Positions 1-64,000 of a stretch of 64,000 nt of DNA are shown here, one piece after another. The DNA is taken from NCBI RefSeq assembly GCF_900104685.1, contig NZ_LT629755.1:2232001-2296000 (forward strand), in the 5' to 3' direction. The notes beneath the pieces were generated by a model, which did no database searches, was not told the origin of the DNA, and worked only from the letters and a program-made list of their open reading frames with translations. Within the stretch, counting starts at the first letter, position 1; every line of letters begins with the position of its first letter. A program made the position numbers and the translations under genes. The stretch is from Agromyces flavus (GTDB lineage Bacteria; Actinomycetota; Actinomycetes; Actinomycetales; Microbacteriaceae).

Positions 1-454
1 CGGCAGGGTCGGGGCCGAGCTTGGCGACGGCCGGCACCTCGAACGGATCGTCGACGATCCATCCGCCGAGCGAGACGAAGTCACCCGCGTCGGTCAGCAG
101 GAGCGTGCGCCCGTCGTCGAACGTGATCTCGACGAGCGCCGGAGGTGGCGGCTCGTCGGCCGCGGTCGTGGCGGCGCCGGCGTCGTCGGCGTCGTCGCCG
201 TCATCGGCCCACCGCGCCCAGCCGTGCCGGCCGAGCGACACGACGAGATGCCCGGCTTCGCCGTCGAGGGCGAGGTCGATGAGCTTGCCGTGCCGCGTCA
301 CACGGGCGATCTTCCCGCCGACGAGCGAGGTCAGCGGCCTGGCTCGCGTCTTGGTGACGCGGAACTCGATGACGTCGACGTCGGTGATGGTACGACCGGC
401 CAGCGCCGCATCGAGTTCTTCAGCCAGGATCTGCACCTCGGGCGACTCGGGCAT
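1..454 (-). CDS. Fpg/Nei-family DNA glycosylase, N-terminal part
   Basis: The frame runs from an ATG at 454 off the left edge, giving about 151 residues. It begins MPESPEVQ, matching the Fpg/MutM/Nei start MPE-PEV, in which Pro2 is the Schiff-base nucleophile and Glu3 the catalytic acid. The RHGKLIDLAL stretch near residues 53-62 carries the conserved lysine of the N-terminal domain. The family excises oxidised bases from DNA and cleaves the abasic site. An Asp/Ala-rich stretch near residues 85-100 is a low-complexity loop. The helix-two-turn-helix and zinc finger lie outside the window, so Fpg and Nei cannot be told apart. Confidence 0.85.
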   Translation of the reverse strand, partial: MPESPEVQILAEELDAALAGRTITDVDVIEFRVTKTRARPLTSLVGGKIARVTRHGKLIDLALDGEAGHLVVSLGRHGWARWADDGDDADDAGAATTAADEPPPPALVEITFDDGRTLLLTDAGDFVSLGGWIVDDPFEVPAVAKLGPDPA

Positions 455-530
455 GCGGCCAGCATCGCACGACCCGCCGACGTGCGGACACCCCTGATTG
501 TGAGCGTCCGACCGGCGCGGGTCACGTCGG

Positions 531-1166
531 TCACTCGGATGCCGCACCCCAGGCGAACCCGTCCGGGTCGGTGAATGCTCCCCCATCACCGTTGAGCCGC
601 ACGCGGTGGGAACCGGTCCCCTCCGCCGCGACACCGGCGGCCTTGGCGAGCGCACGTCGCTTGTAGAGGCCGAGGCCGATCGGGCTGGAGGGCGTCGCGA
701 AGTCGACGTAGCTGCCGAAGCTCTTCGCGACCGCGAGGCCGCGCTCGACGTAGAAGCGCTTGCTCGCGCCGACGTCGTCGACCCCGAGCAGCATGACGAT
801 GTGGTCGATCGTGCGCGTGGCCGGACCGGTGTCCTTCTTGTTCGAGGTGGCGATCTGCCAGATGGTTCCGTCGGGCGCCTGCACGACGCCGCCGAAGCCC
901 CAGAGGGACTTCTCGGTGGGCTTCACGACGGTAGCGCCGGCGGCGACCGCGGAGTCGAACAGGGCCGTCACGTCGGCCGGCTGCGAGGTGATGAGCGACA
1001 CGGTGAACCCGCGGAAGCCGCTCGTCGCGGCATCCGATGGGACCGTGTGCACCTGCTCGCCGAGCCCGAAGGCGTCGGCGTAGAAACGGCGTGCGGCCTC
1101 GGGGTCGTCGACCTTGACGGTGATGGAGTCGATCGTGGTGATGGTGGCGGAGTCGGTGGTGTTCAT
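531..1166 (-). CDS. VOC (glyoxalase/bleomycin-resistance fold) protein
   Basis: The 211-residue protein holds two related halves, near residues 8-105 and 112-205, each with the beta-alpha-beta-beta-beta pattern of the vicinal oxygen chelate fold (HIVMLLGVDD opens the second half). The family includes glyoxalases, ring-cleaving dioxygenases and antibiotic-binding proteins; no substrate can be named. The ATG at 1166 (MNTTDSATITTIDSITVKVDD) is chosen because sequence further upstream in frame is arginine-rich and unlike coding sequence. GAGGAC lies just before the start. It is followed by the glycosylase on the same strand after about 75 bases. Confidence 0.85.
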   Translation of the reverse strand: MNTTDSATITTIDSITVKVDDPEAARRFYADAFGLGEQVHTVPSDAATSGFRGFTVSLITSQPADVTALFDSAVAAGATVVKPTEKSLWGFGGVVQAPDGTIWQIATSNKKDTGPATRTIDHIVMLLGVDDVGASKRFYVERGLAVAKSFGSYVDFATPSSPIGLGLYKRRALAKAAGVAAEGTGSHRVRLNGDGGAFTDPDGFAWGAASE

Positions 1167-1240
1167 GTCCTCGACGGTAGGCGCGGCGAGGACGCGCTCG
1201 CTTCTCGATTCCTGCTCGACCTGCGGGGCGCGCGCCGGGC

Positions 1241-2127
1241 TCACCACTCGACGCGATTGCCTTCGCCGCACGCCGCTGTGTTGCTGCTCCAGTCGGGCGG
1301 TGCCGGCACGTACCGGTGACACACCTCGCCGCCGAGGTAGACGGCGCCGTACTCGCCCTCGTCCTCCTCGAGCTCGATCGACATGACGACGAACGGGCCG
1401 TCCGGGCCGAGACGCGCTCGATGTGCTTGGTGTTGCCATCCCAGACCGTCAGGTCCAGCTCGACCTCGCAGATCGAACCGGTGAACGCCGGACTGAAGTC
1501 GACCACGAGCGCCATCTGCTCGTCGCGGGCCAGCGTGATCGTGCGCTCGGGGAAGTAGTCATGCGGATTCCCGACCTCGTCGTACACGTAGGCCTCGGAC
1601 GGGCCCTCGCCGACGTGGATGTTCACGATCTCGGACTCGACTCCCGCACCCCGCCCCGACGTCATGCGGACGAGCGTGCCTCGCGAGATCGGGTCGCAGC
1701 GCTCGACCGAGGTGATGTCGGTGATGCGGACGGTGCCGGCCCGGTTGCCGGTGAGGTACAGCGTGACCCGCCGCGGCCCCGCGACGTCTCCGTGCTCGTT
1801 GTCCTCGAGCCATTCGACCTGCCCTTCTGGGGACAGGTCAGCCAGTTCGGCGAGCTCGATCGACGAGAGTTCAGCGGATGGCGCGAGCACGACGTCGTCC
1901 ATTCGCGGCTCGGTGTCGACTCGCACGTCGACGGGTTCGCCCCGCGTGTCCAGGGCGGCCTGGAACCATCCGAAGCCCTGGCTCACCGCACCGGCGATGA
2001 CGGTCGCGAGCGCCGCCGCGGCGACGCCGCCGACCCAGACTCCGGCTCGGCGCCAGGACGGCCCTCGCGGGTTCGTAGTCCCGCCGCTGTCGTTCGGCTG
2101 CGTCCGCACGCCTGATTCTCTGGACAT
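1241..2127 (-). pseudogene. Membrane-anchored hypothetical protein with a single-base frameshift
   Basis: The frame from ATG 2127 encodes a charged N-terminus, one membrane helix near residues 30-50 (VWVGGVAAAALATVIAGAV) and an extracytoplasmic domain of about 190 residues. After TVWDGNTKHIERVS, near position 1410, the frame turns into arginine/serine-rich nonsense. Adding one base there restores a plausible tail (DGPFVVMSIELEEDEG, then cysteines and a Trp end) stopping at TGA 1243-1241. This indicates a one-base deletion, real or a sequencing error. No family is recognised. The restored protein would be about 295 residues. Confidence 0.6.
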
Positions 2128-2233
2128 GACCGCATCAGATCTCTCGGCTCGCGGTCGAGATTAGTTCTGAGATTTCCTCAGGTAATCAGGAGGCGCCCTG
2201 AGATCGACCGGCTCGTCCACCGGCAGCGCGCGC

Positions 2234-2971
2234 TCACCACGCCGTCCCGGCGCGCAACGCGGCGTCCACCATCGCATCGACCGACCCGATCCACGCCTCG
2301 CCGTGCCCCGGCACCACAACGCGTGATGAGGAGCCTCGAAGCTGTCCGAGCGTCTCACGTGCGCCGGCGAGGTCGTGATGGAAGACGGACGGCAGCAGCT
2401 GTGGCCCGGCGAGGTGCGACGTACCGTGGCGGGTCGCAAGGCAATCACCGACGACGAGTACGCCTTCGCCCTCGAAGTCGAACGCGGTGTGCCCGGTCGT
2501 GTGGCCCTCGACGAGGATGACGCGCGGATGCCCGGGCACGTCGGCCTCGCCATCCCGCATCGGGATCGCCGCGACATCCGGAACGCCGAGGGCGGGGTTC
2601 CGGTCGAGCAGGGGAAGGATGTCGAGGGCCCAGCGCAGCACACCGGGGCGCCACGCCTGACGCACCAGGTCGGCGACGCCGGCCTGCTCGACGACGTCGC
2701 GACGGACGTTCCGCACCTCCAAGGGGTGGGCGTACACGCGCGTTCCGAAGGTGGCGGCGAGCCACGCGGCACCGCCGAGGTGGTCGGCATGCCCGTGGGT
2801 GAGCAGGACCGCGGAGACGTCCTCGACGCGACAACCGATGATCTGCAGGGAGGCGACGAGCAGGTCGCGCTGCCCGACGTACCCCGCGTCGATGAGCGTG
2901 ACCCCGTCGGGTCCGGCATAGATGGACCAGTTCACGTGCGGCGTGTGGACGAAGTGGAGGTGCTCGCTCAC
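2234..2971 (-). CDS. Metallo-beta-lactamase-fold hydrolase
   Basis: The protein carries the full metal-binding set of the fold: THGHADHLGG (HxHxDH), a later His in EGHTTGHTAF, Asp in VVGDCL and the last His in VPGHGEAW. Such enzymes hydrolyse thioesters, lactones or phosphodiesters with two zinc ions; the substrate is unknown. There is no signal peptide, so it is likely cytoplasmic. The frame is open up to a TTG at 3076, but those 35 codons give an Arg/Gly-rich stretch unlike the family, so GTG 2971 (VSEHLHFVHTPHVNW) is preferred. That start is a judgement: no good ribosome site is visible. Confidence 0.8.
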   Translation of the reverse strand: MSEHLHFVHTPHVNWSIYAGPDGVTLIDAGYVGQRDLLVASLQIIGCRVEDVSAVLLTHGHADHLGGAAWLAATFGTRVYAHPLEVRNVRRDVVEQAGVADLVRQAWRPGVLRWALDILPLLDRNPALGVPDVAAIPMRDGEADVPGHPRVILVEGHTTGHTAFDFEGEGVLVVGDCLATRHGTSHLAGPQLLPSVFHHDLAGARETLGQLRGSSSRVVVPGHGEAWIGSVDAMVDAALRAGTAW

Positions 2972-3189
2972 ACGATCGACGCGGAATCCGCGTCGGCCCG
3001 GCCCAGCCTGCCCTGCATCGGCGCCCACCCAAGCCCCCTGCCGACCGGTCGGCCGCCACGACCGGCCGTCCGCCAAGGCTATCGACGCATTCGCCGACGA
3101 GCACTGTCATCCGGGAGTGACCTTCGTCACCGGCGTCCGCATCGCGCCGGCGTAGCGTTCCTGCCAGAGAGCGGGAGGGGGAGATTGCG

Positions 3190-3729
3190 ATGAAGGTGCT
3201 GGTCGCCTACGCGAGCAAGTACGGCGCGACGGAGGGCATCGCGTTGCGGATCGGCGAGACCCTGAGTGCGCGCGGGATCGAGGTCGACGTCAGGAGGTGC
3301 AAGGACCTTGATGGGGCATCCGGCTACGACGCCTACATCGTCGGCTCCGCCGTCTACGAATTCAGCTGGCGCAAGGCCGCCAGGAAGTTCGTCGAGGACA
3401 ACGCCGAGGTGCTGGCCTCGAAGCCGACGTGGCTGTTCGCAAGCGGGCCGCTCGGCGCCGAGGAGAAGGCCAAGGAGGGCAACGACGCCCTGACGGACTC
3501 GGCTCCGAAGCAGTTCGCGAAGTACGAGGAACTCGTCCACCCGCGGGGCACGACGGTGTTCCGCGGCGCGTACGACCACGACAAGGTCAACCGCGGCGAC
3601 CGGTTCGTCGCCTGGCTTCCGGGGGTCCGCGACCTCATGGACGAGGGCGACTTCCGCGAGTGGGACGTGATCGACGCGTGGGCGTCGGGAATCGCCGAGG
3701 AGTTGCAGGGCGCCGACGGCCGCACGTGA
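3190..3729 (+). CDS. Flavodoxin-domain protein
   Basis: The 179-residue protein opens with MKVLVAYASKYGATEGIA, the FMN phosphate-binding loop of flavodoxins, followed by alternating beta/alpha segments (DAYIVGSAVY, KPTWLFASGPLG) that place the isoalloxazine loops. It resembles the flavodoxin-like branch that includes HemG protoporphyrinogen oxidase, but no substrate residues prove that activity. A GGGAGGGGGAG ribosome site lies 6 to 9 bases before the ATG. It stands alone and ends at the bidirectional hairpin at 3756-3804. Confidence 0.85.
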   Translation: MKVLVAYASKYGATEGIALRIGETLSARGIEVDVRRCKDLDGASGYDAYIVGSAVYEFSWRKAARKFVEDNAEVLASKPTWLFASGPLGAEEKAKEGNDALTDSAPKQFAKYEELVHPRGTTVFRGAYDHDKVNRGDRFVAWLPGVRDLMDEGDFREWDVIDAWASGIAEELQGADGRT

Positions 3730-3755
3730 GCTGACGATTCGGCAGGGATGTCCGC

Positions 3756-3804
3756 CCCGAGTCCCGTGTCGGTGCGCCTCGGCCGCGCCGACACGGAACT
3801 CGGG
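3756..3804. terminator. Bidirectional hairpin terminator
   Basis: The left arm CCCGAGTCCCGTGTCGG pairs with CCGACACGGAACTCGGG with one mismatch, around a GC-rich apex. It lies between two converging genes (flavodoxin and SDR) and can serve both. No U-tract follows, which is common in high-G+C actinobacteria. Confidence 0.7.
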
Positions 3805-3812
3805 ATACCTGG

Positions 3813-4730
3813 CTAGGCTGCGGCGCGCTCCCTGCCGGCGACCGGGCTCGCCGTGGTGCTCGCTTCGTCGACGCGCGGGTTGGCCGACTCGGCGAACTCG
3901 GCCTTCGTCGGCGCGAAGATCCTTCGAATCAGGAGGTCGAAGACCCGGTCGGGCAGTACGCGCCGCAGCCCGACGATGAACTTCGCGCTCACGGGGGTCG
4001 CGTACCGGGTGCGGGGGCGCCGCGCCGTCACGGCATTGGCGATCGTCGCCGCCACCACGTGGGGCTCGCCCGCCCCGGCCGACTCGTCGGCCGCTTCGAG
4101 CGTGCGCACGAGCGCCCGCGCCTGCGCGGCGTAGGCCGTCGTCCCCGAGCGCTCCATGGCGCTGCGCCTCGAGATGCCGTTCCATTCGGTGCGGATGGCG
4201 CCGGGCTGGATGACCACGACACGGACGCCGTGCGGCTCGAGCTCGACGCGGAGCGAGTCGCTCAGGCCTTCGACCGCGAACTTCGTCGCGTGGTACCAAG
4301 CGCCGAGGGGTTCGTAGATCCGCCCGCCGATCGAGGAGATGTTCACGATCGTGCCCGAGCGGCGCTCACGCATCCCGGGCAGCACGAGCTGGGTGATGCC
4401 CGCCAGGCCGAACACGTTGACCTCGAACTGGCGCCGCGCCTCGTCGATCGGCACGTCCTCGAGCGCGCCGTACGAGCCGTAGCCCGCGTTGTTGACGAGC
4501 ACGTCGATGCGCCCCTGCTCGGCGAGGATGCGGTCGACGGCGGCGCGCACGGAGGTGTCATCCGTCACGTCCATGGCGATGGCGTGGCCGCCGGCGTCGA
4601 CGATCGCCGACATCCGGGCGGCGCGCCGCGCCGCGCCGTAGACGATGAAGCCGCGACGCAGCAGCTCGAGGGCGGTCTGCTCACCGATGCCGGAGGAGGC
4701 ACCAGTCACGAGGGCGACGCGTCGTTCCAT
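3813..4730 (-). CDS. SDR-family oxidoreductase
   Basis: This 305-residue classical short-chain dehydrogenase has the cofactor loop TGASSGIG (about residues 9-16), NNAGYG, and catalytic Ser, Tyr and Lys in NISSIGG and YHATK. Arg residues after the first glycine loop suggest NADP(H). The last 50 residues are an extra tail typical of the larger fatty-acyl or retinol-type SDRs. It is transcribed away from the TetR gene at 4822, and the intervening 91 bases hold two palindromes; the simplest reading is that the TetR protein represses both genes. The substrate is unknown. Confidence 0.88.
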   Translation of the reverse strand: MERRVALVTGASSGIGEQTALELLRRGFIVYGAARRAARMSAIVDAGGHAIAMDVTDDTSVRAAVDRILAEQGRIDVLVNNAGYGSYGALEDVPIDEARRQFEVNVFGLAGITQLVLPGMRERRSGTIVNISSIGGRIYEPLGAWYHATKFAVEGLSDSLRVELEPHGVRVVVIQPGAIRTEWNGISRRSAMERSGTTAYAAQARALVRTLEAADESAGAGEPHVVAATIANAVTARRPRTRYATPVSAKFIVGLRRVLPDRVFDLLIRRIFAPTKAEFAESANPRVDEASTTASPVAGRERAAA

Positions 4731-4741
4731 GTCGAATTTCC

Positions 4742-4815
4742 TAACCAGTTGGTTACATTGGATGTCTCGAGTGAAGCACGTTCGCCTGAACTTTGCAACT
4801 AACCGGTTATATACT
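4742..4815. promoter_or_regulatory. Divergent SDR/TetR promoter with two palindromic operators
   Basis: TAACCA-GT-TGGTTA at 4742-4755 and the perfect palindrome TAACCGGTTA at 4800-4809 share the half-site TAACC. The second overlaps the -10 TATACT (4810-4815) of the tetR gene, whose ATG follows after six bases, so that transcript would be leaderless. A weak -35 TGAACT sits 17 bases upstream. The first palindrome lies just upstream of the SDR start. The layout suits autorepression plus control of the SDR gene. Confidence 0.7.
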
Positions 4816-4821
4816 CACAGG

Positions 4822-5364
4822 ATGGCACGCAACGCCGACCGCACTCGCGCCCGGATCCTCGAGGCCGCCACAGCCGAGTTCTCGGCGCGCGGCATCGCGG
4901 GCGCGCGGGTCGACCGCATCGCCGAGGCGGCGGAATGCAACAAGGCGCTGCTCTACTCGTACTTCGGCAACAAGGAGCAGCTCTTCGACGCCGTGTTCGC
5001 CGCGCTCGTCGCCCGGTTGGTCGCTGAAACCCCGATCGACGCAGAGCACCTCGACGCGTATGCGGGCGAACTCGTCGACGCATCGCTCGAGCGCCCCGAG
5101 CTCGTCCGCCTCGCCCTGTGGGACCGCCTCGAGCGCGGCGGCGCCGGCATGCGCTCCGCCGATCTCCTGGCGACGGATGCCGCGAAGATCACCGCCATCG
5201 CCGAAGCCCAGGCTTCCGGCACGATCTCGAGCCGGTTCTCCCCCACCGAAGTCCTCGCCCTTGTGCAGGTGCTCTCGTCGATCGTGCCGGTCATGCTTGA
5301 CGAGGCGCCGGATGCGCGGGTCCGGGAAGTGGTGACGACCGCGGTCGCCCGCCTCCTGAATTGA
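4822..5364 (+). CDS. TetR-family transcriptional regulator
   Basis: The 180-residue protein has a TetR N-terminal helix-turn-helix: RILEAATAEFSARGIAGARVDRIAEAAECNKALLYSYF (first 55 residues), with the family signature at LLYSYFGNKEQLF. The remainder is a helical ligand-binding domain resembling the YsiA/C-terminal TetR_C type. The ATG at 4822 is preferred over an upstream extension because it follows a -10 by six bases and MARNADRTRARIL is a typical start. It is divergent from the SDR gene, its probable target, and is followed after 30 bases by a methyltransferase. Confidence 0.9.
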   Translation: MARNADRTRARILEAATAEFSARGIAGARVDRIAEAAECNKALLYSYFGNKEQLFDAVFAALVARLVAETPIDAEHLDAYAGELVDASLERPELVRLALWDRLERGGAGMRSADLLATDAAKITAIAEAQASGTISSRFSPTEVLALVQVLSSIVPVMLDEAPDARVREVVTTAVARLLN

Positions 5365-5394
5365 AGGACACGAACATCGGAACGAGGACGATCG

Positions 5395-6054
5395 ATGCAC
5401 CGACACGAACCCGCGCCCTGGGACGGCGATGACACGGCGGCGGCGAAGTTCGAGCCGCCGGCCTGGGATGACCGGTACTCGGGCGCTGGGCCGGTGTGGA
5501 GCGGTCATCCGAATCCCCAGCTGGTCGCCGAGGTCGCGAGGCTGACCCCCGGCGCGGCGCTCGACGTGGGCTGCGGGGAAGGCGGGGACGTGATCTGGCT
5601 GGCCCGGCAGGGATGGCGCGTGACCGGCGCCGACTTCTCGGCCAACGGCCTCGCGCGCGCTGCCCGGCACGCCGAGGAGTCCGGCGTTGCCGACCGCACC
5701 GAATGGTGGCGGGTCGATGCCCGCGAGTTCGACGCCGCGGGCCGGTCGTTCGACCTCGTGACGACGCACTACCTCCACCCGCCCGGCGGCGGAATGCGCG
5801 ACGTGACGCGGCGGCTCACGGCGGCCGTGGCGCCGGGCGGTCACCTGCTGGTGGTCGGCCACGCTCCATCCGAGGCGCACGAGCACCTGACCTCGAGTCA
5901 TCGCGACGCGACCTGGCGCGCCGTCGACCTCCTGCCCGCGCTGCCCGACGACTTCGAAGCCCTCATCGTCGAGCAGCGTCCCCGCTCAGTGGTCCGCGAC
6001 GGCCGCACGGTCGAGGTCGAGGACTCGACACTGCTCGCGCGTCGAGCCGGCTGA
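5395..6054 (+). CDS. Class I SAM-dependent methyltransferase
   Basis: The 219-residue protein has motif I ALDVGCGEGGD (about residues 53-63), an acidic motif II (VTGADFS) and a post-III stretch VAPGGHLLVVGH, the standard Rossmann-like SAM-binding order. Length and the N-terminal WDDRYS resemble the TehB/thiopurine-type group of small methyltransferases acting on xenobiotics or metalloids. No substrate can be assigned. GAGGA lies upstream of the ATG, and the gene follows the TetR gene closely, so co-transcription is plausible. Confidence 0.87.
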   Translation: MHRHEPAPWDGDDTAAAKFEPPAWDDRYSGAGPVWSGHPNPQLVAEVARLTPGAALDVGCGEGGDVIWLARQGWRVTGADFSANGLARAARHAEESGVADRTEWWRVDAREFDAAGRSFDLVTTHYLHPPGGGMRDVTRRLTAAVAPGGHLLVVGHAPSEAHEHLTSSHRDATWRAVDLLPALPDDFEALIVEQRPRSVVRDGRTVEVEDSTLLARRAG

Positions 6055-6070
6055 CCGCACGAGGCGGACG

Positions 6071-6943
6071 TCAACCGCCGACGCAGTTCGGATCGCCGGG
6101 ACCGTAGCAGCTCCCGCCTCCGCCGCCGCCGTCGTCGCCGGGCGCGGGCGGCGGCGGAGGGATGAAGCGGTCGGCGGGAACGGGCACGGCGAGCGCGACG
6201 ACCACACCCAGGCATCCGACGATGCACGCAGTGACGATAAGGGCGCGCCGACGGCTGATCGCGGCGAACACGATCGCGCCCACGAGGGCGCCGAGCGTGA
6301 GCGCAGCCGTGACGACGTACCGGTCCTCGTCAGCCGGCGTGACGACCGGCTGCGAGCCGAACAGCGTGAAGTACGTCTCGAAGGCTTGCCAGAGGAGCAC
6401 GAGCGTGAGCAGTCCGCCGACCGCGAGCAGCCCGCCGGCGATACTCGCGGACCTCTGGCGTTCGTGACTGACGAACGCCGCGGTGAACACGAGCCCGAGC
6501 GCGACGACGGCCATGAGGATGCCGGCGTCGATCCATCCGACGGCATTGCCCAGTATCCCGACGATTCCGGCGGATGCGAGGTTCGGGATGCCGCGCACCA
6601 GGGAGACCAAGAACACGGCGACCGGCACGGCCAGCAGGATCAGCGCCCATCGTCCGGAGCGGCGCATCCCCCGAAGCCCGAGCTGCACGGCTGCGGTGAG
6701 GCCGATCCAGACGAGCAGGTTGGGATCGGCGACCAGGGCGAGAAGCGGCAGCAGCGCGTCGAACGAACCGAACTCGTACGACGAGACGAGGAGCAGCAGC
6801 ACGCCTACCAGGCGAAGCACGACGACGGAAGCCACGAGCACGAGCGTCTCGGTGGCACGGCCTCGCAGTTCGAACGCGGGGTGGTCTTCGGCGATCGGAG
6901 GGTGGGCGCCGGCGTCGTGGGCGTTGGACAGGGCTTCGCTCAT
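6071..6943 (-). CDS. Multi-pass membrane protein, function unknown
   Basis: From ATG 6943 (MSEALSNAHDAGAHPP) the 290-residue protein shows seven to eight hydrophobic helices (TLVLVASVVVLRLVGVLLLLV is the first) and a soluble tail with Pro and Gly runs and two cysteines (SCYGPGDPNC). An earlier in-frame start would add an Arg/Gly-rich stretch and is rejected. No transporter motif is recognised. It is convergent with the methyltransferase and divergent from the DUF4190 gene; the 105 bases upstream hold the promoters for both. Confidence 0.75.
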   Translation of the reverse strand: MSEALSNAHDAGAHPPIAEDHPAFELRGRATETLVLVASVVVLRLVGVLLLLVSSYEFGSFDALLPLLALVADPNLLVWIGLTAAVQLGLRGMRRSGRWALILLAVPVAVFLVSLVRGIPNLASAGIVGILGNAVGWIDAGILMAVVALGLVFTAAFVSHERQRSASIAGGLLAVGGLLTLVLLWQAFETYFTLFGSQPVVTPADEDRYVVTAALTLGALVGAIVFAAISRRRALIVTACIVGCLGVVVALAVPVPADRFIPPPPPAPGDDGGGGGGSCYGPGDPNCVGG

Positions 6944-7048
6944 CCGCCCAGCCTCTCCGGGGCATGCGGCTCGCACCACCGGGCTGGCCCTGAGCGCGCC
7001 GGGCCCAACGACCCTGCCGCATCCGCGGGCCGCGGCTAGCCTCCCGCC

Positions 7049-7309
7049 ATGACTGCTCCCGCAACCCCGCAGACCGACAAGTGGAACGTCTGGGCGATCG
7101 TCGCCATCATCACGGTGTGGTTCACGGTGATCCTCGGCCTGATCTTCGGACACATCGCGCTCTCGCAGATCAAGCGCACCGGCGAACGCGGCCGCGGCCT
7201 CGCCCTGACGGCGGTGATTGTCGGCTGGCTCGCCGTGGTGGCGGGTGCCCTCACCGCGATGTTCATCCTGATCTTCGGCGGCTTGGCCATCTCGAACAAC
7301 GGCGGCTGA
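7049..7309 (+). CDS. DUF4190-type small membrane protein
   Basis: This 86-residue protein has two membrane helices (AIVAIITVWFTVILGLIFGHIAL and GLALTAVIVGWLAVVAGALTA) joined by the polar loop SQIKRTGERGRG, the DUF4190 pattern common in actinobacteria, where the family has no known biochemical role. The start is supported by TAGCCT at 7037-7042, six bases before the ATG, predicting a leaderless transcript. Confidence 0.82.
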   Translation: MTAPATPQTDKWNVWAIVAIITVWFTVILGLIFGHIALSQIKRTGERGRGLALTAVIVGWLAVVAGALTAMFILIFGGLAISNNGG

Positions 7310-7324
7310 CGCCGCGGCACCGCG

Positions 7325-7981
7325 TCACCACAGGGCCGGGAACGTCAGCATCGCGACGAACCCGATCACCGCGATGACGCCGGCCAGCCCGAGCAGCACC
7401 CACGCGGCGACGTGGCGGATGTCGCGCTGCGCCATCGCCGTCAGGAAGAGCACCAGCGCGAACAACACGGTCAGCAGCGAGTAGTCGTCGCCGCGCTCGT
7501 TGAACTCCACGCCCTCGGCCGCGCGTGCGTCGGCGTAGGCCGTGCGTTCGGCGCTCTCCTCCGTGCCGGGAGGCACGTACTCGTCCATGGCGAAGGGACT
7601 CGGCGCCGCTTCCTCGTCGGCTTGCCAGGCGTCGAACGCCACGCGGAAGTGCGGTGTGAACCGAGCCGCGATCTCATCGGCGAGGGCGGTCTCGCCCCGA
7701 GCCGTCGCGGTGACCCATTCGGCGAAGATGACCAGGTCGGCCACTCGGGCCTCACGGGCCTCGCCGTCGGCATCGGCGGCCTCGACTCGAGCGGCGGATG
7801 CCTCGGCGAACGCGATCGACTGCTCGCCACTCCACTGCGAGGCCTGGAAGCCGCACCAGGCGGTGAGGACGGCGGTCACCGACAACATCGCCACCGCGAC
7901 GATCTCGATGAACGGCCGATGCCGCCACCGCGAGACGCGCGTCTGCTCCGCGGCATCCGGGTCGGCCGCCTCATCCGTCAT
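7325..7981 (-). CDS. Three-helix membrane protein, function unknown
   Basis: The 218-residue protein has an N-terminal membrane helix near 25-48 (IVAVAMLSVTAVLTAWCGFQ), a soluble Ala/Glu-rich helical middle of about 110 residues and two C-terminal helices. The middle would lie outside the cytoplasm if the N-terminus is inside. GGAGGGG precedes the ATG at 7981, so this one has a conventional ribosome site. It resembles uncharacterised DUF4337-like proteins in layout only. Confidence 0.75.
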   Translation of the reverse strand: MTDEAADPDAAEQTRVSRWRHRPFIEIVAVAMLSVTAVLTAWCGFQASQWSGEQSIAFAEASAARVEAADADGEAREARVADLVIFAEWVTATARGETALADEIAARFTPHFRVAFDAWQADEEAAPSPFAMDEYVPPGTEESAERTAYADARAAEGVEFNERGDDYSLLTVLFALVLFLTAMAQRDIRHVAAWVLLGLAGVIAVIGFVAMLTFPALW

Positions 7982-8084
7982 CCGTAACCCCTCCGTCGCG
8001 AGTCCGACACGGGTCGCTGCTCACAATGGCATACGCCGGCAGCACGCGACCACCTGCCGCGGCTGAGCGCGACGGCGCCGCCGG

Positions 8085-8660
8085 TCAGCCGCGCGGTCCG
8101 GCAGCGATCACCGCACCGAGCGCTTCGACCGCCTCGGCGAGCTGGTCGGCGGTGATGGCCCGACCCAGGTACTGGAGCACGAGCCCGTCGAGTGCCGCGA
8201 ACATCGCCCGGTGGAAGCCCGCGCTGCCGGCCGGCTCGGGGTCGGATCGGCCGTGTGCAAGCTCCTCGACATACCGCTGGTAGAGCCTGCGCACGGCCGG
8301 CTGCAAGTCGGAGCGACGACTCGATTCGAGGACCATCTCGAACTGGAAGACCTGCAGCGCGGGCTCGGACAGCACGTTCTCGATCAGGGCGGCCCGGAAG
8401 GACTCGGGTTCGCGGGCATACGCGCCGAGGTCGGCCAGGCCGATCGACCGCTCCATCGACCACTCGAGCGTCGCGGCGAGGAGCCGGTCGCGTGTGCCGA
8501 AGTGGTGCGCGATGAGGGTGTTGTTGACGCCGGCCTCATCGGCGACCGCCCGGAACGTCATGCCCCGCAACCCCTTCGCCGCAACCACTCGAACCGTCGC
8601 CGCGAGCAGCGCCTCCTTGCCGTCGCCGTGGTTCAGGGGGCGCCGCGGCGGGTCGGTCAT
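8085..8660 (-). CDS. TetR-family regulator of the amine operon
   Basis: From ATG 8660 (MTDPPRRPLNHGDGKEALLAATVRVVAAKG) the 191-residue protein has a TetR helix-turn-helix (GMTFRAVADEAGVNNTLIAHHF) and a helical C-terminal domain. The start is fixed by TACACT seven bases upstream (8673-8668), again predicting a leaderless mRNA; the open frame extends further to 8723 but without coding character. It is divergent from the amine oxidase operon, and two near-identical palindromes in between are its likely operators. Ligand probably an amine or aldehyde, by context only. Confidence 0.88.
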   Translation of the reverse strand: MTDPPRRPLNHGDGKEALLAATVRVVAAKGLRGMTFRAVADEAGVNNTLIAHHFGTRDRLLAATLEWSMERSIGLADLGAYAREPESFRAALIENVLSEPALQVFQFEMVLESSRRSDLQPAVRRLYQRYVEELAHGRSDPEPAGSAGFHRAMFAALDGLVLQYLGRAITADQLAEAVEALGAVIAAGPRG

Positions 8661-8704
8661 GCGCTCCAGTGTAGGCACCGGCGCATCGGTCGTCCGCGAA
8701 TTGC

Positions 8705-8763
8705 TTGACGCTGAACTGAGCATGTGCTTAGCTTACCGGCACCAATACTCAGCAACTGCTTAG
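8705..8763. promoter_or_regulatory. Amine-operon promoter with two TetR operators
   Basis: CTGAGCATGTGCTTAG (8716-8731) and CTCAGCAACTGCTTAG (8748-8763) both fit CTnAGCA-N2-TGCTTAG, each one base short of a perfect dyad. Their centres are 32 bases apart, close to three helical turns. The first covers the spacer and -10 region of a plus-strand promoter with -35 TTGACG at 8705-8710. This suits repression of the amine oxidase operon by the divergent TetR protein. Confidence 0.7.
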
Positions 8764-8807
8764 TCCGGCTCTGCGCGGCTCGAGTGGAAGCTCCCGTGAA
8801 GGAAACG

Positions 8808-10175
8808 ATGATGTCTCTGCACACGCCTAACCGTGTCTCGCCCCCTCGTCGGACCGACGCCGACGTGCTCGTCCTCGGTGCCGGCTTCGCCGGCCTCACG
8901 GCCGCTCGCGAACTCGCCCAGCGCGGTCTCTCGGTGCGTGTCCTCGAAGCGCGCGACCGCATCGGCGGTCGCACCTGGTACGCCGACGGCCTCGGCCGCG
9001 GGCTGGAGTTCGGCGGCACGTGGGTGCACTGGACCCAGCCCTACGTCTGGGCCGAGCTCGCCCGCTACGGGATCGGGACCGTTCCGAGCCCGGCTCCAGC
9101 AGTCGCCCACTGGTGGGAGGCGGGCGCACCACGGTCGGGCGACCCGGATGAGCTGCTCGGCCTCCTCGACGAGCCGAACCGGCGTCTCACGGCGGACGCC
9201 CGGCGCGTCTTCCCGACGCCGTTCCAGCCGCTCGAGCAACGAGAGCTCGTCGAGTCGACAGACCAGGAGACGATCGCCGATCGGATCGCCACCCTCGACC
9301 TCCCGGCCGCCGAACGGGCGCTCCTCGAGACGTTCTGGACGCTCAACGTGAACGGATCGATCAACGAGGCCGCATACACCCAGGCCCTGCGCTGGGTCGC
9401 GTTGACGAACGGCGACTGGGCCGTGAACTTCGAGGCGTGCGCGTCGTACAAGGTCGACGGCGGCACCGGGCGTCTCGCCCAGGCGATCGCCGAGGACTCG
9501 GACGCCGAGTTCCGCTTCGGCGCCGTCGTCGAGGGTATCGAGCACGACGAGGGATCGGTGAGCGTGTACACCGACGACGGCGACGTGCACACGGCACGAA
9601 CCGCGATCGTCACGTTCCCGCTCGCGGCGCTGTCGCCGATCCGCGTCACGCCCGAGCTTCCCCGCGCCATGCGCCAGGCGGCGACCGAAGGCCAGGCCGG
9701 CCTCGGAACCAAGGTGTGGTTCCGCCTCGAGGGCGTCAGCGAACCGTTCGTCGCGTTCGGCGAGAAGCACTGGCCGCTCAACTTCTTCCAGGGCGAGTAC
9801 CCCGACGGGGACGGCATCATCGTCATCGGCTTCGGGCCCGACGCTGGTGCGATCGACCCGACCGACGCTCGCGCCATCGAGGCGGTCATCGGACGCCTCA
9901 TCCCCGGCGCCCGGGTCAGCGCAGTCGCGGCACACGACTGGGTCGCCGACCCGTTCGCGGGCGAGACCTGGCCGATGCACCGGCCCGGCTACCTCACGCG
10001 GGCGCTGCCCGAGTTCCACGCCGGTGCCGGCCGCCTCCGGTTCGCCGGAGCCGACTACGCCCACGGCTGGGGCGGCTTCATCGACGGCGCCATCGAGAGC
10101 GGCCTCATCGAAGCGCGCCGCATCCTCGCCGAGCACGCCCGATCCGGCATCCGTCTCCTCGCCGCCAGCGCCTGA
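8808..10175 (+). CDS. FAD-dependent amine oxidase (flavin monoamine oxidase family)
   Basis: The 455-residue enzyme has the dinucleotide-binding loop [21 protein letters not shown] near residues 20-40, the RIGGRTW signature of the amine oxidase family and a C-terminal FAD motif ([24 protein letters not shown]). The family oxidises primary or secondary amines to imines, releasing aldehyde, ammonia and hydrogen peroxide. Two adjacent ATGs (8808 and 8811) follow GAAGGAAACG; either could be used. It heads an operon with a permease, a MoaF-like protein and an aldehyde dehydrogenase, which together import an amine and oxidise it to an acid. Confidence 0.9.
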
Positions 10176-10244
10176 GCGCCGGCCACCCGCACCCGCGGGC
10201 ACCTCACCCACCAGAGCACCGCTCGAAGTCCAAAGGAGGACCTC

Positions 10245-11699
10245 ATGAGCACCACCACAACACCAGAGCCGGTCGAGACCCAAACTGAGACCGTGCACGG
10301 CACGACCCTCAAGTCCAACAGCCTCGGCTTCATCGGCATCGCGTTTTTCGTCGTCGCTGCGGCCGCACCGATGGCCGCCTTCGTCGGCGCCGGACCGGTG
10401 CTGTTCTCGATCATGGGACCGGGCGTCCCGCTCGTCTACGTCCTCGTCGCGCTCGTCATCGCCCTGTTCGCGGTCGGCTACCTGAAGATGAGCCGTCACA
10501 TCGTGCACGCCGGCGGCTTCGTCGCGTACATCGCCCGTGGCCTCGGCCGGCACGCCGCCACGGGCGCGGCGGGGATCGTCATCGTCACCTACATCGCGCT
10601 GCAGGTGGGCTTCTGGGCGCAGTTCGGCGTGTTCGCGCAGCAGCTGGCAGCCGGATGGCTCGGCCTCGACCTGCCCGTCTGGGTCTGGGCGCTCGCCTTC
10701 ATCGTGCTCACCACGGCCCTCGCGATGCGAGGCGTCGACCTCAACCTCAGGGTCCTCGGCCTGCTGCTCGTGGCCGAGATCGCGGTCGTCGCCATCCTCG
10801 TCGTCGGCATCATGATCGGCGCGGCCGGCAACCCGCCGTCGCTCGAGAGCTTCAGCCCGTCGCAGCTCGCGAACCCGGGCTTCGGCGTCGCGGTGCTGTT
10901 CGTCTTCGCGTGCTTCACGACCTTCGAGGCCACGACGGTCTTCAGCGAGGAGGCTCGCAACCCGCGTCGCACCATCCCCCTCGCCCTGTATTCGGTCGTG
11001 CTGTTCGTCGCGATCTTCTACACGGTCGCGACCTGGGCCGTCAGCTATGCGGTCGGTCCCGACCAGGTGCAGCAGGCGGCGGCCGACGACCTCGCCGGGC
11101 TCATCTTCGGCCTCGCGGCGACGTACGTCGGCCCGTGGCTGGATGTCACGATGCAGGTGCTCGTCGTGTCGAGCTTCATCGCGATGCTCATCGGCATGCA
11201 GAACATGTTCGCCAGGTACGGGTTCGCCCTCGCCCGCGCGGGCGTGCTGCCCTCGCCGCTGTCGCGCGTCAGCCGGCGCTCGCACGCGCCGTACGCGGCG
11301 GCGCTCGCGAACGGCGTCGTCGTCGCGGTCATCGTGCTCGCCTTCCTGCTCGCCGGCGCCGACCCGATCGAGGTCGTCTATGCCTGGTTCGTCGCGCTCG
11401 GCACGGTCGGCTTCATCGTCATGATGGCCCTCGCGTCGCTCGCGATCGTCGTCTTCTTCCTCCGCGAGAAGGTCGAGCGCGGCTTCTGGACGACGAAGGT
11501 CGCGCCCGCGGCATCCCTCGTCCTCGTCGTCGCGGTGCTGGTGATCGCGCTGCAGAACTACGACGCGATGCTCTTCAGCGAGGGCGCCACCGCCAAGCTC
11601 CTGCTCTGGTTCATCCCCATCGCATTCGCCCTCGGCGCCCTCCTCCCCACGGTCAAGAAGGACATCGACTACGAGTCGGTCGTCACGGCCGTCGCCTGA
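10245..11699 (+). CDS. APC-superfamily amino acid/amine permease
   Basis: The 484-residue protein has about twelve membrane helices and the APC-family start (LGFIGIAFFVVAAAAPMAAFVG) with the conserved EEARNPRRTIPLA segment after helix six. It probably imports the amine handled by the neighbouring oxidase, by proton or sodium symport. AAAGGAGGACCTC gives the strongest ribosome site of the operon. The tail is charged and cytoplasmic. Confidence 0.9.
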   Translation: MSTTTTPEPVETQTETVHGTTLKSNSLGFIGIAFFVVAAAAPMAAFVGAGPVLFSIMGPGVPLVYVLVALVIALFAVGYLKMSRHIVHAGGFVAYIARGLGRHAATGAAGIVIVTYIALQVGFWAQFGVFAQQLAAGWLGLDLPVWVWALAFIVLTTALAMRGVDLNLRVLGLLLVAEIAVVAILVVGIMIGAAGNPPSLESFSPSQLANPGFGVAVLFVFACFTTFEATTVFSEEARNPRRTIPLALYSVVLFVAIFYTVATWAVSYAVGPDQVQQAAADDLAGLIFGLAATYVGPWLDVTMQVLVVSSFIAMLIGMQNMFARYGFALARAGVLPSPLSRVSRRSHAPYAAALANGVVVAVIVLAFLLAGADPIEVVYAWFVALGTVGFIVMMALASLAIVVFFLREKVERGFWTTKVAPAASLVLVVAVLVIALQNYDAMLFSEGATAKLLLWFIPIAFALGALLPTVKKDIDYESVVTAVA

Positions 11700-11739
11700 T
11701 CCCCGATCCGCATCCGATCCGCACCTGAAAGGCCTCATC

Positions 11740-12549
11740 ATGAGCAACTCCACCCCCACTCCGATCGAGCAGGACTACGTCCCCGTCGAGGAATGGCCCG
11801 ACGTCACCGCCATGCTCGAGGGCTTCGGCGAGCCGAGCCTCGATGCGACCGACGACCTCGAGGGCTCGAGCTTCGACATCCGCTTCGACAACGGGTGGAC
11901 CATCGCGCACCGCTTCGTGGGCGGCGCCGTCACCTGGACGATCGTCGAGGGCGACGGCACCGGGATGACCGGCACCCACCCCTATCGCGCCGTCGAGGCG
12001 CGCCCCGGCCTGTACTTCATCGACTTCATCAAGGGCGAGGGGGCGCACGCGAGCGATGTCTCGATGGTGCTCGACCGGAACGACGGTCGCGTCACGGTCG
12101 CCGACTCGAGTTTCGTCGACCGGCAGGGCGCGGTCCGCATGCATACCGAGGTGCTCACCGGTCGCGTGGCCGGCACGGGCGAGATCCAACCGCTGCGGCG
12201 GTCGAACGCGCTCGTGGGCAAGCGGATCTACTACCGCTACAGCCCGAGCGAGCACTACGAGCACATCTACCTCAACAACGGCACGTTCGTCTGGCACTGC
12301 ATCCGCGGCGCCGAGCAGGGCCTCGCCGACGTCGACCCGGCGACGGTGTACGAGCTCGGCGACGGCATCGTGATGCTGCATTGGAGCGAGTCCGTCATGC
12401 CGGTCGAGTCGTTCCTCGTCGTCGACCTCGTGAACGAGCGGTCGATCGGCCGCATGTTCTGCTGGGACGGACCCACCCTCGCGCCGGTGCACCTGCCGTT
12501 CGACAGCCGCTTCACGGTCCTCAACGAGACCGCCCACCCCACCGACTGA
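11740..12549 (+). CDS. moaF: MoaF-family protein in amine catabolic operon
   Basis: The 269-residue protein has the two-part architecture of the MoaF family: an N-terminal lipocalin-like half (FDIRFDNGWTIAHRFVGG, TGTHPYRAVEARPGLYFIDF) and a similar C-terminal half (YYRYSPSEHYEHIYLNNGTF, GRMFCWDGPT). The name comes from the monoamine (moa) regulon of Klebsiella, yet databases often label it molybdenum cofactor protein F. Placement between an amine permease and an aldehyde dehydrogenase supports an amine role and argues against molybdopterin synthesis. The biochemical activity is unknown. Confidence 0.82.
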   Translation: MSNSTPTPIEQDYVPVEEWPDVTAMLEGFGEPSLDATDDLEGSSFDIRFDNGWTIAHRFVGGAVTWTIVEGDGTGMTGTHPYRAVEARPGLYFIDFIKGEGAHASDVSMVLDRNDGRVTVADSSFVDRQGAVRMHTEVLTGRVAGTGEIQPLRRSNALVGKRIYYRYSPSEHYEHIYLNNGTFVWHCIRGAEQGLADVDPATVYELGDGIVMLHWSESVMPVESFLVVDLVNERSIGRMFCWDGPTLAPVHLPFDSRFTVLNETAHPTD

Positions 12550-12582
12550 CCCACGAGTCGAACGACGATTCCGGAGGAACCC

Positions 12583-13998
12583 ATGTCCACCACGCAGCCC
12601 ACCACGATCCTCGAGGCGATCGCCGCCGACGAGACAACCGGCCTTCCGATTCCGGATGCCGCGACCCGCGAGACCATCGGCTACGCCCCGGTGCACTCCC
12701 TCGCCGACCTCGACGCGGCCGTTGCCGCCGCCCGCTCCGCGCAGCCCGCGTGGGCCGCGCTCGGACACGGCGAGCGCAGCGCCATCCTGAACGCCATCGC
12801 CGACGAGATCGAGGCGAACGCCGAGGAGCTCGCCGTGCTGCTCTCGCGCGAGCAGGGCAAGCCGCTCGACGGGCCGAACGCCCGCTTCGAGGTCGGCGCC
12901 TGCGCCGCGTGGACCCGGAATGCCGCGGACACGGCGTTCGAGCCCGAGGTGGTGTTCGAGGACGGCAGCGCCCGGGCGGAGCTGCACTACGAGCCGCTCG
13001 GGGTGGTCGGCGCGATCGGACCATGGAACTGGCCGATGATGATCTCGGTCTGGCAGATCGCGCCGTCGCTGCGTATGGGCAACACGGTCGTCGTGAAGCC
13101 GAGCGAGTACACGCCGCTGTCGGTGCTCGCGCTCGCGGAGGTGTTCAACCGCCACCTGCCACAGGGAGTGCTCACGGTGGTCGCGGGCGACCGCGAGGTC
13201 GGCGCCGCGATCGCCGCCCACCCCGGGCTCGACAAGATCATGTTCACGGGGTCGACGGCGACCGGCCGCAAGATCGTGGAATCATCGGCGCAGAACCTGG
13301 CGCGGCTCACGCTCGAGCTCGGCGGCAACGACGCCGGCATCGTCCTTCCGGGCACGGATGTCGCGGCGATCGCCGATGACCTGTTCTGGGGCTGCTTCAT
13401 CAACACCGGGCAGACGTGCGCGTCGCTGAAGCGGCTCTACGTGCACGACTCGGTCTACGACGAGGTCGTCGACACGCTCGCCGGGATCGCGCGGACCATG
13501 CCGATGGGCCGCGGCCTCGACGCGGGCAACGTGCTCGGCCCGCTGCAGAACGAGAAGCAGTACGACATCGTGCGCCGCCTCGTCGATGACGCCCGCGGCC
13601 GTGGCGCGCGGGTCGTGGCCGGCGGCGAGCCGGCGCCCGAGCTCGGTCCGCTGTTCTACCGCGCCACCGTCGTGGCCGACATCGACGACGGCGCGGCCCT
13701 CGTCGACGAGGAGCAGTTCGGTCCCGTCATCCCGGTGATCCGCTACTCCGACGTCGACGACGCGATCGCCCGGGCGAACGCCTCGGAACAGGGGCTCGGC
13801 GCCTCGGTGTGGTCGAGCGACGCCGACGCTGCGGTCGCGGTGGCGCGTCGCATCCAGGCCGGGACCGTGTGGATCAACCAGCACGGCGTCCTCAACCCGA
13901 ACATCCCGTTCGGTGGCACGAAGGCCTCGGGCTACGGTCATGAGTTCGGCATCCACGGCCTCAAGGCGGTGTCGGCGCCGAAGGTGATCTCGCGCTGA
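12583..13998 (+). CDS. NAD(P)-dependent aldehyde dehydrogenase
   Basis: The 471-residue enzyme has the family order: GAIGPWNWP, the glycine motif FTGSTATGR, catalytic Glu in LELGGND and catalytic Cys in NTGQTCASLKR. It should oxidise the aldehyde made by the amine oxidase to the acid. CGGAGGAA sits upstream of the ATG. It is the last gene of the operon and is followed 10 bases later by a strong hairpin. Confidence 0.93.
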   Translation: MSTTQPTTILEAIAADETTGLPIPDAATRETIGYAPVHSLADLDAAVAAARSAQPAWAALGHGERSAILNAIADEIEANAEELAVLLSREQGKPLDGPNARFEVGACAAWTRNAADTAFEPEVVFEDGSARAELHYEPLGVVGAIGPWNWPMMISVWQIAPSLRMGNTVVVKPSEYTPLSVLALAEVFNRHLPQGVLTVVAGDREVGAAIAAHPGLDKIMFTGSTATGRKIVESSAQNLARLTLELGGNDAGIVLPGTDVAAIADDLFWGCFINTGQTCASLKRLYVHDSVYDEVVDTLAGIARTMPMGRGLDAGNVLGPLQNEKQYDIVRRLVDDARGRGARVVAGGEPAPELGPLFYRATVVADIDDGAALVDEEQFGPVIPVIRYSDVDDAIARANASEQGLGASVWSSDADAAVAVARRIQAGTVWINQHGVLNPNIPFGGTKASGYGHEFGIHGLKAVSAPKVISR

Positions 13999-14008
13999 CG
14001 CGCGTGCC

Positions 14009-14043
14009 CGAACGCCCGGCCTCGAGGTGAGGCCGGGCGTTCG
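14009..14043 (+). terminator. Terminator of the amine operon
   Basis: A perfect 15-base stem (CGAACGCCCGGCCTC against GAGGCCGGGCGTTCG) with a five-base loop GAGGT lies 10 bases after the aldehyde dehydrogenase stop. The following sequence is not U-rich. Confidence 0.85.
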
Positions 14044-14082
14044 TGATGTGCGTGCTGTTCCGGTACGCGGCTGCGGGGGTGC

Positions 14083-14398
14083 TCACCGTGCCCGTAGGGT
14101 CATGGTCCGCGTACGTCGTCGTCGATCACGCTCTGCGCGACCAGCGGCGTTCAGCCACCCGGAGGGGAGTCCGAGATCGACCGCCATCTCGGCGACCACG
14201 GCTTCGATCTCGTCGGACGGCTCGATCACCGCATCGATGTCACGCGTGACCCCGCATCGCCGGGTCGTCCGGGAAGTGCAGGAGCATAGCCGCCCCGCCT
14301 GCGACGCGGATGGTGCCGCGAACGCCCCGCTCCTCGAGCCGCCGAATGAGCTTGTCGAGGAGGTCGCGGACCGCCTGCGCGTCGAACTCGCGTTTCAT
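14083..14398 (-). pseudogene. Broken nucleotidyltransferase (partner of the XRE gene)
   Basis: The reading starts at ATG 14398, overlapping the XRE stop by four bases, and gives MKREFDAQAVRDLLDKL...IRVAGGAAMLLHF, the GG signature of a nucleotidyltransferase. It hits TGA at 14242-14240 right after a GGGG run. Dropping one G continues as VTRDIDAVIEPSDEIEAVV, with the DxD motif, but the frame then runs into WLNAAGRAERDRRRR and ends at 14083, lacking more than half of the domain. So it has both a frameshift and a truncation. The intact relative in this window is at 28520-29092. Confidence 0.75.
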
Positions 14399-14973
14399 CG
14401 GGTCGACAGCGAGTTCTCGTCGATGAAGATGTTCAGGTCGCGCAGCCGCTGCGGGGTCGAGGTCTTGGCCTTTTCGCGGAGCGGCGCGAATCGGGAGACG
14501 TACCAGCGTCGGTTCAGCCGCTCCGGCGTCGCCCAGTCGGGACGCCGGCGCTCGGGGATGGCATCGCCGTACACCGCTCGAAACAGCTGCTCCCAGCGCG
14601 CGTCCTTGATCCGCGATGGCCGGCGCTCCAGTTCGGCATCGCTCAGTTGCTCGGCGTCATCGCGCACTACGGATGCCGCGTGCGTGATGAGTCGCAGCGC
14701 GTAGCTGCCGTCGCGATCGTCGAGCGCGTCGTTGACTTGATCGGTGACCGCCGCCGGGGCGTAGTCGGCGAACGCGGACGCAGGCGTCGTTCCGAGGTCC
14801 AGCCGCTGGCCGAGCGCGGCGAGCGCGCGCTCGAGGGTGTCGAGCCTGATGCGGCCGTCGCGCTCCGACCGTTCCATCTGCGAGATCGCGCCCGCGGTGA
14901 CACCGAGACGCTCGGCGAGCTCGGCACCAGTGAGGCCGAGCTCCTGCCGGGTGGTGCGAATCAGGTCGGACAT
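14395..14973 (-). CDS. XRE-family helix-turn-helix protein (antitoxin-like)
   Basis: The 192-residue protein has an XRE domain in its first 60 residues (LGLTGAELAERLGVTAGAISQMERSE) and a C-terminal region ending TPQRLRDLNIFIDENSL. The same tail pattern (PDWA-PER, TP-R, then a hydrophobic-Asp strand) closes the XRE protein at 27948, so both belong to one family. It is coupled by ATGA to the broken nucleotidyltransferase, implying an antitoxin or regulator now without a working partner. The start is supported by TATCAT six bases upstream. Confidence 0.82.
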   Translation of the reverse strand: MSDLIRTTRQELGLTGAELAERLGVTAGAISQMERSERDGRIRLDTLERALAALGQRLDLGTTPASAFADYAPAAVTDQVNDALDDRDGSYALRLITHAASVVRDDAEQLSDAELERRPSRIKDARWEQLFRAVYGDAIPERRRPDWATPERLNRRWYVSRFAPLREKAKTSTPQRLRDLNIFIDENSLSTR

Positions 14974-14979
14974 GCACTA

Positions 14980-15007
14980 ATGATAGCTGTAACTGATCTT
15001 TATGCAA
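14980..15007 (-). promoter_or_regulatory. Leaderless promoter of the XRE gene
   Basis: On the minus strand TTGCAT (15007-15002), a 16-base spacer and TATCAT (14985-14980) lie six bases before the ATG at 14973. The region is AT-rich for this genome and is likely bound by the XRE protein itself. Confidence 0.65.
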
Positions 15008-15041
15008 TGGTCGCGAGCGGAGGGCGGCCGTATGCGACGAA

Positions 15042-15127
15042 GCCCGGCACCGTGATGATGCCGGGCCTTCCGGCAGAACGGGCGGTCGTTGCGGGTGTCG
15101 TCGGCGACCGACCCGCAACGACTGCCC
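15042..15127. terminator. Two consecutive hairpins
   Basis: The first stem is GCCCGGCA/TGCCGGGC (15042-15066). The second pairs GGGCGGTCGTTGCGGGT with ACCCGCAACGACTGCCC with one mismatch (15080-15127). They lie beyond the 3' end of the clp remnant and patatin gene and before the XRE promoter, and would end minus-strand transcription. Confidence 0.65.
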
Positions 15128-15149
15128 GGACAGGGGCTCCCGGCGGGGG

Positions 15150-15460
15150 CTACGCTGCCGACGCCAGGTCGACTGTCGCGTTCGGCACGAATGCCACGAG
15201 AACCGCACCGTCGGCGGCATCCACTTTCACCGCTGCGCCGTCACCGTGGGCGCCGGTGACGAAGAGGTCGGCGATGCGGTCCAGGAACTCGGGCCGCATG
15301 GCCTCGCGCACCTTCCCCATCACGCGCCGGCGCACTTCATCCTGCGACGAGAACCCCGAGCCATCCGTCGACGCCACGAAGCCGAGCGCACCCGACGCGA
15401 CGCGAGGAACTCCGAGCCGAGGTTCGAGGTCATGATGTCTACCGTGTTGCGGAAGTCGAC
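15150..15460 (-). pseudogene. Remnant copy of a clp ATPase 3' end
   Basis: This stretch repeats the last part of the ClpC-type gene at 17179-19794. It reads [22 protein letters not shown], then after a one-base deletion [31 protein letters not shown] and [10 protein letters not shown] to NATVDLASAA. About 220 bases are missing between RPEFL and RIADLF; both flanks in the intact gene carry CGATGCGGT, so the deletion probably occurred between these 9-base repeats. Similarity to the intact gene stops sharply at GTCGAC (15455-15460), three bases from the patatin stop. It cannot encode an ATPase. Confidence 0.85.
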
Positions 15461-15462
15461 AC

Positions 15463-17031
15463 TTACTCCGGCCTGGACAGGCCAGCACCACGCAGGAGCG
15501 CGCTGAGGCGCCGATTCCGTTCGGTGAGCTCCCCCTCGGTGAACTCCGCGCATGCGCGGTTCAACCACTCGACGAGATCGCCATTGAGACCGAAGCGAAG
15601 GTCAAGGCGCGCGATTCCCTGAGTCGCACGCCCGATCGCGTCGCGGCCGCGCATCGCCAGGCACGCGTTCAGGTAGCCGCTCGCAACCACGAGCATGGCG
15701 GTGCTCCGCCGCACGGCCAGCAGCCCAGTTCGCACACCGGTGGTTGCGAGACGTGCACGTACGCACGCCCACTCCAGGCTCGTGAAGGCGACAGACGGGA
15801 ACTCGACGGCGTTGTGGCGCCACTGGCGGAACGCCCCCGACCGCAGGGACACCGCGTTTTGGTTCCCGCCGTCGACCGCCGGTGCTCGTTCACTTGCGAT
15901 CTCGTCGATTAAGGCGGGCACGCGCACGGTGGAAATGAGACCAGCGTCAGCGGTCACGGCATCAAGCTGAAGGTGCGACTCGTACATCACTCTGAGTGAC
16001 CGGAGAGCGTGATAAACGACCCCCACCCCTGGAATCGTGACGAGGATCCCCACGAGTCCACTGAGCCGAGGAGTGGCACCCGAGGCATCGACGATCACGG
16101 ATCGCTGTACACATCTCTCGCAGAGCCACGCGACTTGGTCTCGATGCACCTTGCAGTCGATCGCTGTCGACGAGATTCGAGCACGCGCGGCAGAAATGCC
16201 GACGATCGACTGAACCGCTTCATAGCGCCCCAATCCGTACTGCACGCCGAGGTTGCCCGTAACGCCTCCGTCGGCCAACCATGCCGCGCGAGTCCCGTCC
16301 GGCGTTGGTTGCCACGTCCAATCGGGGCCTCGATCAATTGGCGGCCTTCGCGGCCTGAATCTGGTCGGGGGGAAGGCGGGAGGGAAAGCGGTGGTAGCGC
16401 GCAGCACTTTCGCGACGCTGACATCGCGCGCGTCGAAGACCCCTCTGCGATCAGACGAGGCGAGACAGACGGCCGAACTGGATTCGAAGAACAGCGGGCC
16501 TGCGCTGCCGATGTCAGATGTCGCGAAGACGTGGAGTCGTTCCCAGTCCGTACCGAGCGTCTCCCCGAGGCGCTCCCGGCGACCGAAGGGCAGGAAGAAC
16601 CAGTGCAGCCAAATGCGCGTGCTCAGTTGAAGGCCGATTGCGATCCACAAGAGAACGAGAGCCGCCAAGACCCAGCCCTTGGCCTCGGGACCCACCGCGC
16701 CGAGAAGCAGGATGGACGTGACTGCGGCCGACCCGATCGTCACCACCAACACCACGAGAACGAGAATCCAGGACCGGGCGCGATTGGTGAGAAGATCGAA
16801 GATCTTGCCAAGCTCGCTGGGCATATCGGATTCGCTCGGGCGGCGGGTCATCAACCACGCATTCACCAGTCCTCCGCCCGAAACGGAGACCACCCGCTTG
16901 ACCGCCGGCCACGCACCCTCGCTCCCGATGAAGTAGATCACCCCGATTGCCGCGAGTGCAGCTCGGACTCCACCCCCCGACAAATACAGCGTCCAACGAT
17001 GGCCGCGAGAAGCATCTCCCTCGATGAGCAT
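15463..17031 (-). CDS. Patatin-like phospholipase with membrane helices
   Basis: The 522-residue protein starts with the patatin oxyanion loop SGGGVRAA (18-25) and a nucleophile elbow SVSGGG, where Ser51 stands in a variant of GxSxG. The Asp partner is in the DGG of WLADGGVTGNLG. Two hydrophobic helices (WILVLVVLVVTIGSAAVTSILLL and WVLAALVLLWIAIGLQL) lie between Ser and Asp, so it should be a membrane-bound lipid acyl hydrolase. Such enzymes also act as effectors of phage defence, but no cyclase or sensor is adjacent. Base composition is lower in G+C than its neighbours. It is bracketed by the two clp copies. Confidence 0.78.
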   Translation of the reverse strand: MLIEGDASRGHRWTLYLSGGGVRAALAAIGVIYFIGSEGAWPAVKRVVSVSGGGLVNAWLMTRRPSESDMPSELGKIFDLLTNRARSWILVLVVLVVTIGSAAVTSILLLGAVGPEAKGWVLAALVLLWIAIGLQLSTRIWLHWFFLPFGRRERLGETLGTDWERLHVFATSDIGSAGPLFFESSSAVCLASSDRRGVFDARDVSVAKVLRATTAFPPAFPPTRFRPRRPPIDRGPDWTWQPTPDGTRAAWLADGGVTGNLGVQYGLGRYEAVQSIVGISAARARISSTAIDCKVHRDQVAWLCERCVQRSVIVDASGATPRLSGLVGILVTIPGVGVVYHALRSLRVMYESHLQLDAVTADAGLISTVRVPALIDEIASERAPAVDGGNQNAVSLRSGAFRQWRHNAVEFPSVAFTSLEWACVRARLATTGVRTGLLAVRRSTAMLVVASGYLNACLAMRGRDAIGRATQGIARLDLRFGLNGDLVEWLNRACAEFTEGELTERNRRLSALLRGAGLSRPE

Positions 17032-17086
17032 GTCTCATTGTTCCGCGGCCAGCGTGCTCCAAACGTTCCCCACACGCCGCCGCGCA

Positions 17087-17125
17087 GAGAACGCCCGGCC
17101 CCAGCGATCGGGGTCGGGCGTTCTC
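17087..17125. terminator. Hairpin terminator after the Clp ATPase gene
   Basis: GAGAACGCCCGGCCCC pairs with GGGGTCGGGCGTTCTC with one mismatch and a short loop. It lies between the end of the Clp ATPase gene and the patatin start, on the transcript path of both minus-strand genes, and should insulate patatin from clp transcription. Confidence 0.75.
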
Positions 17126-17178
17126 CTGCGAGTGGTCTCGGTAGGCGCCGCCTTCGGTGGTGCTACTCGACCACCGGG

Positions 17179-19794
17179 TTAGGCGGCCATGTCGACGGTC
17201 GCGTTCGGCACGGATGCGACGACGAACGCGCCGTCCGCGGCATCCACTCGCACCGCCTCGCCGTCGCCGAGGGCGCCGGTGACGAAGAGGTCGGCGATGC
17301 GGTCGTCGATCTCGCGCTGGATCAGGCGCCGCAGCGGGCGGGCACCGTACTCGGGCTCGTAGCCGCGCTCCGCGAGGAGCGCCACCGCGGCATCCGTCAC
17401 CTCGAAGCCGATCTCGCGAGCGGCCAGCCGGCGCTCGGTCGCACCCAGCATGAGGCGCACGATCGACGCGATCTCCGAGGCCGAGAGCTTCTGGAACAGC
17501 ACGATCTCGTCGATGCGGTTCAGGAACTCCGGCCGCATGGCCTCGCGCACCTTGCCCATCACGCGCGCCTTCACGTCCTCCGAAGAGGAGAACCCCGAGC
17601 CATCCGTCGACGCCACGAAGCCGAGCGCACCCGACCGCGACGCGAGGAACTCCGAGCCGAGGTTCGAGGTCATGATGACCACCGTGTTGCGGAAGTCGAC
17701 CGTGCGACCCTGGCCGTCGGTGAGGCGTCCGTCGTCGAGCACCTGCAGCAGCAGGTTGAACACGTCGGGGTGCGCCTTCTCGATCTCGTCGAACAGCACG
17801 ATCGAGTACGGGTTGCGCCGCACGCGCTCGGTGAGCTGGCCGGCCTCGTCGTAGCCGACGTATCCGGGAGGGGCGCCGACGAGCCGCGACACGGTGTGCC
17901 GCTCGCCGAACTCGCTCATGTCGAAGCGAATGATCGCGCCCTCGTCGTCGAACAGCGACGACGCCAGCGCACGCGCCAGCTCGGTCTTGCCGACGCCGGT
18001 CGGACCCAAGAACAGGAACGAGCCGACGGGCCGCTTCGCGTCGCCCATGCCGGTGCGGTTGCGCCGCACCGAGCGGGCGACGGCGGTGACCGCGTCATCC
18101 TGCCCGATGACCCGGGCGTGCAGCTCGCCCTCGAGGTTCGCGAGGCGCTCGCGCTCGCCCTCGGTAACCCGATTGACCGGGATGCCGGTGGCCCGCGAGA
18201 TCACGGCGGCGATCTGCGCCTCGTCGAGGGTCGTCGAGGCGGCGGTCGTGTCATCCGTCGATGAACCGGATGACACGGCACGACCCTGCGCGGCGGCCTT
18301 CTCGGTCGCCTCGTCGAGCCGCTCCTGCACCTTCGAGATCTCGTCGCGGATCCGCGACGCCTCCTCGTAGTGCTCGGCGCGGACGGCCGCGTTCTTGTCG
18401 GCCTCCAGCTCGGCCAGGCGGGAGATGAGCGCCGAGACGTCCACCTTCACGCCCAGCTTGAGGCGCAGGCGTGCGCCGGCCTGGTCGATGAGGTCGATGG
18501 CCTTGTCGGGCAGCACGCGGTCGGTGAGGTACCGGGCGCTGAGCTCGACGGCGGCGCGCAGCGCGTCGTCGGTGTAGGTGACGCCGTGGTGCTCCTCGTA
18601 CGCGGGGCGGAGGCCCTGCAGGATGAGCACGGAGTCCTCGATCGACGGCTCGCCGACCTTCACCGGCTGGAACCGGCGCTCGAGCGCGGGGTCCTTCTCG
18701 ATGGTGCGGTACTCCTTGAGCGTGGTCGCGCCCACGAGGTGCAGCTCGCCGCGCGCGAGGCGGGGCTTCAGGATGTTGCCCGCGTCCATGCCGCCCTCAC
18801 CGGCACCACCGGCGCCGACGACCGTGTGCACCTCGTCGATGAAGACGATGAGCTCGCCCCGGTGCTCGGCGATCTCTTCCATGGTTTTGGTGAGGCGCTC
18901 CTCGAAGTCTCCGCGGTAGCGGGTGCCGGCGAGCATGCCGGGCAGGTCGAGCGCTACGACCCGCTTGCCGAGCAGCGCCTCGGGCACGTTCTCCTCGACG
19001 ATCGCGCGGGCGAGGCCCTCGACGATCGCGGTCTTGCCGACGCCGGCCTCGCCGATCAGCACGGGGTTGTTCTTCGTGCGGCGGCTGAGGATCTCGATGG
19101 TCTGCTCGATCTCGTCGGCACGGCCGATCACGGGGTCGAGCTCGCCGTTCATGGCGCGCTTGGTGAGGTCGAGGCCGAACTTGTCGAGCATGGGGGTGGC
19201 GGATGCCGCGGCATCCGTCTGCTCGCCGTAACCGTCGTTCGCGGTGTCGGTGCCCTCGCCCTGAGCGGATGCCACGTGCTCGCCGAGCCCGGCCGCGAGC
19301 GCGTCGGCGGTGACGCCGGCGCGCGCGAGCACCTGCCCGGCGGGGGCGTCCTGCCCGAGCACGAGGGCGAAGAAGAGGTGCTCGGGGTCGATGTACGTCG
19401 ACCCGCTCGACCGCGCGACCTGATACGCGTGGAACAGCGCGCGGCTCGCGCTGGGGGTGATCATGGCCGAATTGACGTCGGCGGTGTCGGATGCCGCGGG
19501 CAGCCGCGCCTCGGTCGCCGTGATGATGCGCTCGGGGCTCGCGCCGACGCGCGTGATCGCCTGCGCGACGGACTCGTCCTCGACGATGACGCGCAGGATG
19601 TGCAGTGCATCGAGCTCGGTCTGCCCGCGCTCGAGCGCGAAGCGTCCGGCGCGCTGCAGGATGCTCTGGGTGCGCGAGGTCAGGAACCGGCTGAGGTCGA
19701 TCGACCGCGCCTGCCTGGCCTGCTCACCCGCGAGGTAGCGGGCGAGGAACTCGTCGAACGAGCTCGCGCCGGCCTCGTTGAAGTTGTCGGGCAC
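17179..19794 (-). CDS. ClpC-type AAA+ unfoldase (Clp protease ATP-binding subunit)
   Basis: The 871-residue protein has a divergent Clp N-domain (1-170), a first AAA+ module with Walker A GEAGVGKT and Walker B VFIDEVHT, a short UVR-like middle coiled coil ([24 protein letters not shown]) and a second AAA+ module with GPTGVGKT and [13 protein letters not shown]. The short middle region separates it from ClpB disaggregases. LGF in SGALGFVAS could be the ClpP-docking tripeptide. It should unfold substrates for ClpP. The start is GTG 19794, with AGGAGG seven bases upstream. A HAIR site lies upstream, pointing to HspR heat-shock control. It is probably a second, accessory Clp ATPase, since the N-terminus is not that of housekeeping ClpC. 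Confidence 0.9.
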
Positions 19795-19812
19795 CTAGGT
19801 CCTCCTGGGGAA

Positions 19813-19833
19813 CTTGAGTTGGGTACGCTCAAC
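19813..19833. promoter_or_regulatory. HAIR element (HspR operator)
   Basis: CTTGAGT, seven bases, then GCTCAAC closely match the HspR-associated inverted repeat CTTGAGT-N7-ACTCAAG; the first half-site is perfect and the second matches five of seven. It lies 19 to 39 bases before the Clp ATPase start. In actinobacteria HspR represses dnaK, clpB and related chaperone genes through such sites. Confidence 0.75.
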
Positions 19834-20188
19834 TTCAACGCAGAGCAGCTGACGGTATTCCCGCCTTGTGTATCAGCGCATGGCCCGACGAAGATCCAAT
19901 CTCCCGGAGCGCCTGACGTCGCACAAATCAGCAAGCTCCAAATCAGCGCGGGTCTGCGCCCTGCCCGCTAGCAAGCCGACATGCCCGCCATCACCATCCA
20001 CCGCCAGAAATGTCCATTGGTCGGCGCCGACGCCACGGACGAACACTCGCGATGGTCGTTGCCACGCGTGCTTGAACACCGACGAACCTTACCGGTGCAG
20101 TCATCGCCCGCGCGGGACACCCTCGGCAACTGCCCCGGTTCAACACGGAACGACGAAGCAATCCAGCCAAGCATGGCGACCGGCGCAA
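19834..20188. other. Gene-poor left boundary of the island
   Basis: These 355 bases lie between the HAIR site and the end of the DGQHR gene. The only frame with some protein character is minus-strand 19873-20079 (GTG start, 68 codons, including VFVRGVGADQWTFLAVDGDGGHVGLLAG); codon use is mixed and no ribosome site is convincing, so it is not called as a gene. Composition is intermediate between the island and the host. No tRNA or direct-repeat attachment site was seen. Confidence 0.4.
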
Positions 20189-22483
20189 CTAGTCGTTCCG
20201 GCCAGTTCCGCCGAGATCAAAGTGGGAGTGCAAGGTCTGGAGAAAGGCATACTCCTCCTCAGTCACGGCCTCGCCGCCACTGTGGTGCGTCTTCTTCCGA
20301 ACCTCGTTGAGCGTGACTACCCACGACAACTTGCTCTTCCATGCCCCGGCCTTTCGGTCGCTCGGCAAAGTGTAAGCCTCGTCATATATCTCGTCCCACA
20401 ACGCCTTCGATCCCTGCTGCATGATGCTGTGATAGTCGATCAGGTAAAGACAATCCCACCAATCGACGGTGACACCCTCGGGTGCTTCGTACTGCTTTTC
20501 CGCACGGAGTGACTCTGCACGGGCATACACGGCTTTCGGCACACCGTCCTTGATCCATGTCCCGCGGAACCGGTCCTGGAGGCGCCGACGGATGTCCTGC
20601 TTCATGTGGTTCTCGATGTCGTTAATCATCGAATATGACTCTTGATTAAATTGCTTTTCCTGATTGGCTTTCCACTCGTCGAATCCATCAGGCATGAAAC
20701 CGTCGACGCATTCGACCAGTGCGGCCTGAAACCGGCGAAGATATTTGGTCGGCCCACCACTGCCGAACCAACTCTTGAACTCTGCGATATCCTCAACTGA
20801 AAGGGGGGCAAGATGGTTGAGCAGCGGATCCAAAATCTCGCGCACCTGTGCGAATGTTTCCTTCGGGGTATTGACACGCGCATCTAGCTTCCCTTGGTCG
20901 GCGAGAAAGTCGACGATGTCACCGACGACCCGAAGCATCGCCTCGGTGCCGGGATTCGTGAAGACAAAACCCCCCTCGCCCTTGCCAGCGTTCCACTGAA
21001 GTGGCAAGCGATCGCGAGCGTGATCAAAACAGTACTCAAGAAATTCCGTAAGAGGTCTCAGAGTAGCTTCATTCGAGCCGCGATAGAAGGATCCGACCTT
21101 CTTCATCTCGCTGCTAGTGAACTCCCCAATGAAACGCCCGCGGTCTATCCCTCGGTTAATGGCGTCGAGAGTGATACATAGCCGATCGGTGCTCTTCTCC
21201 TCGCCAAGGATTACTCTTCCACGCAACGGGGAAGACTTTCGCTCACCGAGTTGCTGAGCGACCTTCAACTTCAGTGCTTGAGCCCGACGCCGCAGATCGA
21301 TGCTCGTCCACTCGAGATCGGCCTTGAGAGTCAGCCGAAGGTTCTTGGGGACGGCTTGCTGGTTCTCGTTGATCTGCATGAACAATTCGAGCTGCTTGTC
21401 CCCGGGAAGGTCGACGAACGCCACAACAGGGAGCAACTCAGTGTTCGCGCGAGCGGAGTTGGCGAAGCCGTAGAGCCGATGTTGACCGTCGATAACATAT
21501 GCAGATCTGTACTTTTGAGGTAGATGAAGAACACCAAGTCTGCTCTCGCCCGCTTGAGTTGTCGCACGCTCGAATCGAAGACCTCTCCGACCAGTCTCGA
21601 TGTTGATGATGAGGGAATTGGGGAAGAAGCCACCGCGCCCGACAAATTCCGTGACGCGCTTCAAGCGCGACCTCTTGATGACTCGCTGGTATGTCGGCAT
21701 CCACTGAGAGTTCGCGTTGTTCCGATGTAAGACGTACGCGAGCTTCAACAAGCGGTCAGGCTCGATAGCAAAGGAGTAGTAGGTGTGGCCACCCATCTTT
21801 CCTTGGATCGCAGCAACTGTTGCATCCATCGCCTGAATCTTGTCGCCCTGGAACAAATTCCCAAGGAACTGATACTTGGCAGCCACGCCCAGGTGATCAG
21901 CCAACTCGTGGTAGTAGGCGACGGACTCCTCATCAAGGTACGCGATGTCTGCATTTGAGATCCGTTCGCGAGTTTCCTCGCTCACGCCGATGTTGTTTGT
22001 CGCGAAGACAAATTTCACCTTGTGGTCCGGAAAGAGCTCGCGCAATTGGCGCGTAACTCCTTTCCGGTAGCCCTGGATACTTTCGATCTCCGTCTTGAAA
22101 GCATAAGTGGGAGCCTGATCCTTATCCGAGGACTTGCACTCAATTACCAGGACAACATCGTCGTCGGCAGCGAACACGTCGAGTTGCTTTGTCTCGTTGT
22201 CGGATTTCCCGTAACGAATCTTTAGTTCCCGTGTCCGATTCATTGAGGAGAAGCCGAGCCGAGCGCACATCGCCCAGACGCGATCTTCGAATGCCAGGCC
22301 GTGCGATTTCGGCCGCCGCATCCAGACCGCGCTCTTCAGCACCTTGTCAACCACCCAGCCGTTAGCCTCGTACTCACCTTGGCGCGCGAGGGGAACCTTC
22401 TCCCTGAGGTCTCTGGAAAGACGGCGGGCAGTCGCGGCCCGCAGTTGCGTAGCGGGCAGAAGGTCAAGTTCGACTGTGGTCAC
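20189..22483 (-). CDS. PD-(D/E)xK nuclease-DGQHR fusion protein
   Basis: The 764-residue protein joins a restriction-endonuclease-like N-terminal domain (Glu66 in FEDRVW, Asp102 in KQLDVF, Glu115 and Lys117 in VIECK) to a DGQHR domain (DGQHR at 332-336, then INENQQAVPKNL near 371-382). DGQHR proteins related to DndB and DpdB are found in phosphorothioate and deazapurine DNA-modification systems, where they act as NTP-dependent regulators or modification factors. The 380 residues beyond the motif are helical and unassigned. It overlaps the D12 methyltransferase stop by four bases, so the two are co-translated. Base composition is AT-rich for the window, pointing to transfer. Confidence 0.82.
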   Translation of the reverse strand: MTTVELDLLPATQLRAATARRLSRDLREKVPLARQGEYEANGWVVDKVLKSAVWMRRPKSHGLAFEDRVWAMCARLGFSSMNRTRELKIRYGKSDNETKQLDVFAADDDVVLVIECKSSDKDQAPTYAFKTEIESIQGYRKGVTRQLRELFPDHKVKFVFATNNIGVSEETRERISNADIAYLDEESVAYYHELADHLGVAAKYQFLGNLFQGDKIQAMDATVAAIQGKMGGHTYYSFAIEPDRLLKLAYVLHRNNANSQWMPTYQRVIKRSRLKRVTEFVGRGGFFPNSLIINIETGRRGLRFERATTQAGESRLGVLHLPQKYRSAYVIDGQHRLYGFANSARANTELLPVVAFVDLPGDKQLELFMQINENQQAVPKNLRLTLKADLEWTSIDLRRRAQALKLKVAQQLGERKSSPLRGRVILGEEKSTDRLCITLDAINRGIDRGRFIGEFTSSEMKKVGSFYRGSNEATLRPLTEFLEYCFDHARDRLPLQWNAGKGEGGFVFTNPGTEAMLRVVGDIVDFLADQGKLDARVNTPKETFAQVREILDPLLNHLAPLSVEDIAEFKSWFGSGGPTKYLRRFQAALVECVDGFMPDGFDEWKANQEKQFNQESYSMINDIENHMKQDIRRRLQDRFRGTWIKDGVPKAVYARAESLRAEKQYEAPEGVTVDWWDCLYLIDYHSIMQQGSKALWDEIYDEAYTLPSDRKAGAWKSKLSWVVTLNEVRKKTHHSGGEAVTEEEYAFLQTLHSHFDLGGTGRND

Positions 22484-23352
22484 AGTTCCTCGATGTTCGT
22501 GAACAAATACTCCTCAGCACTCCCGCGTGCCGCCGCTTTGCCCGCGATAACGTTTCGACGCGAGACTGTAAGGCGTCGGCCGTGGGTAGAAAACAACTCG
22601 TCGATTGAGTGATGCGCAGCATTCGTCAAGATGTATCTTGCGCCGATTTCAACCAAGGTTCGAACTGATTCTGCCAGTCGTCTCTGATCATCAAAAGAAA
22701 ACAAGTGCTGGTTGTACTTGACGAACCCGTTGTTGTTGTGGGCGACTGTATAAGGGGGATCTAGAAACACGAGGTCACCTTCACGGACGTCACCGAGGGC
22801 GCGCTCAAAGTCCGCCGCGTTCAGACGTGCACCCTTGAGACGTTCGCTGGCAGCGCGCAGTGCCGCGCGGTCAGGAATGTTTACCGACTTTCGATTTCCA
22901 AACGGAACGTTGTACTCGCCCCTTAGATTCACCCGGAAAATGCCGTTGAATGACGTGTGATTCAGGTAGATGAATCGCGCCGCACGATCGATCGCATCAA
23001 CCGGTGATGCCGCGCGCGCAGCGTAGTAGTGATCCCGAGTGTTCTCATAACGCTCTAGCCGGTCGTGTATGTCCATAGGATGATCGCGAACTTCCCGATA
23101 GACCTCGATGAGATCGGTGTTTAGGTCTGAAAGGACGGCCTCCTCCAACCGGGGAAGTGCGAAAAAGACCGAACCTCCGCCAACGAAGGGCTCGTGGTAC
23201 CGCTTGACCTCGATGCCAGAGGTTAGGCGAAGGATCTGCGGCACGAGCCACCTTTTGCCGCCCGCCCAGCGGAGGAACGGCGGGATCCTTTCGGCCGCGA
23301 CGCTCCGTGCCCGTTCCGCGAGATCAACAGCGGTGTCGGTGCTCGCAGTCAT
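22480..23352 (-). CDS. D12-class (Dam/DpnM-like) DNA adenine-N6 methyltransferase
   Basis: The 290-residue enzyme has FLRWAGGK (26-33), the SAM-binding motif, YHEPFVGGGSVFF, SDLNTDLIEVY and the catalytic DPPY (198-201), in the alpha-class order of Dam-like enzymes that methylate adenine-N6 in short palindromes such as GATC. Full length, no damage. It is first in a two-gene operon with the nuclease-DGQHR fusion (ATGA overlap). The pairing with a nuclease-bearing partner argues for a modification/restriction role over housekeeping Dam function, which most actinobacteria lack. Target sequence unknown. Confidence 0.9.
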   Translation of the reverse strand: MTASTDTAVDLAERARSVAAERIPPFLRWAGGKRWLVPQILRLTSGIEVKRYHEPFVGGGSVFFALPRLEEAVLSDLNTDLIEVYREVRDHPMDIHDRLERYENTRDHYYAARAASPVDAIDRAARFIYLNHTSFNGIFRVNLRGEYNVPFGNRKSVNIPDRAALRAASERLKGARLNAADFERALGDVREGDLVFLDPPYTVAHNNNGFVKYNQHLFSFDDQRRLAESVRTLVEIGARYILTNAAHHSIDELFSTHGRRLTVSRRNVIAGKAAARGSAEEYLFTNIEEL

Positions 23353-23439
23353 TGGTCCCTACTCGTGGTTAGTGTCGAGGTACCCCACCCTACCCACGAC
23401 CGCAGACGCACTTCGGCAGCACGCCGCGAGCACGGCGCG

Positions 23440-23814
23440 TCACAGTCGACATTCGATGATCAGCCGCTCGATCACGATATCCCGCTGGCCTACCGGCCGC
23501 TGGACCTCGTCCAATGATGAGCCTTCCTCGCTGACTCTTACCGTTCCGACAACGGCTGCCGCCCGTAATCGCAGAATGTCGTCTCGGTCATCTACGGCGA
23601 GCACCCCTTGTATCGGCTCATCTTTGAACCAATCATTCCGACTTGACGATCGCGTCCGCTCGATATCTTGCCGCGGACGCTAAACGACCAGGTCGCTTCC
23701 CTGTAACGATGGGACTGAAGGCGCGTCGATTTGACGCCCGAAGTAGTGGCGTACGTCACGAATGTCACACAACGTGCCGTCGACATCGAAGACAACAGCT
23801 TCTGGATCGACCAC
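23440..23814 (-). pseudogene. Gutted HAD-superfamily phosphatase gene
   Basis: A GTG at 23814 with AGGAGGGG upstream opens VVDPEAVVFDVDGTLCDIRDVRHYF, the first HAD motif (DxDGT). The frame then runs into unrelated sequence and stops. A second piece in another frame (WFKDEPIQGVLAVDDRDDILRLR, ending at 23440) matches the last HAD motif (DDR). The middle, with motifs II and III, is gone. The pieces resemble the phosphatase domain of polynucleotide kinase-like proteins. It should be inactive. Confidence 0.65.
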
Positions 23815-24227
23815 TATCCCCTCCTCATCCGGCGGCCCGTGGAGACGCTAGTTCACGGCCGACTAGTTGCCCGCCACGCCCGTCGCCGTGACAGTCCAAC
23901 GCTTTGGGCTCGCGGACCGGCCATTCATGTTCCACCGCCATCACGTCGAAGATCGAGAAGACGTCTGCCGCCCTGATCGTCCGAAGCGAAACGGTGCCAC
24001 ACTCCTGCACAGGACTTCACGCAGGGATAGGCCCGAGTTCTGCGAGACCCGATCAGAGCCTCGTCACAGGAGGGTCATGAGGAGCGATTTATACCGGCAG
24101 GCGCCGCCACCGCTGGAACTGATTGGTGGAGTGACGCGCCTACGCGACGTCGACCACCATCGAGCAGTGGGCAAATCCGTTGTCGCCTAGCGACGTCCGC
24201 GGGCCTAAAAGCCCATCGCCCCGGAGC
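23815..24227. other. Gene-poor stretch with one possible small gene
   Basis: No gene of normal size is visible. The one item worth noting is a 37-codon plus-strand frame at 24077-24190 (MRSDLYRQAPPPLELIGGV start) with a good AGGAGG four bases before its ATG, followed by a weak hairpin GGGC-CTAAAA-GCCC at 24201-24214. It may be a small protein or chance. The minus strand has a 61-codon frame at 23825-24010 without a ribosome site. Confidence 0.35.
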
Positions 24228-24656
24228 TCATGCCTGCGGCGTTTCGGGAGACAGTCCCGCCCAGAACGAGATCCGTGCGGCTTCTTTGCCATCCAGCAAA
24301 GCAGCTACATGGTAGCGACCAGGGCCTGGCAGCCCTAGGTTTGCCGCCTCAACAGCAAGCGGGATGGCCGCAGGTGCGTCAAGCGAGAGGACATCATTCG
24401 GCCCATAGTCTGCGCCAAACGAGATCTCACTCAGCAGCGACTCGCCACCGGCCTCCGCCTTCAACAAGCGAAGCACGATGTCTATGTGGCCTTCGTCTGC
24501 GACATTCTCCACTTCCACCATCGTTGCGATGTTGCACAAAAGTGGCGCCGGGAAGCTCTCCCGCTCAAGCCGGGTTATGCCGCCACCGAGCACGTGCAGG
24601 AGGCCCTCCCGTACCGATACGGCATCGCAGAGGGTAAGGACAGTGACGTGTCTCAA
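24228..24656 (-). CDS. DUF6941-like protein, function unknown
   Basis: The 142-residue protein looks like a small beta-rich domain (VLTLCDAVSVREGLLHVLGGGITRL, VENVADEGHIDIVLRLLK, GRYHVAALLDGKEAARISFWAG). The pattern fits the uncharacterised DUF6941 group, by resemblance only. Its ATG overlaps the stop of the upstream gene by four bases, so the two are translationally coupled. It is last of three island genes on this strand. Confidence 0.65.
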   Translation of the reverse strand: MRHVTVLTLCDAVSVREGLLHVLGGGITRLERESFPAPLLCNIATMVEVENVADEGHIDIVLRLLKAEAGGESLLSEISFGADYGPNDVLSLDAPAAIPLAVEAANLGLPGPGRYHVAALLDGKEAARISFWAGLSPETPQA

Positions 24657-25024
24657 CGGAATGCCACCGCCGAATTAGGCGCGGCCGCCGATCCGCGTGC
24701 AACTATTCGCCGAGATGCGGCGTCAATCTCTGCGCCTGCTCGACGTGAGCGTACAGCGGAACTTGAGTGAACCGGGTCGAGCCGAAAAGCCCGCTCGTTA
24801 TAGAGACGATGACTTAGTGCTCGCCAGTTCAAGCGAAGATAAGCGATTCCAAGGTCCGTGCGCACGGACGCTACGAGCGCAGGAGCCGCCAACCGATCCT
24901 CGTTCTCGTACGCAATCGTCATCCGCCCGGGCTCAAGTGGTCCGCTGGCATCGCTGAGCAACGCGACGGTCAGCCCTTCCTCGTCGATATCGTTGAGGTC
25001 GATCTCAACGGTCGAAGTCTGCAT
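24653..25024 (-). CDS. Hypothetical island protein
   Basis: The 123-residue protein begins MQTSTVEIDLNDIDEEGLTVALL and has no recognisable motif; the first half is strand-rich and acidic, the second half basic (SAVRSRRAGAEIDAASRR). It lies two bases after the previous gene and overlaps the next by four, so the three genes form one unit. A scaffold, adaptor or immunity role is possible but unsupported. Confidence 0.6.
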   Translation of the reverse strand: MQTSTVEIDLNDIDEEGLTVALLSDASGPLEPGRMTIAYENEDRLAAPALVASVRTDLGIAYLRLNWRALSHRLYNERAFRLDPVHSSSAVRSRRAGAEIDAASRRIVARGSAAAPNSAVAFR

Positions 25025-25026
25025 CC

Positions 25027-25437
25027 CTAGCCCCTTCCTCTGAAACCGGGGTTGTCCCGTCTATCGTCCCGGAGCAATTCAGCGAGCCTGCTGAAGTCTG
25101 GCAACTCTGAGAGATCAGCCGTACCCACAAGGTAGTGAGCATCTGGCGGCTCGCTCAAGTGGAGTGCGTAGCCTTCCTGATTCAACGTACTCTCTGCGAC
25201 CACTGCCACGCGCTCCCCTCCACAGAATCGTGACGCGTGTTCGCATATGCGCCGAACCGCATCGTCGAGCGACTCGCCAACGTCGACGTGCGTAGCGAAC
25301 ACCGAGACGCCACGCCTCGCGGGTCGTCCCTTCGCTTGATCGGACAGCGCCTGCTTGGCCGCACTCTTTTCTAGTCCCTCGCGAGTGAACGGCGCGAATC
25401 GAACGACGATCGCGGAGCCGTCGTTCAATGCCACCAT
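25027..25437 (-). CDS. Hypothetical island protein
   Basis: From ATG 25437 (MVALNDGSAIVVRFAPFTREGLEKSA) the protein has 136 residues in mixed alpha/beta pattern and a polar Arg/Asp-rich end (RDDRRDNPGFRGRG). GTG 25446 is an alternative start. No family is recognised. TATATC on the minus strand about nine bases before the start may be a -10. It is first of three tightly packed unknown genes, just beside a decayed ABC-F gene. Confidence 0.55.
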   Translation of the reverse strand: MVALNDGSAIVVRFAPFTREGLEKSAAKQALSDQAKGRPARRGVSVFATHVDVGESLDDAVRRICEHASRFCGGERVAVVAESTLNQEGYALHLSEPPDAHYLVGTADLSELPDFSRLAELLRDDRRDNPGFRGRG

Positions 25438-25579
25438 CCCCCACACGATATAGCAGCGCCCTGTCGCTCCACCGGCGGCGAGTCCGAACTAGCAGGCTCG
25501 ACGCACCGGGTACCCGGTGACCGTCGCGTGCACAGAGACCCATCAGAGCGCCCCGGCCGCCAGCGCCCGCACCGCGGCC

Positions 25580-26115
25580 CGCCGTCGAACACGAGCAGCC
25601 GTTCGGCGACCTTGTCGACGAAGAAGCGGTCGTGCGAGACCACGATGACCCCGCCCGGGAAGTGCATGAGCGCCCGCTCCATCACCTGGGTGGAGGTGAT
25701 GTCGGTTGATTGGTGGGCTCGTCGAGCACGATCACCGCCGCGCCCGAGAGCAGGCTGGGCGATCGCGACGCGGCCGCGCTGGCCACCGGAGAGGGTGCCG
25801 ATCTTCTGCTGCAGGCCGGCCTCCGAGAAACTGCAGCATCGACGGGAACCGGTTCACGTCCTTCTTCGTCGCCGTGAACGCGAGTGAGTCCGAGTAGGCG
25901 TTCACCGCGTGGCCGACGGTGTCGTCGAGATCCAGCTCGGCGTAGACCCGGTTGTACGAGACGAACCTGACGCCCTTCGCCCAACGGACGGTTCCGGCAT
26001 CCGCTTCGGTCTCGCCGGTCAGCACGTCGAGCAGCGTCGACGTGCCCGACCCGTTCGAGCCGGGCGCCGCGACCCGGTCGCCGCTGCAAGCGACGAGAGC
26101 CCCCGCAACTCCGAA
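25580..26115 (-). pseudogene. Decayed ABC-F-type ATPase fragment
   Basis: Pieces of one ATP-binding cassette occur in order over three frames: LVACSGDRVAAPGSNGSGTSTLL (Walker A with Thr in place of the essential Lys), GETEADAGTVRWAKGVRF, LDLDDTVGHAVNAYSDSLAF, an ABC signature in another frame, VIVLDEPTN (Walker B), then MERALMHFPGGVIVVSHDRFFVDKVAERLLVFDGG. This is the C-terminal cassette of an ABC-F ribosome-protection or translation factor, with at least two frameshifts and no first cassette. It is not functional and marks the right side of the island. Confidence 0.8.
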
Positions 26116-26146
26116 CAGCGGGTCTGGCTGACGCGCACCATCCGCC

Positions 26147-26163
26147 GTACTATAAACGTAGTA
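26147..26163. promoter_or_regulatory. Promoter/operator before the alpha/beta hydrolase
   Basis: TACTA-TAAACG-TAGTA (26148-26163) is an inverted repeat that includes a good -10 (TACTAT at 26148-26153). It lies 25 bases before the hydrolase ATG, which has GAAGGAG as ribosome site. The TetR gene at 27202, downstream on the same strand, is a candidate binder. Confidence 0.45.
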
Positions 26164-26187
26164 AACCGCACCGACGAAGGAGTCGTC

Positions 26188-27096
26188 ATGCGTACACCTG
26201 AACCTAACAGTCACTCGATCACCGCTCCGGCAGATCTCGCACCGCCTCTGCCCGAGGCATCCGGATTCGAGCACCTCATCGTCGAGACCCCGGGCCTGCG
26301 CACCCACGTCGCCACCGTGGGCGATGGTGAACCCGTCGTCATGCTCCACGGCTTCCCGCTGCACTGGTGGCAGTGGCATCAGGTCGCGCCGCTGATCGCC
26401 GAGCAGGGCTACCGCGTGATCTGTCCCGACCTTCGCGGTGCCGGTTGGACCGAAGCCGACGACTCCGGCATCGAGCGCGAGACGCGACTGCATGACCTGC
26501 TCGCGCTCTTCGAGGCGCTCGGCGTCGAACGTGCGCACCTCGTCAGTCACGACATGGGGGCGATCACCGCGATGCAGCTAGACTACGCCCACCCCGAACG
26601 CGTCGGGAGGGCGGTTCAGCTCTCGGTGCCGCCCGGATTCATCTCGTTCAGCCCCAGGCTCGTCGCCGCCTTCCGGCACATGCCGAAGCTGCTCTGGCAT
26701 CGCCCCGGGAGCTCGCTCCGGGACGTGTGGGCCGATCAGTACAACGCGAGACGGACGCCGGAGCCGGAGGTCGACGCGCACCTCGCGCCCAAGCAGCGCC
26801 CCGCCATCGACCAGGCGGTCCGCGCGCTCTACCGGGGCATGGTGATCCCCGAGTCGATGCGGCTGAGCCGTGGCGTGTATAAGCGGATGCGCCTGACTGT
26901 CCCGACGCTCTTCGCCTTCGGCCGGGTCGACACCAGGTTCGACGAGGAGCTCATCCGCCGCCTCTGCGCGAACCCCGAGCGATTCGCCGACGACGTCGAG
27001 TTCGCGTTCGTCGACGACGGGGGCAAGCTCCTCCCCGCCGAGGCTCCCGACGCGGTCGCGAACCTCACGCTCGACTGGATCCGGCGAGCCGACTGA
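26188..27096 (+). CDS. Alpha/beta hydrolase, epoxide-hydrolase-like, catalytic His missing
   Basis: The 302-residue protein has the oxyanion motif HGFPLHWW and the nucleophile elbow SHDMGA, where Asp replaces Ser as in epoxide hydrolases and haloalkane dehalogenases. The place of the catalytic His, usually GHxLPEE, reads GGKLLPAEAPD, so His is replaced by Lys. Either another His serves or the enzyme is inactive. The 30 N-terminal residues are a flexible extension. The frame before the ATG is read-through of the ABC-F remnant and is rejected. Confidence 0.85.
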   Translation: MRTPEPNSHSITAPADLAPPLPEASGFEHLIVETPGLRTHVATVGDGEPVVMLHGFPLHWWQWHQVAPLIAEQGYRVICPDLRGAGWTEADDSGIERETRLHDLLALFEALGVERAHLVSHDMGAITAMQLDYAHPERVGRAVQLSVPPGFISFSPRLVAAFRHMPKLLWHRPGSSLRDVWADQYNARRTPEPEVDAHLAPKQRPAIDQAVRALYRGMVIPESMRLSRGVYKRMRLTVPTLFAFGRVDTRFDEELIRRLCANPERFADDVEFAFVDDGGKLLPAEAPDAVANLTLDWIRRAD

Positions 27097-27201
27097 GCTC
27101 GGCCCGGCGACCCCGACCTGCGGATGCCACGGCGCACGGATGCCACGGCGCCACGCGCGCCCGTGCGAAACTCGTCGACGTACGCGACGTGAGAGGCGCC
27201 G

Positions 27202-27756
27202 ATGGCTGCAGCAACCAGGGAGCGAGCCCTCGAGGCGGCGGTCGAGGTCCTCGGCACCGACGGAGTGCGGGCACTCAGCCATGCGCGCGTCGATCAACGC
27301 GCCGGGCTGCCCGCAGGGTCGACCTCGAACTGGTTCCGCACACGGCGGGCCCTGCTGGCCGGCATCATCGACTGGATGGCCGAACTCGAGCGTGCCGACT
27401 TCACGCCCGAGCTGCTCGAGCAGCCGACGCTCGACTCGATCGCCGAGGGACTCTGCGCCGTGCTGCTCGTACAGACCGGCCCCGCCGCGACCCGCACCCG
27501 GGCGCGCTACGCGCTCTTCGTCGAACTCGCCGCCGACCCCGAGCTGCTCGAACCGCTGCGCCGCCAGCGTCGCGAGTTCGAGCAGTGGACCGACCGGCTC
27601 ATCGCCGCAGCCGGCATCCCCGACCCCGTGCCGGCGGCGCGCGCCCTGATGGCCCTCGGCGACGGCCTGGTGCTGCACCGACTCACGGTCGACCCCGAAC
27701 TCGACGTGCGTCCTGCAGTCGAGCGCGCCGTGCGCGCACTCGCGGCGACCGCCTGA
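27202..27756 (+). CDS. TetR-family regulator
   Basis: The 184-residue protein has an N-terminal helix-turn-helix (ALEAAVEVLGTDGVRALSHARVDQRAGLPAGSTSNWF), with the family YFxxK segment replaced by NWFRTRRALL, as in a branch of actinobacterial regulators. The C-terminal domain is helical with a conserved RARYALFVELA stretch. GAGAGG precedes the ATG. It follows the alpha/beta hydrolase on the same strand and may control it. Confidence 0.85.
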   Translation: MAAATRERALEAAVEVLGTDGVRALSHARVDQRAGLPAGSTSNWFRTRRALLAGIIDWMAELERADFTPELLEQPTLDSIAEGLCAVLLVQTGPAATRTRARYALFVELAADPELLEPLRRQRREFEQWTDRLIAAAGIPDPVPAARALMALGDGLVLHRLTVDPELDVRPAVERAVRALAATA

Positions 27757-27947
27757 GGCGCCCCTCGCACCGACCCTCTCCCATCGGAAGTCGGTGGGTC
27801 GAGCCTCATCTTCGCCGTACGTTCTGGCGACCCCGTCATCGACCGCGGGGCGTCGGTACGTCGCAGTCGCCTGCGTCGCCAGGCCATCCGGCGAGCTACA
27901 TGGCAAAGGGGCTAGTATGAGATGGATCGAATATTCGGAGGTGATCT

Positions 27948-28523
27948 GTGAGCGCAGGAACCCTCATCCGCGCCGCGCGGCGGAGCCGGAAACTCACCCA
28001 GCAGGCGCTCGGCCGACGTGCCCGGCTGTCGCAGTCGCACCTCTCGCTGATCGAGCGCGGGCATCAGAATCCCTCGTTCGAGGCGGTCGAGCGTGCCCTC
28101 CGCGCCGCCGGCCACCGGCTCGTCTCGGTGCCGACCGTCCGAGACGACGCGGCGGCGATCGCCGCAGACATCCGCTTCGCCGTCGCCGACGGTCGCGAGA
28201 GCGGGGCGCTGCGCCGATTCATCCAGCTCAACGACAACCTGAACGCCGAACACGGCGCGGCCCGCTTCGCCCTGGCCATCTCACCGCCCGAGCCGACCGG
28301 CAGCCGCCAGTGGGATGCCGCGCTCGCCGCACTCGTCGCGCACCACCTCGTGGCCGAGCAGCTGCCCATTCCTGACTGGGCCGTCAGCCCCGAGCGAACG
28401 CTTCGACGCCCGTGGGCCCTCGGCGAAGGCCCCTACACGTTGACGCCGACGCCCGACCGGGTGCCGCCGGAGTTCGCTCGGCGCCGCGTCCTCGTCGACG
28501 CAGACACGCTGGTCAGCGCATGA
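27948..28523 (+). CDS. XRE-family helix-turn-helix protein of a toxin-antitoxin-like pair
   Basis: The 191-residue protein has an XRE domain (LTQQALGRRARLSQSHLSLIERGHQNPSFEAVERAL) in the first 60 residues and a C-terminal region ending TPDRVPPEFARRRVLVDADTL, similar to the tail of the XRE protein at 14395. The start is GTG 27948 with GGAGGTG upstream; TAGTAT at 27913-27918 is a likely -10. Its stop overlaps the nucleotidyltransferase start (ATGA). Gene order and coupling suit an antitoxin or autorepressor followed by its toxin. Confidence 0.85.
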   Translation: MSAGTLIRAARRSRKLTQQALGRRARLSQSHLSLIERGHQNPSFEAVERALRAAGHRLVSVPTVRDDAAAIAADIRFAVADGRESGALRRFIQLNDNLNAEHGAARFALAISPPEPTGSRQWDAALAALVAHHLVAEQLPIPDWAVSPERTLRRPWALGEGPYTLTPTPDRVPPEFARRRVLVDADTLVSA

Positions 28524-29092
28524 CCCGCTTCGAACGCGACGAGCTCGTCGTTGGGCTCCGGCATCTCGTTAGCACCCTCAACGAGCGCGGCCAGCGCAGC
28601 GGCATCGGGATCGTGGGGGGCGCCGCGCTCGCACTCCGCTACTTCGATCGCGAGGCCACTGTTGACATCGATGCGCGCCTGATCGGCGATCATGAGCTCG
28701 TGCTCGAGGCAGGTCGCGCGATCGCCGAAGCCAACGGATGGCCCGACGACTGGCTGAACGACAAGGCCGCGGGCTTCGTCCCGGACTACGGCCGGCGCTC
28801 CACCGAATGGGAGACACTTCATGACGACGGTGTCGTCGTCATCCAGGTCGCCTCCGCCGAGGCGCTTCTCGCGATGAAGCTCCGAGCCAACCGGCCCGGC
28901 CGCGACGACACCGACATCGCCAAGCTCATGGCGATCTGCGACATCCGGACCCTCGACGCCGCGGAGGAACTGTACGAGGACTTCTACTCGGGTGAAGCGC
29001 TGCCAGATCGGGCGGTTCGGATGGTGACGCGAATCATCGAGGTCGGCCTGCCGCCGACGCCGGAACCGCCGCCGGCGCCCGAGATCGGCTGA
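28520..29092 (+). CDS. Nucleotidyltransferase-fold protein (DUF6036-like, toxin candidate)
   Basis: The 190-residue protein has the nucleotidyltransferase signature GIVGGAALALRYFD followed by TVDIDARLIG, where the two aspartates bind metal. Later AMKLRANRPGRDDTDIAKLM matches the conserved Lys and Asp helix of AbiEii/MenA-type enzymes. Such proteins inactivate tRNA or other targets by adding nucleotides, though this group is not characterised. ATG 28520 overlaps the XRE stop by four bases. The broken copy at 14083-14398 has the same order of partners. Confidence 0.8.
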   Translation: MTRFERDELVVGLRHLVSTLNERGQRSGIGIVGGAALALRYFDREATVDIDARLIGDHELVLEAGRAIAEANGWPDDWLNDKAAGFVPDYGRRSTEWETLHDDGVVVIQVASAEALLAMKLRANRPGRDDTDIAKLMAICDIRTLDAAEELYEDFYSGEALPDRAVRMVTRIIEVGLPPTPEPPPAPEIG

Positions 29093-29285
29093 GCCGCGCG
29101 AGGCAGTCGACCGGGCACCGCCTTCCGCGCACCATCCTCGGCGCCGTCCGCTGGGTGAGCGGAGTGCGCGCCGCCGCCCCACCGGTCGAAGCCGTGCGCT
29201 GGGCGTGCGGGGCCCGCGTCCGTGCCTCGCACGCCCGCGGCATCCGGAGTATCGTCCCGAGCATTCGCGCGGATTCGCGGATCGC

Positions 29286-29312
29286 TGTCACGTCGGGGCG
29301 GGCTGCGTGGTC
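29286..29312 (+). promoter_or_regulatory. Putative ECF41 promoter of the sigma factor gene
   Basis: TGTCACG, 16 bases and GGTC lie 54 bases before the sigma factor ATG. The same arrangement (TGTCACA, 16 bases, GGTC) precedes the SDR gene at 30614-30640. The published ECF41 consensus is close (TGTCACA with a CGTC -10), so the sigma factor probably reads its own promoter. Confidence 0.6.
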
Positions 29313-29365
29313 TCAGCTGTAGGGGCCGAAACCCGGCCCCGCTTCGCCGACCGACGGGAAACGAC

Positions 29366-30247
29366 ATGGAAGGCACCATCGAGGCCGCGCTCGATACGTT
29401 CCGGGCCGTGCGACCCAGGCTCTTCGGGATCGCCTACCGGATGCTCGGCAGCGCGTCGGAGGCCGAGGACATCGTGCAGGACGCCTGGCTCCGGTGGCAG
29501 GGCACCGACCGCACGGCCGTGCTCGACCCGCCCGCGTTCCTCGCGACGGTGACCACGCGCCTGTCGATCAACGCGCTGCAGTCGGCTCGGGCGCGACGCG
29601 AGACCTACATCGGGCCATGGCTGCCCGAACCGGTCGACACGAGCAACGATCCGACCCTCGGTGCCGAACGCGCCGAAGCGCTGGGCTTCGCCGTGCTCGT
29701 CATGCTCGAGCGGCTCACGCCCACCGAGCGCGCCGCGTACGTGCTGCGCGAGGCCTTCGCCTACGACTACTCGCAGATCTGCGAGATCGTGCAGGTGTCC
29801 GAGGCCGCCGCGCGCCAGCTCGTCAGCCGAGCGCGCAAGCACCTCGCCGGCGAGCGACGGCGCGAGGTGACCCGGCACGAGCAGCACCGGCTGCTCACCG
29901 CGTTCCTCGCGGCCGCGAAGACGGGTGACCTCGAGGCACTCGAGCAGCTCTTCACCGAGGACGTCGTGTCGTACTCCGACGGCGGCGGTGTGGTGCGCGC
30001 CTCGAAGTTCCCGGTCGTCGGGCGCGTACGGGTGGCGAGGTTCGTTCGCGCGTTCCACACGCACTTCTGGGAGGGCGTCGACATCGAGGAGGCCGACGTG
30101 AACGGCCAGCCGTCCGTCATCCTCTCGAAGGCTGGATCGACCTTCGCGGTGGTGATCGTCGTCGCATCCGGGGACGCCATCGATCAGGTGCTGTGGATGA
30201 TGAACCCGCACAAGCTCGCCGCCGTGGCGCTCCGTGCTGCGGCCTGA
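29366..30247 (+). CDS. sigJ: ECF41 (SigJ-type) sigma factor with SnoaL-like C-terminal domain
   Basis: The 293-residue protein has region 2 (LFGIAYRMLGSASEAEDIVQDAWLRW), region 4 (LTPTERAAYVLREAFAYDYSQICEIVQVSEAAARQLVSRARKHL) and a fused NTF2/SnoaL domain from about residue 175. The domain carries two ECF41 hallmarks in slightly altered form: SDGGG and NPHKL (usual NPDKL). In this group the fused domain replaces an anti-sigma factor and tunes activity. The ATG at 29366 is chosen by domain limits; the frame before it lacks homology. The following SnoaL and SDR genes are the usual company of the group. Confidence 0.9.
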   Translation: MEGTIEAALDTFRAVRPRLFGIAYRMLGSASEAEDIVQDAWLRWQGTDRTAVLDPPAFLATVTTRLSINALQSARARRETYIGPWLPEPVDTSNDPTLGAERAEALGFAVLVMLERLTPTERAAYVLREAFAYDYSQICEIVQVSEAAARQLVSRARKHLAGERRREVTRHEQHRLLTAFLAAAKTGDLEALEQLFTEDVVSYSDGGGVVRASKFPVVGRVRVARFVRAFHTHFWEGVDIEEADVNGQPSVILSKAGSTFAVVIVVASGDAIDQVLWMMNPHKLAAVALRAAA

Positions 30248-30602
30248 CGACGCCGCCGCCCGCTTGCTTCTCGCGCTCGACCCCCGCGACGACGTCGCAC
30301 TCGCCGGACTCCTCGACGCCAGGGTGCGGCTCACGATCGATTCGGGCGATTCATCGGGGGGCGAGCGAACCGGACGGACTGCGGTCGCACGCGAACTCGT
30401 CGCGCGGCTTCTGCACCATCCGGATGCCGCGCTCGAGATCGTCCACGTCAACGGCGCGCCCGGCCTCGCCATCCGCCGGCCGAACGGCGACGTGACCGGC
30501 CTGATCAGTCTTCGGTCGGGATGGCGCGGCCGGATCGTCGAGCTCTGGGTCACGACCGCACCGGGCAAGCTCGCCTGCTGGAACCGCGTGGGCGGGAACT
30601 GA
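30234..30602 (+). CDS. SnoaL/NTF2-like small protein
   Basis: The 122-residue protein overlaps the sigma factor end by 14 bases and starts with GTG. Its order (AARLLLALDPRDDVALAGLLDARVRLTIDSGD, ALEIVHVNGAPGLAIRRPNG, GRIVELWVTT) matches the cone-shaped SnoaL/NTF2 fold and also the C-terminal domain of the sigma factor before it. It may modulate the sigma factor or act as an enzyme; neither is shown. Confidence 0.7.
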   Translation: MLRPDDAAARLLLALDPRDDVALAGLLDARVRLTIDSGDSSGGERTGRTAVARELVARLLHHPDAALEIVHVNGAPGLAIRRPNGDVTGLISLRSGWRGRIVELWVTTAPGKLACWNRVGGN

Positions 30603-30613
30603 ACGAGCCGACG

Positions 30614-30640
30614 TGTCACAGTTCCGAGAGCCATCCGGTC
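30614..30640 (+). promoter_or_regulatory. Putative ECF41 promoter of the SDR gene
   Basis: TGTCACA (30614-30620), 16 bases and GGTC (30637-30640) repeat the arrangement seen before the sigma gene. It lies 54 bases before the SDR ATG, the same distance as in the sigma gene. The equal spacing in both copies supports a shared sigma factor. Confidence 0.65.
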
Positions 30641-30694
30641 GGAGTTCATGACGGCAGCGGAGACGCCGCAGCCGCGCACCGGAAGGAACCCGTC

Positions 30695-31465
30695 ATGAAG
30701 ATCGCCGTCATCGGAGGCACCGGCCTCATCGGATCCAAGGTCGTCGAACTGCTCACGGCGTACGGCCACGACGCGGTCGCCGCCTCGCCGAACTCGGGTG
30801 TCGACACGATCACCGGCGAGGGAGTCGCCGAGGCACTCGTCGGCGCCGACGTGGTCGTCGACGTGTCGAACTCACCCTCATTCGCCGACGACGACGTGCT
30901 CGCGTTCTTCACCACCTCCACCGGGAACCTGCTCGCGGCGGAGCGCGAGGCGGGCGTGGGACACCACGTCGCACTGTCGGTCGTGGGCGCCGAGCGGCTT
31001 CCCGCGAGCGGATACCTGCGCGCGAAGGTCGCCCAGGAGCAGCTCATCCGCGAGTCGGGACGGCCGTACTCGATCGTGCGCGCAACGCAGTTCTACGAGT
31101 TCGTCGGCCGCATCGCCGACGAGGCGACCGTCGACGGCGTCGCGCGACTCAGCACCGGCCTCATGCAGCCCATCGCTGCCGCGGATGTCTCGGCCTCGGT
31201 CGCGCGGGTGGCGGCCGGCGCACCCGTGAACGGCACGCTGGAGATCGGCGGACCCGAGCGACTGCCCATGGATGAGTTCATCCGACGCGGGCTCGGAGCC
31301 GCGGGCGACCCGCGCAAGGTCATGGGCGACGCCGACGCGCTGTACTTCGGCACACGGCTCTCGGGAGACGAATTGACGCCCGGCCCTGATGCGCAGCTGT
31401 CGACCACGTCGTTCGGCGAGTGGCTGGCCGCCCGAGCCACGACGACGGCGGCGGCGGCGAGGTAG
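30695..31465 (+). CDS. NmrA-like atypical SDR (NAD(P)-binding)
   Basis: The 256-residue protein opens with the Rossmann loop IAVIGGTGLIGSKVVELL and has the NmrA-type features (VGHHVALSVVGAERLP, YLRAKVAQEQLI, YSIVRATQFYEFV). No YxxxK catalytic pair is present, as usual in this atypical group, which often senses NAD(P) redox state or reduces quinones. GGAAGGA lies before the ATG. It lies behind its own ECF41-type promoter and is probably the main target of the sigma factor. Confidence 0.87.
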   Translation: MKIAVIGGTGLIGSKVVELLTAYGHDAVAASPNSGVDTITGEGVAEALVGADVVVDVSNSPSFADDDVLAFFTTSTGNLLAAEREAGVGHHVALSVVGAERLPASGYLRAKVAQEQLIRESGRPYSIVRATQFYEFVGRIADEATVDGVARLSTGLMQPIAAADVSASVARVAAGAPVNGTLEIGGPERLPMDEFIRRGLGAAGDPRKVMGDADALYFGTRLSGDELTPGPDAQLSTTSFGEWLAARATTTAAAAR

Positions 31466-31535
31466 GAGTCATACGCATCGCGGGACCGGACCGATCGGCG
31501 CCCGCTCGCGGAGCGACTGACGCCGCCTCTGGATT

Positions 31536-31559
31536 TATACGCACATAGGTGCGTATAGT
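31536..31559. promoter_or_regulatory. 22-base palindromic operator over a leaderless promoter
   Basis: TATACGCAC (31536-31544), four bases ATAG and GTGCGTATA (31549-31557) form a perfect inverted repeat. Its right half overlaps the -10 TATAGT (31554-31559), which is seven bases before the PadR ATG. This is a textbook arrangement for PadR autorepression. Confidence 0.75.
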
Positions 31560-31566
31560 CGCATCC

Positions 31567-31914
31567 ATGCCACGACGACGCCCGGGAGTGCTCCTCCCGA
31601 TCGAGCTGGCGATCCTCGATGCGGGCCTCACCATCCAGCCGCGCGAGAGGTCGTTCTTCGGTTTCGCGCTCGCCCGCACGCTCGCCGAACGCGACGGCTC
31701 CGCATTGGTCTCGCAGGGCGCGCTGTACCGCGCCCTGAACCGCATGGAGACCGCGGGACTGCTCGAATCGGAGTGGGAAGCGCCCGAGGCGGCCGAGGCC
31801 GAGGGGCGCCCGCGCCGGCGGCTGTACCAAGTGACCGGGGCTGGTGAGGCCGCGTTTCGCGCGGCCGCCCGCACCGAGCAGCGCGGCACGGTGACCGGTG
31901 AGGCGCTCGCGTGA
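31567..31914 (+). CDS. PadR-family transcriptional regulator
   Basis: The 115-residue protein has a PadR winged helix (LPIELAILDAGL, FGFALARTLAERDG, LVSQGALYRALNRMETAGLLESEWE, RRLYQVTGAGEAAF) without the long C-terminal coiled coil, so it is of the short subfamily. ATG 31567 is preferred to GTG 31549, which would lie inside the operator. It is coupled by GTGA overlap to the membrane protein gene and heads a three-gene operon. Confidence 0.88.
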   Translation: MPRRRPGVLLPIELAILDAGLTIQPRERSFFGFALARTLAERDGSALVSQGALYRALNRMETAGLLESEWEAPEAAEAEGRPRRRLYQVTGAGEAAFRAAARTEQRGTVTGEALA

Positions 31915-32654
31915 CCGGCCAAGGCGACCGCGACGACCGAGCGGTGGAACGCGCCGCCCGCGCGACCCTTCGCTGGTCGGTGCGGTACACGGCCGGTCTC
32001 GATCCCCTCGTCGCGGTTCGACGGCAAGAGGAGATCCTCTCCGACCTGCACGAGCACGCCGCATGGGCGACCGAGGCCGGCACCAGCCCGCGCGCCACCG
32101 CCCGGTCGCTCAGGGCGCGGATGCTGCGCGGCATCCCGGCCGACCTCGGCTGGCGGCGCGCGCAGCTCTCCGGTCGAGAGGGCGTCCGGTGGAGTCTTCC
32201 GCGCACCGACGGGCTGCTCCTCGCCGCGGTCGCCGCAATCGGGATCGTGCAGGTCGCGGTCGGCGCGTTCATCGCGGTCCGGCAGGTGCGTGCACTGCAG
32301 ATCGGCGACATCAGCTTCATCCCAAGCTCTGCAGCGCTCACCATCGCGCTCGGCTCGGTCGCGCTCGTCGCTCTCGCGCTGCTCGGCCGCGGACCTACGC
32401 GGCCCTGGGGGTCGGCGACGCTCGCCCTCACCGGCCTCCTGATCTTCGCGCAGAGCGTCGAGGCGCTGTACTACCTCAGTGCGACGGCGCTCGTCGTGAT
32501 CATCGGAGTGCCATGGCTCGAACCGGCCGCCTACGCGATCGGCACCGGCGTCGCGATCCTCTGCCTCGCCGCCACCGCCCAGTGGACGAACTCCGCGCGC
32601 CGAATCCCGGCCGCGTCCGCAGCATCCCTACACGCTGGAGAGGAACCCCGATGA
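31911..32654 (+). CDS. Membrane protein of the PadR operon
   Basis: The 247-residue protein has a soluble N-terminal part of about 90 residues (LVAVRRQEEILSDLHEHAAWATEAG resembles the cytoplasmic domain found in many PadR-linked membrane proteins) and four to five membrane helices. It starts with GTG inside the PadR stop overlap, and its stop overlaps the next ATG. Such pairs often respond to envelope stress; that is inference. Confidence 0.75.
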   Translation: MTGQGDRDDRAVERAARATLRWSVRYTAGLDPLVAVRRQEEILSDLHEHAAWATEAGTSPRATARSLRARMLRGIPADLGWRRAQLSGREGVRWSLPRTDGLLLAAVAAIGIVQVAVGAFIAVRQVRALQIGDISFIPSSAALTIALGSVALVALALLGRGPTRPWGSATLALTGLLIFAQSVEALYYLSATALVVIIGVPWLEPAAYAIGTGVAILCLAATAQWTNSARRIPAASAASLHAGEEPR

Positions 32655-33361
32655 ACCTGCAGGACCTGCTCGACGACGAACAACGACGCGAAGAACGACG
32701 ACAGGAGCGATCGACGCCGCGACACCGAATCGCGCTCGTGGTCGGCGCCGTCGGGGCGGTCATCGCCATCGGAACCGGTGCCGCGCTCACCGCAGCGGCC
32801 GTCTCCGAGATCAGCGGCGACGGCCAGCAGACGGCTGCGTCCACCGCGGCTCCGGATGTGTCGGCAGCCGCGCCGCCCGACGCGGCCATGGTCCCGACGC
32901 CCCCGACGATCGACCCCGGTCCGAGTGCGACTCCGTCACCGGCATCCGCTGTCGTCGAGGACGCGGTCGCACCAGAACCCGGCGGCATCACCACCATCCT
33001 CGGGTACACCGTCTACGACGAGACCTCCGACCTCGACCTGATCCCGAGGCCCTCGGCCGAGTTCCTCGAGGAGTGGCCGTTCGACGTCGAGGTGGGCCTG
33101 ATGCAGGATCACCTCGACGCCGTCTGCATGGCCGAGAAGGGCTTCAGAGCCGCGTTCATCCCGATGTGGCAGACCTGGGAGACGGGCGACACGATGGCGG
33201 TGATCAACGAGCTCGACGCGTTCAACGACGCCCGCACTCCCGAGTGGCGGGAGGCCATGTACGGCGCCGACGACCAGCCGCTCGGCAATGCCTACGACTG
33301 GCAGCAGGCCGGATGCCACGGGGCAGCCGTGCATGCTACCGGGATGGATGACGCCCACTGA
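32651..33361 (+). CDS. Membrane-anchored exported protein, function unknown
   Basis: The 236-residue protein has a charged N-terminal 25 residues (DDEQRREERRQERS), one membrane helix near 27-50 (IALVVGAVGAVIAIGTGAALTAAAV), a Pro/Ala/Thr-rich linker to about residue 105 and a C-terminal domain with two cysteines (AVCMAEKG, AGCHGA) that may form a disulphide outside the cell. It overlaps the previous gene by four bases. No family is recognised. Confidence 0.72.
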   Translation: MNLQDLLDDEQRREERRQERSTPRHRIALVVGAVGAVIAIGTGAALTAAAVSEISGDGQQTAASTAAPDVSAAAPPDAAMVPTPPTIDPGPSATPSPASAVVEDAVAPEPGGITTILGYTVYDETSDLDLIPRPSAEFLEEWPFDVEVGLMQDHLDAVCMAEKGFRAAFIPMWQTWETGDTMAVINELDAFNDARTPEWREAMYGADDQPLGNAYDWQQAGCHGAAVHATGMDDAH

Positions 33362-33396
33362 GGCCTGCACCTGGGGGGTGATGCCGTCTGATCGGG

Positions 33397-33795
33397 TCAC
33401 ATCAGCGGTCGGATGCGGTGTCGAATCCATGCCGCGACGCCGTCGAGATCGATCGTGCCTGCCGCGACCTCGCGAAGAAACCGGTCGGCCTCCACCACGT
33501 CATCGGCCACGAGGTCGAGATCGTTGAGCTCGAGGAACGCGACGGTCACGAACCATGCGAGTCGCTTGTTCCCGTCGGCGAGCGGATGGTTGCGCATCAC
33601 CGCGAGCAGAAGCGCCGCCGCCTTCTCGTCGAGCGTCGGGTGCACCTCCTCGCCGAACACCGGCATCGGTGCGGCGAGGGCCGAAAGCAACAGATTGCGA
33701 CCGCGGGCGCCGTCCTTGAAGTGGAACCCCTCGACGTCGAGCAGCGCCTCGACGTCGTCGGGGTCGAGGTACTCGACCTCCCGGCGCGCCGTCAC
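33397..33795 (-). CDS. doc: Doc-type Fic-fold toxin
   Basis: The 132-residue protein has the Fic/Doc signature HPLADGNKRLAW (about residues 64-75), in which the His acts as base and the loop binds phosphate; the flap segment MPVFGEEVHPTLDEKAA is also typical of Doc. Phage P1 Doc phosphorylates EF-Tu and stops translation. It starts with GTG 33795 overlapping the antitoxin stop (GTGA). Confidence 0.88.
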   Translation of the reverse strand: MTARREVEYLDPDDVEALLDVEGFHFKDGARGRNLLLSALAAPMPVFGEEVHPTLDEKAAALLLAVMRNHPLADGNKRLAWFVTVAFLELNDLDLVADDVVEADRFLREVAAGTIDLDGVAAWIRHRIRPLM

Positions 33796-33995
33796 TTGGC
33801 GAGACGCTCGAGGAGGTCGGCGTCGCGCGAACGTACCCGATCGAAGGCCGCGCGCGTACGGGCGGACTTGTCGGCACGCGCCGCCAGGTCGTCGAGCGCG
33901 ATCTGCACGACCTCGGTCTTCGAACGCCCGAACTTCGTGGCCAGAGCCTCGAGCAGCTGGTCGTGAGCCGCGTCGAGTCGCAGGGTCATCGCCAT
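33792..33995 (-). CDS. Ribbon-helix-helix antitoxin
   Basis: The 67-residue protein starts MTLRLDAAHDQLLEALATKFGRSKTEVVQIALDDL, a ribbon-helix-helix DNA-binding fold, followed by a basic tail likely to wrap the toxin. GAGGGAAGGA precedes the ATG. It should neutralise the downstream Doc protein and repress the operon at the palindrome 34029-34049. Confidence 0.85.
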   Translation of the reverse strand: MAMTLRLDAAHDQLLEALATKFGRSKTEVVQIALDDLAARADKSARTRAAFDRVRSRDADLLERLAK

Positions 33996-34018
33996 CGCAC
34001 GGTCCTTCCCTCACCACC

Positions 34019-34049
34019 AGCGTACCGCGTGGTATCACCGTGATACCAC
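34019..34049. promoter_or_regulatory. Toxin-antitoxin operator and -10
   Basis: GTGGTATCAC (34029-34038), one base and GTGATACCAC (34040-34049) form a perfect 21-base palindrome. On the minus strand TACGCT (34024-34019) directly downstream can serve as -10 for the antitoxin gene. Binding of the antitoxin here would block the promoter. The LysR stop codon begins at the next base. Confidence 0.75.
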
Positions 34050-35000
34050 TCACGCGATCGAGCCGTCGTGCAGTCCCAACGCACCAGACCGCACCGCATC
34101 AAGCACCGCCTGCAGCGCCGGAGAGTCCGCTTGGCTGCGACGGTGCACGGCCGAGACTCCGCGGGTCGACGCCGGGCGCACCGTCGGCACGGCGACGAGG
34201 TCAGGATGCAGGGAGGGACGCCCCATCCGCGGCACCAAGGCCACGCCGAGGCCGGCGCGCACGAGCTCGAGGTGATTCTCGAACTCCATCGACTCGTGCA
34301 CGATGCGCGGCGCGTTCGAGACGCCGTCGAAGAGCCGCCGGAGCCACTGCCGGCAGATCGTCGAGTCGAACGTCGCGATCCACTGCTCGTCGGCGAGGTC
34401 GAGCGGCGTCAGCTCGGCCCGGTCGGCGAGCGGGTGCTCGCGGCGCAGGATCACGTCCGCGACATCCGTGAACAGGGGCGTCTCGACCAGGTGATCGGGC
34501 ATCGCCAGCGCGACCCCGCCCCACCGGTGCACGATGCCGAGGTCGCGCTGACCCGACGCGACCAGCGCGATCGTCTCCCACGGCTCGCTCTCGCGCAACG
34601 GCACGCGCAGCTCCGGATGCTCCTCGCGCAGCCGCGGGAGCACGTCGACCAGCAGACCGCGCACCGCGGTCGAGAACGCGCCGATGCGCACCTCGCCCGT
34701 GATGCGGCGGGCAGCTGCGCCATCCGCCCCGCTCGCTCGGCCGGTGAGATGCAGGTCGGCCTCGATGCGCTCGAGGTCGGCGAGCACCGTCGCCGACGAC
34801 GTGACGAGGTGGCGACCGGCATCCGTCAACACCACACCGCGACCCGCCCGCTCGAGCAATGCGACCCTGGTGCCGCGCTCGAGCCGCTTGATCTGCTGCG
34901 ACACCGCCGACGGCGTGAACCCGAGCGCATCCGCCGCCGCCGCGACGCTGCCGTTGGTGGCCACCGCCCGGAGCGCGACCACGGCTTCGAGATCGATCAT
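34050..35000 (-). CDS. LysR-family transcriptional regulator
   Basis: The 316-residue protein has the LysR winged helix (LRAVATNGSVAAAADALGFTPSAVSQQIKRLE) and a periplasmic-binding-protein-like effector domain from about residue 90. TAGCAT six bases before the ATG (35012-35007) predicts a leaderless transcript. It is divergent from an EamA transporter, its likely target; the effector is unknown. Confidence 0.92.
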   Translation of the reverse strand: MIDLEAVVALRAVATNGSVAAAADALGFTPSAVSQQIKRLERGTRVALLERAGRGVVLTDAGRHLVTSSATVLADLERIEADLHLTGRASGADGAAARRITGEVRIGAFSTAVRGLLVDVLPRLREEHPELRVPLRESEPWETIALVASGQRDLGIVHRWGGVALAMPDHLVETPLFTDVADVILRREHPLADRAELTPLDLADEQWIATFDSTICRQWLRRLFDGVSNAPRIVHESMEFENHLELVRAGLGVALVPRMGRPSLHPDLVAVPTVRPASTRGVSAVHRRSQADSPALQAVLDAVRSGALGLHDGSIA

Positions 35001-35072
35001 GCAGCAATGCTACCGATTCAGGGGCAGAAATGGTCGCTGGTGATTCCGGATGCCGCGAGCCACCCTTGACCC

Positions 35073-36035
35073 ATGACGAGACGCGACATGCTGCTGGCCG
35101 CGCTGGTGGCGACGATGTGGGGCTTCAACTTCGTCGTCATCGACTGGGGCATGGATGGCATCCCGCCGCTGTTCTTCGTCGCCATCCGTTTCGCCGTCGT
35201 CGCGCTTGCGGTCGTCGTCGTGCCGCGGCCGCTCGCGAGTTGGAAGACCGTCGTCGGGGTGGGCCTCTTCATGAGCCTCGGCCAGTTCGCGCTGCTCTAC
35301 ACGTCGATCGCGCTCGGACTGCAGCCCGGTATCGCCGCGCTGCTGCTGCAGGCGCAGGTCGTGCTCACGATCCTCGTCGCGGCGCTCGCGCTGCGCGAGC
35401 GGCCGACGCACCTGCAGGTCGCGGGGGTACTGCTCGGGACGGTGGGGCTCGGCATCGTGGCGTTCGGTCGCGGCGGCGACGCGCCGGCGCTCGCGGTCGT
35501 GCTGTGCCTGCTCGCCGCGCTGTCGTGGGCTGTCGGGAACGTGGTCGCGCGGCGGGCGGGGCCGGTCGCGCCGGCGCGGCGACTCGGCGCTCTGTCGCTC
35601 ACGGTGTGGTCGTCGCTCGTCGTGCCGCTGCCTGCGCTCGGCCTGTCGGCGCTCATCGAGGGGCCCGACGCCATCGCCGCCGGCATCGTGGCGTTCGGGT
35701 GGCGGCCGCTGCTCTCGACGTTGTACACCGCAGGCCTCTGCACGCTCGTCGGCTACGCGATCTTCAATGGGCTGCTCGCCCGCAACCGGTCGGCGTCGGT
35801 CGTGCCGTGGGTGCTGCTCGCGCCGGTCGTGGCGATGCTGTCGGCGGCGCTGCTGCTCGGGCAGGTACCGAACGTGTGGGAGACGGCGGGTGGGGCGGTG
35901 CTCGTGGCGGGGGTGTTCGTGGCGAACGCGCCGGGGCGGCGGAGGGCGGCGGCGAGGGCGGATGGGGCGGTGCCGGAGTCGTCGCCTGCGCCCGAGGCAT
36001 CCGATCTGCAAGCGATCGCGCCGCAGTCGAGATGA
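35073..36035 (+). CDS. EamA/DMT-superfamily transporter
   Basis: The 320-residue protein has ten membrane helices in two EamA repeats (MTRRDMLLAALVATMWGFNFV starts the first; ALAVVLCLLAALSWAVGNVVARR starts the second), as in the metabolite and amino acid exporters of the drug/metabolite superfamily. The last 30 residues are a cytoplasmic tail. The LysR gene opposite probably controls it. CACCCT six bases before the ATG is a degenerate form of the leaderless -10. Confidence 0.9.
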   Translation: MTRRDMLLAALVATMWGFNFVVIDWGMDGIPPLFFVAIRFAVVALAVVVVPRPLASWKTVVGVGLFMSLGQFALLYTSIALGLQPGIAALLLQAQVVLTILVAALALRERPTHLQVAGVLLGTVGLGIVAFGRGGDAPALAVVLCLLAALSWAVGNVVARRAGPVAPARRLGALSLTVWSSLVVPLPALGLSALIEGPDAIAAGIVAFGWRPLLSTLYTAGLCTLVGYAIFNGLLARNRSASVVPWVLLAPVVAMLSAALLLGQVPNVWETAGGAVLVAGVFVANAPGRRRAAARADGAVPESSPAPEASDLQAIAPQSR

Positions 36036-36390
36036 CGCGAAACGGGCCGTGCGGTACACGCCGCACGGCTGGCTGCGTCGGCGCCCCCAGCTGAGAGGCA
36101 GAACCCCAGACGGATGCCACGGGCCGACCCGGCACGGTCGGGCGAAACCGGGACCACGGGGCCGGTCCTGGGTCGTCGAGCGAACCGAGCCCGAGTCTCC
36201 CGGCTCTGGCTGCTCGAGGCCGCGCTGGGGCTACTCGCTCAGAGGTCCGCTATCGCGGCATCCCGAGTGCGCGTTCTGGTGACTCGTCCTCCACAGGCGG
36301 GCATCTGGCCGAGTTCTGCACACGACAAATGGGCTGGTCAAACGCTATTTCCTGCTCACGAATGTCGGTGGGTGGGTGCAGGATCGAAGC
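36036..36390. other. Intergenic region before the HNH gene
   Basis: No gene is supported in these 355 bases; frames are short and without ribosome sites. The stretch 36280-36380 is notably richer in A+T than its flanks and probably holds the HNH promoter. CAGGAT lies six bases before the ATG at 36391, a degenerate leaderless -10. Confidence 0.4.
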
Positions 36391-37821
36391 ATGGAACAGC
36401 CCGCGCCCGAGCAGCATCCGCTCGCTGCGCTGTCCGCGCTTCAGCGAGATGTCGCCGCGCTGCACGAGGTGTGGGCCGGCGTGTCGCCGGCGTGGGGCGC
36501 CGTGCGAGGGGGCCCGCAATCCGAGCTCGAGCAGTTGAGCGATGCCGGTCTCATGCAGGTCACCGATGCGCTGGCGAGGGTCCGGCGTGATGTCGACGCG
36601 GTGCTTGCCAGGGTCGCGGCCGAGATGTCGAAGCGGTCCGGGCCCGAGTTCGGCGATTCCGGGTTCGCCAAGGCGCAGGGGTTCCACAACGCGATCCGCC
36701 TCGTCGCCGCGGCCACTGGAGCGTCGCGATCCGACGCGGCGAGGCTGATCGCGGTCGGCACCGCCACAGCCGAACGGCAGACCTTCACCGGCGAGCCACT
36801 CCCGTCGCGGCACCGGCACATCGCCGAGGCGCTCGAATCTGCCACTATCAGCATCGACGCGGCATCCGCAATCACGACGATGCTCGACCGAGCGTCGATG
36901 CGATCCGACCCCGATCGTGTCCAGGTCGTCGAGCGTGCGCTGGTCGACCTCGCCGGGCGGGTGCCGCTCGAGACCCTCCTGCGCGGAGTGCGGGAGGCGG
37001 AGGCGCGGCTCGATCCCGACGGCGTCGAACCCCGCGAAGACGAACTCCGCATGGAGCGCTCGCTGACCATGCGGGAAGACGGCCACGGCATGGTGCACCT
37101 GCACGCCCGAATCGACCCCGAGAGCGCGGCTCCGGTGAAGGCAGCGATCGAAGCGCTCGTCAGCGACGCGCTGCGGCGACGCGACTCCGGCGCAGGCGCG
37201 GTCGGCGAGGGAGCGTCAGGCCCGGTCATCGACGACCACCGCACGATCCCGCAGATCCGAGTCGACGCGCTCGCCGCGCTCGCCCGGCACGCGCTCGGCT
37301 GCTCCCAGACACTCGCGCCACTCGCGAAGACCACGGTGATCGTGCGCGTCGACCTCGACACCCTCGTCACCCAGCTCGGCCACGCTCGGATCGACGGGAT
37401 CGAACAGCCCGTCTCAGCAGGCACCGTTCGCCGCATGGCTGCAGACGCCGAACTCATCCCGGCCGTCCTCGGCGGTGACAGCCTCCCGCTCGACCTCGGA
37501 CGAGCCGTTCGACTGTTCACGAAGGCGCAACGGCTCGCCCTCGGAGAACGCGACGGCGGATGCGCATCCTGCGGCCAGAACATCGGCTACGTCGAAGCGC
37601 ACCACATCGACTGGTGGGAACGCGACACCGGACCGACCGACCTGTCGAACGGAGTGATGCTCTGCAGCTTCTGCCACCACATGATCCACCGCGACGGATG
37701 GCGCGTTCACGCGGGCCCGGCCGAAGTGTGGTTCATCCCGCCACCACACATCGACCCGGCACAGGTGCCGCGACTGGGCGGCCGAGCCCGCTTCGAGCTG
37801 CGCGAAGAGCGGGCGGCATGA
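36391..37821 (+). CDS. DUF222/HNH-endonuclease-domain protein
   Basis: The 476-residue protein has a long helical DUF222 region (about 30-330) and a C-terminal HNH domain: CASCGQNIGYVEAHHIDWWE, then CSFCHHMIHRDGW, giving the two Cys pairs for zinc and the HH/H/H core. This type occurs in several copies in most actinobacterial genomes and is presumed to be a mobile or homing-type nuclease; its biology is unclear. ATG 36391 is chosen over GTG 36376. Confidence 0.9.
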   Translation: MEQPAPEQHPLAALSALQRDVAALHEVWAGVSPAWGAVRGGPQSELEQLSDAGLMQVTDALARVRRDVDAVLARVAAEMSKRSGPEFGDSGFAKAQGFHNAIRLVAAATGASRSDAARLIAVGTATAERQTFTGEPLPSRHRHIAEALESATISIDAASAITTMLDRASMRSDPDRVQVVERALVDLAGRVPLETLLRGVREAEARLDPDGVEPREDELRMERSLTMREDGHGMVHLHARIDPESAAPVKAAIEALVSDALRRRDSGAGAVGEGASGPVIDDHRTIPQIRVDALAALARHALGCSQTLAPLAKTTVIVRVDLDTLVTQLGHARIDGIEQPVSAGTVRRMAADAELIPAVLGGDSLPLDLGRAVRLFTKAQRLALGERDGGCASCGQNIGYVEAHHIDWWERDTGPTDLSNGVMLCSFCHHMIHRDGWRVHAGPAEVWFIPPPHIDPAQVPRLGGRARFELREERAA

Positions 37822-38017
37822 CGCCATTCGTACGCGTTCACCGTGGGCGTGTCGCCGACGCCGACGCCGCGAGAACGGCAGCCGTGCGCGAACGAGCCAT
37901 GCCGACAGCCCCCTCATCAGCACCCCGATCGGCACGTTCGCGTGCCGCTTCGCCGCCAGAGCCCACCCGCCGCCGGCCGTTGTTCACAGCCAACTCACGA
38001 CCACCGACACAACCCAG

Positions 38018-38039
38018 CGATATATCGTTGACATATCGT
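38018..38039. promoter_or_regulatory. Operator-like repeats before the PadR gene
   Basis: ATATATCGT (38020-38028) and ACATATCGT (38031-38039) are direct repeats 11 bases apart; the first is part of the palindrome CGATATATCG (38018-38027). TTGACA (38028-38033), a perfect -35, lies between them. Such AT-rich repeats are typical PadR sites. No clear -10 follows at standard distance. Confidence 0.5.
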
Positions 38040-38076
38040 CGAGACCCGATCAGGGCCCCGGTTCCAGGAGGTCATC

Positions 38077-38679
38077 ATGAGCGATTCGTACAGCGGCGGC
38101 GGCTTCGGCGGCTCGAGCAGCTGGAGCGGCAAGGGCAATCCCGGTCAGGGGTTGTGGGAGGCCATGGAGCAGCTTCGCGGCATGTTCGAGCAGAAGGTCG
38201 CGCCGCGCATGGGCAAGGGCGACGTCCGCGCGGCGGTGCTCGCGCTGCTCGCCGAGAAGCCGATGCACGGTTACCAGATCATCAGCGAGATCTCCGAGCG
38301 CAGCGGCGGTGCGTGGAAGCCGAGCGCGGGCTCGGTGTACCCGACCCTGCAGCTGCTCGCCGACGAGGGACTGATCACCGCTGAGGAGTCCAACGGCCGC
38401 AAGACGTACACGCTCACCGAGGCGGGCAAGGCCGAGGCCGAGGCATCCGCTGACCGCGCGCCGTGGCCGATGGGTGGTACGACCACCAGCGGCGGCGGGA
38501 GCAGCAGCAGCGGCCGCCGCGACTGGGGCAACGCGGGTCCGCTCGCGAAGGCCGGGATGGACCTCGCCCAGGCGGCCGCGGCAGTGGGGCGCAGCGGCAA
38601 GCCCGAGCAGGTGAAGCAGGCGGTCGAGATCATCGACGAGGCGCGCCGGCGTCTCTACTCGATCCTCGCCCAGGACTGA
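38077..38679 (+). CDS. PadR-family regulator with Gly/Ser-rich N-terminus
   Basis: The 200-residue protein has a Gly/Ser-rich leader of 30 residues, a PadR winged helix (VRAAVLALLAEKPMHGYQIISEISERSGG, SAGSVYPTLQLLADEGLI, GRKTYTLTEAGKA), a second Gly/Ser linker and a C-terminal helical domain (EQVKQAVEIIDEARRRLYSIL). CCAGGAGG precedes the ATG. The AT-rich repeats upstream suggest self-control. The UbiB-like kinase gene follows on the same strand. Confidence 0.9.
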   Translation: MSDSYSGGGFGGSSSWSGKGNPGQGLWEAMEQLRGMFEQKVAPRMGKGDVRAAVLALLAEKPMHGYQIISEISERSGGAWKPSAGSVYPTLQLLADEGLITAEESNGRKTYTLTEAGKAEAEASADRAPWPMGGTTTSGGGSSSSGRRDWGNAGPLAKAGMDLAQAAAAVGRSGKPEQVKQAVEIIDEARRRLYSILAQD

Positions 38680-38717
38680 CCTAGGTGCCCTCGACACGTC
38701 GGCATCCGGCAGGCAGG

Positions 38718-40457
38718 ATGCCCGATGTGGGGAACACGCGCGCTCGCTACCGCCGCATCCTGCGGTTCGCCGCGCGGTACATCATCCAGACGTGGTGGTT
38801 CGAGATCGTCCTGCCGCGGTTCGGCCTGGCCAGGATCGCGGCGCGCGGGCGCACGGCACGCATGACGCGCATCGCGCAGCGCTTCCACGCGCTCGCGGTC
38901 GACCTCGGCGGCCTCATGATCAAGGTCGGCCAGTACCTCTCGTCACGACTCGACGTGCTGCCGCCCGAGATCACGCGCGAGCTCGCGGGCCTGCAGGACG
39001 AAGTGCCGCCCGTGCCGTTCGACGCCATCCGCCGCCTCGCCGAGGCCGAGCTCGGGGTGACGCTCGAGCGCGCCTACGCCGAGTTCGACCCGACGCCGCT
39101 GGCCGCGGCATCCCTCGGCCAGGCGCACCGCGCCAGACTCGCGCCCATCGACGCCGCCGACATGGGGTACGACGAGGCCGTCGTCAAGGTGCAGCGACCG
39201 GGCATCGAGGTGATCGTCGACGTCGACCTGGCGGCGCTGCGGCGGGTGGCCGGATGGCTCAGCCGCGTGCGGTTCGTCGCGAGCCGCGTCGACCTGCCCG
39301 CGCTCGTCGAGGAATTCGCCACCACGAGCCTCGAGGAGATCGACTACCTGCACGAGGCCGGCAACGCCGAACGGTTCGCTGCGAGCTTCGCCGGCGACCC
39401 GCGCGTGGCCGCGCCCGAGGTCGTCTGGGAGCGCACCACCCGCCGCGTGCTCACGCTCGCCGACGTGACGGCGATCAAGGTCAACGACCGCGCGGGCCTG
39501 CTCGCCGCCGGTATCGACCCGAAGGACGTCGCGAAGCAGTTCGCGGCGGTCATGTTCGACCAGCTGTTCCGCGACGGCTACTTCCACGCCGACCCGCATC
39601 CGGGGAACATCTTCGTGACGCCGGTCTCGGCGGGCGGGCCGGGTGCGCCTGCGGGGCCCGCTTCCGGTGGCTCGGATGCCGCGCCATCCGCCCCCGCCTG
39701 GCAGTTCACGTTCATCGACTTCGGCATGATGGGCGAGGTGCCCGACGGGCTGCGTCGCGGCTTGCAGCAGTTGCTGCTCGCGGTCGCCGCGCGCGACGGC
39801 AAGCGGATGGTCGACGCCATCCGCGGGGTCGGCTTCCTGCTGCCCACGGCCGAGACGGCTGAGCTCGAACGCGCGATGTCCGAGCTGTTCGCACGCTTCG
39901 GCGGCATGGGCTTCGCCGAGTTGCAGCAGGTCGACGAGCGTGAACTGCGCCGCTTCGCGATCGAGTTCGGCGAGGTCGTGCGCACGCTGCCGTTCCAGTT
40001 GCCCGAGAACTTCCTCCTCATCATCCGCTCGATGTCGCTGACCTCGGGCCTGTGCAGCTCGCTCGACCCGGCGTTCAACATCTGGGACGCCGTCGAGCCC
40101 TACGCGGCCCGACTCCTGCGCGACGAGCGCGGCAACATCGTGCAGTCGTTCGGCCGCCAGGCGCTCTCGGTCGCCGGCACCGCTTGGCGCCTCCCGGGGC
40201 GCCTCGACAACGTCATCGACCGCATCGAGGGCGGCCGCCTCGTCGCGAACTCGCCGAAAATCGAGCACCGGATGGTGCGACTCGAGCGCGCGGCCCAGCG
40301 CATCGTCTCGGCGGTGCTGTTCGTGGGGTTGTTCGTCGGCGGCATCCTGCTACGGCGCGAGGAGCCGGTGTGGGGCGTCACGCTGATCGTGGTGTCGGTG
40401 GTCCCGCTCCTGCACGCCGTCTTCGCCGGCCTGTTCGGCCGGCGCGGGCCGCGGTGA
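38718..40457 (+). CDS. AarF/UbiB-family (ABC1) atypical kinase
   Basis: The 579-residue protein has the ADCK/UbiB order: LGGLMIKVGQYLSSRLDVLP (KxGQ motif), Ala-rich loop AAASLGQAHRA, VVKVQRPG with the ATP-site lysine, HADPHPGN and the metal-binding FIDFGMMG, and ends with two membrane helices. Family members support quinone synthesis or lipid handling at the membrane and show ATPase activity. ATG 38718 has GGCAGG upstream; GTG 38685 is an alternative that adds 11 residues. Confidence 0.9.
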   Translation: MPDVGNTRARYRRILRFAARYIIQTWWFEIVLPRFGLARIAARGRTARMTRIAQRFHALAVDLGGLMIKVGQYLSSRLDVLPPEITRELAGLQDEVPPVPFDAIRRLAEAELGVTLERAYAEFDPTPLAAASLGQAHRARLAPIDAADMGYDEAVVKVQRPGIEVIVDVDLAALRRVAGWLSRVRFVASRVDLPALVEEFATTSLEEIDYLHEAGNAERFAASFAGDPRVAAPEVVWERTTRRVLTLADVTAIKVNDRAGLLAAGIDPKDVAKQFAAVMFDQLFRDGYFHADPHPGNIFVTPVSAGGPGAPAGPASGGSDAAPSAPAWQFTFIDFGMMGEVPDGLRRGLQQLLLAVAARDGKRMVDAIRGVGFLLPTAETAELERAMSELFARFGGMGFAELQQVDERELRRFAIEFGEVVRTLPFQLPENFLLIIRSMSLTSGLCSSLDPAFNIWDAVEPYAARLLRDERGNIVQSFGRQALSVAGTAWRLPGRLDNVIDRIEGGRLVANSPKIEHRMVRLERAAQRIVSAVLFVGLFVGGILLRREEPVWGVTLIVVSVVPLLHAVFAGLFGRRGPR

Positions 40458-40535
40458 TTTGAGCTCACCCGCCATCGGAGCGAGCCGGTCTCGCTCGTCG
40501 CTGTGGGCGGCGCCCTCGCGCGCTAGTTTGGTGCC

Positions 40536-41084
40536 ATGGACCCCGGCGAGGTCGGAATCGAGATCAGCCCGATCCTGGCGGCCGGATCGGTCGAACCGGA
40601 GTTCGCCGCCCAGCTCGACGCGCTGCTGCGCCGCACCTGCCATCTCGCCCGCGCGCTGACCGGTGCCGAACAGGCGGCGCTCAAGCTCTGGGTCGGCGAG
40701 GACCCGTCGCAGGCACGCAAGTACTTCAGCATGAGCGCGAAGTACGCAGCCTTCCGCGACTTCCGGGTCGACCCGAAAGGCCACGGCCTTCACGGGATGA
40801 AGATCCCACCCGGCGAGGTCATCCGCCTGACCGAGGCCGAGGTGTCGTCGCATCCGCTCTTCCAGGGCTTCGGCGCGTTCGCCGACGCCCACCCGCCGAT
40901 GCGGGGATGGCTCGCCACGAGTGTCTGCGGCGACGACGGTCGGATCTACGGTCTGCTGCAGCTGAGCGACAAGAGCGGTGAGCGCGACTTCGACGAATCA
41001 GACGAGGCGAACATCCGCGAACTCGCCTCCCTGATCGGTGAGACGCTCGACGCGCTTCGACTGGCCGCCCAGCGGCCGGCGTAG
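40536..41084 (+). CDS. GAF-domain protein
   Basis: The 182-residue protein is a single GAF domain: FAAQLDALLRRTCHLARALTGAEQAALKLW, a middle with HPLFQGFGAFADAHPPMRGWLATSVCGDDG, then IYGLLQLSDKSGERDFDESDEANIRELASLIGETLDAL. GAF domains bind small ligands, nucleotides or haem; none is evident. TAGTTT (40524-40529) six bases before the ATG predicts a leaderless transcript. Confidence 0.85.
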   Translation: MDPGEVGIEISPILAAGSVEPEFAAQLDALLRRTCHLARALTGAEQAALKLWVGEDPSQARKYFSMSAKYAAFRDFRVDPKGHGLHGMKIPPGEVIRLTEAEVSSHPLFQGFGAFADAHPPMRGWLATSVCGDDGRIYGLLQLSDKSGERDFDESDEANIRELASLIGETLDALRLAAQRPA

Positions 41085-41164
41085 CGCGCGTGGTGTCGCC
41101 GACGCGCGTTGACGCACCGACGGTGCGGGCGTAGACCTGAGGCATCCGAGATGGAGGTGTCGCC

Positions 41165-41560
41165 ATGGCGAAGGATCTCAAGGTCACCCTCACGGACCAA
41201 CCCGGCGAAGGGGCTCGACTCGGCGAGGCGCTCGGCAAGGCCGGCGTCAACATCGAGGGCCTCTGCGCGATCATGGAGGGCGGAACAGCCCACGTCCACG
41301 TCCTCGTCGAGGACGTGGCGGGCGCACGGGCCGCGCTCGAGGGCGCGGGCATCGGGGTCGAGGCCGAGACCGATGTCCTCGTCAGTCCGGCGCTCCCCGA
41401 ACCCGACCTGGACACGCCGGGGAAGTTCGGTGAGATGGCGCGCGCGATCGCCGATGCCGGAATCAACATCTCGCTCGTGTACGTGGCCTCCAGGAACCGC
41501 GTCGTCCTCGCGACGAGCGACAACCAGCGGGCCACGCAGCTGCTGCAGTCGATGATGTGA
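41165..41560 (+). CDS. Tandem ACT-domain protein
   Basis: The 131-residue protein consists of two ACT-like repeats (LKVTLTDQPGEGARLGEALGKAGVNIEGLCA and PGKFGEMARAIADAGINISLVYVAS). ACT domains bind amino acids to regulate metabolic enzymes; free-standing pairs are usually allosteric or regulatory proteins. GATGGAGGTG precedes the ATG. No neighbour suggests the ligand. Confidence 0.82.
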   Translation: MAKDLKVTLTDQPGEGARLGEALGKAGVNIEGLCAIMEGGTAHVHVLVEDVAGARAALEGAGIGVEAETDVLVSPALPEPDLDTPGKFGEMARAIADAGINISLVYVASRNRVVLATSDNQRATQLLQSMM

Positions 41561-41628
41561 GTACTCGCCCCGCCGGGGGCTCCACCGGCGGCCTGGGCCG
41601 GCGGACGAGGCCGTTCGACCCGTGGCCG

Positions 41629-42081
41629 TCAGGGGCTCGGACGCTCGGCGTCGATCAGGTCGGCGTACTGAGTGTTCGCCTCCATGAATGCGGCGACGAC
41701 CGGACAACGCACGGTCAGCTTCATGCCGCGCCGTCGGATGTCGTCGAGCGCATATGCGATGAGCTCGGTGGCGAGGCCGCGCCCACGGAAGTCGGGCTCG
41801 ACCGTCGTGGTGTACACCGTGATCCGGTCGTCGGCTTCTTCGTATGGGATGGTCGCCACCCGCAGGTCGCGCAGGGTCGCCGCATAGATGTGCTCGTCGT
41901 CGACGCGGTGCACCCGGACCTCGGACTCGGCGTCCGCCGACGGGGTGTCGACGTCCCGCACGGCACCGGCCCGCACCTCCTCGACGAGGGCCGCCGTGCC
42001 CTCGTCGAGGATCCCGGTACCGTCGGGATATCCGGCGCTATCGGGATACTCGAACCGCGCGTCGCGATCTCCCGTGCTCAT
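41629..42081 (-). CDS. GNAT-family N-acetyltransferase
   Basis: The 150-residue protein has an N-terminal extension of 50 residues and a small GNAT domain with the acetyl-CoA loop VEPDFRGRGLATELIAYALDDIRRRG and a closing CPVVAAFMEANTQYADLI, as in the YjdJ/GCN5-related N-acetyltransferase group. The substrate is unknown. ATG 42081 is preferred; TACCCT lies eight bases before it on the minus strand. It is divergent from the cupin gene. Confidence 0.85.
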   Translation of the reverse strand: MSTGDRDARFEYPDSAGYPDGTGILDEGTAALVEEVRAGAVRDVDTPSADAESEVRVHRVDDEHIYAATLRDLRVATIPYEEADDRITVYTTTVEPDFRGRGLATELIAYALDDIRRRGMKLTVRCPVVAAFMEANTQYADLIDAERPSP

Positions 42082-42196
42082 CAGGAACGAGGGTACTGCG
42101 AGGCGACCGCCTCCACCAGCACGAGACCTCAGACGTCGGCAGCGTCGGCGGCGATGCGCGTTGCGGAATCGCGCGGCCCGGGGTGAAGATCGGACG

Positions 42197-42562
42197 ATGA
42201 ACGCCCGGGTTCGCAACGTGCAGTCCGCCCTCGACTCGTTCTCGGAGCCCTGGCAACCCCGACGGCTCGCGAGCGTCAACGACTACGACGTCAAGGTCGT
42301 GAAGATCCTCGGCGAGTTCACCTGGCACTCGCACCCCGACACCGATGAGCTGTTCATGGTGCTCTCCGGCCGGCTCGTGATCCAGATGCGAGACGGCGAC
42401 GTGGAACTCGGCCCGGGCGACGTGTTCGTCGTTCCTCGAGGTGTCGAGCACTGCCCCAGATCGGATGGTGAAGTCTCGGCGATCCTGATCGAACCCAAGG
42501 GCGTCGTCAACACCGGCGACACACCGAGCGAACGGACGACGGCGCTCCGAGAGCTCGACTGA
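42197..42562 (+). CDS. Cupin-domain protein
   Basis: The 121-residue protein is a single cupin barrel with metal ligands in FTWHSHPDTDELFMVLSG (motif 1, HxH and Glu) and ELGPGDVFVVPRGVEHCP (motif 2, His). Substrate unknown; many such proteins bind small acids. It lies 19 bases before the next gene and may be co-transcribed with it. Confidence 0.87.
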   Translation: MNARVRNVQSALDSFSEPWQPRRLASVNDYDVKVVKILGEFTWHSHPDTDELFMVLSGRLVIQMRDGDVELGPGDVFVVPRGVEHCPRSDGEVSAILIEPKGVVNTGDTPSERTTALRELD

Positions 42563-42581
42563 TCAGGGAGAGACTGCCGAC

Positions 42582-43064
42582 ATGCCCGCCTCCGACTTCG
42601 ACTTCCTCATCGGAACCTGGGACGTCGAACACGACCGGCTCGCCGACACTCTCGGCCCGCCCGACGGCCCTCGACTCCGGTTCAGGTCGCGGGTGACGGT
42701 GCAGCACATCCTCGACGGTCTCGGCACCGCCGACGAGACCCGCGGCACGCTCGCCGACGGCAGCGACTTCGTCGGCTTCTCGCTCCGCCTCTTCAACCCG
42801 GCGACCGATGAATGGGCGATCTGGTGGGCGTCGAAGTCGCGGCCGGGCGTGCTCGACGATCCCGTCCGTGGGCGGTTCGTCGACGGGCGCGGCACGTTCG
42901 TCGGAGCCGCCGAGGCCGGCGGGCGGGCGTTCCTCGCGCGCTTCCACTGGATCGAGACCGGGAGCGCCCATCCGGTCTGGGAGCAGGACTTCTCGTTCGA
43001 CGGCGGTGCGACCTGGGAGCCGGTCAACTGGCGGATGGTGCACACGCGCGTCGACTCGCAGTGA
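42582..43064 (+). CDS. DUF1579-like protein
   Basis: The 160-residue protein begins FDFLIGTWDVEHDRL and follows the strand pattern of DUF1579-type lipocalin-like proteins (GRGTFVGAAEAGGRAFLARFHW, PVWEQDFSFDGGATWEPVNWRM). The GTWDV start and the WEPVNW end are typical. The function is unknown; a small hydrophobic ligand is likely by fold. GGGAGAG precedes the ATG. It lies 19 bases behind the cupin gene. Confidence 0.75.
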   Translation: MPASDFDFLIGTWDVEHDRLADTLGPPDGPRLRFRSRVTVQHILDGLGTADETRGTLADGSDFVGFSLRLFNPATDEWAIWWASKSRPGVLDDPVRGRFVDGRGTFVGAAEAGGRAFLARFHWIETGSAHPVWEQDFSFDGGATWEPVNWRMVHTRVDSQ

Positions 43065-43090
43065 ACGTCACCAGTCCTCAACGCCGGCCT

Positions 43091-43573
43091 TCACACGATC
43101 CGATGCCGCGACTCGGCTCCTCCGAGCGGCGTCAGGCGGATGACGGGGATCATGCGGTCGGTCTTCCGCTCGTACCGGGCGAACCCGCGAGCGGCCGCCG
43201 TGATCTGCCGCCACACGGCATCGCGCTCGGCGCCGTGCAGCTGTTCAGCGACGACGTCGATCCGCTCGCCCGCGAGCTCGGTCGCCACGTGATCGGGGTG
43301 AGCGGCGATGTTGTAGTACCACGACGGGTTGCGCGGTGCGCCGCTCGCGGATGCCACGATGAACCGCTCGTCGCCTTCGCCGGGGAACCATCTCACCGGA
43401 GTGCGGCGTTCCTCACCCGACTTCGATCCGATGGTGACGAGCACGAGCTTCGTGCCGCGCCGGTCGCCGTGACGGCGCAGGCGCTCGACCATCCGCCGGT
43501 TGCCCCACTGCTCGAGCCGATTGCGACCCGGCTGCCGTGCTCCGCGGGTGCCGTTCCGCGTATCGAATGCCAT
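43091..43573 (-). CDS. Ddn-type F420-dependent nitroreductase/quinone reductase family
   Basis: The 160-residue protein has the split-barrel pattern of the deazaflavin-dependent nitroreductase family: LVLVTIGSKSGEERRTPVRW, FIVASASGAPRNPSWYYNIAAHPDHVATEL and RYERKTDRMIPVIRLTPL. These enzymes use reduced F420 to reduce quinones or nitro compounds. Substrate not known. It is convergent with the preceding gene. Confidence 0.88.
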   Translation of the reverse strand: MAFDTRNGTRGARQPGRNRLEQWGNRRMVERLRRHGDRRGTKLVLVTIGSKSGEERRTPVRWFPGEGDERFIVASASGAPRNPSWYYNIAAHPDHVATELAGERIDVVAEQLHGAERDAVWRQITAAARGFARYERKTDRMIPVIRLTPLGGAESRHRIV

Positions 43574-43661
43574 ACTCCAGCATCGCGCGATGCCGAGCGG
43601 ATGTCACCGTCCACCCACGTCCGCATCGACCCTCGCGATCTTCAGGCCCACTCGCCGGACC

Positions 43662-44456
43662 TCAGTCGACCAGCGCCCCGGCCGTCAGGTTCGAGACCAC
43701 CCCGGTGATCGACCTCGCCCGATCGGATGCCGCGAACGCGAGGTGCTCCGCGACCTCGTCGAGCGTGGGCAGCCGGCCCAACAGCGTCATGCCGACGAGT
43801 CCGTCCATCCACGTGCCGAACGCGATGCCCGAGTCGGCGGCGATGCGCCCGAACATCTCGCGCGTGTACGAGGTGTCGAGGGCGTCCATCATCGCGTGCG
43901 GCCGCACGCACACCACGCGCACGCCGGCCGGCCCGAGCTCGCCGGCGAGCGCCCGCGAGAACCCCTCGAGCCCGGCGCTCTGCGCGGCGTTGCCGATCAG
44001 GCCGCGACCGGTGAGCCGCGCGCCCGGCGTCGAGATCGTCAGGATGACGCCGCTGCCCTGCGCGATCATCGGCCGCGAGACGGCCTTCGCCGTCACGAAG
44101 TTCGTCTGCAGGTAGCCAGTCACCGGGTGCAGGTAGTCGGCGAGCGACGTGTCGCCGATCGCGAGGCCCTGCACATGGTCGAAGCCGACGGCGTTCAGGG
44201 CGATGTCGATGCGGCCCGCGACATCCGTCACCTCGTCGATGTGCCGGTCGACGGCGACTTCGTCCATCGCATCGACCACGGCGATGTCGACGACCGCCCC
44301 GAGGCTCCGAGCTGCGGATGCCGCGGCCTCGAGCCGTGGCCGACTCCGGCCCGCCAGGAACAGCCGGGCACCCTCACGGGCGAACACGCGCGCCGCTGCG
44401 GCGCCGATGGATCCTCCACCGCCGTGGATCACGGCGACCTTGTCTTCGAGCAGCAT
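43662..44456 (-). CDS. SDR-fold protein lacking the catalytic Tyr and Lys
   Basis: The 264-residue protein has an SDR cofactor loop (VAVIHGGGGSIGAAAARVF) and NAVGFD in place of NNAG. The active-site helix reads GNAAQSAGLEGFSRAL where the family has YSASKAGLEGF, so both Tyr and Lys are replaced (Asn and Ser). It may be a non-catalytic NAD(P)-binding protein or use another mechanism. It is coupled to the MFS gene by a TGATG overlap. Confidence 0.8.
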   Translation of the reverse strand: MLLEDKVAVIHGGGGSIGAAAARVFAREGARLFLAGRSRPRLEAAASAARSLGAVVDIAVVDAMDEVAVDRHIDEVTDVAGRIDIALNAVGFDHVQGLAIGDTSLADYLHPVTGYLQTNFVTAKAVSRPMIAQGSGVILTISTPGARLTGRGLIGNAAQSAGLEGFSRALAGELGPAGVRVVCVRPHAMMDALDTSYTREMFGRIAADSGIAFGTWMDGLVGMTLLGRLPTLDEVAEHLAFAASDRARSITGVVSNLTAGALVD

Positions 44457-45706
44457 CACGCCACCTTCCCTTCGTTGTCCTGCGCCTCGTCGTCGCGCGG
44501 CTCCTCGTCGCGCGACGCCAATCCGCGCGTCGCCCATGCCGCGACGACCGCCGCGACGGCGATGACGGATGCCGCGACCACCGCCGACGGCACGCCGCCA
44601 CGGTCGATCGCCACGCCGCCGGCCCATGCGCCGAATGCGATGCCCGCGTTCACGGCCGACGCCGGCAGCGACGATGCGAGCGGCGCACCGGGTCCGGCGA
44701 GGCCGACGACGCGATGCTGGATCGACGGACCCGTGCCCATGCCGAACAGCCCCACGCCGAACACGGCGAGCCCGACCAGCCACGGGCTCGATCCGACGAG
44801 GAGCAGCAGGACCAGCGACGCCGTCACGCCGATCGCTCCGACGATCAGCGTGCGGGAGGCGTTCGCGTCGGCGAAGCGTCCGCCGCCGAACGAGCCGATC
44901 GCGGTCGCCGCCCCGTAGACGAGCAGGAACACCGACACCGTCGGCCCCGAGACATCCGTCACGTCGGTCAGGAACGGCACGAGGTAGGTGATCGCCGCGA
45001 GCATCGCCGCGAACGTGAGGAAGCTCACCGCGAGCACCGCGAGCACGCGCGGGGCGAAGGCGTGCCGCGCCTGCCCGGCCGCTCCGCTCCCCCGCGGCGT
45101 GGGCACCGACGGAAGCAGTGCGGCCGCGAGGACCAGCACCGCGATTCCCGCCGCCACGACCGCGACGAAGGCGCCGCGCCATCCGACCGCCTGCCCGAGC
45201 AGCGTGCCCAGCGGCAGTCCGAGCGCGCTCGCCATCGCGAAGCCCGAGATGATCACCGCCATCGCGCGACCGGTGCGTTCGCGGGGCACGATCGTCGTCG
45301 CGGTCACCATCGCGGCGGCGATGAACAGCCCCTGCACCGCACCGATCACCACGCGCACGACCACGAACAGCGAGTAGTCCGCAACCATCGCCGGAAGCAG
45401 GTTCGCCGCGACGAACACCGCCGTCGCGGTGAGCAGCACGCGTCGCCGGTCGAACCGCGTGGTCGCCAGGGTGAGCAGCGGTCCCCCGATCGCGAGGCCG
45501 AGGGCGTTGGCCGTGACGAGCGCGCCGGCGGATGGCACGGAGACGCCGAGGTCGGCCGCGATGAGGTCGATCATGCCGACCACGAGCATCTCGGCGCTGC
45601 CCATCACGAATGCGCCGGCGAAGAGGACGGCGAGGACGGCTCGTGCTCGTGCCCGTGCTCGTGCTCGTTCCGTCGTGGTTCGTGTCGTCATATCGAGTTC
45701 GGTCAT
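44456..45706 (-). CDS. MFS transporter (arabinose efflux/drug exporter type)
   Basis: The 416-residue protein has twelve membrane helices, the MFS motif A-like loop (GGPLLTLATTRFDRRRVLL) after helix two and the family order typical of DHA1 exporters such as AraJ/CmlA. An Arg/Ala-rich stretch (TTTERARARARARAV) precedes helix one. ATG 45706 sits at the edge of an 18-base palindrome that probably controls it; ATG 45691 is an alternative. SDR follows in the same operon. Confidence 0.85.
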   Translation of the reverse strand: MTELDMTTRTTTERARARARARAVLAVLFAGAFVMGSAEMLVVGMIDLIAADLGVSVPSAGALVTANALGLAIGGPLLTLATTRFDRRRVLLTATAVFVAANLLPAMVADYSLFVVVRVVIGAVQGLFIAAAMVTATTIVPRERTGRAMAVIISGFAMASALGLPLGTLLGQAVGWRGAFVAVVAAGIAVLVLAAALLPSVPTPRGSGAAGQARHAFAPRVLAVLAVSFLTFAAMLAAITYLVPFLTDVTDVSGPTVSVFLLVYGAATAIGSFGGGRFADANASRTLIVGAIGVTASLVLLLLVGSSPWLVGLAVFGVGLFGMGTGPSIQHRVVGLAGPGAPLASSLPASAVNAGIAFGAWAGGVAIDRGGVPSAVVAASVIAVAAVVAAWATRGLASRDEEPRDDEAQDNEGKVA

Positions 45707-45756
45707 GCAACCCGATGGTTGCACACAGTTCCCAGAAGTGCAACCGCAGCATTGCA
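45706..45756. promoter_or_regulatory. TGCAA palindromes between MFS and VOC genes
   Basis: TGCAACC-CGAT-GGTTGCA (45706-45723) is a perfect inverted repeat and TGCAA-N8-TTGCA (45739-45756) repeats the half-site. They sit at the start of the MFS gene. No regulator gene is adjacent, so the binding protein must be encoded elsewhere. Confidence 0.55.
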
Positions 45757-45805
45757 GATGTTTGCTCGACGCCGGTGGTCGGTGGCACTGGCTACCCTCG
45801 ACCCC

Positions 45806-46252
45806 ATGACCATCCAACGCATGGACAACGTCGCCATCGTCGTCGACGACCTGGACGCGGCGATCGCCTTCTTCACCGAGCTCGGCCTCGAGCTCGAGCC
45901 GGGCGGTCGCGCGGTCATCGAGGGCGAATTCGCCGATCAGACCGTCGGGCTCGACGGCATCCGCAGCGAGATCGCGATGATGCGCACGCCCGACGGCCAC
46001 GGCCGGCTCGAATTGACGAAGTACCTGCACCCCGAAGCATCCGCCCCGTCACCGGCGGTGCTGCCGCCGAACACGCTGGGGCTGCACCGCATCATGTTCG
46101 CGGTCGACGACCTCGACGACACCCTCGCGCGGCTGCGTCCGCACGGCGCCGAGCCGCTGCGCGAAGTCGCGAACTACGAGGACGTGTACCGGCTGTGCTA
46201 CCTGCGCGGCCCGGCGGGCATCACCGTCGCGCTGGCCGAGCAGGTCGGATAG
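45806..46252 (+). CDS. VOC-family protein
   Basis: The 148-residue protein is a two-module glyoxalase-fold protein (MDNVAIVVDDLDAAIAFFTELGLELE; HRIMFAVDDLDDTLARLRPHGAEPL; YLRGPAGITVALAEQ) with potential metal ligands His and Glu. Substrate unknown. TACCCT (45793-45798) lies seven bases before the ATG, predicting a leaderless transcript, which rules out the longer upstream frame. Confidence 0.87.
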   Translation: MTIQRMDNVAIVVDDLDAAIAFFTELGLELEPGGRAVIEGEFADQTVGLDGIRSEIAMMRTPDGHGRLELTKYLHPEASAPSPAVLPPNTLGLHRIMFAVDDLDDTLARLRPHGAEPLREVANYEDVYRLCYLRGPAGITVALAEQVG

Positions 46253-46300
46253 CGCGGGCCGGCGGCGGACGAACGGAACGTCGCCTCGTACGCTGGAACC

Positions 46301-46891
46301 GTGCCCCGACTCCACGCCGAATCCGATCGATCCAAGTGGGTGCCCGTCACGGACTCCCTCGGATTCCGCGGTCGCCGCCACCGCAAGGCGGCGATCGGGA
46401 TGCTGCTCTCGCAGGCGATGGGCCCGACCGCCACGCCGAGCGGCTCCGGCAGGGGGTTCAGCACCTGGGCGATGAGCCAGGCGGTTCCGTTCCTGATGCG
46501 CAGGGCGGCCGGTCGGGTGCTCGCGTGGGTGTGGAAGGCGGAGCCCGAGCTGCTCGTCGTGGTCGCGCAGGTTCAGGCGGCGACGCACGAGCTGCGGATC
46601 GCGCGCGCGTCCATGCCCATGCAATACCACGACACCGAGGAGTTCCGCGGCACGTACCTCGGCGTCGGCGAGAAGCTCGTCATCCCGCTTCCCCCACCCG
46701 GCCGGCCGCCGTTCGCGACGTACACCTGGGACCTCGGCTCGCACCTAGTGACCGTGACCGCCGTGTGCAGTGATCGCGAGCGGTTCGGCACCGTCATCGG
46801 CGACGTCGACGAGCTCGCGCGCGGCCTCCGCATCATCGAGGACCTGACCGTCGAGGAGTCGTCGACGGTGCTGCGCATCGACCCCGCCTGA
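46301..46891 (+). CDS. Hypothetical protein
   Basis: The 196-residue protein starts with GTG; TACGCT (46289-46294) is six bases upstream, predicting a leaderless transcript. No motif is recognised; FATYTWDLGSHLVTVTAVCSDRERFGTVIGDVDELARGLRI is the best-structured region, mixed alpha/beta. It contains a basic segment (FRGRRHRKAAIG) near residue 22. Coding status is supported by strong third-position bias. Confidence 0.7.
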   Translation: MPRLHAESDRSKWVPVTDSLGFRGRRHRKAAIGMLLSQAMGPTATPSGSGRGFSTWAMSQAVPFLMRRAAGRVLAWVWKAEPELLVVVAQVQAATHELRIARASMPMQYHDTEEFRGTYLGVGEKLVIPLPPPGRPPFATYTWDLGSHLVTVTAVCSDRERFGTVIGDVDELARGLRIIEDLTVEESSTVLRIDPA

Positions 46892-46920
46892 TCAGCCGTC
46901 ACGTCGCACCGCCGCCCGAG

Positions 46921-47652
46921 TCATCCGCCGATCAGGTGCCCCGCCTGCTCGACCACGAGCACCACCGCGAGCACGATCATCGCCGCGCCCGACACCCGCG
47001 ACACGACCCGCATCGCCGACGGCCTGAGCCGTAGCACCGTCCGCGCGCCGAACCCCACCGCGGTGTAGACCAGTGCGCACGCGCCGACGAAGATCAGGCC
47101 GAGCACCGCGAGCTGCACGGGGATCGGCCAGGCGCCCGCGGCATCCGTGAACTGCGGCAGCAGCACCACGAGCACCAGCAGCCCCTTCGGGTTGAGCCCG
47201 CTGACGCCCGCACCCTGCAGCAGGCGCATCCATGGCCGAGCGGATGTCGCGCCCCCCGCTCCTCCTGGCGTCGCGGCGTCGCCGCCGCCCGCCGCGCCCG
47301 CCGCTCCTCCTGGCGTCGCGGCGTCGCCGCCGCCCGCCGCGACCGCCGCACCGCCCGCGACCGCCGCCACGACCGGCGGCTCGCGCAGCACGCGCACCCC
47401 GAGGTACGTGAGGTAGACCGCGGCCGCCAGCGTCAGCGCGACGATGAACCACGGCAGCGCCGCGACGGCGGCGCCGACCCCGATGGCGACCGCGGCGACC
47501 GTGGAGAGGTAGCCGAGCAGGATGCCCGCGAGCGACGGCACGATGCTGCGCTCGCGGATGCCCGTGGCGATGAGGTACGCCCAGTCGGGGCCGGGCAGCA
47601 GCACCATGAGCACCATCATCACCGAGCACGCGAGCAGCAGTTGACCGTCCAT
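46921..47652 (-). CDS. LysE/RhtB-family amino acid exporter with duplicated linker
   Basis: The 243-residue protein has the LysE start (LLLACSVMMVLMVLLPGPDWAYLIATGIRER) and six membrane helices. Between the third and fourth lies a Gly/Ala-rich linker of about 40 residues in which a 15-residue unit (GGDAATPGG core) occurs twice, from a 45-base tandem repeat. ATG 47652 is fixed by TACCGT seven bases upstream on the minus strand. The Lrp-type gene opposite probably controls export. Confidence 0.87.
   Translation of the reverse strand: MDGQLLLACSVMMVLMVLLPGPDWAYLIATGIRERSIVPSLAGILLGYLSTVAAVAIGVGAAVAALPWFIVALTLAAAVYLTYLGVRVLREPPVVAAVAGGAAVAAGGGDAATPGGAAGAAGGGDAATPGGAGGATSARPWMRLLQGAGVSGLNPKGLLVLVVLLPQFTDAAGAWPIPVQLAVLGLIFVGACALVYTAVGFGARTVLRLRPSAMRVVSRVSGAAMIVLAVVLVVEQAGHLIGG
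47256..47341. repeat. 45-base tandem duplication within the LysE linker
   Basis: Positions 47256-47296 are identical to 47301-47341, a period of 45 bases that keeps frame. It encodes part of the cytoplasmic or external loop and is likely to vary in copy number by slippage. Confidence 0.85.
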
Positions 47653-47734
47653 GAAGAGCACGGTACGGATGTCGCGAGGGAAGCCGCTGCCTGGTTTCGC
47701 CTCTCTCTGCGCCATCCATGGAAGAATTCACCTC

Positions 47735-48187
47735 GTGGACGCGATCGACCGGAGGATCCTTGCCGAGCTGCAGCGCGACGGTCGGCTGAGCCTCACCGAG
47801 CTGGCCGAGCGGGTGAGTCTGAGCATGTCGCCGACGCACCGCCGGCTGCGTGCGCTCGAGACATCCGGCGCCATCACCGGATACCGCGCCGTCATCGACG
47901 CCGACGTGGTCGGCATGGGGTTCGGAGCGCTCGTGTTCGTCACGATGGCGCAGGCGAATCGCGACACCGTGCCCGCGTTCGACGCCGCGGTCGCCGAGAT
48001 TCCCGAGGTCATCCAGGCGTTGCGGCTCTTCGGCGACCCCGACTACCTGCTGCGCGTCGCCGTGCCCGATCTGCGGGCCTACGAGAAGCTCTGGGACGAG
48101 AAGCTCTCGGCGCTGCCCGGTGTCGCGCGGGTGCAGTCGACGCTGGTCATGAAGACGGTGGTGGACGATCGGGCCCTGCCCCTCTGA
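47735..48187 (+). CDS. Lrp/AsnC-family regulator
   Basis: The 150-residue protein starts with GTG and VDAIDRRILAELQRDGRLSLTELAERVSLSMSPTHRRLRALETSGAI, a classic Lrp helix-turn-helix, followed by the RAM amino-acid-binding domain (FGALVFVTMAQANRDTVPAFDAAV, DYLLRVAVPDLRAYEKLWDEKL). The open frame extends upstream without homology. It is divergent from the LysE exporter, the usual target of such regulators. AAGAAT seven bases before GTG is a weak -10. Confidence 0.9.
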   Translation: MDAIDRRILAELQRDGRLSLTELAERVSLSMSPTHRRLRALETSGAITGYRAVIDADVVGMGFGALVFVTMAQANRDTVPAFDAAVAEIPEVIQALRLFGDPDYLLRVAVPDLRAYEKLWDEKLSALPGVARVQSTLVMKTVVDDRALPL

Positions 48188-48244
48188 GCGGTCCACCGCG
48201 GGCGCCTCTCCCGCGCGACCCGAACGCGCGATAGCCTGCGGTGC

Positions 48245-48598
48245 ATGGAGACCCTTCGCGGCATCGTCGTGCTCATCCACCTCGTCGGCTTCGCTGTCCT
48301 GTTCGGCGCCTGGGTCGTCGAATGGGTCAACGGCAAGCGCGGCATCACGCGGCTGATGAACTGGGGCCTCGCGATCGCGGGAGCCGCAGGGCTCGTGCTC
48401 GCCGCGCCGTGGGGCATCGAGTACGACCTCAACTACGCGAAGATCGGCACGAAGCTCGTGATCCTCATCGTGATCGGTGCGCTGCTCGGTATCGGCGCGG
48501 GTCGTCAGCGCAAGACCGGGTCCGTTCCGGCGGCGATCTTCTGGTCGATCGGCATCCTCACGCTCGCCAACGCGGCCATCGCGGTGCTCTGGCGCTGA
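48245..48598 (+). CDS. Small four-helix membrane protein
   Basis: The 117-residue protein has four hydrophobic helices (LRGIVVLIHLVGFAVLFGAWVV, MNWGLAIAGAAGLVLAAPWGI, KLVILIVIGALLGIGAG, AAIFWSIGILTLANAAIAVLW) and no known motif. The start is supported by TAGCCT (48232-48237) seven bases upstream. Its arrangement recalls the uncharacterised CopD-like or DUF2269-like membrane proteins. Confidence 0.75.
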   Translation: METLRGIVVLIHLVGFAVLFGAWVVEWVNGKRGITRLMNWGLAIAGAAGLVLAAPWGIEYDLNYAKIGTKLVILIVIGALLGIGAGRQRKTGSVPAAIFWSIGILTLANAAIAVLWR

Positions 48599-48607
48599 CG
48601 CGCCGAG

Positions 48608-49273
48608 TCATCCGTCTCGCAGTCCGTCGGCGATCGCGTCGGCGAGCACGCGCGCGCCCTGCTCCGAGGGGTGCAGCCCGTCGAACGACATCCCTTCGCG
48701 GAATGTCCCATCGTCGGTGCGAAGTCCTGCGGATGCGTCGACGAACCGCCATCCGCGGTCATCGGCCAGCTCCTCGAGCCGCTCGTTGAGCTCGTCGGCG
48801 CCCTCAGGGAAGGCGTCCATCGGCGGGACCGAGGCGATGACGACCTCGTCGATGCCGACCTGCTCGACGATGCGACCGAGGTTCGCCGACGTCTCGGCGA
48901 ACGGCACGCCGAACGCGACGTCGTTCGTGCCGGCGAGCAGCACGAGCGCGTCGGCGTCGACGGAGGTCGCGGACTCGGCCATCCGCGCCGTCGTCGCACC
49001 CCACTCGGCCCAGCCGCCGGCGAACCCGTAGCCGGCGTCGTGCACGTACCGCGCCCAGGACGCCGGACCGAGGTCGCCGGCGGCGAAGTCGCCGCTGTCG
49101 GCGTCGGTGATCGAGTCGCCGACGGCGGCGAACGTCGGTCCATTCGTCGGTCGGTTCGTCGCCGGCGGGTCGGATCTCGCGGGCTCATCCGCCGGCGCGC
49201 AGCCGGCGAGTACGACGCAGGCCGCCGCGGCCGGCATGAGCGCGGCACTCCATGGTCGCGTGCGGGCGCTCAC
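48608..49273 (-). CDS. SGNH/GDSL-family hydrolase lipoprotein
   Basis: The 221-residue protein has a lipoprotein signal peptide with lipobox VLAGC (Cys25) and the SGNH blocks GDSIT (Ser54), GTND and DGLHPS with the catalytic Asp/His. It should be a surface-anchored esterase or acetyl-hydrolase. It begins with GTG 49273 overlapping the stop of the zinc-ribbon gene (GTGA), so the two are coupled. Confidence 0.88.
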   Translation of the reverse strand: MSARTRPWSAALMPAAAACVVLAGCAPADEPARSDPPATNRPTNGPTFAAVGDSITDADSGDFAAGDLGPASWARYVHDAGYGFAGGWAEWGATTARMAESATSVDADALVLLAGTNDVAFGVPFAETSANLGRIVEQVGIDEVVIASVPPMDAFPEGADELNERLEELADDRGWRFVDASAGLRTDDGTFREGMSFDGLHPSEQGARVLADAIADGLRDG

Positions 49274-49527
49274 GACGACGGCCTGCTCCGGCCGGCCAGC
49301 TCGGCGGCGCGGCGCGCGGCGTCACGGCTCAGCTCGGTGGCCCATCCGCAGTGCTCGCAGAGCATGACGTACCGGCGCCCGAACGTGAACAGCGGGACGA
49401 GGAACACCCACAGCCGGCTGCCGCTCTCGACGATGTGCTGCGCGGCCACCGCGTGGCAGTGGTCGCACCGGATGTGCGCCACGGCGATCTCCCGCTCGCG
49501 CGGGAAGACGCCGATGAACAGGAACAT
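49270..49527 (-). CDS. Zinc-ribbon membrane-associated small protein
   Basis: The 85-residue protein has two CxxC pairs (RCDHCH and LCEHCG) flanking a hydrophobic segment (LWVFLVPLFTFGRRYVM), typical of small zinc-ribbon proteins of actinobacteria with unknown role. It lies 10 bases after the metallopeptidase gene and is coupled to the lipoprotein gene, forming a three-gene run. Confidence 0.78.
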   Translation of the reverse strand: MFLFIGVFPREREIAVAHIRCDHCHAVAAQHIVESGSRLWVFLVPLFTFGRRYVMLCEHCGWATELSRDAARRAAELAGRSRPSS

Positions 49528-49537
49528 GCGCGGAACC

Positions 49538-49888
49538 CTACGCCCACCCCAGCTCGCGCAGCCGGGCGTCGTCGAGCCCGAAGTAGTGCCCGATCTCGTG
49601 CACGAGCGTGATGCGCACCCGCGTGCGCAGGGACTCGAGGTCGGCGCTGTGCTCCTGCATGTTGTTCTTGAAGAGGGTGATCCGGTCGGGAAGCTCGCCG
49701 AATCCGTAGACGCCGCGCGTCTTCAGCGGATGCCCGGCGTACAGCCCATAGAGCCGGGGTCGTTGCCCCGGCGGCTGGTTCTCGATGAGGATCGCGACGT
49801 TCTCGAGCCCGCGGACCATGTCGTCGGGCAGCGAATCGAACACCTCGGAGACCATCCGCTCGAAGTCCTCGTCGGAGATGTCGACCAT
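49538..49888 (-). CDS. Zincin-like metallopeptidase family protein
   Basis: From ATG 49888 (MVDISDEDFERMVSEVFDSLPDDMV) the 116-residue protein has HEIGHYFGLDD, the zinc-binding HExxHxxGxxD motif of the zincin-like DUF1025 family. These are small cytoplasmic proteins with presumed peptidase activity. The longer frame to 49939 adds a stretch without family resemblance. CACAAT six bases upstream is a near-match to the leaderless -10. Confidence 0.83.
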   Translation of the reverse strand: MVDISDEDFERMVSEVFDSLPDDMVRGLENVAILIENQPPGQRPRLYGLYAGHPLKTRGVYGFGELPDRITLFKNNMQEHSADLESLRTRVRITLVHEIGHYFGLDDARLRELGWA

Positions 49889-49993
49889 GTCCCCATTGTG
49901 CGCGCTCACCGGCGCACCGAGGCCGTCAGCCCGCGGCATCCGGATCTCTCACGCCGTGATCATCAGGCCACCCGAGCGTGGGATGATCGGCTC

Positions 49994-50098
49994 ATGGCGG
50001 TCGAACGCTCGGTATGGCGCTGGGTCGCGCTCGCGGTGGGCGCCGCCCTGGCCGTCGTGCTCGCCGGGCTGATCGTCTTCATCGCGCTCATCCCCTGA
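49994..50098 (+). CDS. Single-helix small membrane protein
   Basis: A 34-residue frame begins MAVERSVWRWVALAVG and consists of a short basic start followed by one membrane helix. Third-position bias is strong. No ribosome site is visible; GATGAT six bases before the ATG is a weak -10. Small proteins of this type are usually missed by gene finders. The role is unknown. Confidence 0.5.
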   Translation: MAVERSVWRWVALAVGAALAVVLAGLIVFIALIP

Positions 50099-50221
50099 AC
50101 GACACCCGGATCTCACCGCCCGTGACGCGGCGGTGACGCTCGCCCACTTCACTGGAATGTCCGGCCGTTCCGCGAGCCGTGACGCGCGGTACACCAGCGG
50201 ACAGCGGAGAGGAGCACTCCC

Positions 50222-51532
50222 ATGATCGAGTCAGGACCCGGGTCGCAGGTCGCGATCACGCCCGAGGGGCCGACCCTGTCCACGCCACCGGAGACGACCG
50301 GCAGGTTCATCATCGTGTTCGCCGAGGGCGCCGACCCGGCGAGCGTCCTGCAGGAGGCCGGACTCGACGACGTCGTGAGCTCCCAGGAACTCGCCGGCGA
50401 GGAGGGCGCCGTCGCCTCGAACGACACCGTCTTCGAGCAGCTCGGCATGGCGGTCGTCAGCGTCGAACCCGGCCAGCTGGGCGCGCTCGAGTCCACCGAG
50501 GAGGGCCCGCAGCGGGTGCTGTCGGTCTCCCCCGAGCTCATCCACCACGTGCGCGGCGACGACTACGTGCGCGGGTACGCCGACGGCGTGAACGACCTGG
50601 CGGGCCGTCTCGGCGTGACGTCGACGCCGGCCGCCAACGCACCCGGCGGCCCGCCCGAGACCCCGGGCGTGCAGTTCTTCCGCGACTCGACCGACTTCAC
50701 CTGGGGCATCCAGGCGACGAAGGCGCAGCTGTCCACGTTCTCGGGTCAGGGCATCTCGGTCGCGGTGCTCGACACGGGCTTCGACTCGGCGCATCCCGAC
50801 TTCGTCGGGCGATCGGTGACCACGCAGTCGTTCATCCCCAACGAGTCGCCCCAGGACGGCCACGGGCACGGCACGCACTGCATCGGCACCTCGTGCGGCC
50901 CGAAGTCGCCGGGCACCGGTCCCCGGTACGGCGTCGCGTACAACGCCGCGATCTTCGCGGGCAAGGTGCTGAGCAACGGCGGATCCGGATCCGACGGCGG
51001 CATCCTCGCCGGCATCGACTGGGCGATCACGAACGGCTGCCAGGTCATCTCGATGTCCCTCGGCGCGGACGTTCCGCGCATCCATCCGCCGTACACGGCC
51101 GCCGGGAAGCGTGCGCTCGACAAGGGCAGCCTCATCGTCGCCGCCGCCGGCAACAACGCGATGCGCACCGACCTGAAGTACGGCTTCGTGGGCGCGCCCG
51201 CGAACAGCCCGTACATCGTCGCGGTCGCGGCCCTCAACCAGCAGCTCGATGTCGCGTTCTTCTCGGCGCGCACCCTCGCCGACATGAACGGCGGGCAGGT
51301 GGATGTCGCGGGGCCGGGATACCAGGTGTACTCGTCATGGCCCATGCCGACGCAGTACCGCACGATCAGCGGAACGAGCATGGCGACGCCGCACGTCGCC
51401 GGACTCGCCGCGCTGTGGGCCGAGGCCACCGGCTACCGCGGCAACGAGCTCTGGTCGCTGCTCATGCAGAACGGTCGGCGCCTGATGGCTCCGTCGCTCG
51501 ACGTCGGTTCGGGACTCGTGCTGGCGCCATGA
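50222..51532 (+). CDS. S8-family (subtilisin-like) serine peptidase without signal peptide
   Basis: The 436-residue protein has the complete S8 triad: Asp184 in VAVLDTGFDSAHPDF, His216 in GHGHGTH and Ser386 in SGTSMATPHVAG, with the oxyanion Asn in AAAGNNAM. The first 150 residues resemble a degenerate propeptide-like region (RFIIVFAEGADPASVLQEAG, VVSVEPGQLGALES). No signal peptide or membrane helix is seen, so it would act inside the cell unless exported otherwise. It is coupled by ATGA overlap to a separate I9-like protein. GGAGAGGAG precedes the ATG. Confidence 0.9.
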   Translation: MIESGPGSQVAITPEGPTLSTPPETTGRFIIVFAEGADPASVLQEAGLDDVVSSQELAGEEGAVASNDTVFEQLGMAVVSVEPGQLGALESTEEGPQRVLSVSPELIHHVRGDDYVRGYADGVNDLAGRLGVTSTPAANAPGGPPETPGVQFFRDSTDFTWGIQATKAQLSTFSGQGISVAVLDTGFDSAHPDFVGRSVTTQSFIPNESPQDGHGHGTHCIGTSCGPKSPGTGPRYGVAYNAAIFAGKVLSNGGSGSDGGILAGIDWAITNGCQVISMSLGADVPRIHPPYTAAGKRALDKGSLIVAAAGNNAMRTDLKYGFVGAPANSPYIVAVAALNQQLDVAFFSARTLADMNGGQVDVAGPGYQVYSSWPMPTQYRTISGTSMATPHVAGLAALWAEATGYRGNELWSLLMQNGRRLMAPSLDVGSGLVLAP

Positions 51533-51822
51533 CAGAGCGCGAGCCGGGCGACGAACCGGCGCACGACGAGCGGGAGTACCATCCGGCCATGGACTGGACG
51601 AAGGTCAGCGTCACGGTTGACGACGAGCACCTCGACACGATCGACGACGTGGCCGAGGGGCTGCGCGAACGCGGCATGCAGGTCGAGCAGGTGCTGCCGA
51701 GCGTGGGCATCGTGACCGGGTCGGCGCAGGATATCGCTGCGCTGAACTCCGTGCCCGGCGTCGCGTCGGTCGATCTCGAGGAGGGCATCGACATCGGACC
51801 GCCCGACCAGGAGATCCAGTGA
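51529..51822 (+). CDS. I9-like (subtilisin propeptide/inhibitor fold) small protein
   Basis: The 97-residue protein has a beta-alpha-beta repeat (KVSVTVDDEHLDTIDDVAEGLRERGMQVEQ, VGIVTGSAQDIAALNSVPGVASVDLEE) like the I9 inhibitor fold of subtilisin propeptides, with the PGVASVDLEE end that would sit in the active site. It is translated together with the S8 protease. It may act in trans as chaperone or inhibitor of that protease; this is inference from fold and context. Confidence 0.65.
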   Translation: MTEREPGDEPAHDEREYHPAMDWTKVSVTVDDEHLDTIDDVAEGLRERGMQVEQVLPSVGIVTGSAQDIAALNSVPGVASVDLEEGIDIGPPDQEIQ

Positions 51823-51834
51823 CGCGGCGGGGAG

Positions 51835-52593
51835 CTAGTGGATCCAAGGACGGACCAGCCCGATGAGCTGCGCGCTCGGCGCGACGCCGAGCTCGGCGCG
51901 GAGTCGGCGCGCGTACTGCAGGTAGGCGCGCCGCGCCTCCGCGAGGTTGCCCTCGCACAGGTGCACCAGGATGAGCGATCGCTGCGCGCTCTCCCGCAGC
52001 GGATCGATGTCGATCGCGGTCATCGCCGCCTCGACGGCCTCGCCGAACCGTCCCTCGTCGGCGAGCCGGCGACTGAGCGCCTCGAGGGCGTGCAGGAGCC
52101 GCTGCCGGAGCCGCTCGCGTTCGAAGACGACCCAGTCGTCGTACCATCCGGGCAGCAGTTCGATCGCCGCCGGGTGGAAGCGGCGCAGCGAGACGTCGTC
52201 GGGGCCGGCGGTGCCGTCGACCAGCCGGCCCGCCCACTGCTCGACCGCCGCAACGTCGATCCTCGTCCCGAACCGCAGCCACAGCGTGTGCCGATCGGCC
52301 TCGAGGATCTCGATGCCCGAGCACCGGAGGCGCCACAGCGCCGTTCTCAGGTTGCCGGCCGCGCGGTCATCCGGAACCGAGGGCCACAGCGTACCGGCCA
52401 CCTTGCGACGGCTCACCGCGTGCCCGTTCCGGAGCGCGACGAACACGAGGAGCCGTTCGCTCCCCTCCGGCACGGGCAGCCGGCGCTCGTCGTCCATGAC
52501 GTACGGCCCATCGAGCAGGCACACCGACGGTGCCCGCTCGATGGCCGGGGCGACGCCGTCCCCCGTGTCGCGACCGACGAGCAGACTCGACAT
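51835..52593 (-). CDS. SARP-like regulator with BTAD domain
   Basis: The 252-residue protein has a winged-helix-like N-terminal part (RLLVFVALRNGHAVSRRKVAGTLWPSVPDDRAAGNLRTALWRLR) and a C-terminal bacterial transcriptional activator domain with TPR-like helices (LADEGRFGEAVEAAMTAIDIDPLRESAQRSLILVHLCEGN, RRLRAELGVAPSAQL). This is the SARP/AfsR architecture without the ATPase part. ATG 52593 follows GAGGGGTG. The target is unknown; the S8 pair and quinone reductase are neighbours. Confidence 0.85.
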   Translation of the reverse strand: MSSLLVGRDTGDGVAPAIERAPSVCLLDGPYVMDDERRLPVPEGSERLLVFVALRNGHAVSRRKVAGTLWPSVPDDRAAGNLRTALWRLRCSGIEILEADRHTLWLRFGTRIDVAAVEQWAGRLVDGTAGPDDVSLRRFHPAAIELLPGWYDDWVVFERERLRQRLLHALEALSRRLADEGRFGEAVEAAMTAIDIDPLRESAQRSLILVHLCEGNLAEARRAYLQYARRLRAELGVAPSAQLIGLVRPWIH

Positions 52594-52727
52594 CACAACG
52601 CACCCCTCGTCAGTCCTACTCGCGCTCGGCCGAGTTGAACAGTCCTCACTTCGGCCGACTGCCGGCACGGCGTCGCTGCGGAGAACGCTGACGGAAGAGC
52701 CGGAGCGAGCGTAGCGTTGCGCCCATC

Positions 52728-53774
52728 ATGAGAGCGATCGCGTACTCCGAAACCGGCCCGTCGTCCGTCCTGCAGCTGGTCGACCGCGACATCCCGCAAC
52801 CGGGACCCGGTGAGGTGCGCGTGCGCATCGTGGTCTCGGGCGTGAATCCGACCGACTGGAAGGCGCGCGCCGGCGCGCGAGCGGGCCGGCCGGCGCCGTT
52901 CCCCGAGGTCGTGCCGAACCAGGATGGCGCGGGCGTCGTCGATGCCGTCGGCGACGGGGTGACGGGCGTCGCCGTCGGCGACCGAGTCTGGATGTTCCTC
53001 GCCGCGCACGGGCGACCGACCGGCACCGCGCAGGAGTTCACGGTCGTCCCGGAGAGCCGGGTCGTGAAGCTGCCGGATGCCGCGGGCTTCGAGCTCGGCG
53101 CATCCCTCGGCGTTCCCGCCATGACCGCCCATCGTGCCCTCACCGTGCATGAGGTCGGGCCGACCCGCCTCGGCCCGGGTGCACTCGAGGGTCGCACGGT
53201 GCTCGTCGCCGGCGGCGCGGGAGCGGTGGGCCACGCCGCCATCCAGCTCGCACGCTGGGCGGGTGCACAGGTGATCACGACGATCAGCTCGCCCGAGAAG
53301 GCAGCCCTCGCGACGGCGGCCGGCGCGCACCACGTGGTGAACTATCGCGCCGATGACGCGGCCCGAGCCATCCGCGCCGTCGCACCCGACGGGGTCGACC
53401 AGGTCGTCGAGGTCTCGCCCGCGCGCAATGCGGCGCTCAACGCGAAGGTCATCGCCAACCACGGATCCGTCTCGGTGTACGCGACCGACGGCGGCGCCGA
53501 GATGACGCTCGACGTGCGCCACCACTTCTCCCTCAACGCCCGGTACCAGTTCCTGCTGCTCTACACCGTCGGCGACGCGGCGCTCGCCGCGGCGGCCGAC
53601 GACGTCACCCGCGCGGTCGACGACGGCGCGCTGCCGGTCGGCGAGGAGGCGGGCCTGCCTCTGACGCGCTTCCCGCTCGAGCGCACCGCCGAGGCGCACG
53701 ACGCGGTCGAGGCGGGCACCGTCGGCAAGGTGCTGATCGACGTGGGAAGCGAGGCCGCGGACATCACCGGGTGA
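52728..53774 (+). CDS. NADPH:quinone reductase-like zinc-free MDR oxidoreductase
   Basis: The 348-residue protein has the quinone reductase start (MRAIAYSETGPSSVLQLVDRDIPQPGPGEVRVR), VVPNQDGAGVVDAVG and the cofactor motif VLVAGGAGAVGHAAIQLARWAGAQVITT. No structural zinc cysteines are present. It should reduce quinones or enones with NADPH. TAGCGT ten bases before the ATG is a likely -10 with a very short leader. Confidence 0.9.
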   Translation: MRAIAYSETGPSSVLQLVDRDIPQPGPGEVRVRIVVSGVNPTDWKARAGARAGRPAPFPEVVPNQDGAGVVDAVGDGVTGVAVGDRVWMFLAAHGRPTGTAQEFTVVPESRVVKLPDAAGFELGASLGVPAMTAHRALTVHEVGPTRLGPGALEGRTVLVAGGAGAVGHAAIQLARWAGAQVITTISSPEKAALATAAGAHHVVNYRADDAARAIRAVAPDGVDQVVEVSPARNAALNAKVIANHGSVSVYATDGGAEMTLDVRHHFSLNARYQFLLLYTVGDAALAAAADDVTRAVDDGALPVGEEAGLPLTRFPLERTAEAHDAVEAGTVGKVLIDVGSEAADITG

Positions 53775-53784
53775 CGTGACGGCA

Positions 53785-54108
53785 TCAATCCAGGTGGAAG
53801 ATCTCCGGGATCTCCATCCACCACTCGCCGGGCCCGCGCTCGGGAAACGGCGCCTGCAGCGGCTCGCAGACCGACCACCACCCCTGCGTCGCGGGATCGG
53901 CGGCGATCGCCGCCATGTCAGCCTCGAGGTCATCGCCGACGTACTCCATGTAGGCGAACAGCACCTCGCCATGGCGGTAGATCGAGTAGTTGCGGATGTT
54001 GCTGAGCCTGAGCCGCTCGAGAACGGCGGGCCAGACGGCCGCGTGGAGACGCTCGTACTCCTCCCGGTTGGCGTCGGGCAGCCCGATGACCGACGCCAGT
54101 CGCTTCAT
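53785..54108 (-). CDS. L-fucose/L-rhamnose mutarotase family protein
   Basis: The 107-residue protein begins MKRLASVIGLPDANREEYERLHAAVWPAVLERLR and has the RhaM/FucU-like ferredoxin-type fold with Tyr, His and Trp (NYSIYRHGEVLFAYMEYVG, DPATQGWWSVCEP) in the expected places. It should interconvert sugar anomers, making the beta or alpha form for the dehydrogenase. ATG 54108 overlaps the SDR stop by four bases. It ends the fucose-type operon. Confidence 0.85.
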   Translation of the reverse strand: MKRLASVIGLPDANREEYERLHAAVWPAVLERLRLSNIRNYSIYRHGEVLFAYMEYVGDDLEADMAAIAADPATQGWWSVCEPLQAPFPERGPGEWWMEIPEIFHLD

Positions 54109-54872
54109 GCGCGTGCCCCCGGGGGCCGCACGCGCAGGTGCGTCACGCCGCCGTCCACCTCGAGGGCCGTTCCCGTCGTGGACCCGGAGAGCGGGCTCGC
54201 GAGATACGCGACGGCGGCGGCGACCTCGTCCGGAGCGACCATGCGGCCGGTGGCCTGGCGCGCATCGAGCGCGGCGCGTTCGGCGACCGGATCGGCGAAG
54301 CCCTGCAGCATGCGGTCGACGAACGGCGTCGCGACCGTCGCCGGGCTCACGCAGTTGACCCGGATGCCTTCGCCGACGTGGTCCGTCGCCATGGCGTACG
54401 TGAGCGCGAGCACGGCTCCCTTGGATGCCGAGTAGAGGACTCGCTGCGGCAGGCCGTTCAGCGCCGCGATCGAGCAGAGGTTGACGACGGATGCCGCGTG
54501 CGAGCGCCGCAGCCACGGCAGCGCGGCCGCGGTCACGCGAGCCATTCCGACGACGTTGATGTCGAGCACGCGTGCCCACTCGTCGTCGTCGTTGTCCTCG
54601 ACGGTGCCGACCGCGCTGATGCCCGCGTTGTTCACGACGATGTCGATGCCGCCGAGGCCGTCGGCGATCGCCTCGATCGCGGTCTGGACGGTCGCTCGAT
54701 CGGACACGTCGGCCGTGAAGCCGACGAGCGGCTCCGGCAGGCCGTCGACCGAGCGGTCGAGCACCGCCACCCGAGCCCCTCGCGCGGCGAGGGTCTGCGC
54801 CGCGGCGAGGCCGATGCCGGAGGCACCGCCGGTGACCACGGCGACGAGGCCCTCGAACTCCGCCGCACTCAT
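54105..54872 (-). CDS. SDR dehydrogenase of the fucose-type operon
   Basis: The 255-residue classical SDR has TGGASGIG, NNAGIS and catalytic YSASK, and ends with the VDGG signature. In non-phosphorylating L-fucose degradation a related SDR oxidises 2-keto-3-deoxy-L-fuconate to the 2,4-diketo acid, which is the substrate of the FAH hydrolase encoded next to it; that is the proposed role. It overlaps both neighbours by four bases. Confidence 0.85.
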   Translation of the reverse strand: MSAAEFEGLVAVVTGGASGIGLAAAQTLAARGARVAVLDRSVDGLPEPLVGFTADVSDRATVQTAIEAIADGLGGIDIVVNNAGISAVGTVEDNDDDEWARVLDINVVGMARVTAAALPWLRRSHAASVVNLCSIAALNGLPQRVLYSASKGAVLALTYAMATDHVGEGIRVNCVSPATVATPFVDRMLQGFADPVAERAALDARQATGRMVAPDEVAAAVAYLASPLSGSTTGTALEVDGGVTHLRVRPPGARA

Positions 54873-55723
54873 GCCTGCACCATCCGCTGGCTCGCGCGGC
54901 CGAGGCCGTCGATCTCGAGCTCGACCGTATCGCCCGCCCGGAGATAGGGGTTCCCGGGGAGCCCGAGCGCCACGCCCGCGGGTGTGCCCGTGTTGATGAC
55001 GTCGCCCGGGTGCAGCACCATGAACTGGCTGAGGTACCAGATGACGTGGGCGATCGAGAACAGCATGTTCTCGGTCGAGCCGTCCTGGCGCAGCTCGCCG
55101 TTGACCCAGAGCCGCAAGCCGAGCCGCTGCGGGTCGGCGACCTGATCGGCGGGGACGAGGTCGGGGCCGAACGGGTTGAACGTCTCGCAGCTCTTGCCCT
55201 TGTCCCATTGCCCGCCGCGTTCGAGCTGGAACCCGCGCTCCGACACGTCGTGCGAGACGGCGTAGCCCGCGACGTGCTTGAGCGCCTCGTCGGGCGAGTC
55301 GAGGTAGCGCGCGGTCGTCCCGATGACGACGCCGAGCTCGACCTCCCAATCGGTCTTCTCGGAGCCGCGCGGGATGAGCACGTCGTCGAACGGGCCGACG
55401 AGCGTCGACGGGTCCTTCATGAAGATGACCGGCTCGTCCGGGAGCGCGGCGCCGGTCTCCTCCGCGTGATCGCGGTAGTTCAGGCCGATGCAGACGATCT
55501 TGCCGGGCCGGGCGATCGGAGCCCCCACGCGCGTCCCGTCGCCCCTGAACTCGGGCAGGGTGTCGAGTGCCGAGCCGAGGCGCGCGATGCCGTCATCGGC
55601 GAAGAATCCCGCGTCGTAGTCGGCCGTGACGCCGCGCGCGTCGAGCACGCGGTCGCCGACGCGCACGACGGGGACCTCGCGGCCGGCGGTGCCCAGTCGG
55701 GCCAGGGTGAATGGTGCGGTCAT
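54869..55723 (-). CDS. FAH-family hydrolase (diketo-deoxy-fuconate hydrolase candidate)
   Basis: The 284-residue protein has the FAH catalytic core: IVCIGLNYRDHAEETG, the metal ligands in DWEVELGVVIG and GYAVSHDVSERGFQ, then GDVINTGTPAGV. The family cleaves carbon-carbon bonds in beta-diketo acids. Between an SDR and a lactonase, hydrolysis of 2,4-diketo-3-deoxy-L-fuconate to pyruvate and lactate is the best assignment, but the substrate is not proven. Confidence 0.87.
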   Translation of the reverse strand: MTAPFTLARLGTAGREVPVVRVGDRVLDARGVTADYDAGFFADDGIARLGSALDTLPEFRGDGTRVGAPIARPGKIVCIGLNYRDHAEETGAALPDEPVIFMKDPSTLVGPFDDVLIPRGSEKTDWEVELGVVIGTTARYLDSPDEALKHVAGYAVSHDVSERGFQLERGGQWDKGKSCETFNPFGPDLVPADQVADPQRLGLRLWVNGELRQDGSTENMLFSIAHVIWYLSQFMVLHPGDVINTGTPAGVALGLPGNPYLRAGDTVELEIDGLGRASQRMVQA

Positions 55724-56583
55724 CGGGGGCCTTCCGTGTCGGGGAGGGAGTAGAAGCGTCGGGCGGTGCCCGAGAAGATGAGATCCCGCTCGCGCGGGTC
55801 GAGGTCGCCGAGCGCGGCGTCGATCCCGGCGAACACGCGCTCGTATCCGCCGGCGATGAGCGAGACCGGCCAGTCTCCGCCGTACATCAGACGCTCGGGG
55901 CCGAAGGCCTCGAGCGCATGGTCGAGGATCGGACGGACCTGGTCGACCGCCCACGCTGCGGGGTCGCCGACCGCGGAGTAGAGGCCGGAGACCTTGCCGA
56001 ACACGCGCGGATTGCCCGCGACCCGGGCGATGAGGGTGGCCCAGGGCTCCAGGTCGTCCATGCCGACGGGCGCATGGTTGAGATGGTCGATCACGAGGTC
56101 GAGATCAGGATGGCGCTCGGAGATCTCGAGTACGGCTTCGAGGTGGGCAGGCAGCACGCCGACGACGTCGAAGGGCACGCCGGCCGCCTCGAGGAGGCCC
56201 AGGCCGGCGTCGACGTCCGGCCGCAGGAGCCAGTCCGGCTCGGGGCGGGTGTGGATGAGGTTGCGCACGCCGCAGAACAGCGGACGCTGCTGGAGTTCGG
56301 CGAGCCGTTCGGCCGCGCGATCCGGCTCGTGCAGCGGCACGTAGCCGACGACGCCGCGCACGATCGGCTCGTCGGCCGCGACCTCGAACATGAGGTCGGT
56401 GTCGTCGTCGTCGTCCGCCGACTGAACGAGTACCGTGCCGGTGACGCCCGTCGCCGCGAACGACGGCCGGACGTCGTCCATGCCGAACGAGCGGTACAGC
56501 ACGCCCGCGTCAGGACCGAGCCAGTCGTACCGTGCCCGCTCGAGGTCCCAGACGTGCTGGTGGGCATCGATGATCTCGCTCAT
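55720..56583 (-). CDS. Amidohydrolase, L-fucono-lactonase candidate
   Basis: The 287-residue protein starts MSEIIDAHQHVWD, the metal-binding HxH of the COG3618 amidohydrolases, and has VIDHLNHAP and YGGDWPVSL with later metal and catalytic residues. Members hydrolyse sugar lactones such as L-fucono-1,5-lactone and L-rhamnono-lactone. It is the first gene of the minus-strand operon and faces the GntR gene across 65 bases. Confidence 0.87.
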   Translation of the reverse strand: MSEIIDAHQHVWDLERARYDWLGPDAGVLYRSFGMDDVRPSFAATGVTGTVLVQSADDDDDTDLMFEVAADEPIVRGVVGYVPLHEPDRAAERLAELQQRPLFCGVRNLIHTRPEPDWLLRPDVDAGLGLLEAAGVPFDVVGVLPAHLEAVLEISERHPDLDLVIDHLNHAPVGMDDLEPWATLIARVAGNPRVFGKVSGLYSAVGDPAAWAVDQVRPILDHALEAFGPERLMYGGDWPVSLIAGGYERVFAGIDAALGDLDPRERDLIFSGTARRFYSLPDTEGPR

Positions 56584-56648
56584 TCCGCCACCTCGAGCGT
56601 CTGTCGGAAAGATCTGATGAATCCGGCCGCCTGGCCTATGCTGTGGCC

Positions 56649-57374
56649 ATGGCCACCGGATCTCGTTCGAACGTCGTGATCGACGGCATCCGCCGGATGA
56701 TCACGAGCGGCGAGCTCGTGGCCGGGTCGCGCCTCCCGGTCGAGCGCGAGCTCGGCGCCCGCCTCGGCGTCTCGCGCGGACCGCTCCGGGAGGGGGTGCG
56801 CGCGCTCGTCGTGCTCGGCGTGCTCGAGACCCGCCAAGGCGACGGCACCTACGTGACGTCGCTCGAACCGGGGCAGCTTCTCGAGCCACTCGGCATGCTC
56901 GCCGAGCTCCAGAGCCCCGAGAACAGCGTGCACCTGCTCGGCGTCCGCCGCGTGCTCGAGCCCGAGGTCGCCGCCCAGGCCGCACTCCGGGTCTCCGACG
57001 AGCAGCTCGCGGAGGCTCGGCGCATCCTCGAGCGCGGCGAGGCGATCCTCGACGCCGACGGCGACATCGACCTCGAGGGCACCATCGACGTCGACACCGA
57101 CTTCCACCGGCTCGTCGCCACCGCGAGCGGCAATCCGGCCTTCGCGGCCATCATCGAGGCGCTCGTCAGTCGGACGGCGCGTGCTCGCCTGTGGCGCGCC
57201 ATCCATGAGCGGGGTGCCGTGCACGACACCCAGCGCGAGCACCGCGCCATCCTCAATGCGCTCGAGGCCCATGATCCTGACCGCGCTCGCATCCGCATGA
57301 GCGTCCACGTGCTCGGCGTCGAGGAATTCACCGCGCGGCATCTCGACGAGCAGCCCGTCGCCGACGAATCCTGA
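56649..57374 (+). CDS. GntR-family regulator, FadR subfamily (FCD domain)
   Basis: The 241-residue protein has a GntR winged helix (VIDGIRRMITSGELVAGSRLPVERELGARLGVSRGPLREGVRAL) and an all-helical FCD effector domain with metal-site residues (DTDFHRLVATASGNPAF, HRAILNALEAHD). TATGCT (56637-56642) six bases upstream fixes ATG 56649 and predicts a leaderless transcript. It faces the lactonase operon and stands beside the aldo/keto reductase, so a sugar acid is the likely effector. Confidence 0.92.
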   Translation: MATGSRSNVVIDGIRRMITSGELVAGSRLPVERELGARLGVSRGPLREGVRALVVLGVLETRQGDGTYVTSLEPGQLLEPLGMLAELQSPENSVHLLGVRRVLEPEVAAQAALRVSDEQLAEARRILERGEAILDADGDIDLEGTIDVDTDFHRLVATASGNPAFAAIIEALVSRTARARLWRAIHERGAVHDTQREHRAILNALEAHDPDRARIRMSVHVLGVEEFTARHLDEQPVADES

Positions 57375-57378
57375 CCGC

Positions 57379-58350
57379 TCACGCATCGCGGACCAGCCCT
57401 CGCTCCGACAGGGACCGCCAGAAGTCCTCGGGGATGTCGGCGGCGTACCGTTCGACCGTTCCCTCGACCTGGCCGGCCGTGCGAAGGCCCACGACGACCG
57501 ACGCGACCGCCGGATGTCGCAGCGGGAAGGCGATCGCGGCCTCGGGCAGCGTCAGGCCGAACGCCTCGCACACGTCGGCGATGGCGTTCGCGCGTGCGAG
57601 CACCTCCGCGGGGGCCGGTGCGTAGTCGTACTGTGCATCGGCGGTTGGGCGGGGCTTCGACAGGAGCCCGGAGTTGTAGACCGCTGCGGCCACGATCCGC
57701 ACGCCGCGCTCGACGGCGGCCGGCAGCAGGTCGTCGAGGGCGCCCTGCTCGAGGAGGGTGTAGCGGCCGGCGAGCATGATCACGTCGACGTCGTGGCGGC
57801 GCACGAACTCGGCGGGCATCGCGGATTGGTTCATCCCCGCTCCGACGGCGCCGACGACACCCTCCTCCCGCAGTTCGATGAGCGCCGGGATCGCCTCGGC
57901 ATGCGCCTGCGGGCCGTGCTCGTCGGGATCGTGCAGGTAGGCGATGTCGATCCGATCGAGGCCGAGCCGCTCGAGGCTCTCGTCGACCGATCTGCGGATG
58001 CCGTCGCGGCTGAGGTCCCACTCGCGGCGGACGGTCGCCGGCACCGCGAACCCCTGGTCGTCCATCGCGCCCTCGGGGGCGTCGTTCGGCACGAGCAGTC
58101 GTCCGACCTTGGTGGAGAGCACGTACTCGTCGCGCGGACGCGTGCGAAGCGCGGCTCCGAGGCGACGCTCGGAGAGGCCGAGCCCATAGTGGGGGGCCGT
58201 GTCGAAGTAGCGGATGCCGGCATCCCACGCGGTGTCGACGGCGGCTCGAGCCTCGTCGTCGCCCGTCGGGCGGTACAGGTTGCCGATCTGCGCCGCTCCG
58301 AATCCGATCTCGGTCAGGGCAGCGCCCGACCGCAGCGTGCGACTCAGCAT
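57379..58350 (-). CDS. Aldo/keto reductase, L-fucose dehydrogenase candidate
   Basis: The 323-residue protein begins MLSRTLRSGAALTEIGFGAAQIGNLYR and has the family tetrad (Asp in YFDTAPHYG, the same Tyr, Lys in LSTKVG, His in YLHDPDEHG). It resembles the D-threo-aldose/L-fucose dehydrogenase group, which oxidises L-fucose to the lactone. GGAGGG six bases before the ATG is a good ribosome site. It converges with the GntR gene, whose stop is four bases away. Confidence 0.87.
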   Translation of the reverse strand: MLSRTLRSGAALTEIGFGAAQIGNLYRPTGDDEARAAVDTAWDAGIRYFDTAPHYGLGLSERRLGAALRTRPRDEYVLSTKVGRLLVPNDAPEGAMDDQGFAVPATVRREWDLSRDGIRRSVDESLERLGLDRIDIAYLHDPDEHGPQAHAEAIPALIELREEGVVGAVGAGMNQSAMPAEFVRRHDVDVIMLAGRYTLLEQGALDDLLPAAVERGVRIVAAAVYNSGLLSKPRPTADAQYDYAPAPAEVLARANAIADVCEAFGLTLPEAAIAFPLRHPAVASVVVGLRTAGQVEGTVERYAADIPEDFWRSLSERGLVRDA

Positions 58351-58397
58351 CGAGGACCCTCCAGAGAACATGTGAACAGACGAAAGGTTAGATGACT

Positions 58398-58428
58398 TTG
58401 GCGCGCTGGTCCATTCCTGTGGCATAAT
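58398..58428 (+). promoter_or_regulatory. Possible promoter of the plus-strand sugar-acid operon
   Basis: TTGGCG (58398-58403) and CATAAT (58423-58428) with a 19-base spacer could drive the alcohol dehydrogenase operon; the ATG is 66 bases downstream of the -10. The long leader may carry regulatory sites, but no riboswitch fold was recognised. Confidence 0.35.
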
Positions 58429-58494
58429 CGAGCCAGTTCGGCGCGAAAGGTCTCCTCAATTCGGCGTCGCTACCCGACACGCTCTGGAGGATCA

Positions 58495-59538
58495 ATGCTG
58501 ACCGCCGCGTACACAGGCGACTCGACCATCACCGTCTCCGAGGCCGAAGCGCAGCCTCCGGCCCCCGGCCAGGTGCAGATCCGCGTCGCGTATGTCGGCC
58601 TCTGCGGCACCGACCTCCACATCCTGCACGGCAGCATGGATGCGCGCGTGCGCACCCCGCTCGTGTTCGGCCACGAGATGAGCGGCACCATCGCCGCCCT
58701 CGGCGACGGCGTCACCGGGTTCGCCGTCGGCGATCCCGTCACCGTGATGCCGCTCGACTGGGACGGGACCTGTCCCGCCTGCCGGGCGGGGAACACCCAC
58801 GTCTGCCAGAACCTCGACTTCATCGGCATCGACTCCCCCGGCGCCCTGCAGGCCTACTGGAACGTGCCGGCCCGGGTCGTCGTGCCCCTGCCGGTCGGGG
58901 TCGCACTCCGGGACGCGGCACTCGTCGAACCGGTCGCCGTCGCCGTGCACGACGTGCGGCGCTCCGAGGTCGCGCCCGGCGAGAAGGCGGTGGTCATCGG
59001 CGGCGGGCCGATCGGCGTGCTCATCGCGACCGTCGCTCGCGCCTTCGGCGCCGAGGTCGCGGTCATCGAGCTCGATGCCAACCGGCGGGCCCAGGTCGCC
59101 GACCTCGGCTTCGCGACCCTCGACCCGCGCGAGGTCGACCAGGTCGCGTGGGTCGAGGAGTGGACCGGTCGCGCAGGCGCCGACGTCGTCTTCGAGGTCT
59201 CGGGTGCCGCCTCGGCGGTGCTCGGGGCGACCTCGCTCGCCAAGGTCCGCGGAACGCTGGTCGTCGTCGCCATCCATCCGACGCCGCGCGAGATCGACCT
59301 CCAGCGCGTGTTCTGGCGCGAGCTGCGCATCCTCGGCGCGCGGGTCTACGAGCGCACCGACTTCGAGAGGGCGGCCGAGCTCGTGGCCGACGGCACCATC
59401 CCCGCCGACCTGCTCATCACCCAGGTGGTCCCGCTCGCCGAGACCCGCGCCGCGTTCGACGACCTCGAGGCCGGGCGGGCCATGAAGGTCCTCGTGGACG
59501 TCCAGGCCGGGCAGCCCCGAACGGATGCCGCGGCATGA
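58495..59538 (+). CDS. Zinc-binding alcohol/sugar dehydrogenase (MDR)
   Basis: The 347-residue enzyme has the catalytic zinc site (GLCGTDLHILHG, FGHEMSG), three structural cysteines in CPACRAGNTHVCQN where a fourth is usual, and the cofactor motif VVIGGGPIGVLIATVARAFGAEV. It resembles threonine/sorbitol/L-idonate-type dehydrogenases that oxidise polyols or sugar acids. It heads a four-gene operon with overlapping ends. The missing fourth zinc cysteine is as seen, which may alter structural zinc. Confidence 0.88.
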   Translation: MLTAAYTGDSTITVSEAEAQPPAPGQVQIRVAYVGLCGTDLHILHGSMDARVRTPLVFGHEMSGTIAALGDGVTGFAVGDPVTVMPLDWDGTCPACRAGNTHVCQNLDFIGIDSPGALQAYWNVPARVVVPLPVGVALRDAALVEPVAVAVHDVRRSEVAPGEKAVVIGGGPIGVLIATVARAFGAEVAVIELDANRRAQVADLGFATLDPREVDQVAWVEEWTGRAGADVVFEVSGAASAVLGATSLAKVRGTLVVVAIHPTPREIDLQRVFWRELRILGARVYERTDFERAAELVADGTIPADLLITQVVPLAETRAAFDDLEAGRAMKVLVDVQAGQPRTDAAA

Positions 59539-60293
59539 GCGTGAGCTTCGACCTCACCGGAACCACGGCCGTCGTGACCGGTGCCAAGCGCGGGATCGGG
59601 TACGCGATGGCCGAGGGACTCGCCGCCGCCGGTGCCGACATCATCGGCGTGAGCGCGACGCTCGGGACGAGCGGCAGCGCGATCGCCGACGCGGTCGCGG
59701 CCCACGGGCGCACGTTCGAAGCGCACGCGGTCGACTTCGCCGACCGCGACGCCGTCGTGGCGTTGGGCGAGTCGCTCGCCGACCGCCGGATCGACATCCT
59801 CGTGAACAACGCGGGCACCATCGAGCGGGCTCCCGCCGCCGAGCATCCGCTCGAGCTGTGGGACCGCGTCGTGGCCGTGAACCTCTCGAGCCAATTCGTG
59901 CTCACCCAGGCGATCGCGCGCGGCATGCTCGAGCGCGGGCGAGGGAAGGTCATCTTCACCGCCAGCCTCCTGAGCTTCCAGGGCGGCATCAACGTGCCCG
60001 GCTACGCCGCCGCGAAATCCGGCATCGCCGGCCTCATCAAGGCGCTCGCCAACGAGTGGACCGCGCGCGGCGTCACGGTCAACGGCATCGCGCCCGGGTA
60101 CATCGCCACCGACAACACCCGGGCGCTGCGCGAGGACCCCGATCGCTCCCGGGCGATCCTCGAGCGCATCCCGGCCGGCCGTTGGGGACGCGCCGACGAC
60201 CTCGCCGGCGCGACGGTGTTCCTCGCGTCGCCCGCGGCCGACTACGTCTCGGGCGTCGTCCTGCCCGTCGACGGCGGATGGCTCGGCCGATGA
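59535..60293 (+). CDS. KduD/gluconate-5-dehydrogenase-like SDR
   Basis: The 252-residue classical SDR begins FDLTGTTAVVTGAKRGIGYAMAEGLAAAGADIIGV, has NNAGTI, catalytic Ser and YAAAK, and ends PVDGGWLGR, most like 2-deoxy-D-gluconate/2-keto-3-deoxygluconate 3-dehydrogenases. It should interconvert keto-deoxy uronates. It overlaps both neighbours by four bases. Confidence 0.88.
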   Translation: MSVSFDLTGTTAVVTGAKRGIGYAMAEGLAAAGADIIGVSATLGTSGSAIADAVAAHGRTFEAHAVDFADRDAVVALGESLADRRIDILVNNAGTIERAPAAEHPLELWDRVVAVNLSSQFVLTQAIARGMLERGRGKVIFTASLLSFQGGINVPGYAAAKSGIAGLIKALANEWTARGVTVNGIAPGYIATDNTRALREDPDRSRAILERIPAGRWGRADDLAGATVFLASPAADYVSGVVLPVDGGWLGR

Positions 60294-60901
60294 TCCTCGA
60301 CGGCGAGCGCTTCGTCCCGGTCGTCGTGCTCGACGACCCGGCACGGGCGGTTCCCCTCGCCGAGGCGCTGCAGCGCGGCGGCATCCGGTGCGCCGAGATC
60401 ACCCTGCGCACGCCGGCCGGCATCGACGCGATCGCGGCGCTCCGCGAGGTGCCCGACTTCACGGTCGGCGCCGGCACCGTGCTCGAACCCGACGACGTCG
60501 ACCGCGTGTTCGACGCCGGCGCGCGATTCGTGGTGAGCCCCGGTCTCGCCGACGACGTGGTGGAACGCGCGCAGGCCCTCGGGGTCGAGGTCATCCCCGG
60601 CGTCGCGACCGCCACCGAGGTGCAGCGCGCCATCCGGCTGGGGCTCGATCGCCTCAAGCTGTTCCCCGCCGGGCCGCTCGGGGGGACGGCCGCGATCCGC
60701 GCGCTCGCCGGCCCGTTCCCAGGGGTGCGATACCTGCCCAGCGGCGGCGTGACCGCCGCCAACGCCGCGGAGTACCTCGCCAGTCCGCACGTCTTCGCCG
60801 TGAGCGGGAGCTGGATGGCGACGCGCGAGCTCATCGCGGCCGGCGACTTCGACGCGATCGCGCGGATCAGCCGCGAAGCCGTCGGCGGGGTGGCTCCGTG
60901 A
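60290..60901 (+). CDS. eda: KDPG aldolase
   Basis: The 203-residue protein has the class I aldolase core with Glu in AEITLRTPAG, VGAGTVL and the Schiff-base Lys in RLKLFPAG, then LPSGGV. It splits 2-keto-3-deoxy-6-phosphogluconate (or the galactonate form) to pyruvate and glyceraldehyde-3-phosphate. The kinase that makes its substrate follows with a GTGA overlap. Its length is standard. Confidence 0.9.
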   Translation: MILDGERFVPVVVLDDPARAVPLAEALQRGGIRCAEITLRTPAGIDAIAALREVPDFTVGAGTVLEPDDVDRVFDAGARFVVSPGLADDVVERAQALGVEVIPGVATATEVQRAIRLGLDRLKLFPAGPLGGTAAIRALAGPFPGVRYLPSGGVTAANAAEYLASPHVFAVSGSWMATRELIAAGDFDAIARISREAVGGVAP

Positions 60902-61851
60902 GCGGCGGAGTCCTGACGATCGGCGAGGGCCTCGGCGTGCTCCGGACGCGCGGGTTCGGCTCGCTCGCACACGAACCCGACCTCGTCGTCGGCACCGGGG
61001 GCGCCGAGGGCAACGTCGCCATCGGACTCGCGCGGCTCGGGACGCCGGTCACCTGGCTCGGCCGCGTCGGCGACGACGGGCTCGGCACCCGGGTCGTGCG
61101 CGAGCTGCGCGCCGAGGGCGTGGCGGTCGTCGCCCCCGTCGACCCGGCGGCGGCGACGGGCCTGCTCATCAAGGAGTCCCCCTCCCCCGGACGCACCGTC
61201 GTGACCTATCACCGGGCCGGCAGCGCGGGAAGCCGGTTGTCGCCGTCCGACCTCGAGCCGGTCGACCTCGAGGGCTTCGACCTGCTGCACGTGACCGGGA
61301 TCACGCCGGCCCTGTCCGCCTCGGCGCGCGCCGCGATCGACGCCGCCGTCGATGGGGCTCGAGCCGCCGGTGTCCGCGTGTCGTTCGACGTGAACCACCG
61401 GCGCTCCCTCTGGCCGGACGCCGCGGCCGCCGCGGAGTGCTACCGGTCGCTCGCGTCGCGGGCCGACCTCGTCTTCGCCGGCGACGAGGAGGCCGCGCTC
61501 GTGACCGGGCTGGCGGATGCCGCGCCGGCCGCGCTGGCACGGGCGATCGCCGGGCTGGGACCGACCGAGGTCGTCGTGAAGCTCGGCGATCGAGGCGCGC
61601 TCGCGCTCGGCGACGGCGCGGTGGCCGAGCGCCCGGCGGTGCCCGTCGGCGTGGTCGACACCGTCGGCGCGGGCGACGCGTTCGTCGCCGGCTACCTCGC
61701 CGCTCGCCTCGCGGGCGAGCCCGTCGCCGCGCGGCTCGACCTCGCGGTCCGCACGGGCGCCGCCGCCTGCACGCACCCCGGCGACTGGGAGGGATTTCCC
61801 ACGAGGCGCGATCTCGACCGCCGACCCGGTCAGGACCCCGTCGCGCGCTGA
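60898..61851 (+). CDS. kdgK: PfkB-family sugar kinase, KDG kinase candidate
   Basis: The 317-residue protein has the PfkB signatures GGAEGNVAIGLARLG near residue 35 and DTVGAGDAFVAGYLAARLAG with the catalytic Asp near 257. Next to KDPG aldolase, phosphorylation of 2-keto-3-deoxygluconate is the best assignment. It starts with GTG inside the aldolase stop and ends the operon, converging with the CoA-transferase gene. Confidence 0.87.
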   Translation: MSGGVLTIGEGLGVLRTRGFGSLAHEPDLVVGTGGAEGNVAIGLARLGTPVTWLGRVGDDGLGTRVVRELRAEGVAVVAPVDPAAATGLLIKESPSPGRTVVTYHRAGSAGSRLSPSDLEPVDLEGFDLLHVTGITPALSASARAAIDAAVDGARAAGVRVSFDVNHRRSLWPDAAAAAECYRSLASRADLVFAGDEEAALVTGLADAAPAALARAIAGLGPTEVVVKLGDRGALALGDGAVAERPAVPVGVVDTVGAGDAFVAGYLAARLAGEPVAARLDLAVRTGAAACTHPGDWEGFPTRRDLDRRPGQDPVAR

Positions 61852-61906
61852 CCCGTCGCTCGCGTCAGCCGAGCTGGGAGCACGCCGTCACGGCGCCCTG
61901 CGTCCA

Positions 61907-63133
61907 TCACGCGCTCGCGGCGACGCGCGCCGTCTCGGTCGCGCGCGCGGCGCCCGAGGCCAGCAGCGCGTCGATGGCGGCGTCGTCGAAGCCGGCCTCG
62001 GCGAGGACCTCGCGCGTGTGCTCTCCGACGAGTGGCGCGCCGCGATAGAGCTGCGGCGGCGTCGCCGAGAAGCGGTACGGGAAGCCGGGCGTCTTCACGT
62101 GCCCCTCCGTCGGGTGGTCGTACTCGATGAACGTGCCGTTGTGCACGATCTGGGCGTCGTCGACGAGCTCCTGGTAGCCCAGGATTGGACCGATCCAGAC
62201 CCCGGCGGCACCGAGCACCTCGATCCAATACCCCGACGGCTTCTCTCGGAGCTTCGCGGCGGTCCTGGCGTGGATCTCGTCGCGTCGGGTCCAGCCCTCG
62301 ACCTCGCTGTTCCAGCCCTCGAAGGCGGGCTCGTCGATCAGGCGTCCGAGCTCGTGCAGGTCGGCGAAGGCGAGTGCCACGAAGCCGTCGCTCGTGGCGA
62401 AGACGCCGTACGGCGCTCGGATGTACACGTGCGCGTGCGGTTCGGCGGAGCGTTCCTGGGTCTTTCGGCCCACGGTGAACACCGACAGCTCCTGCATCTG
62501 CAGGGTCGTGAGCGCATCGAGCATGTTCACCGTGACGAGCTGGCCCTCGCCCGTGCGCTCGCGGTGCAGCAACGCGGCGAGCACGCCTTCGAACGCGGTC
62601 GACGCCGTCACGGCGTCGGCCAGGTACTGGCCTGCAGGCGCCGGCTCGTCGCCGTGCCGGCCGGCGGACAGCATCGCACCGGACATCGCCTGGAGGAGCA
62701 GATCCTGGCCCGGACGGTCCCGGTACGGGCCGTCCTCGCCGTACCCCGAGATGGAGACGTAGACGATCGACGGATTGATCGCCCGCAACGATTCGTAGTC
62801 GACGCCGAGTCGGGCCGCGACGCCGGGTCGGTAGTTCTGCAGGAAGACGTCGGCGCCCGCCACGAGGCCGCGGAGCGCAGCACGGCCCTCATCGCTCTTG
62901 AGGTCGAGCGCGACCGACCGCTTGTTGCGGTTGAGGGAGAGGAACGACACGTTGATCTCGTTCCCGCTCGCGCCGCCCGCGGCCGTGTGCCGCTGCCATT
63001 CGCCGGTCGTGGGCTCGACCTTGATCACGTCTGCTCCGAGGTCGCCGAGGCGCTGCGCCGCGAACGGCCCGGCCATGGCGATGGAGCAGTCGAGCACGCG
63101 ATAGCCCGCGAGCACTCCGTTGGTCTGGGTCAC
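61907..63133 (-). CDS. CaiB/BaiF-family (class III) CoA-transferase
   Basis: The 408-residue protein has the family start GYRVLDCSIAMAGPFAAQRLGDLGADVIKVE, the catalytic Asp in the PGQDLLLQAMSG segment and FVALAF in the second domain. Such enzymes move CoA between carboxylic acids. It starts with GTG 63133 overlapping the stop of the Gfo/Idh gene. The pairing with a sugar oxidoreductase is unusual; the acid substrate is unknown. Confidence 0.88.
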   Translation of the reverse strand: MTQTNGVLAGYRVLDCSIAMAGPFAAQRLGDLGADVIKVEPTTGEWQRHTAAGGASGNEINVSFLSLNRNKRSVALDLKSDEGRAALRGLVAGADVFLQNYRPGVAARLGVDYESLRAINPSIVYVSISGYGEDGPYRDRPGQDLLLQAMSGAMLSAGRHGDEPAPAGQYLADAVTASTAFEGVLAALLHRERTGEGQLVTVNMLDALTTLQMQELSVFTVGRKTQERSAEPHAHVYIRAPYGVFATSDGFVALAFADLHELGRLIDEPAFEGWNSEVEGWTRRDEIHARTAAKLREKPSGYWIEVLGAAGVWIGPILGYQELVDDAQIVHNGTFIEYDHPTEGHVKTPGFPYRFSATPPQLYRGAPLVGEHTREVLAEAGFDDAAIDALLASGAARATETARVAASA

Positions 63134-64000
63134 GCTGACTCCTCGTGGTGGTGGTGCTGCCGGGCGCCGACGCCGTGCCGCACGGCGACCTCGGCTCCGC
63201 CGGCCGCGGCGCTGCGCAGCATCGCGTCGATCAGCTCGACGGAGCGGGCTGCGACGTCGGCATCCGAGTTGTTCTCGGTGCTCGCGCCGGTGATCAGGTC
63301 GACGAAGCGGTTGGGCGGCACGATGCATTCGTAGGCGCCCTCGCCGGGCGGGATGTCGAGGTCCCACCTCCGGCCGTCGTAGCGATGCAGCGACACGCGC
63401 TCGCGCTCGGTGTCGAGCATGAGCACGCCCTCGGTGCCGAAGATGCGGAGGTCGACCTGGTACGGGTCGCCGTCGGGAAGGGTGGCGGCACCCGACAGCG
63501 AGCCGAGCGCCCCGCCGTCGAAGGTGATGACGGCGGCATCGAAGAGGTCGACCGCGGCCTGGCCGTTCGAGACCTTCGCCATGACGGATGCCGCGCGCAA
63601 CTCGCTCAGCCAGAACAGCATCGCACTCGAGTGCGTGACCTGGCCGTGCGCGTACCCGCCACCGCGCGCCGGCGACTGCCAGGTACGGGGGTCGGGTCCG
63701 CTCGTCTTCGAGTCCCAGAGCGAACGGATGTGGTTCGTGTCTCCGGCGAACAGCCCCAGCGTCGGAGAGGCCATGTGGCAGAGGACGTGCTGGATCTCGC
63801 CGAGGTGGCCCTCCGCCACGAGTCGCTTGGCCTCGATCGTGAAGGGCTTGTAGTTCCATCCGTACGGCGCGAGGAAGTGGACGCCGGCCGCACGGACACG
63901 ATCCGCCAGGTCCCAGCCCTGCTCCGCCGTCAGCGTGACCGGCTTCTCCACGAGCACGTGCAGGCCGCGATCGATCGCGGCGACGGCCTGCGGGTGGTGC
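63130..64000 (-). CDS. Gfo/Idh/MocA-family oxidoreductase, cut by the right edge
   Basis: The frame runs in from the right edge (HPQAVAAIDRGLHVLVEKPVTL) and contains the family's EKP motif, whose Lys is catalytic, then APYGWNYKPFTIEAKRLVAEGHLGEI and a C-terminal beta-sheet domain (VDLFDAAVITFDGGALGSLSGAATLPDG, VDLRIFGTEGVLMLD). The Rossmann start lies outside the window. It probably oxidises or isomerises a sugar or inositol derivative with NAD(P). It ends in a His-rich tail (RQHHHHEESA). Confidence 0.88.
   Translation of the reverse strand, partial: HHPQAVAAIDRGLHVLVEKPVTLTAEQGWDLADRVRAAGVHFLAPYGWNYKPFTIEAKRLVAEGHLGEIQHVLCHMASPTLGLFAGDTNHIRSLWDSKTSGPDPRTWQSPARGGGYAHGQVTHSSAMLFWLSELRAASVMAKVSNGQAAVDLFDAAVITFDGGALGSLSGAATLPDGDPYQVDLRIFGTEGVLMLDTERERVSLHRYDGRRWDLDIPPGEGAYECIVPPNRFVDLITGASTENNSDADVAARSVELIDAMLRSAAAGGAEVAVRHGVGARQHHHHEESA

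Follow-up and report, generated by a model that had tools for sequence, protein, structure and literature searches.

The window, a stretch of 64,000 nucleotides from the Agromyces flavus genome, carries on its reverse strand two overlapping genes (Table 1), the first for a predicted DNA adenine methyltransferase and the second for a large effector in which three modules are fused. An earlier note on this DNA gave the overlap as ATGA, but the actual bases are GTGA; through this overlap translation of the effector would be coupled to that of the methyltransferase. A scan for consensus promoters at the locus found none, against 1.2 expected by chance. GC content, about 0.70 over most of the window, falls to 0.55-0.58 between 20 and 23 kb (1-kb bins), in agreement with the AT-rich composition remarked on earlier, and is 0.61-0.65 from 23 to 26 kb. 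The pair sits on a low-GC insert in a variable slot, and no convincing direct repeats were found at the edges of this island.

Table 1. Features of the two-gene locus, in window positions.
Feature	Position	Strand	Details
D12-class (Dam/DpnM-like) DNA adenine N6-methyltransferase (predicted)	22480..23352	-	290 aa, ATG start, first gene of the pair
Methyltransferase DPPY catalytic motif	22750..22761	-	residues 198-201 (D198 P199 P200 Y201)
GTGA overlap	22480..22483	-	4 bases; effector GTG start and methyltransferase TGA stop
Effector, PD-(D/E)xK - DGQHR (ParB/Srx) - HEPN fusion	20189..22483	-	764 aa, GTG start
N-terminal PD-(D/E)xK nuclease module	21848..22483	-	residues 1-212 (core 61-191)
Nuclease catalytic stretch	22133..22180	-	Asp102 ... 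Glu115-x-Lys117
DGQHR / ParB-Srx-fold domain	21314..21814	-	residues 224-390; putative NTPase and sensor of the DNA mark
DGQHR motif	21476..21490	-	residues 332-336
C-terminal HEPN (AbiF/Swt1-like) module	20204..20662	-	residues 608-760
HEPN R-x4-H motif	20282..20299	-	R729-K-K-T-H-H734

The original call of a D12 adenine methyltransferase is upheld by a score of 196.9 bits against the Dam-family model TIGR00571 (cut-off 114.85), a PF02086 match (E 2.2e-46) and DpnM (2dpm) as the closest solved structure by sequence (E 1.4e-51), and the four residues of its catalytic motif do not vary in any of 45 aligned sequences, that of the window included. Among the base-contact residues of E. coli Dam, which we take to be K9, L122, R124, P134 and Y138, the equivalents of R124 and P134 are retained in all 38 non-Dpn methyltransferase rows, whereas the K9 equivalent is Arg in 31 of the 38, that of L122 is Ile in 27 and that of Y138 is Arg or Lys in 37, a position at which the Dpn-clade enzymes carry Tyr (7/7). 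A firm assignment to GATC was given up because the first-base residues are unlike those of both Dam and DpnM, and the target site is possibly GATC or another xATC.

The N-terminus of the effector has the core fold and the D-ExK residues of PD-(D/E)xK nucleases, with Glu66, Asp102 and Glu115-x-Lys117 found where the earlier note had placed them. The DGQHR motif reported there is also in place, within a region (225-523) that matches the DGQHR model TIGR03187 at 140.7 bits against a cut-off of 58.85, and this domain probably binds and hydrolyses NTP. A further 380 residues or so had been left unassigned; part of these, at the C-terminus, form a HEPN-like domain that had been overlooked, with the helical fold and R-x4-6-H motif of the HEPN superfamily (AbiF/Swt1-like), which would make it a putative ribonuclease. 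A novel fold for this C-terminus was considered and dropped, as the family alignment gave R-N-x3-H and a domain model matched AbiF. Searching solved structures by sequence, with the effector or its profile as query, gave nothing useful; at the level of sequence and model, all three folds and their motifs are established.

The DGQHR domain is common to the effector, DndB and DpdB. The effector was judged not to belong to a Dnd or Dpd system, since it falls far below the equivalog cut-offs (85 bits against 450 for Dnd DGQHR protein 1 and 58.8 against 300 for DpdB) and the genome (3.69 Mb, one contig) has no match to DndC or DpdA at E 0.001. The same genome has one DGQHR match and one match to the Dam-family model.

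Homologues of the effector, drawn from genome, plasmid, phage and viral collections, are rare and patchy, and also occur on plasmids and in viral contigs; records of the pair are named Actinomycetota, Bacteroidota, Pseudomonadota, Spirochaetota and others. One 30.5% homologue lies on plasmid pNL1 of Novosphingobium aromaticivorans, a species whose locus tags presumably include Saro_3948, a protein discussed below. Of 68 assessable loci, 65 have a same-strand D12 methyltransferase gene near the effector, two of these genes being broken; the distance is up to 250 bp in 56 loci, about 0.9 kb in seven, 2.6 kb in one and 4.0 kb in one, and the remaining three loci have none. This constant pairing goes beyond chance, because relatives spanning nearly all 764 residues have an adjoining methyltransferase in several phyla. 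Distances between methyltransferases are correlated with those between effectors (r 0.83, 36 loci, 0/2000 permutations), also among the 23 loci outside Actinomycetota and Alphaproteobacteria (r 0.49, 0/2000 permutations) and across all 42 loci with the Dpn clade included (r 0.51). The rare and patchy occurrence, the low-GC insert in a variable slot and the homologues on plasmids and viral contigs would also suit an epigenetic or maintenance (toxin-antidote) unit that spreads selfishly without phage. However, these features are compatible with immunity too, restriction-modification systems act both as immunity and as maintenance units, and we consider a role outside immunity very unlikely.

The modules of the effector are unequally conserved. 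D332, Q334, H335 and R336 are found in all 64 effectors and G333 in 63, and the HEPN residues R729 and H734 are each retained in 62 of the 64; residue 730 is Asn in 53 and Lys in five, the window among these. In the nuclease module, compared across 52 effectors, D102 is retained in 48, E115 in 43 and K117 in 42 (with Arg in a further six). The triad is intact in 42 of the 52, window included, and lost in 10, among them the L039 and L044 types, by 10 changes on the tree. The ratio of dN in the nuclease domain to the mean dN of the three other regions is 1.0-3.1 in six pairs, picked by hand, in which one triad is lost, and 0.9-1.9 in nine intact-triad pairs, two ranges that overlap and in which some members recur between pairs; saturation at most synonymous sites made per-domain dN/dS unusable. 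Since some lineages have lost the DNase, it is probably the RNase arm on which selection has been the steadier.

As a methyltransferase with an adjacent nuclease-bearing partner, the pair has the composition of a type II restriction-modification system, and could be a plain one in which the PD-(D/E)xK module is the endonuclease, the DGQHR and middle regions serve target recognition only and the HEPN-like C-terminus is structural. The adenine methyltransferase, the prevailing intact triad and the correlated protein distances agree with this. However, the effectors that have lost the triad retain the HEPN R-x4-H and DGQHR motifs, the effector of one clade is housed in a cassette that already holds a DpnII endonuclease, and association with methyltransferases of several kinds fits poorly with a single fixed cut site, which makes a plain type II system rather unlikely.

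In that clade, a DpnM-DpnII cassette stands in place of the usual methyltransferase, with the effector inside it in seven loci, all metagenome-assembled Bacteroidota (DpnII was identified by Pfam as PF04556 in five of the seven and by clustering in the other two). DpnII-type systems (DpnM-DpnII-DpnA) have a D12 adenine methyltransferase in common with the pair, but the effector is not DpnII-like. In other loci the effector lies next to an AAA-McrC pair (L003) or ATPase-HNH pairs (L028 and L029). Such neighbours, along with the precedent of PrrC in the sections of the source available (PMC3710099), would suit a guard, where the effector, instead of reading DNA, would respond when the methyltransferase or a companion restriction enzyme is inhibited or lost, and would then kill through its HEPN RNase. 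PrrC and the DUF499-HEPN proteins resemble the effector in joining a HEPN RNase domain to an NTPase and in being tied to a DNA-modification system, although as described in those sections their NTPase is an ABC or BrxC-like ATPase with other partners, as opposed to ParB/Srx (PMC3710099, PMC12839542). A guard is nonetheless unlikely, given that most loci have no visible other restriction enzyme between or beside the two genes to be guarded and that such an effector would have no need of its N-terminal DNase, the triad of which is nevertheless mostly retained.

Proteins of partly similar make-up are on record. In 2013 a ParB-HEPN fusion, Saro_3948, was entered in the Swt1-like HEPN row of Table 1 as 'mostly active' (PMC3710099). 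It likewise combines a ParB fold and HEPN within one protein, but is a table entry only, given in the accessible text of that paper without methyltransferase pairing, N-terminal nuclease or function (PMC3710099). The B subunit of the PADLOC candidate PDC-M34 (DUF5343 and Swt1-like HEPN) is homologous to the effector C-terminus, and PDLC04592 is matched by 37 of 52 effectors with E values of 1 or lower (lowest 4.6e-13); the PDC-M34 subunits in the scanned loci are, however, DUF5343 and HEPN proteins without a methyltransferase or DGQHR domain. No model in PADLOC-DB 2.0.0 covers the window effector as a whole, its part-length matches there being DpdB (224-439), PDC-M34B (613-664) and CARF-PDDEXK (65-124). 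Our literature search found no paper recognisably about a methyltransferase paired with a DGQHR-HEPN effector.

The closest functional parallels are DndI and SspE, which, in the available portions of the papers describing them, also join a ParB/Srx-superfamily NTPase domain to a nuclease and are partnered by a DNA-marking module (PMC11662687, PMC13251355). In both, a set of several genes makes the mark, phosphorothioate, and the nuclease is a C-terminal HNH, with no HEPN described in those portions, whereas here the mark would be adenine methylation by one gene and the effector has an N-terminal PD-(D/E)xK module and HEPN. DndI carries DUF262 with a DGQQR motif; its ATPase is stimulated by the self mark and abolished by R87A of DGQQR, and DndI needs ATP to discriminate between DNA with and without the mark, leaves self DNA in response to the mark and harms cells that lack it (PMC11662687). 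SspE responds to its mark in the opposite way: GTP hydrolysis triggered by the mark licenses the nuclease, and cells lacking the mark come to no harm (PMC13251355, PMC11662687).

The direction of decay bears on which of these responses the pair would follow. A broken effector accompanies an intact methyltransferase in four loci (L022, L047, L055 and L058), both genes are broken in L051, and the sole reverse case is L015, with a truncated methyltransferase and an open effector that has lost its nuclease triad. Because broken effectors beside intact methyltransferases outnumber the reverse, the methyltransferase appears antidote-like. By the precedent of SspE, methylation of self DNA would instead turn the effector on (recognise-hydrolyse-activate) and the methyltransferase would be its activator; the four-to-one count, small as it is, fits an antidote better, and activation by the mark is improbable. 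A type IV enzyme attacking methylated or otherwise modified foreign DNA has some precedent in GmrSD, a modification-dependent enzyme whose DUF262 is a cousin of DGQHR in the part of the source available (PMC4619093). However, the adjoining methyltransferase would make host DNA a target, and the decay again points the other way. The earlier note had proposed a self-contained restriction-modification or modification-dependent defence unit; this is supported in part, and the modification-dependent form is extremely unlikely.

The reading we favour, which we put slightly short of an even chance, is that the pair forms a self-contained restriction-modification-type immunity module in which the DGQHR NTPase reads the methyl mark and the effector has DNase and RNase outputs. 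The methyltransferase, encoded and presumably expressed first, would mark adenines of the host DNA, and the DGQHR domain would bind and hydrolyse NTP while sensing whether DNA bears the mark. As proposed for DndI, self DNA bearing the mark would stimulate the NTPase, and the effector would come off it, but on unmarked phage or plasmid DNA the effector would remain engaged, its PD-(D/E)xK DNase cutting the DNA and its HEPN RNase cutting RNA so that the infected cell is halted or killed. A bolder version, which we regard as doubtful though worth stating, is that this is the first ParB/Srx (DGQHR) NTPase to read N6-methyladenine as a self mark, with unmarked DNA eliciting DNase and RNase from one chain and with an interchangeable writer: a Dam-like enzyme, a larger D12 enzyme, a whole DpnII cassette or perhaps, in the case of some plasmids, a radical-SAM/DGQHR module with another mark.

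If true, adenine methylation as a self mark would be joined to the ParB/Srx NTPase sensors, so far readers of phosphorothioate in DndI and SspE as those systems are presented in the text available, and a single restriction effector would attack both DNA and RNA. Effectors with a dead DNase would be predicted to protect still, via the RNase, and sensing by stand-alone DGQHR proteins would become testable. The two-gene unit would in this way bridge two fields while being compact enough for reconstruction in a laboratory strain.

Both genes, that of the adenine methyltransferase and that of the effector (a fusion of a PD-(D/E)xK nuclease, a DGQHR domain of ParB/Srx fold and an AbiF/Swt1-like HEPN domain), lie where the earlier note placed them, and the methyltransferase is of the type it proposed. 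The overlap that it described also stands, but the shared bases are GTGA (effector GTG and methyltransferase TGA) rather than ATGA. The claim of AT-rich composition holds, GC being 0.55-0.58 in the bins that cover the pair, whereas most of the window is at about 0.70. The 3.69-Mb single-contig genome gave a single DGQHR match and a single Dam-family match; DndC and DpdA had no match anywhere in it, in agreement with the claim that no dnd or dpd gene is nearby.

Features of the pair and its surroundings (window positions)
Feature	Position	Strand	Description
Methyltransferase gene	22480-23352	minus	290 aa; Dam/DpnM-type D12 enzyme
Effector gene	20189-22483	minus	764 aa; GTG start; downstream of the methyltransferase gene
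clp-like ATPase gene	17179-19794		flanks the pair on one side
Truncated duplicate of the clp-like ATPase gene 3' end	15163-15460		85-91% identical to parts of 17179-19794; adjoins the patatin-like gene
Patatin-like gene	15463-17031		
Remnants reading like an ABC ATPase gene (by reading only)	25425-26103		where the match to 3/5 relatives resumes
HTH protein, then DUF6036 nucleotidyltransferase	27948-29092		DUF6036 gene with weak AbiEii match below cut-off; possible AbiE-like toxin-antitoxin pair

The clp-like ATPase has a relative of at least 80% identity in 40 of the 41 genus genomes searched (its own included) and a match of only 48% in the 41st. Counting alignments longer than 150 bp, three of five fetched relatives align again from window position 25543, after 3.2-4.4 kb of intervening DNA as against 5.7 kb in the window, and the other two have no match at that position. 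Since differing DNA lies between these two points in relatives, the pair occupies a variable slot between the clp-like gene and 25543.

Loci with effector homologues (L-numbers) total 71: 58 from genome contigs (L037 among them repeating L036), six full-length loci among the viral-contig matches listed, five from sampled genomes (L125, L139-L142) and two plasmid types (L138, L143; one record examined per type, with five plasmid records covering at least 80% of the query). Four further sampled-genome hits, L102, L103, L123 and L130, were not counted because they come from the same genome as, or give match figures identical to, L009, L039, L004 and L050. With L030, L037 and L043 set aside for want of usable upstream DNA, 68 loci remain. 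The survey of neighbourhoods for constant pairing, asked for beforehand, found a same-strand D12 methyltransferase gene in 65 of these 68, which share descent and are not 68 independent events. It lies within 250 bp of the effector in 56 (downstream in L027, L029, L067, L068, L069, L141 and L142, upstream in the rest), about 0.9 kb away in seven, 2.6 kb in L028 and 4.0 kb in L003; among the 65, L015 and L051 carry a broken methyltransferase gene, and contig ends truncate it in L027 and L048. No D12 methyltransferase was found near the plasmid types L138 (about 3.9 kb per side) and L143 (more than 14 kb), or at L139 (1.6 kb upstream and 0.6 kb downstream examined), the one exception among the five loci that genome sampling added. 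Long effector homologues are rare: 296 genomes of the phylum yielded the genome's own and L139, 396 of the order one new member besides the genome's own and a repeat, 395 around the sampling centre G298 one new member besides the seed and a repeat, and 337 around G297 two new members besides the seed.

Conservation is unequal across the motifs of the effector. In 52 aligned members (50 of the 58 genome-contig loci together with L061 and the window's own effector; L030, L043 and L045 were left out as partial, L037 as the same match as L036, and L047, L051, L055 and L058 as broken), D332, Q334, H335 and R336 of the DGQHR motif are invariant, as are Q266, R267, N372 and Q375, and each stays so in 64/64 once 12 further members are added; G333 is kept in 63/64. 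Of the HEPN motif, R729 is present in 62/64 and so is H734; L022 lacks them through a frame change ahead of the motif, and in L064, a provirus copy, both are substituted. Loss of the N-terminal nuclease residues had been named as counting against the earlier reading; the triad (D102, E115, K/R117) is intact in 42/52 but gone in 10, which takes at least 10 changes on a quick maximum-likelihood tree, and all 10 retain the HEPN R and H. It is intact in nine of the 12 added members; one of the others has Thr for Lys, and two have Gln for Glu and may still be active.

The putative mark-writing enzyme has been exchanged. A Dpn clade, six aligned members on one side of a branch (99% SH-aLRT support) plus L045, all metagenome-assembled Bacteroidota going by titles, has DpnM, then DpnII and the effector, with DpnII backed by Pfam in 5/7; genes of one additional cluster are present in 6/7 loci, and the three scanned encode an N6_N4 methyltransferase of the DpnA kind. 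A larger D12 partner of 406-480 aa (L008, L022, L028, L029; Pfam on the first three) requires three changes on the tree. In L003 a D12 enzyme, an AAA protein and McrC precede the effector, and L028 and L029 have an additional AAA ATPase and HNH pair. At one of the base-contact positions of E. coli Dam, the residue is Tyr in 7/7 Dpn-clade methyltransferases and Arg or Lys in 37/38 standard-pair enzymes; the specificity of the usual writer for GATC may therefore be less than strict. On the alphaproteobacterial plasmids, from Novosphingobium and Agrobacterium (L138 1822-10139, L143 6947-14991), genes annotated as PIN, HATPase or ATP-binding, a second, stand-alone DGQHR protein and radical-SAM adjoin the effector homologue, partly backed by Pfam (the Agrobacterium radical-SAM and DGQHR matches are below cut-off), possibly another DNA-marking module. 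L022 (194-2651) likewise encodes, upstream, a radical-SAM protein and another DGQHR protein. In a raw count among the matches listed, 11 of 32 distant viral DGQHR loci have a Dam-like methyltransferase in the fetched stretch (L084, L087, L090, L092-L094, L097-L101; 41-45% identical to the window's).

Where only one of the two genes is disrupted, that gene is usually the effector's, although sequencing errors in draft genomes are possible: the methyltransferase is full-length and the effector broken in L022 (frame change), L047 (three pieces), L055 (two) and L058 (six). Both genes are broken in L051, and L015 combines a truncated methyltransferase with an open effector that has lost the nuclease triad. 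Decay mostly on the effector side, in these small numbers, is what a methyltransferase that protects against the effector would lead one to expect.

Among the papers listed on DGQHR and related systems, in a search mostly without subscription papers and preprints, none describes the pair in its title or the opening of its abstract, so that an earlier description is possible; the available parts of PMC4619093, PMC10853773, PMC3710099, PMC11662687, PMC12839542 and PMC13251355 do not mention it. A ParB-HEPN fusion, Saro_3948, is already tabulated (Table 1 of PMC3710099), and PADLOC-DB has no model spanning the window's effector end to end. The PADLOC candidate PDC-M34 occurs at L127 (686-1899) and L136 (671-1896), with a DUF5343 A subunit and a Swt1-like HEPN B subunit; L122, L129 and L135 resemble these loci by reading.

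Earlier work argues for kinship among GmrS, DndB and DGQHR domains and for the ParB/Srx fold (PMC4619093) and for restriction-linked HEPN domains as second-line effectors (PMC3710099, PMC12839542). DndI, a ParB-like-superfamily (DUF262) protein with DGQQR, has its ATPase stimulated by the self mark (R87A abolishes ATPase activity), requires ATP to distinguish marked from unmarked DNA, is released from self DNA by the mark and is toxic to cells without it (PMC11662687). SspE responds in the opposite way: the mark switches its nuclease on and unmarked cells are unharmed (PMC11662687, PMC13251355). Because the effector is broken more often, the decay pattern favours an effector that would work in the DndI direction rather than that of SspE. 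The pair resembles restriction-modification, its three-part ParB/Srx effector being a probable sensor of modification. Whereas the mark of phosphorothioate systems comes from a gene set, a single methyltransferase gene would do that job here, and the HEPN domain would add a putative RNase output to the module.
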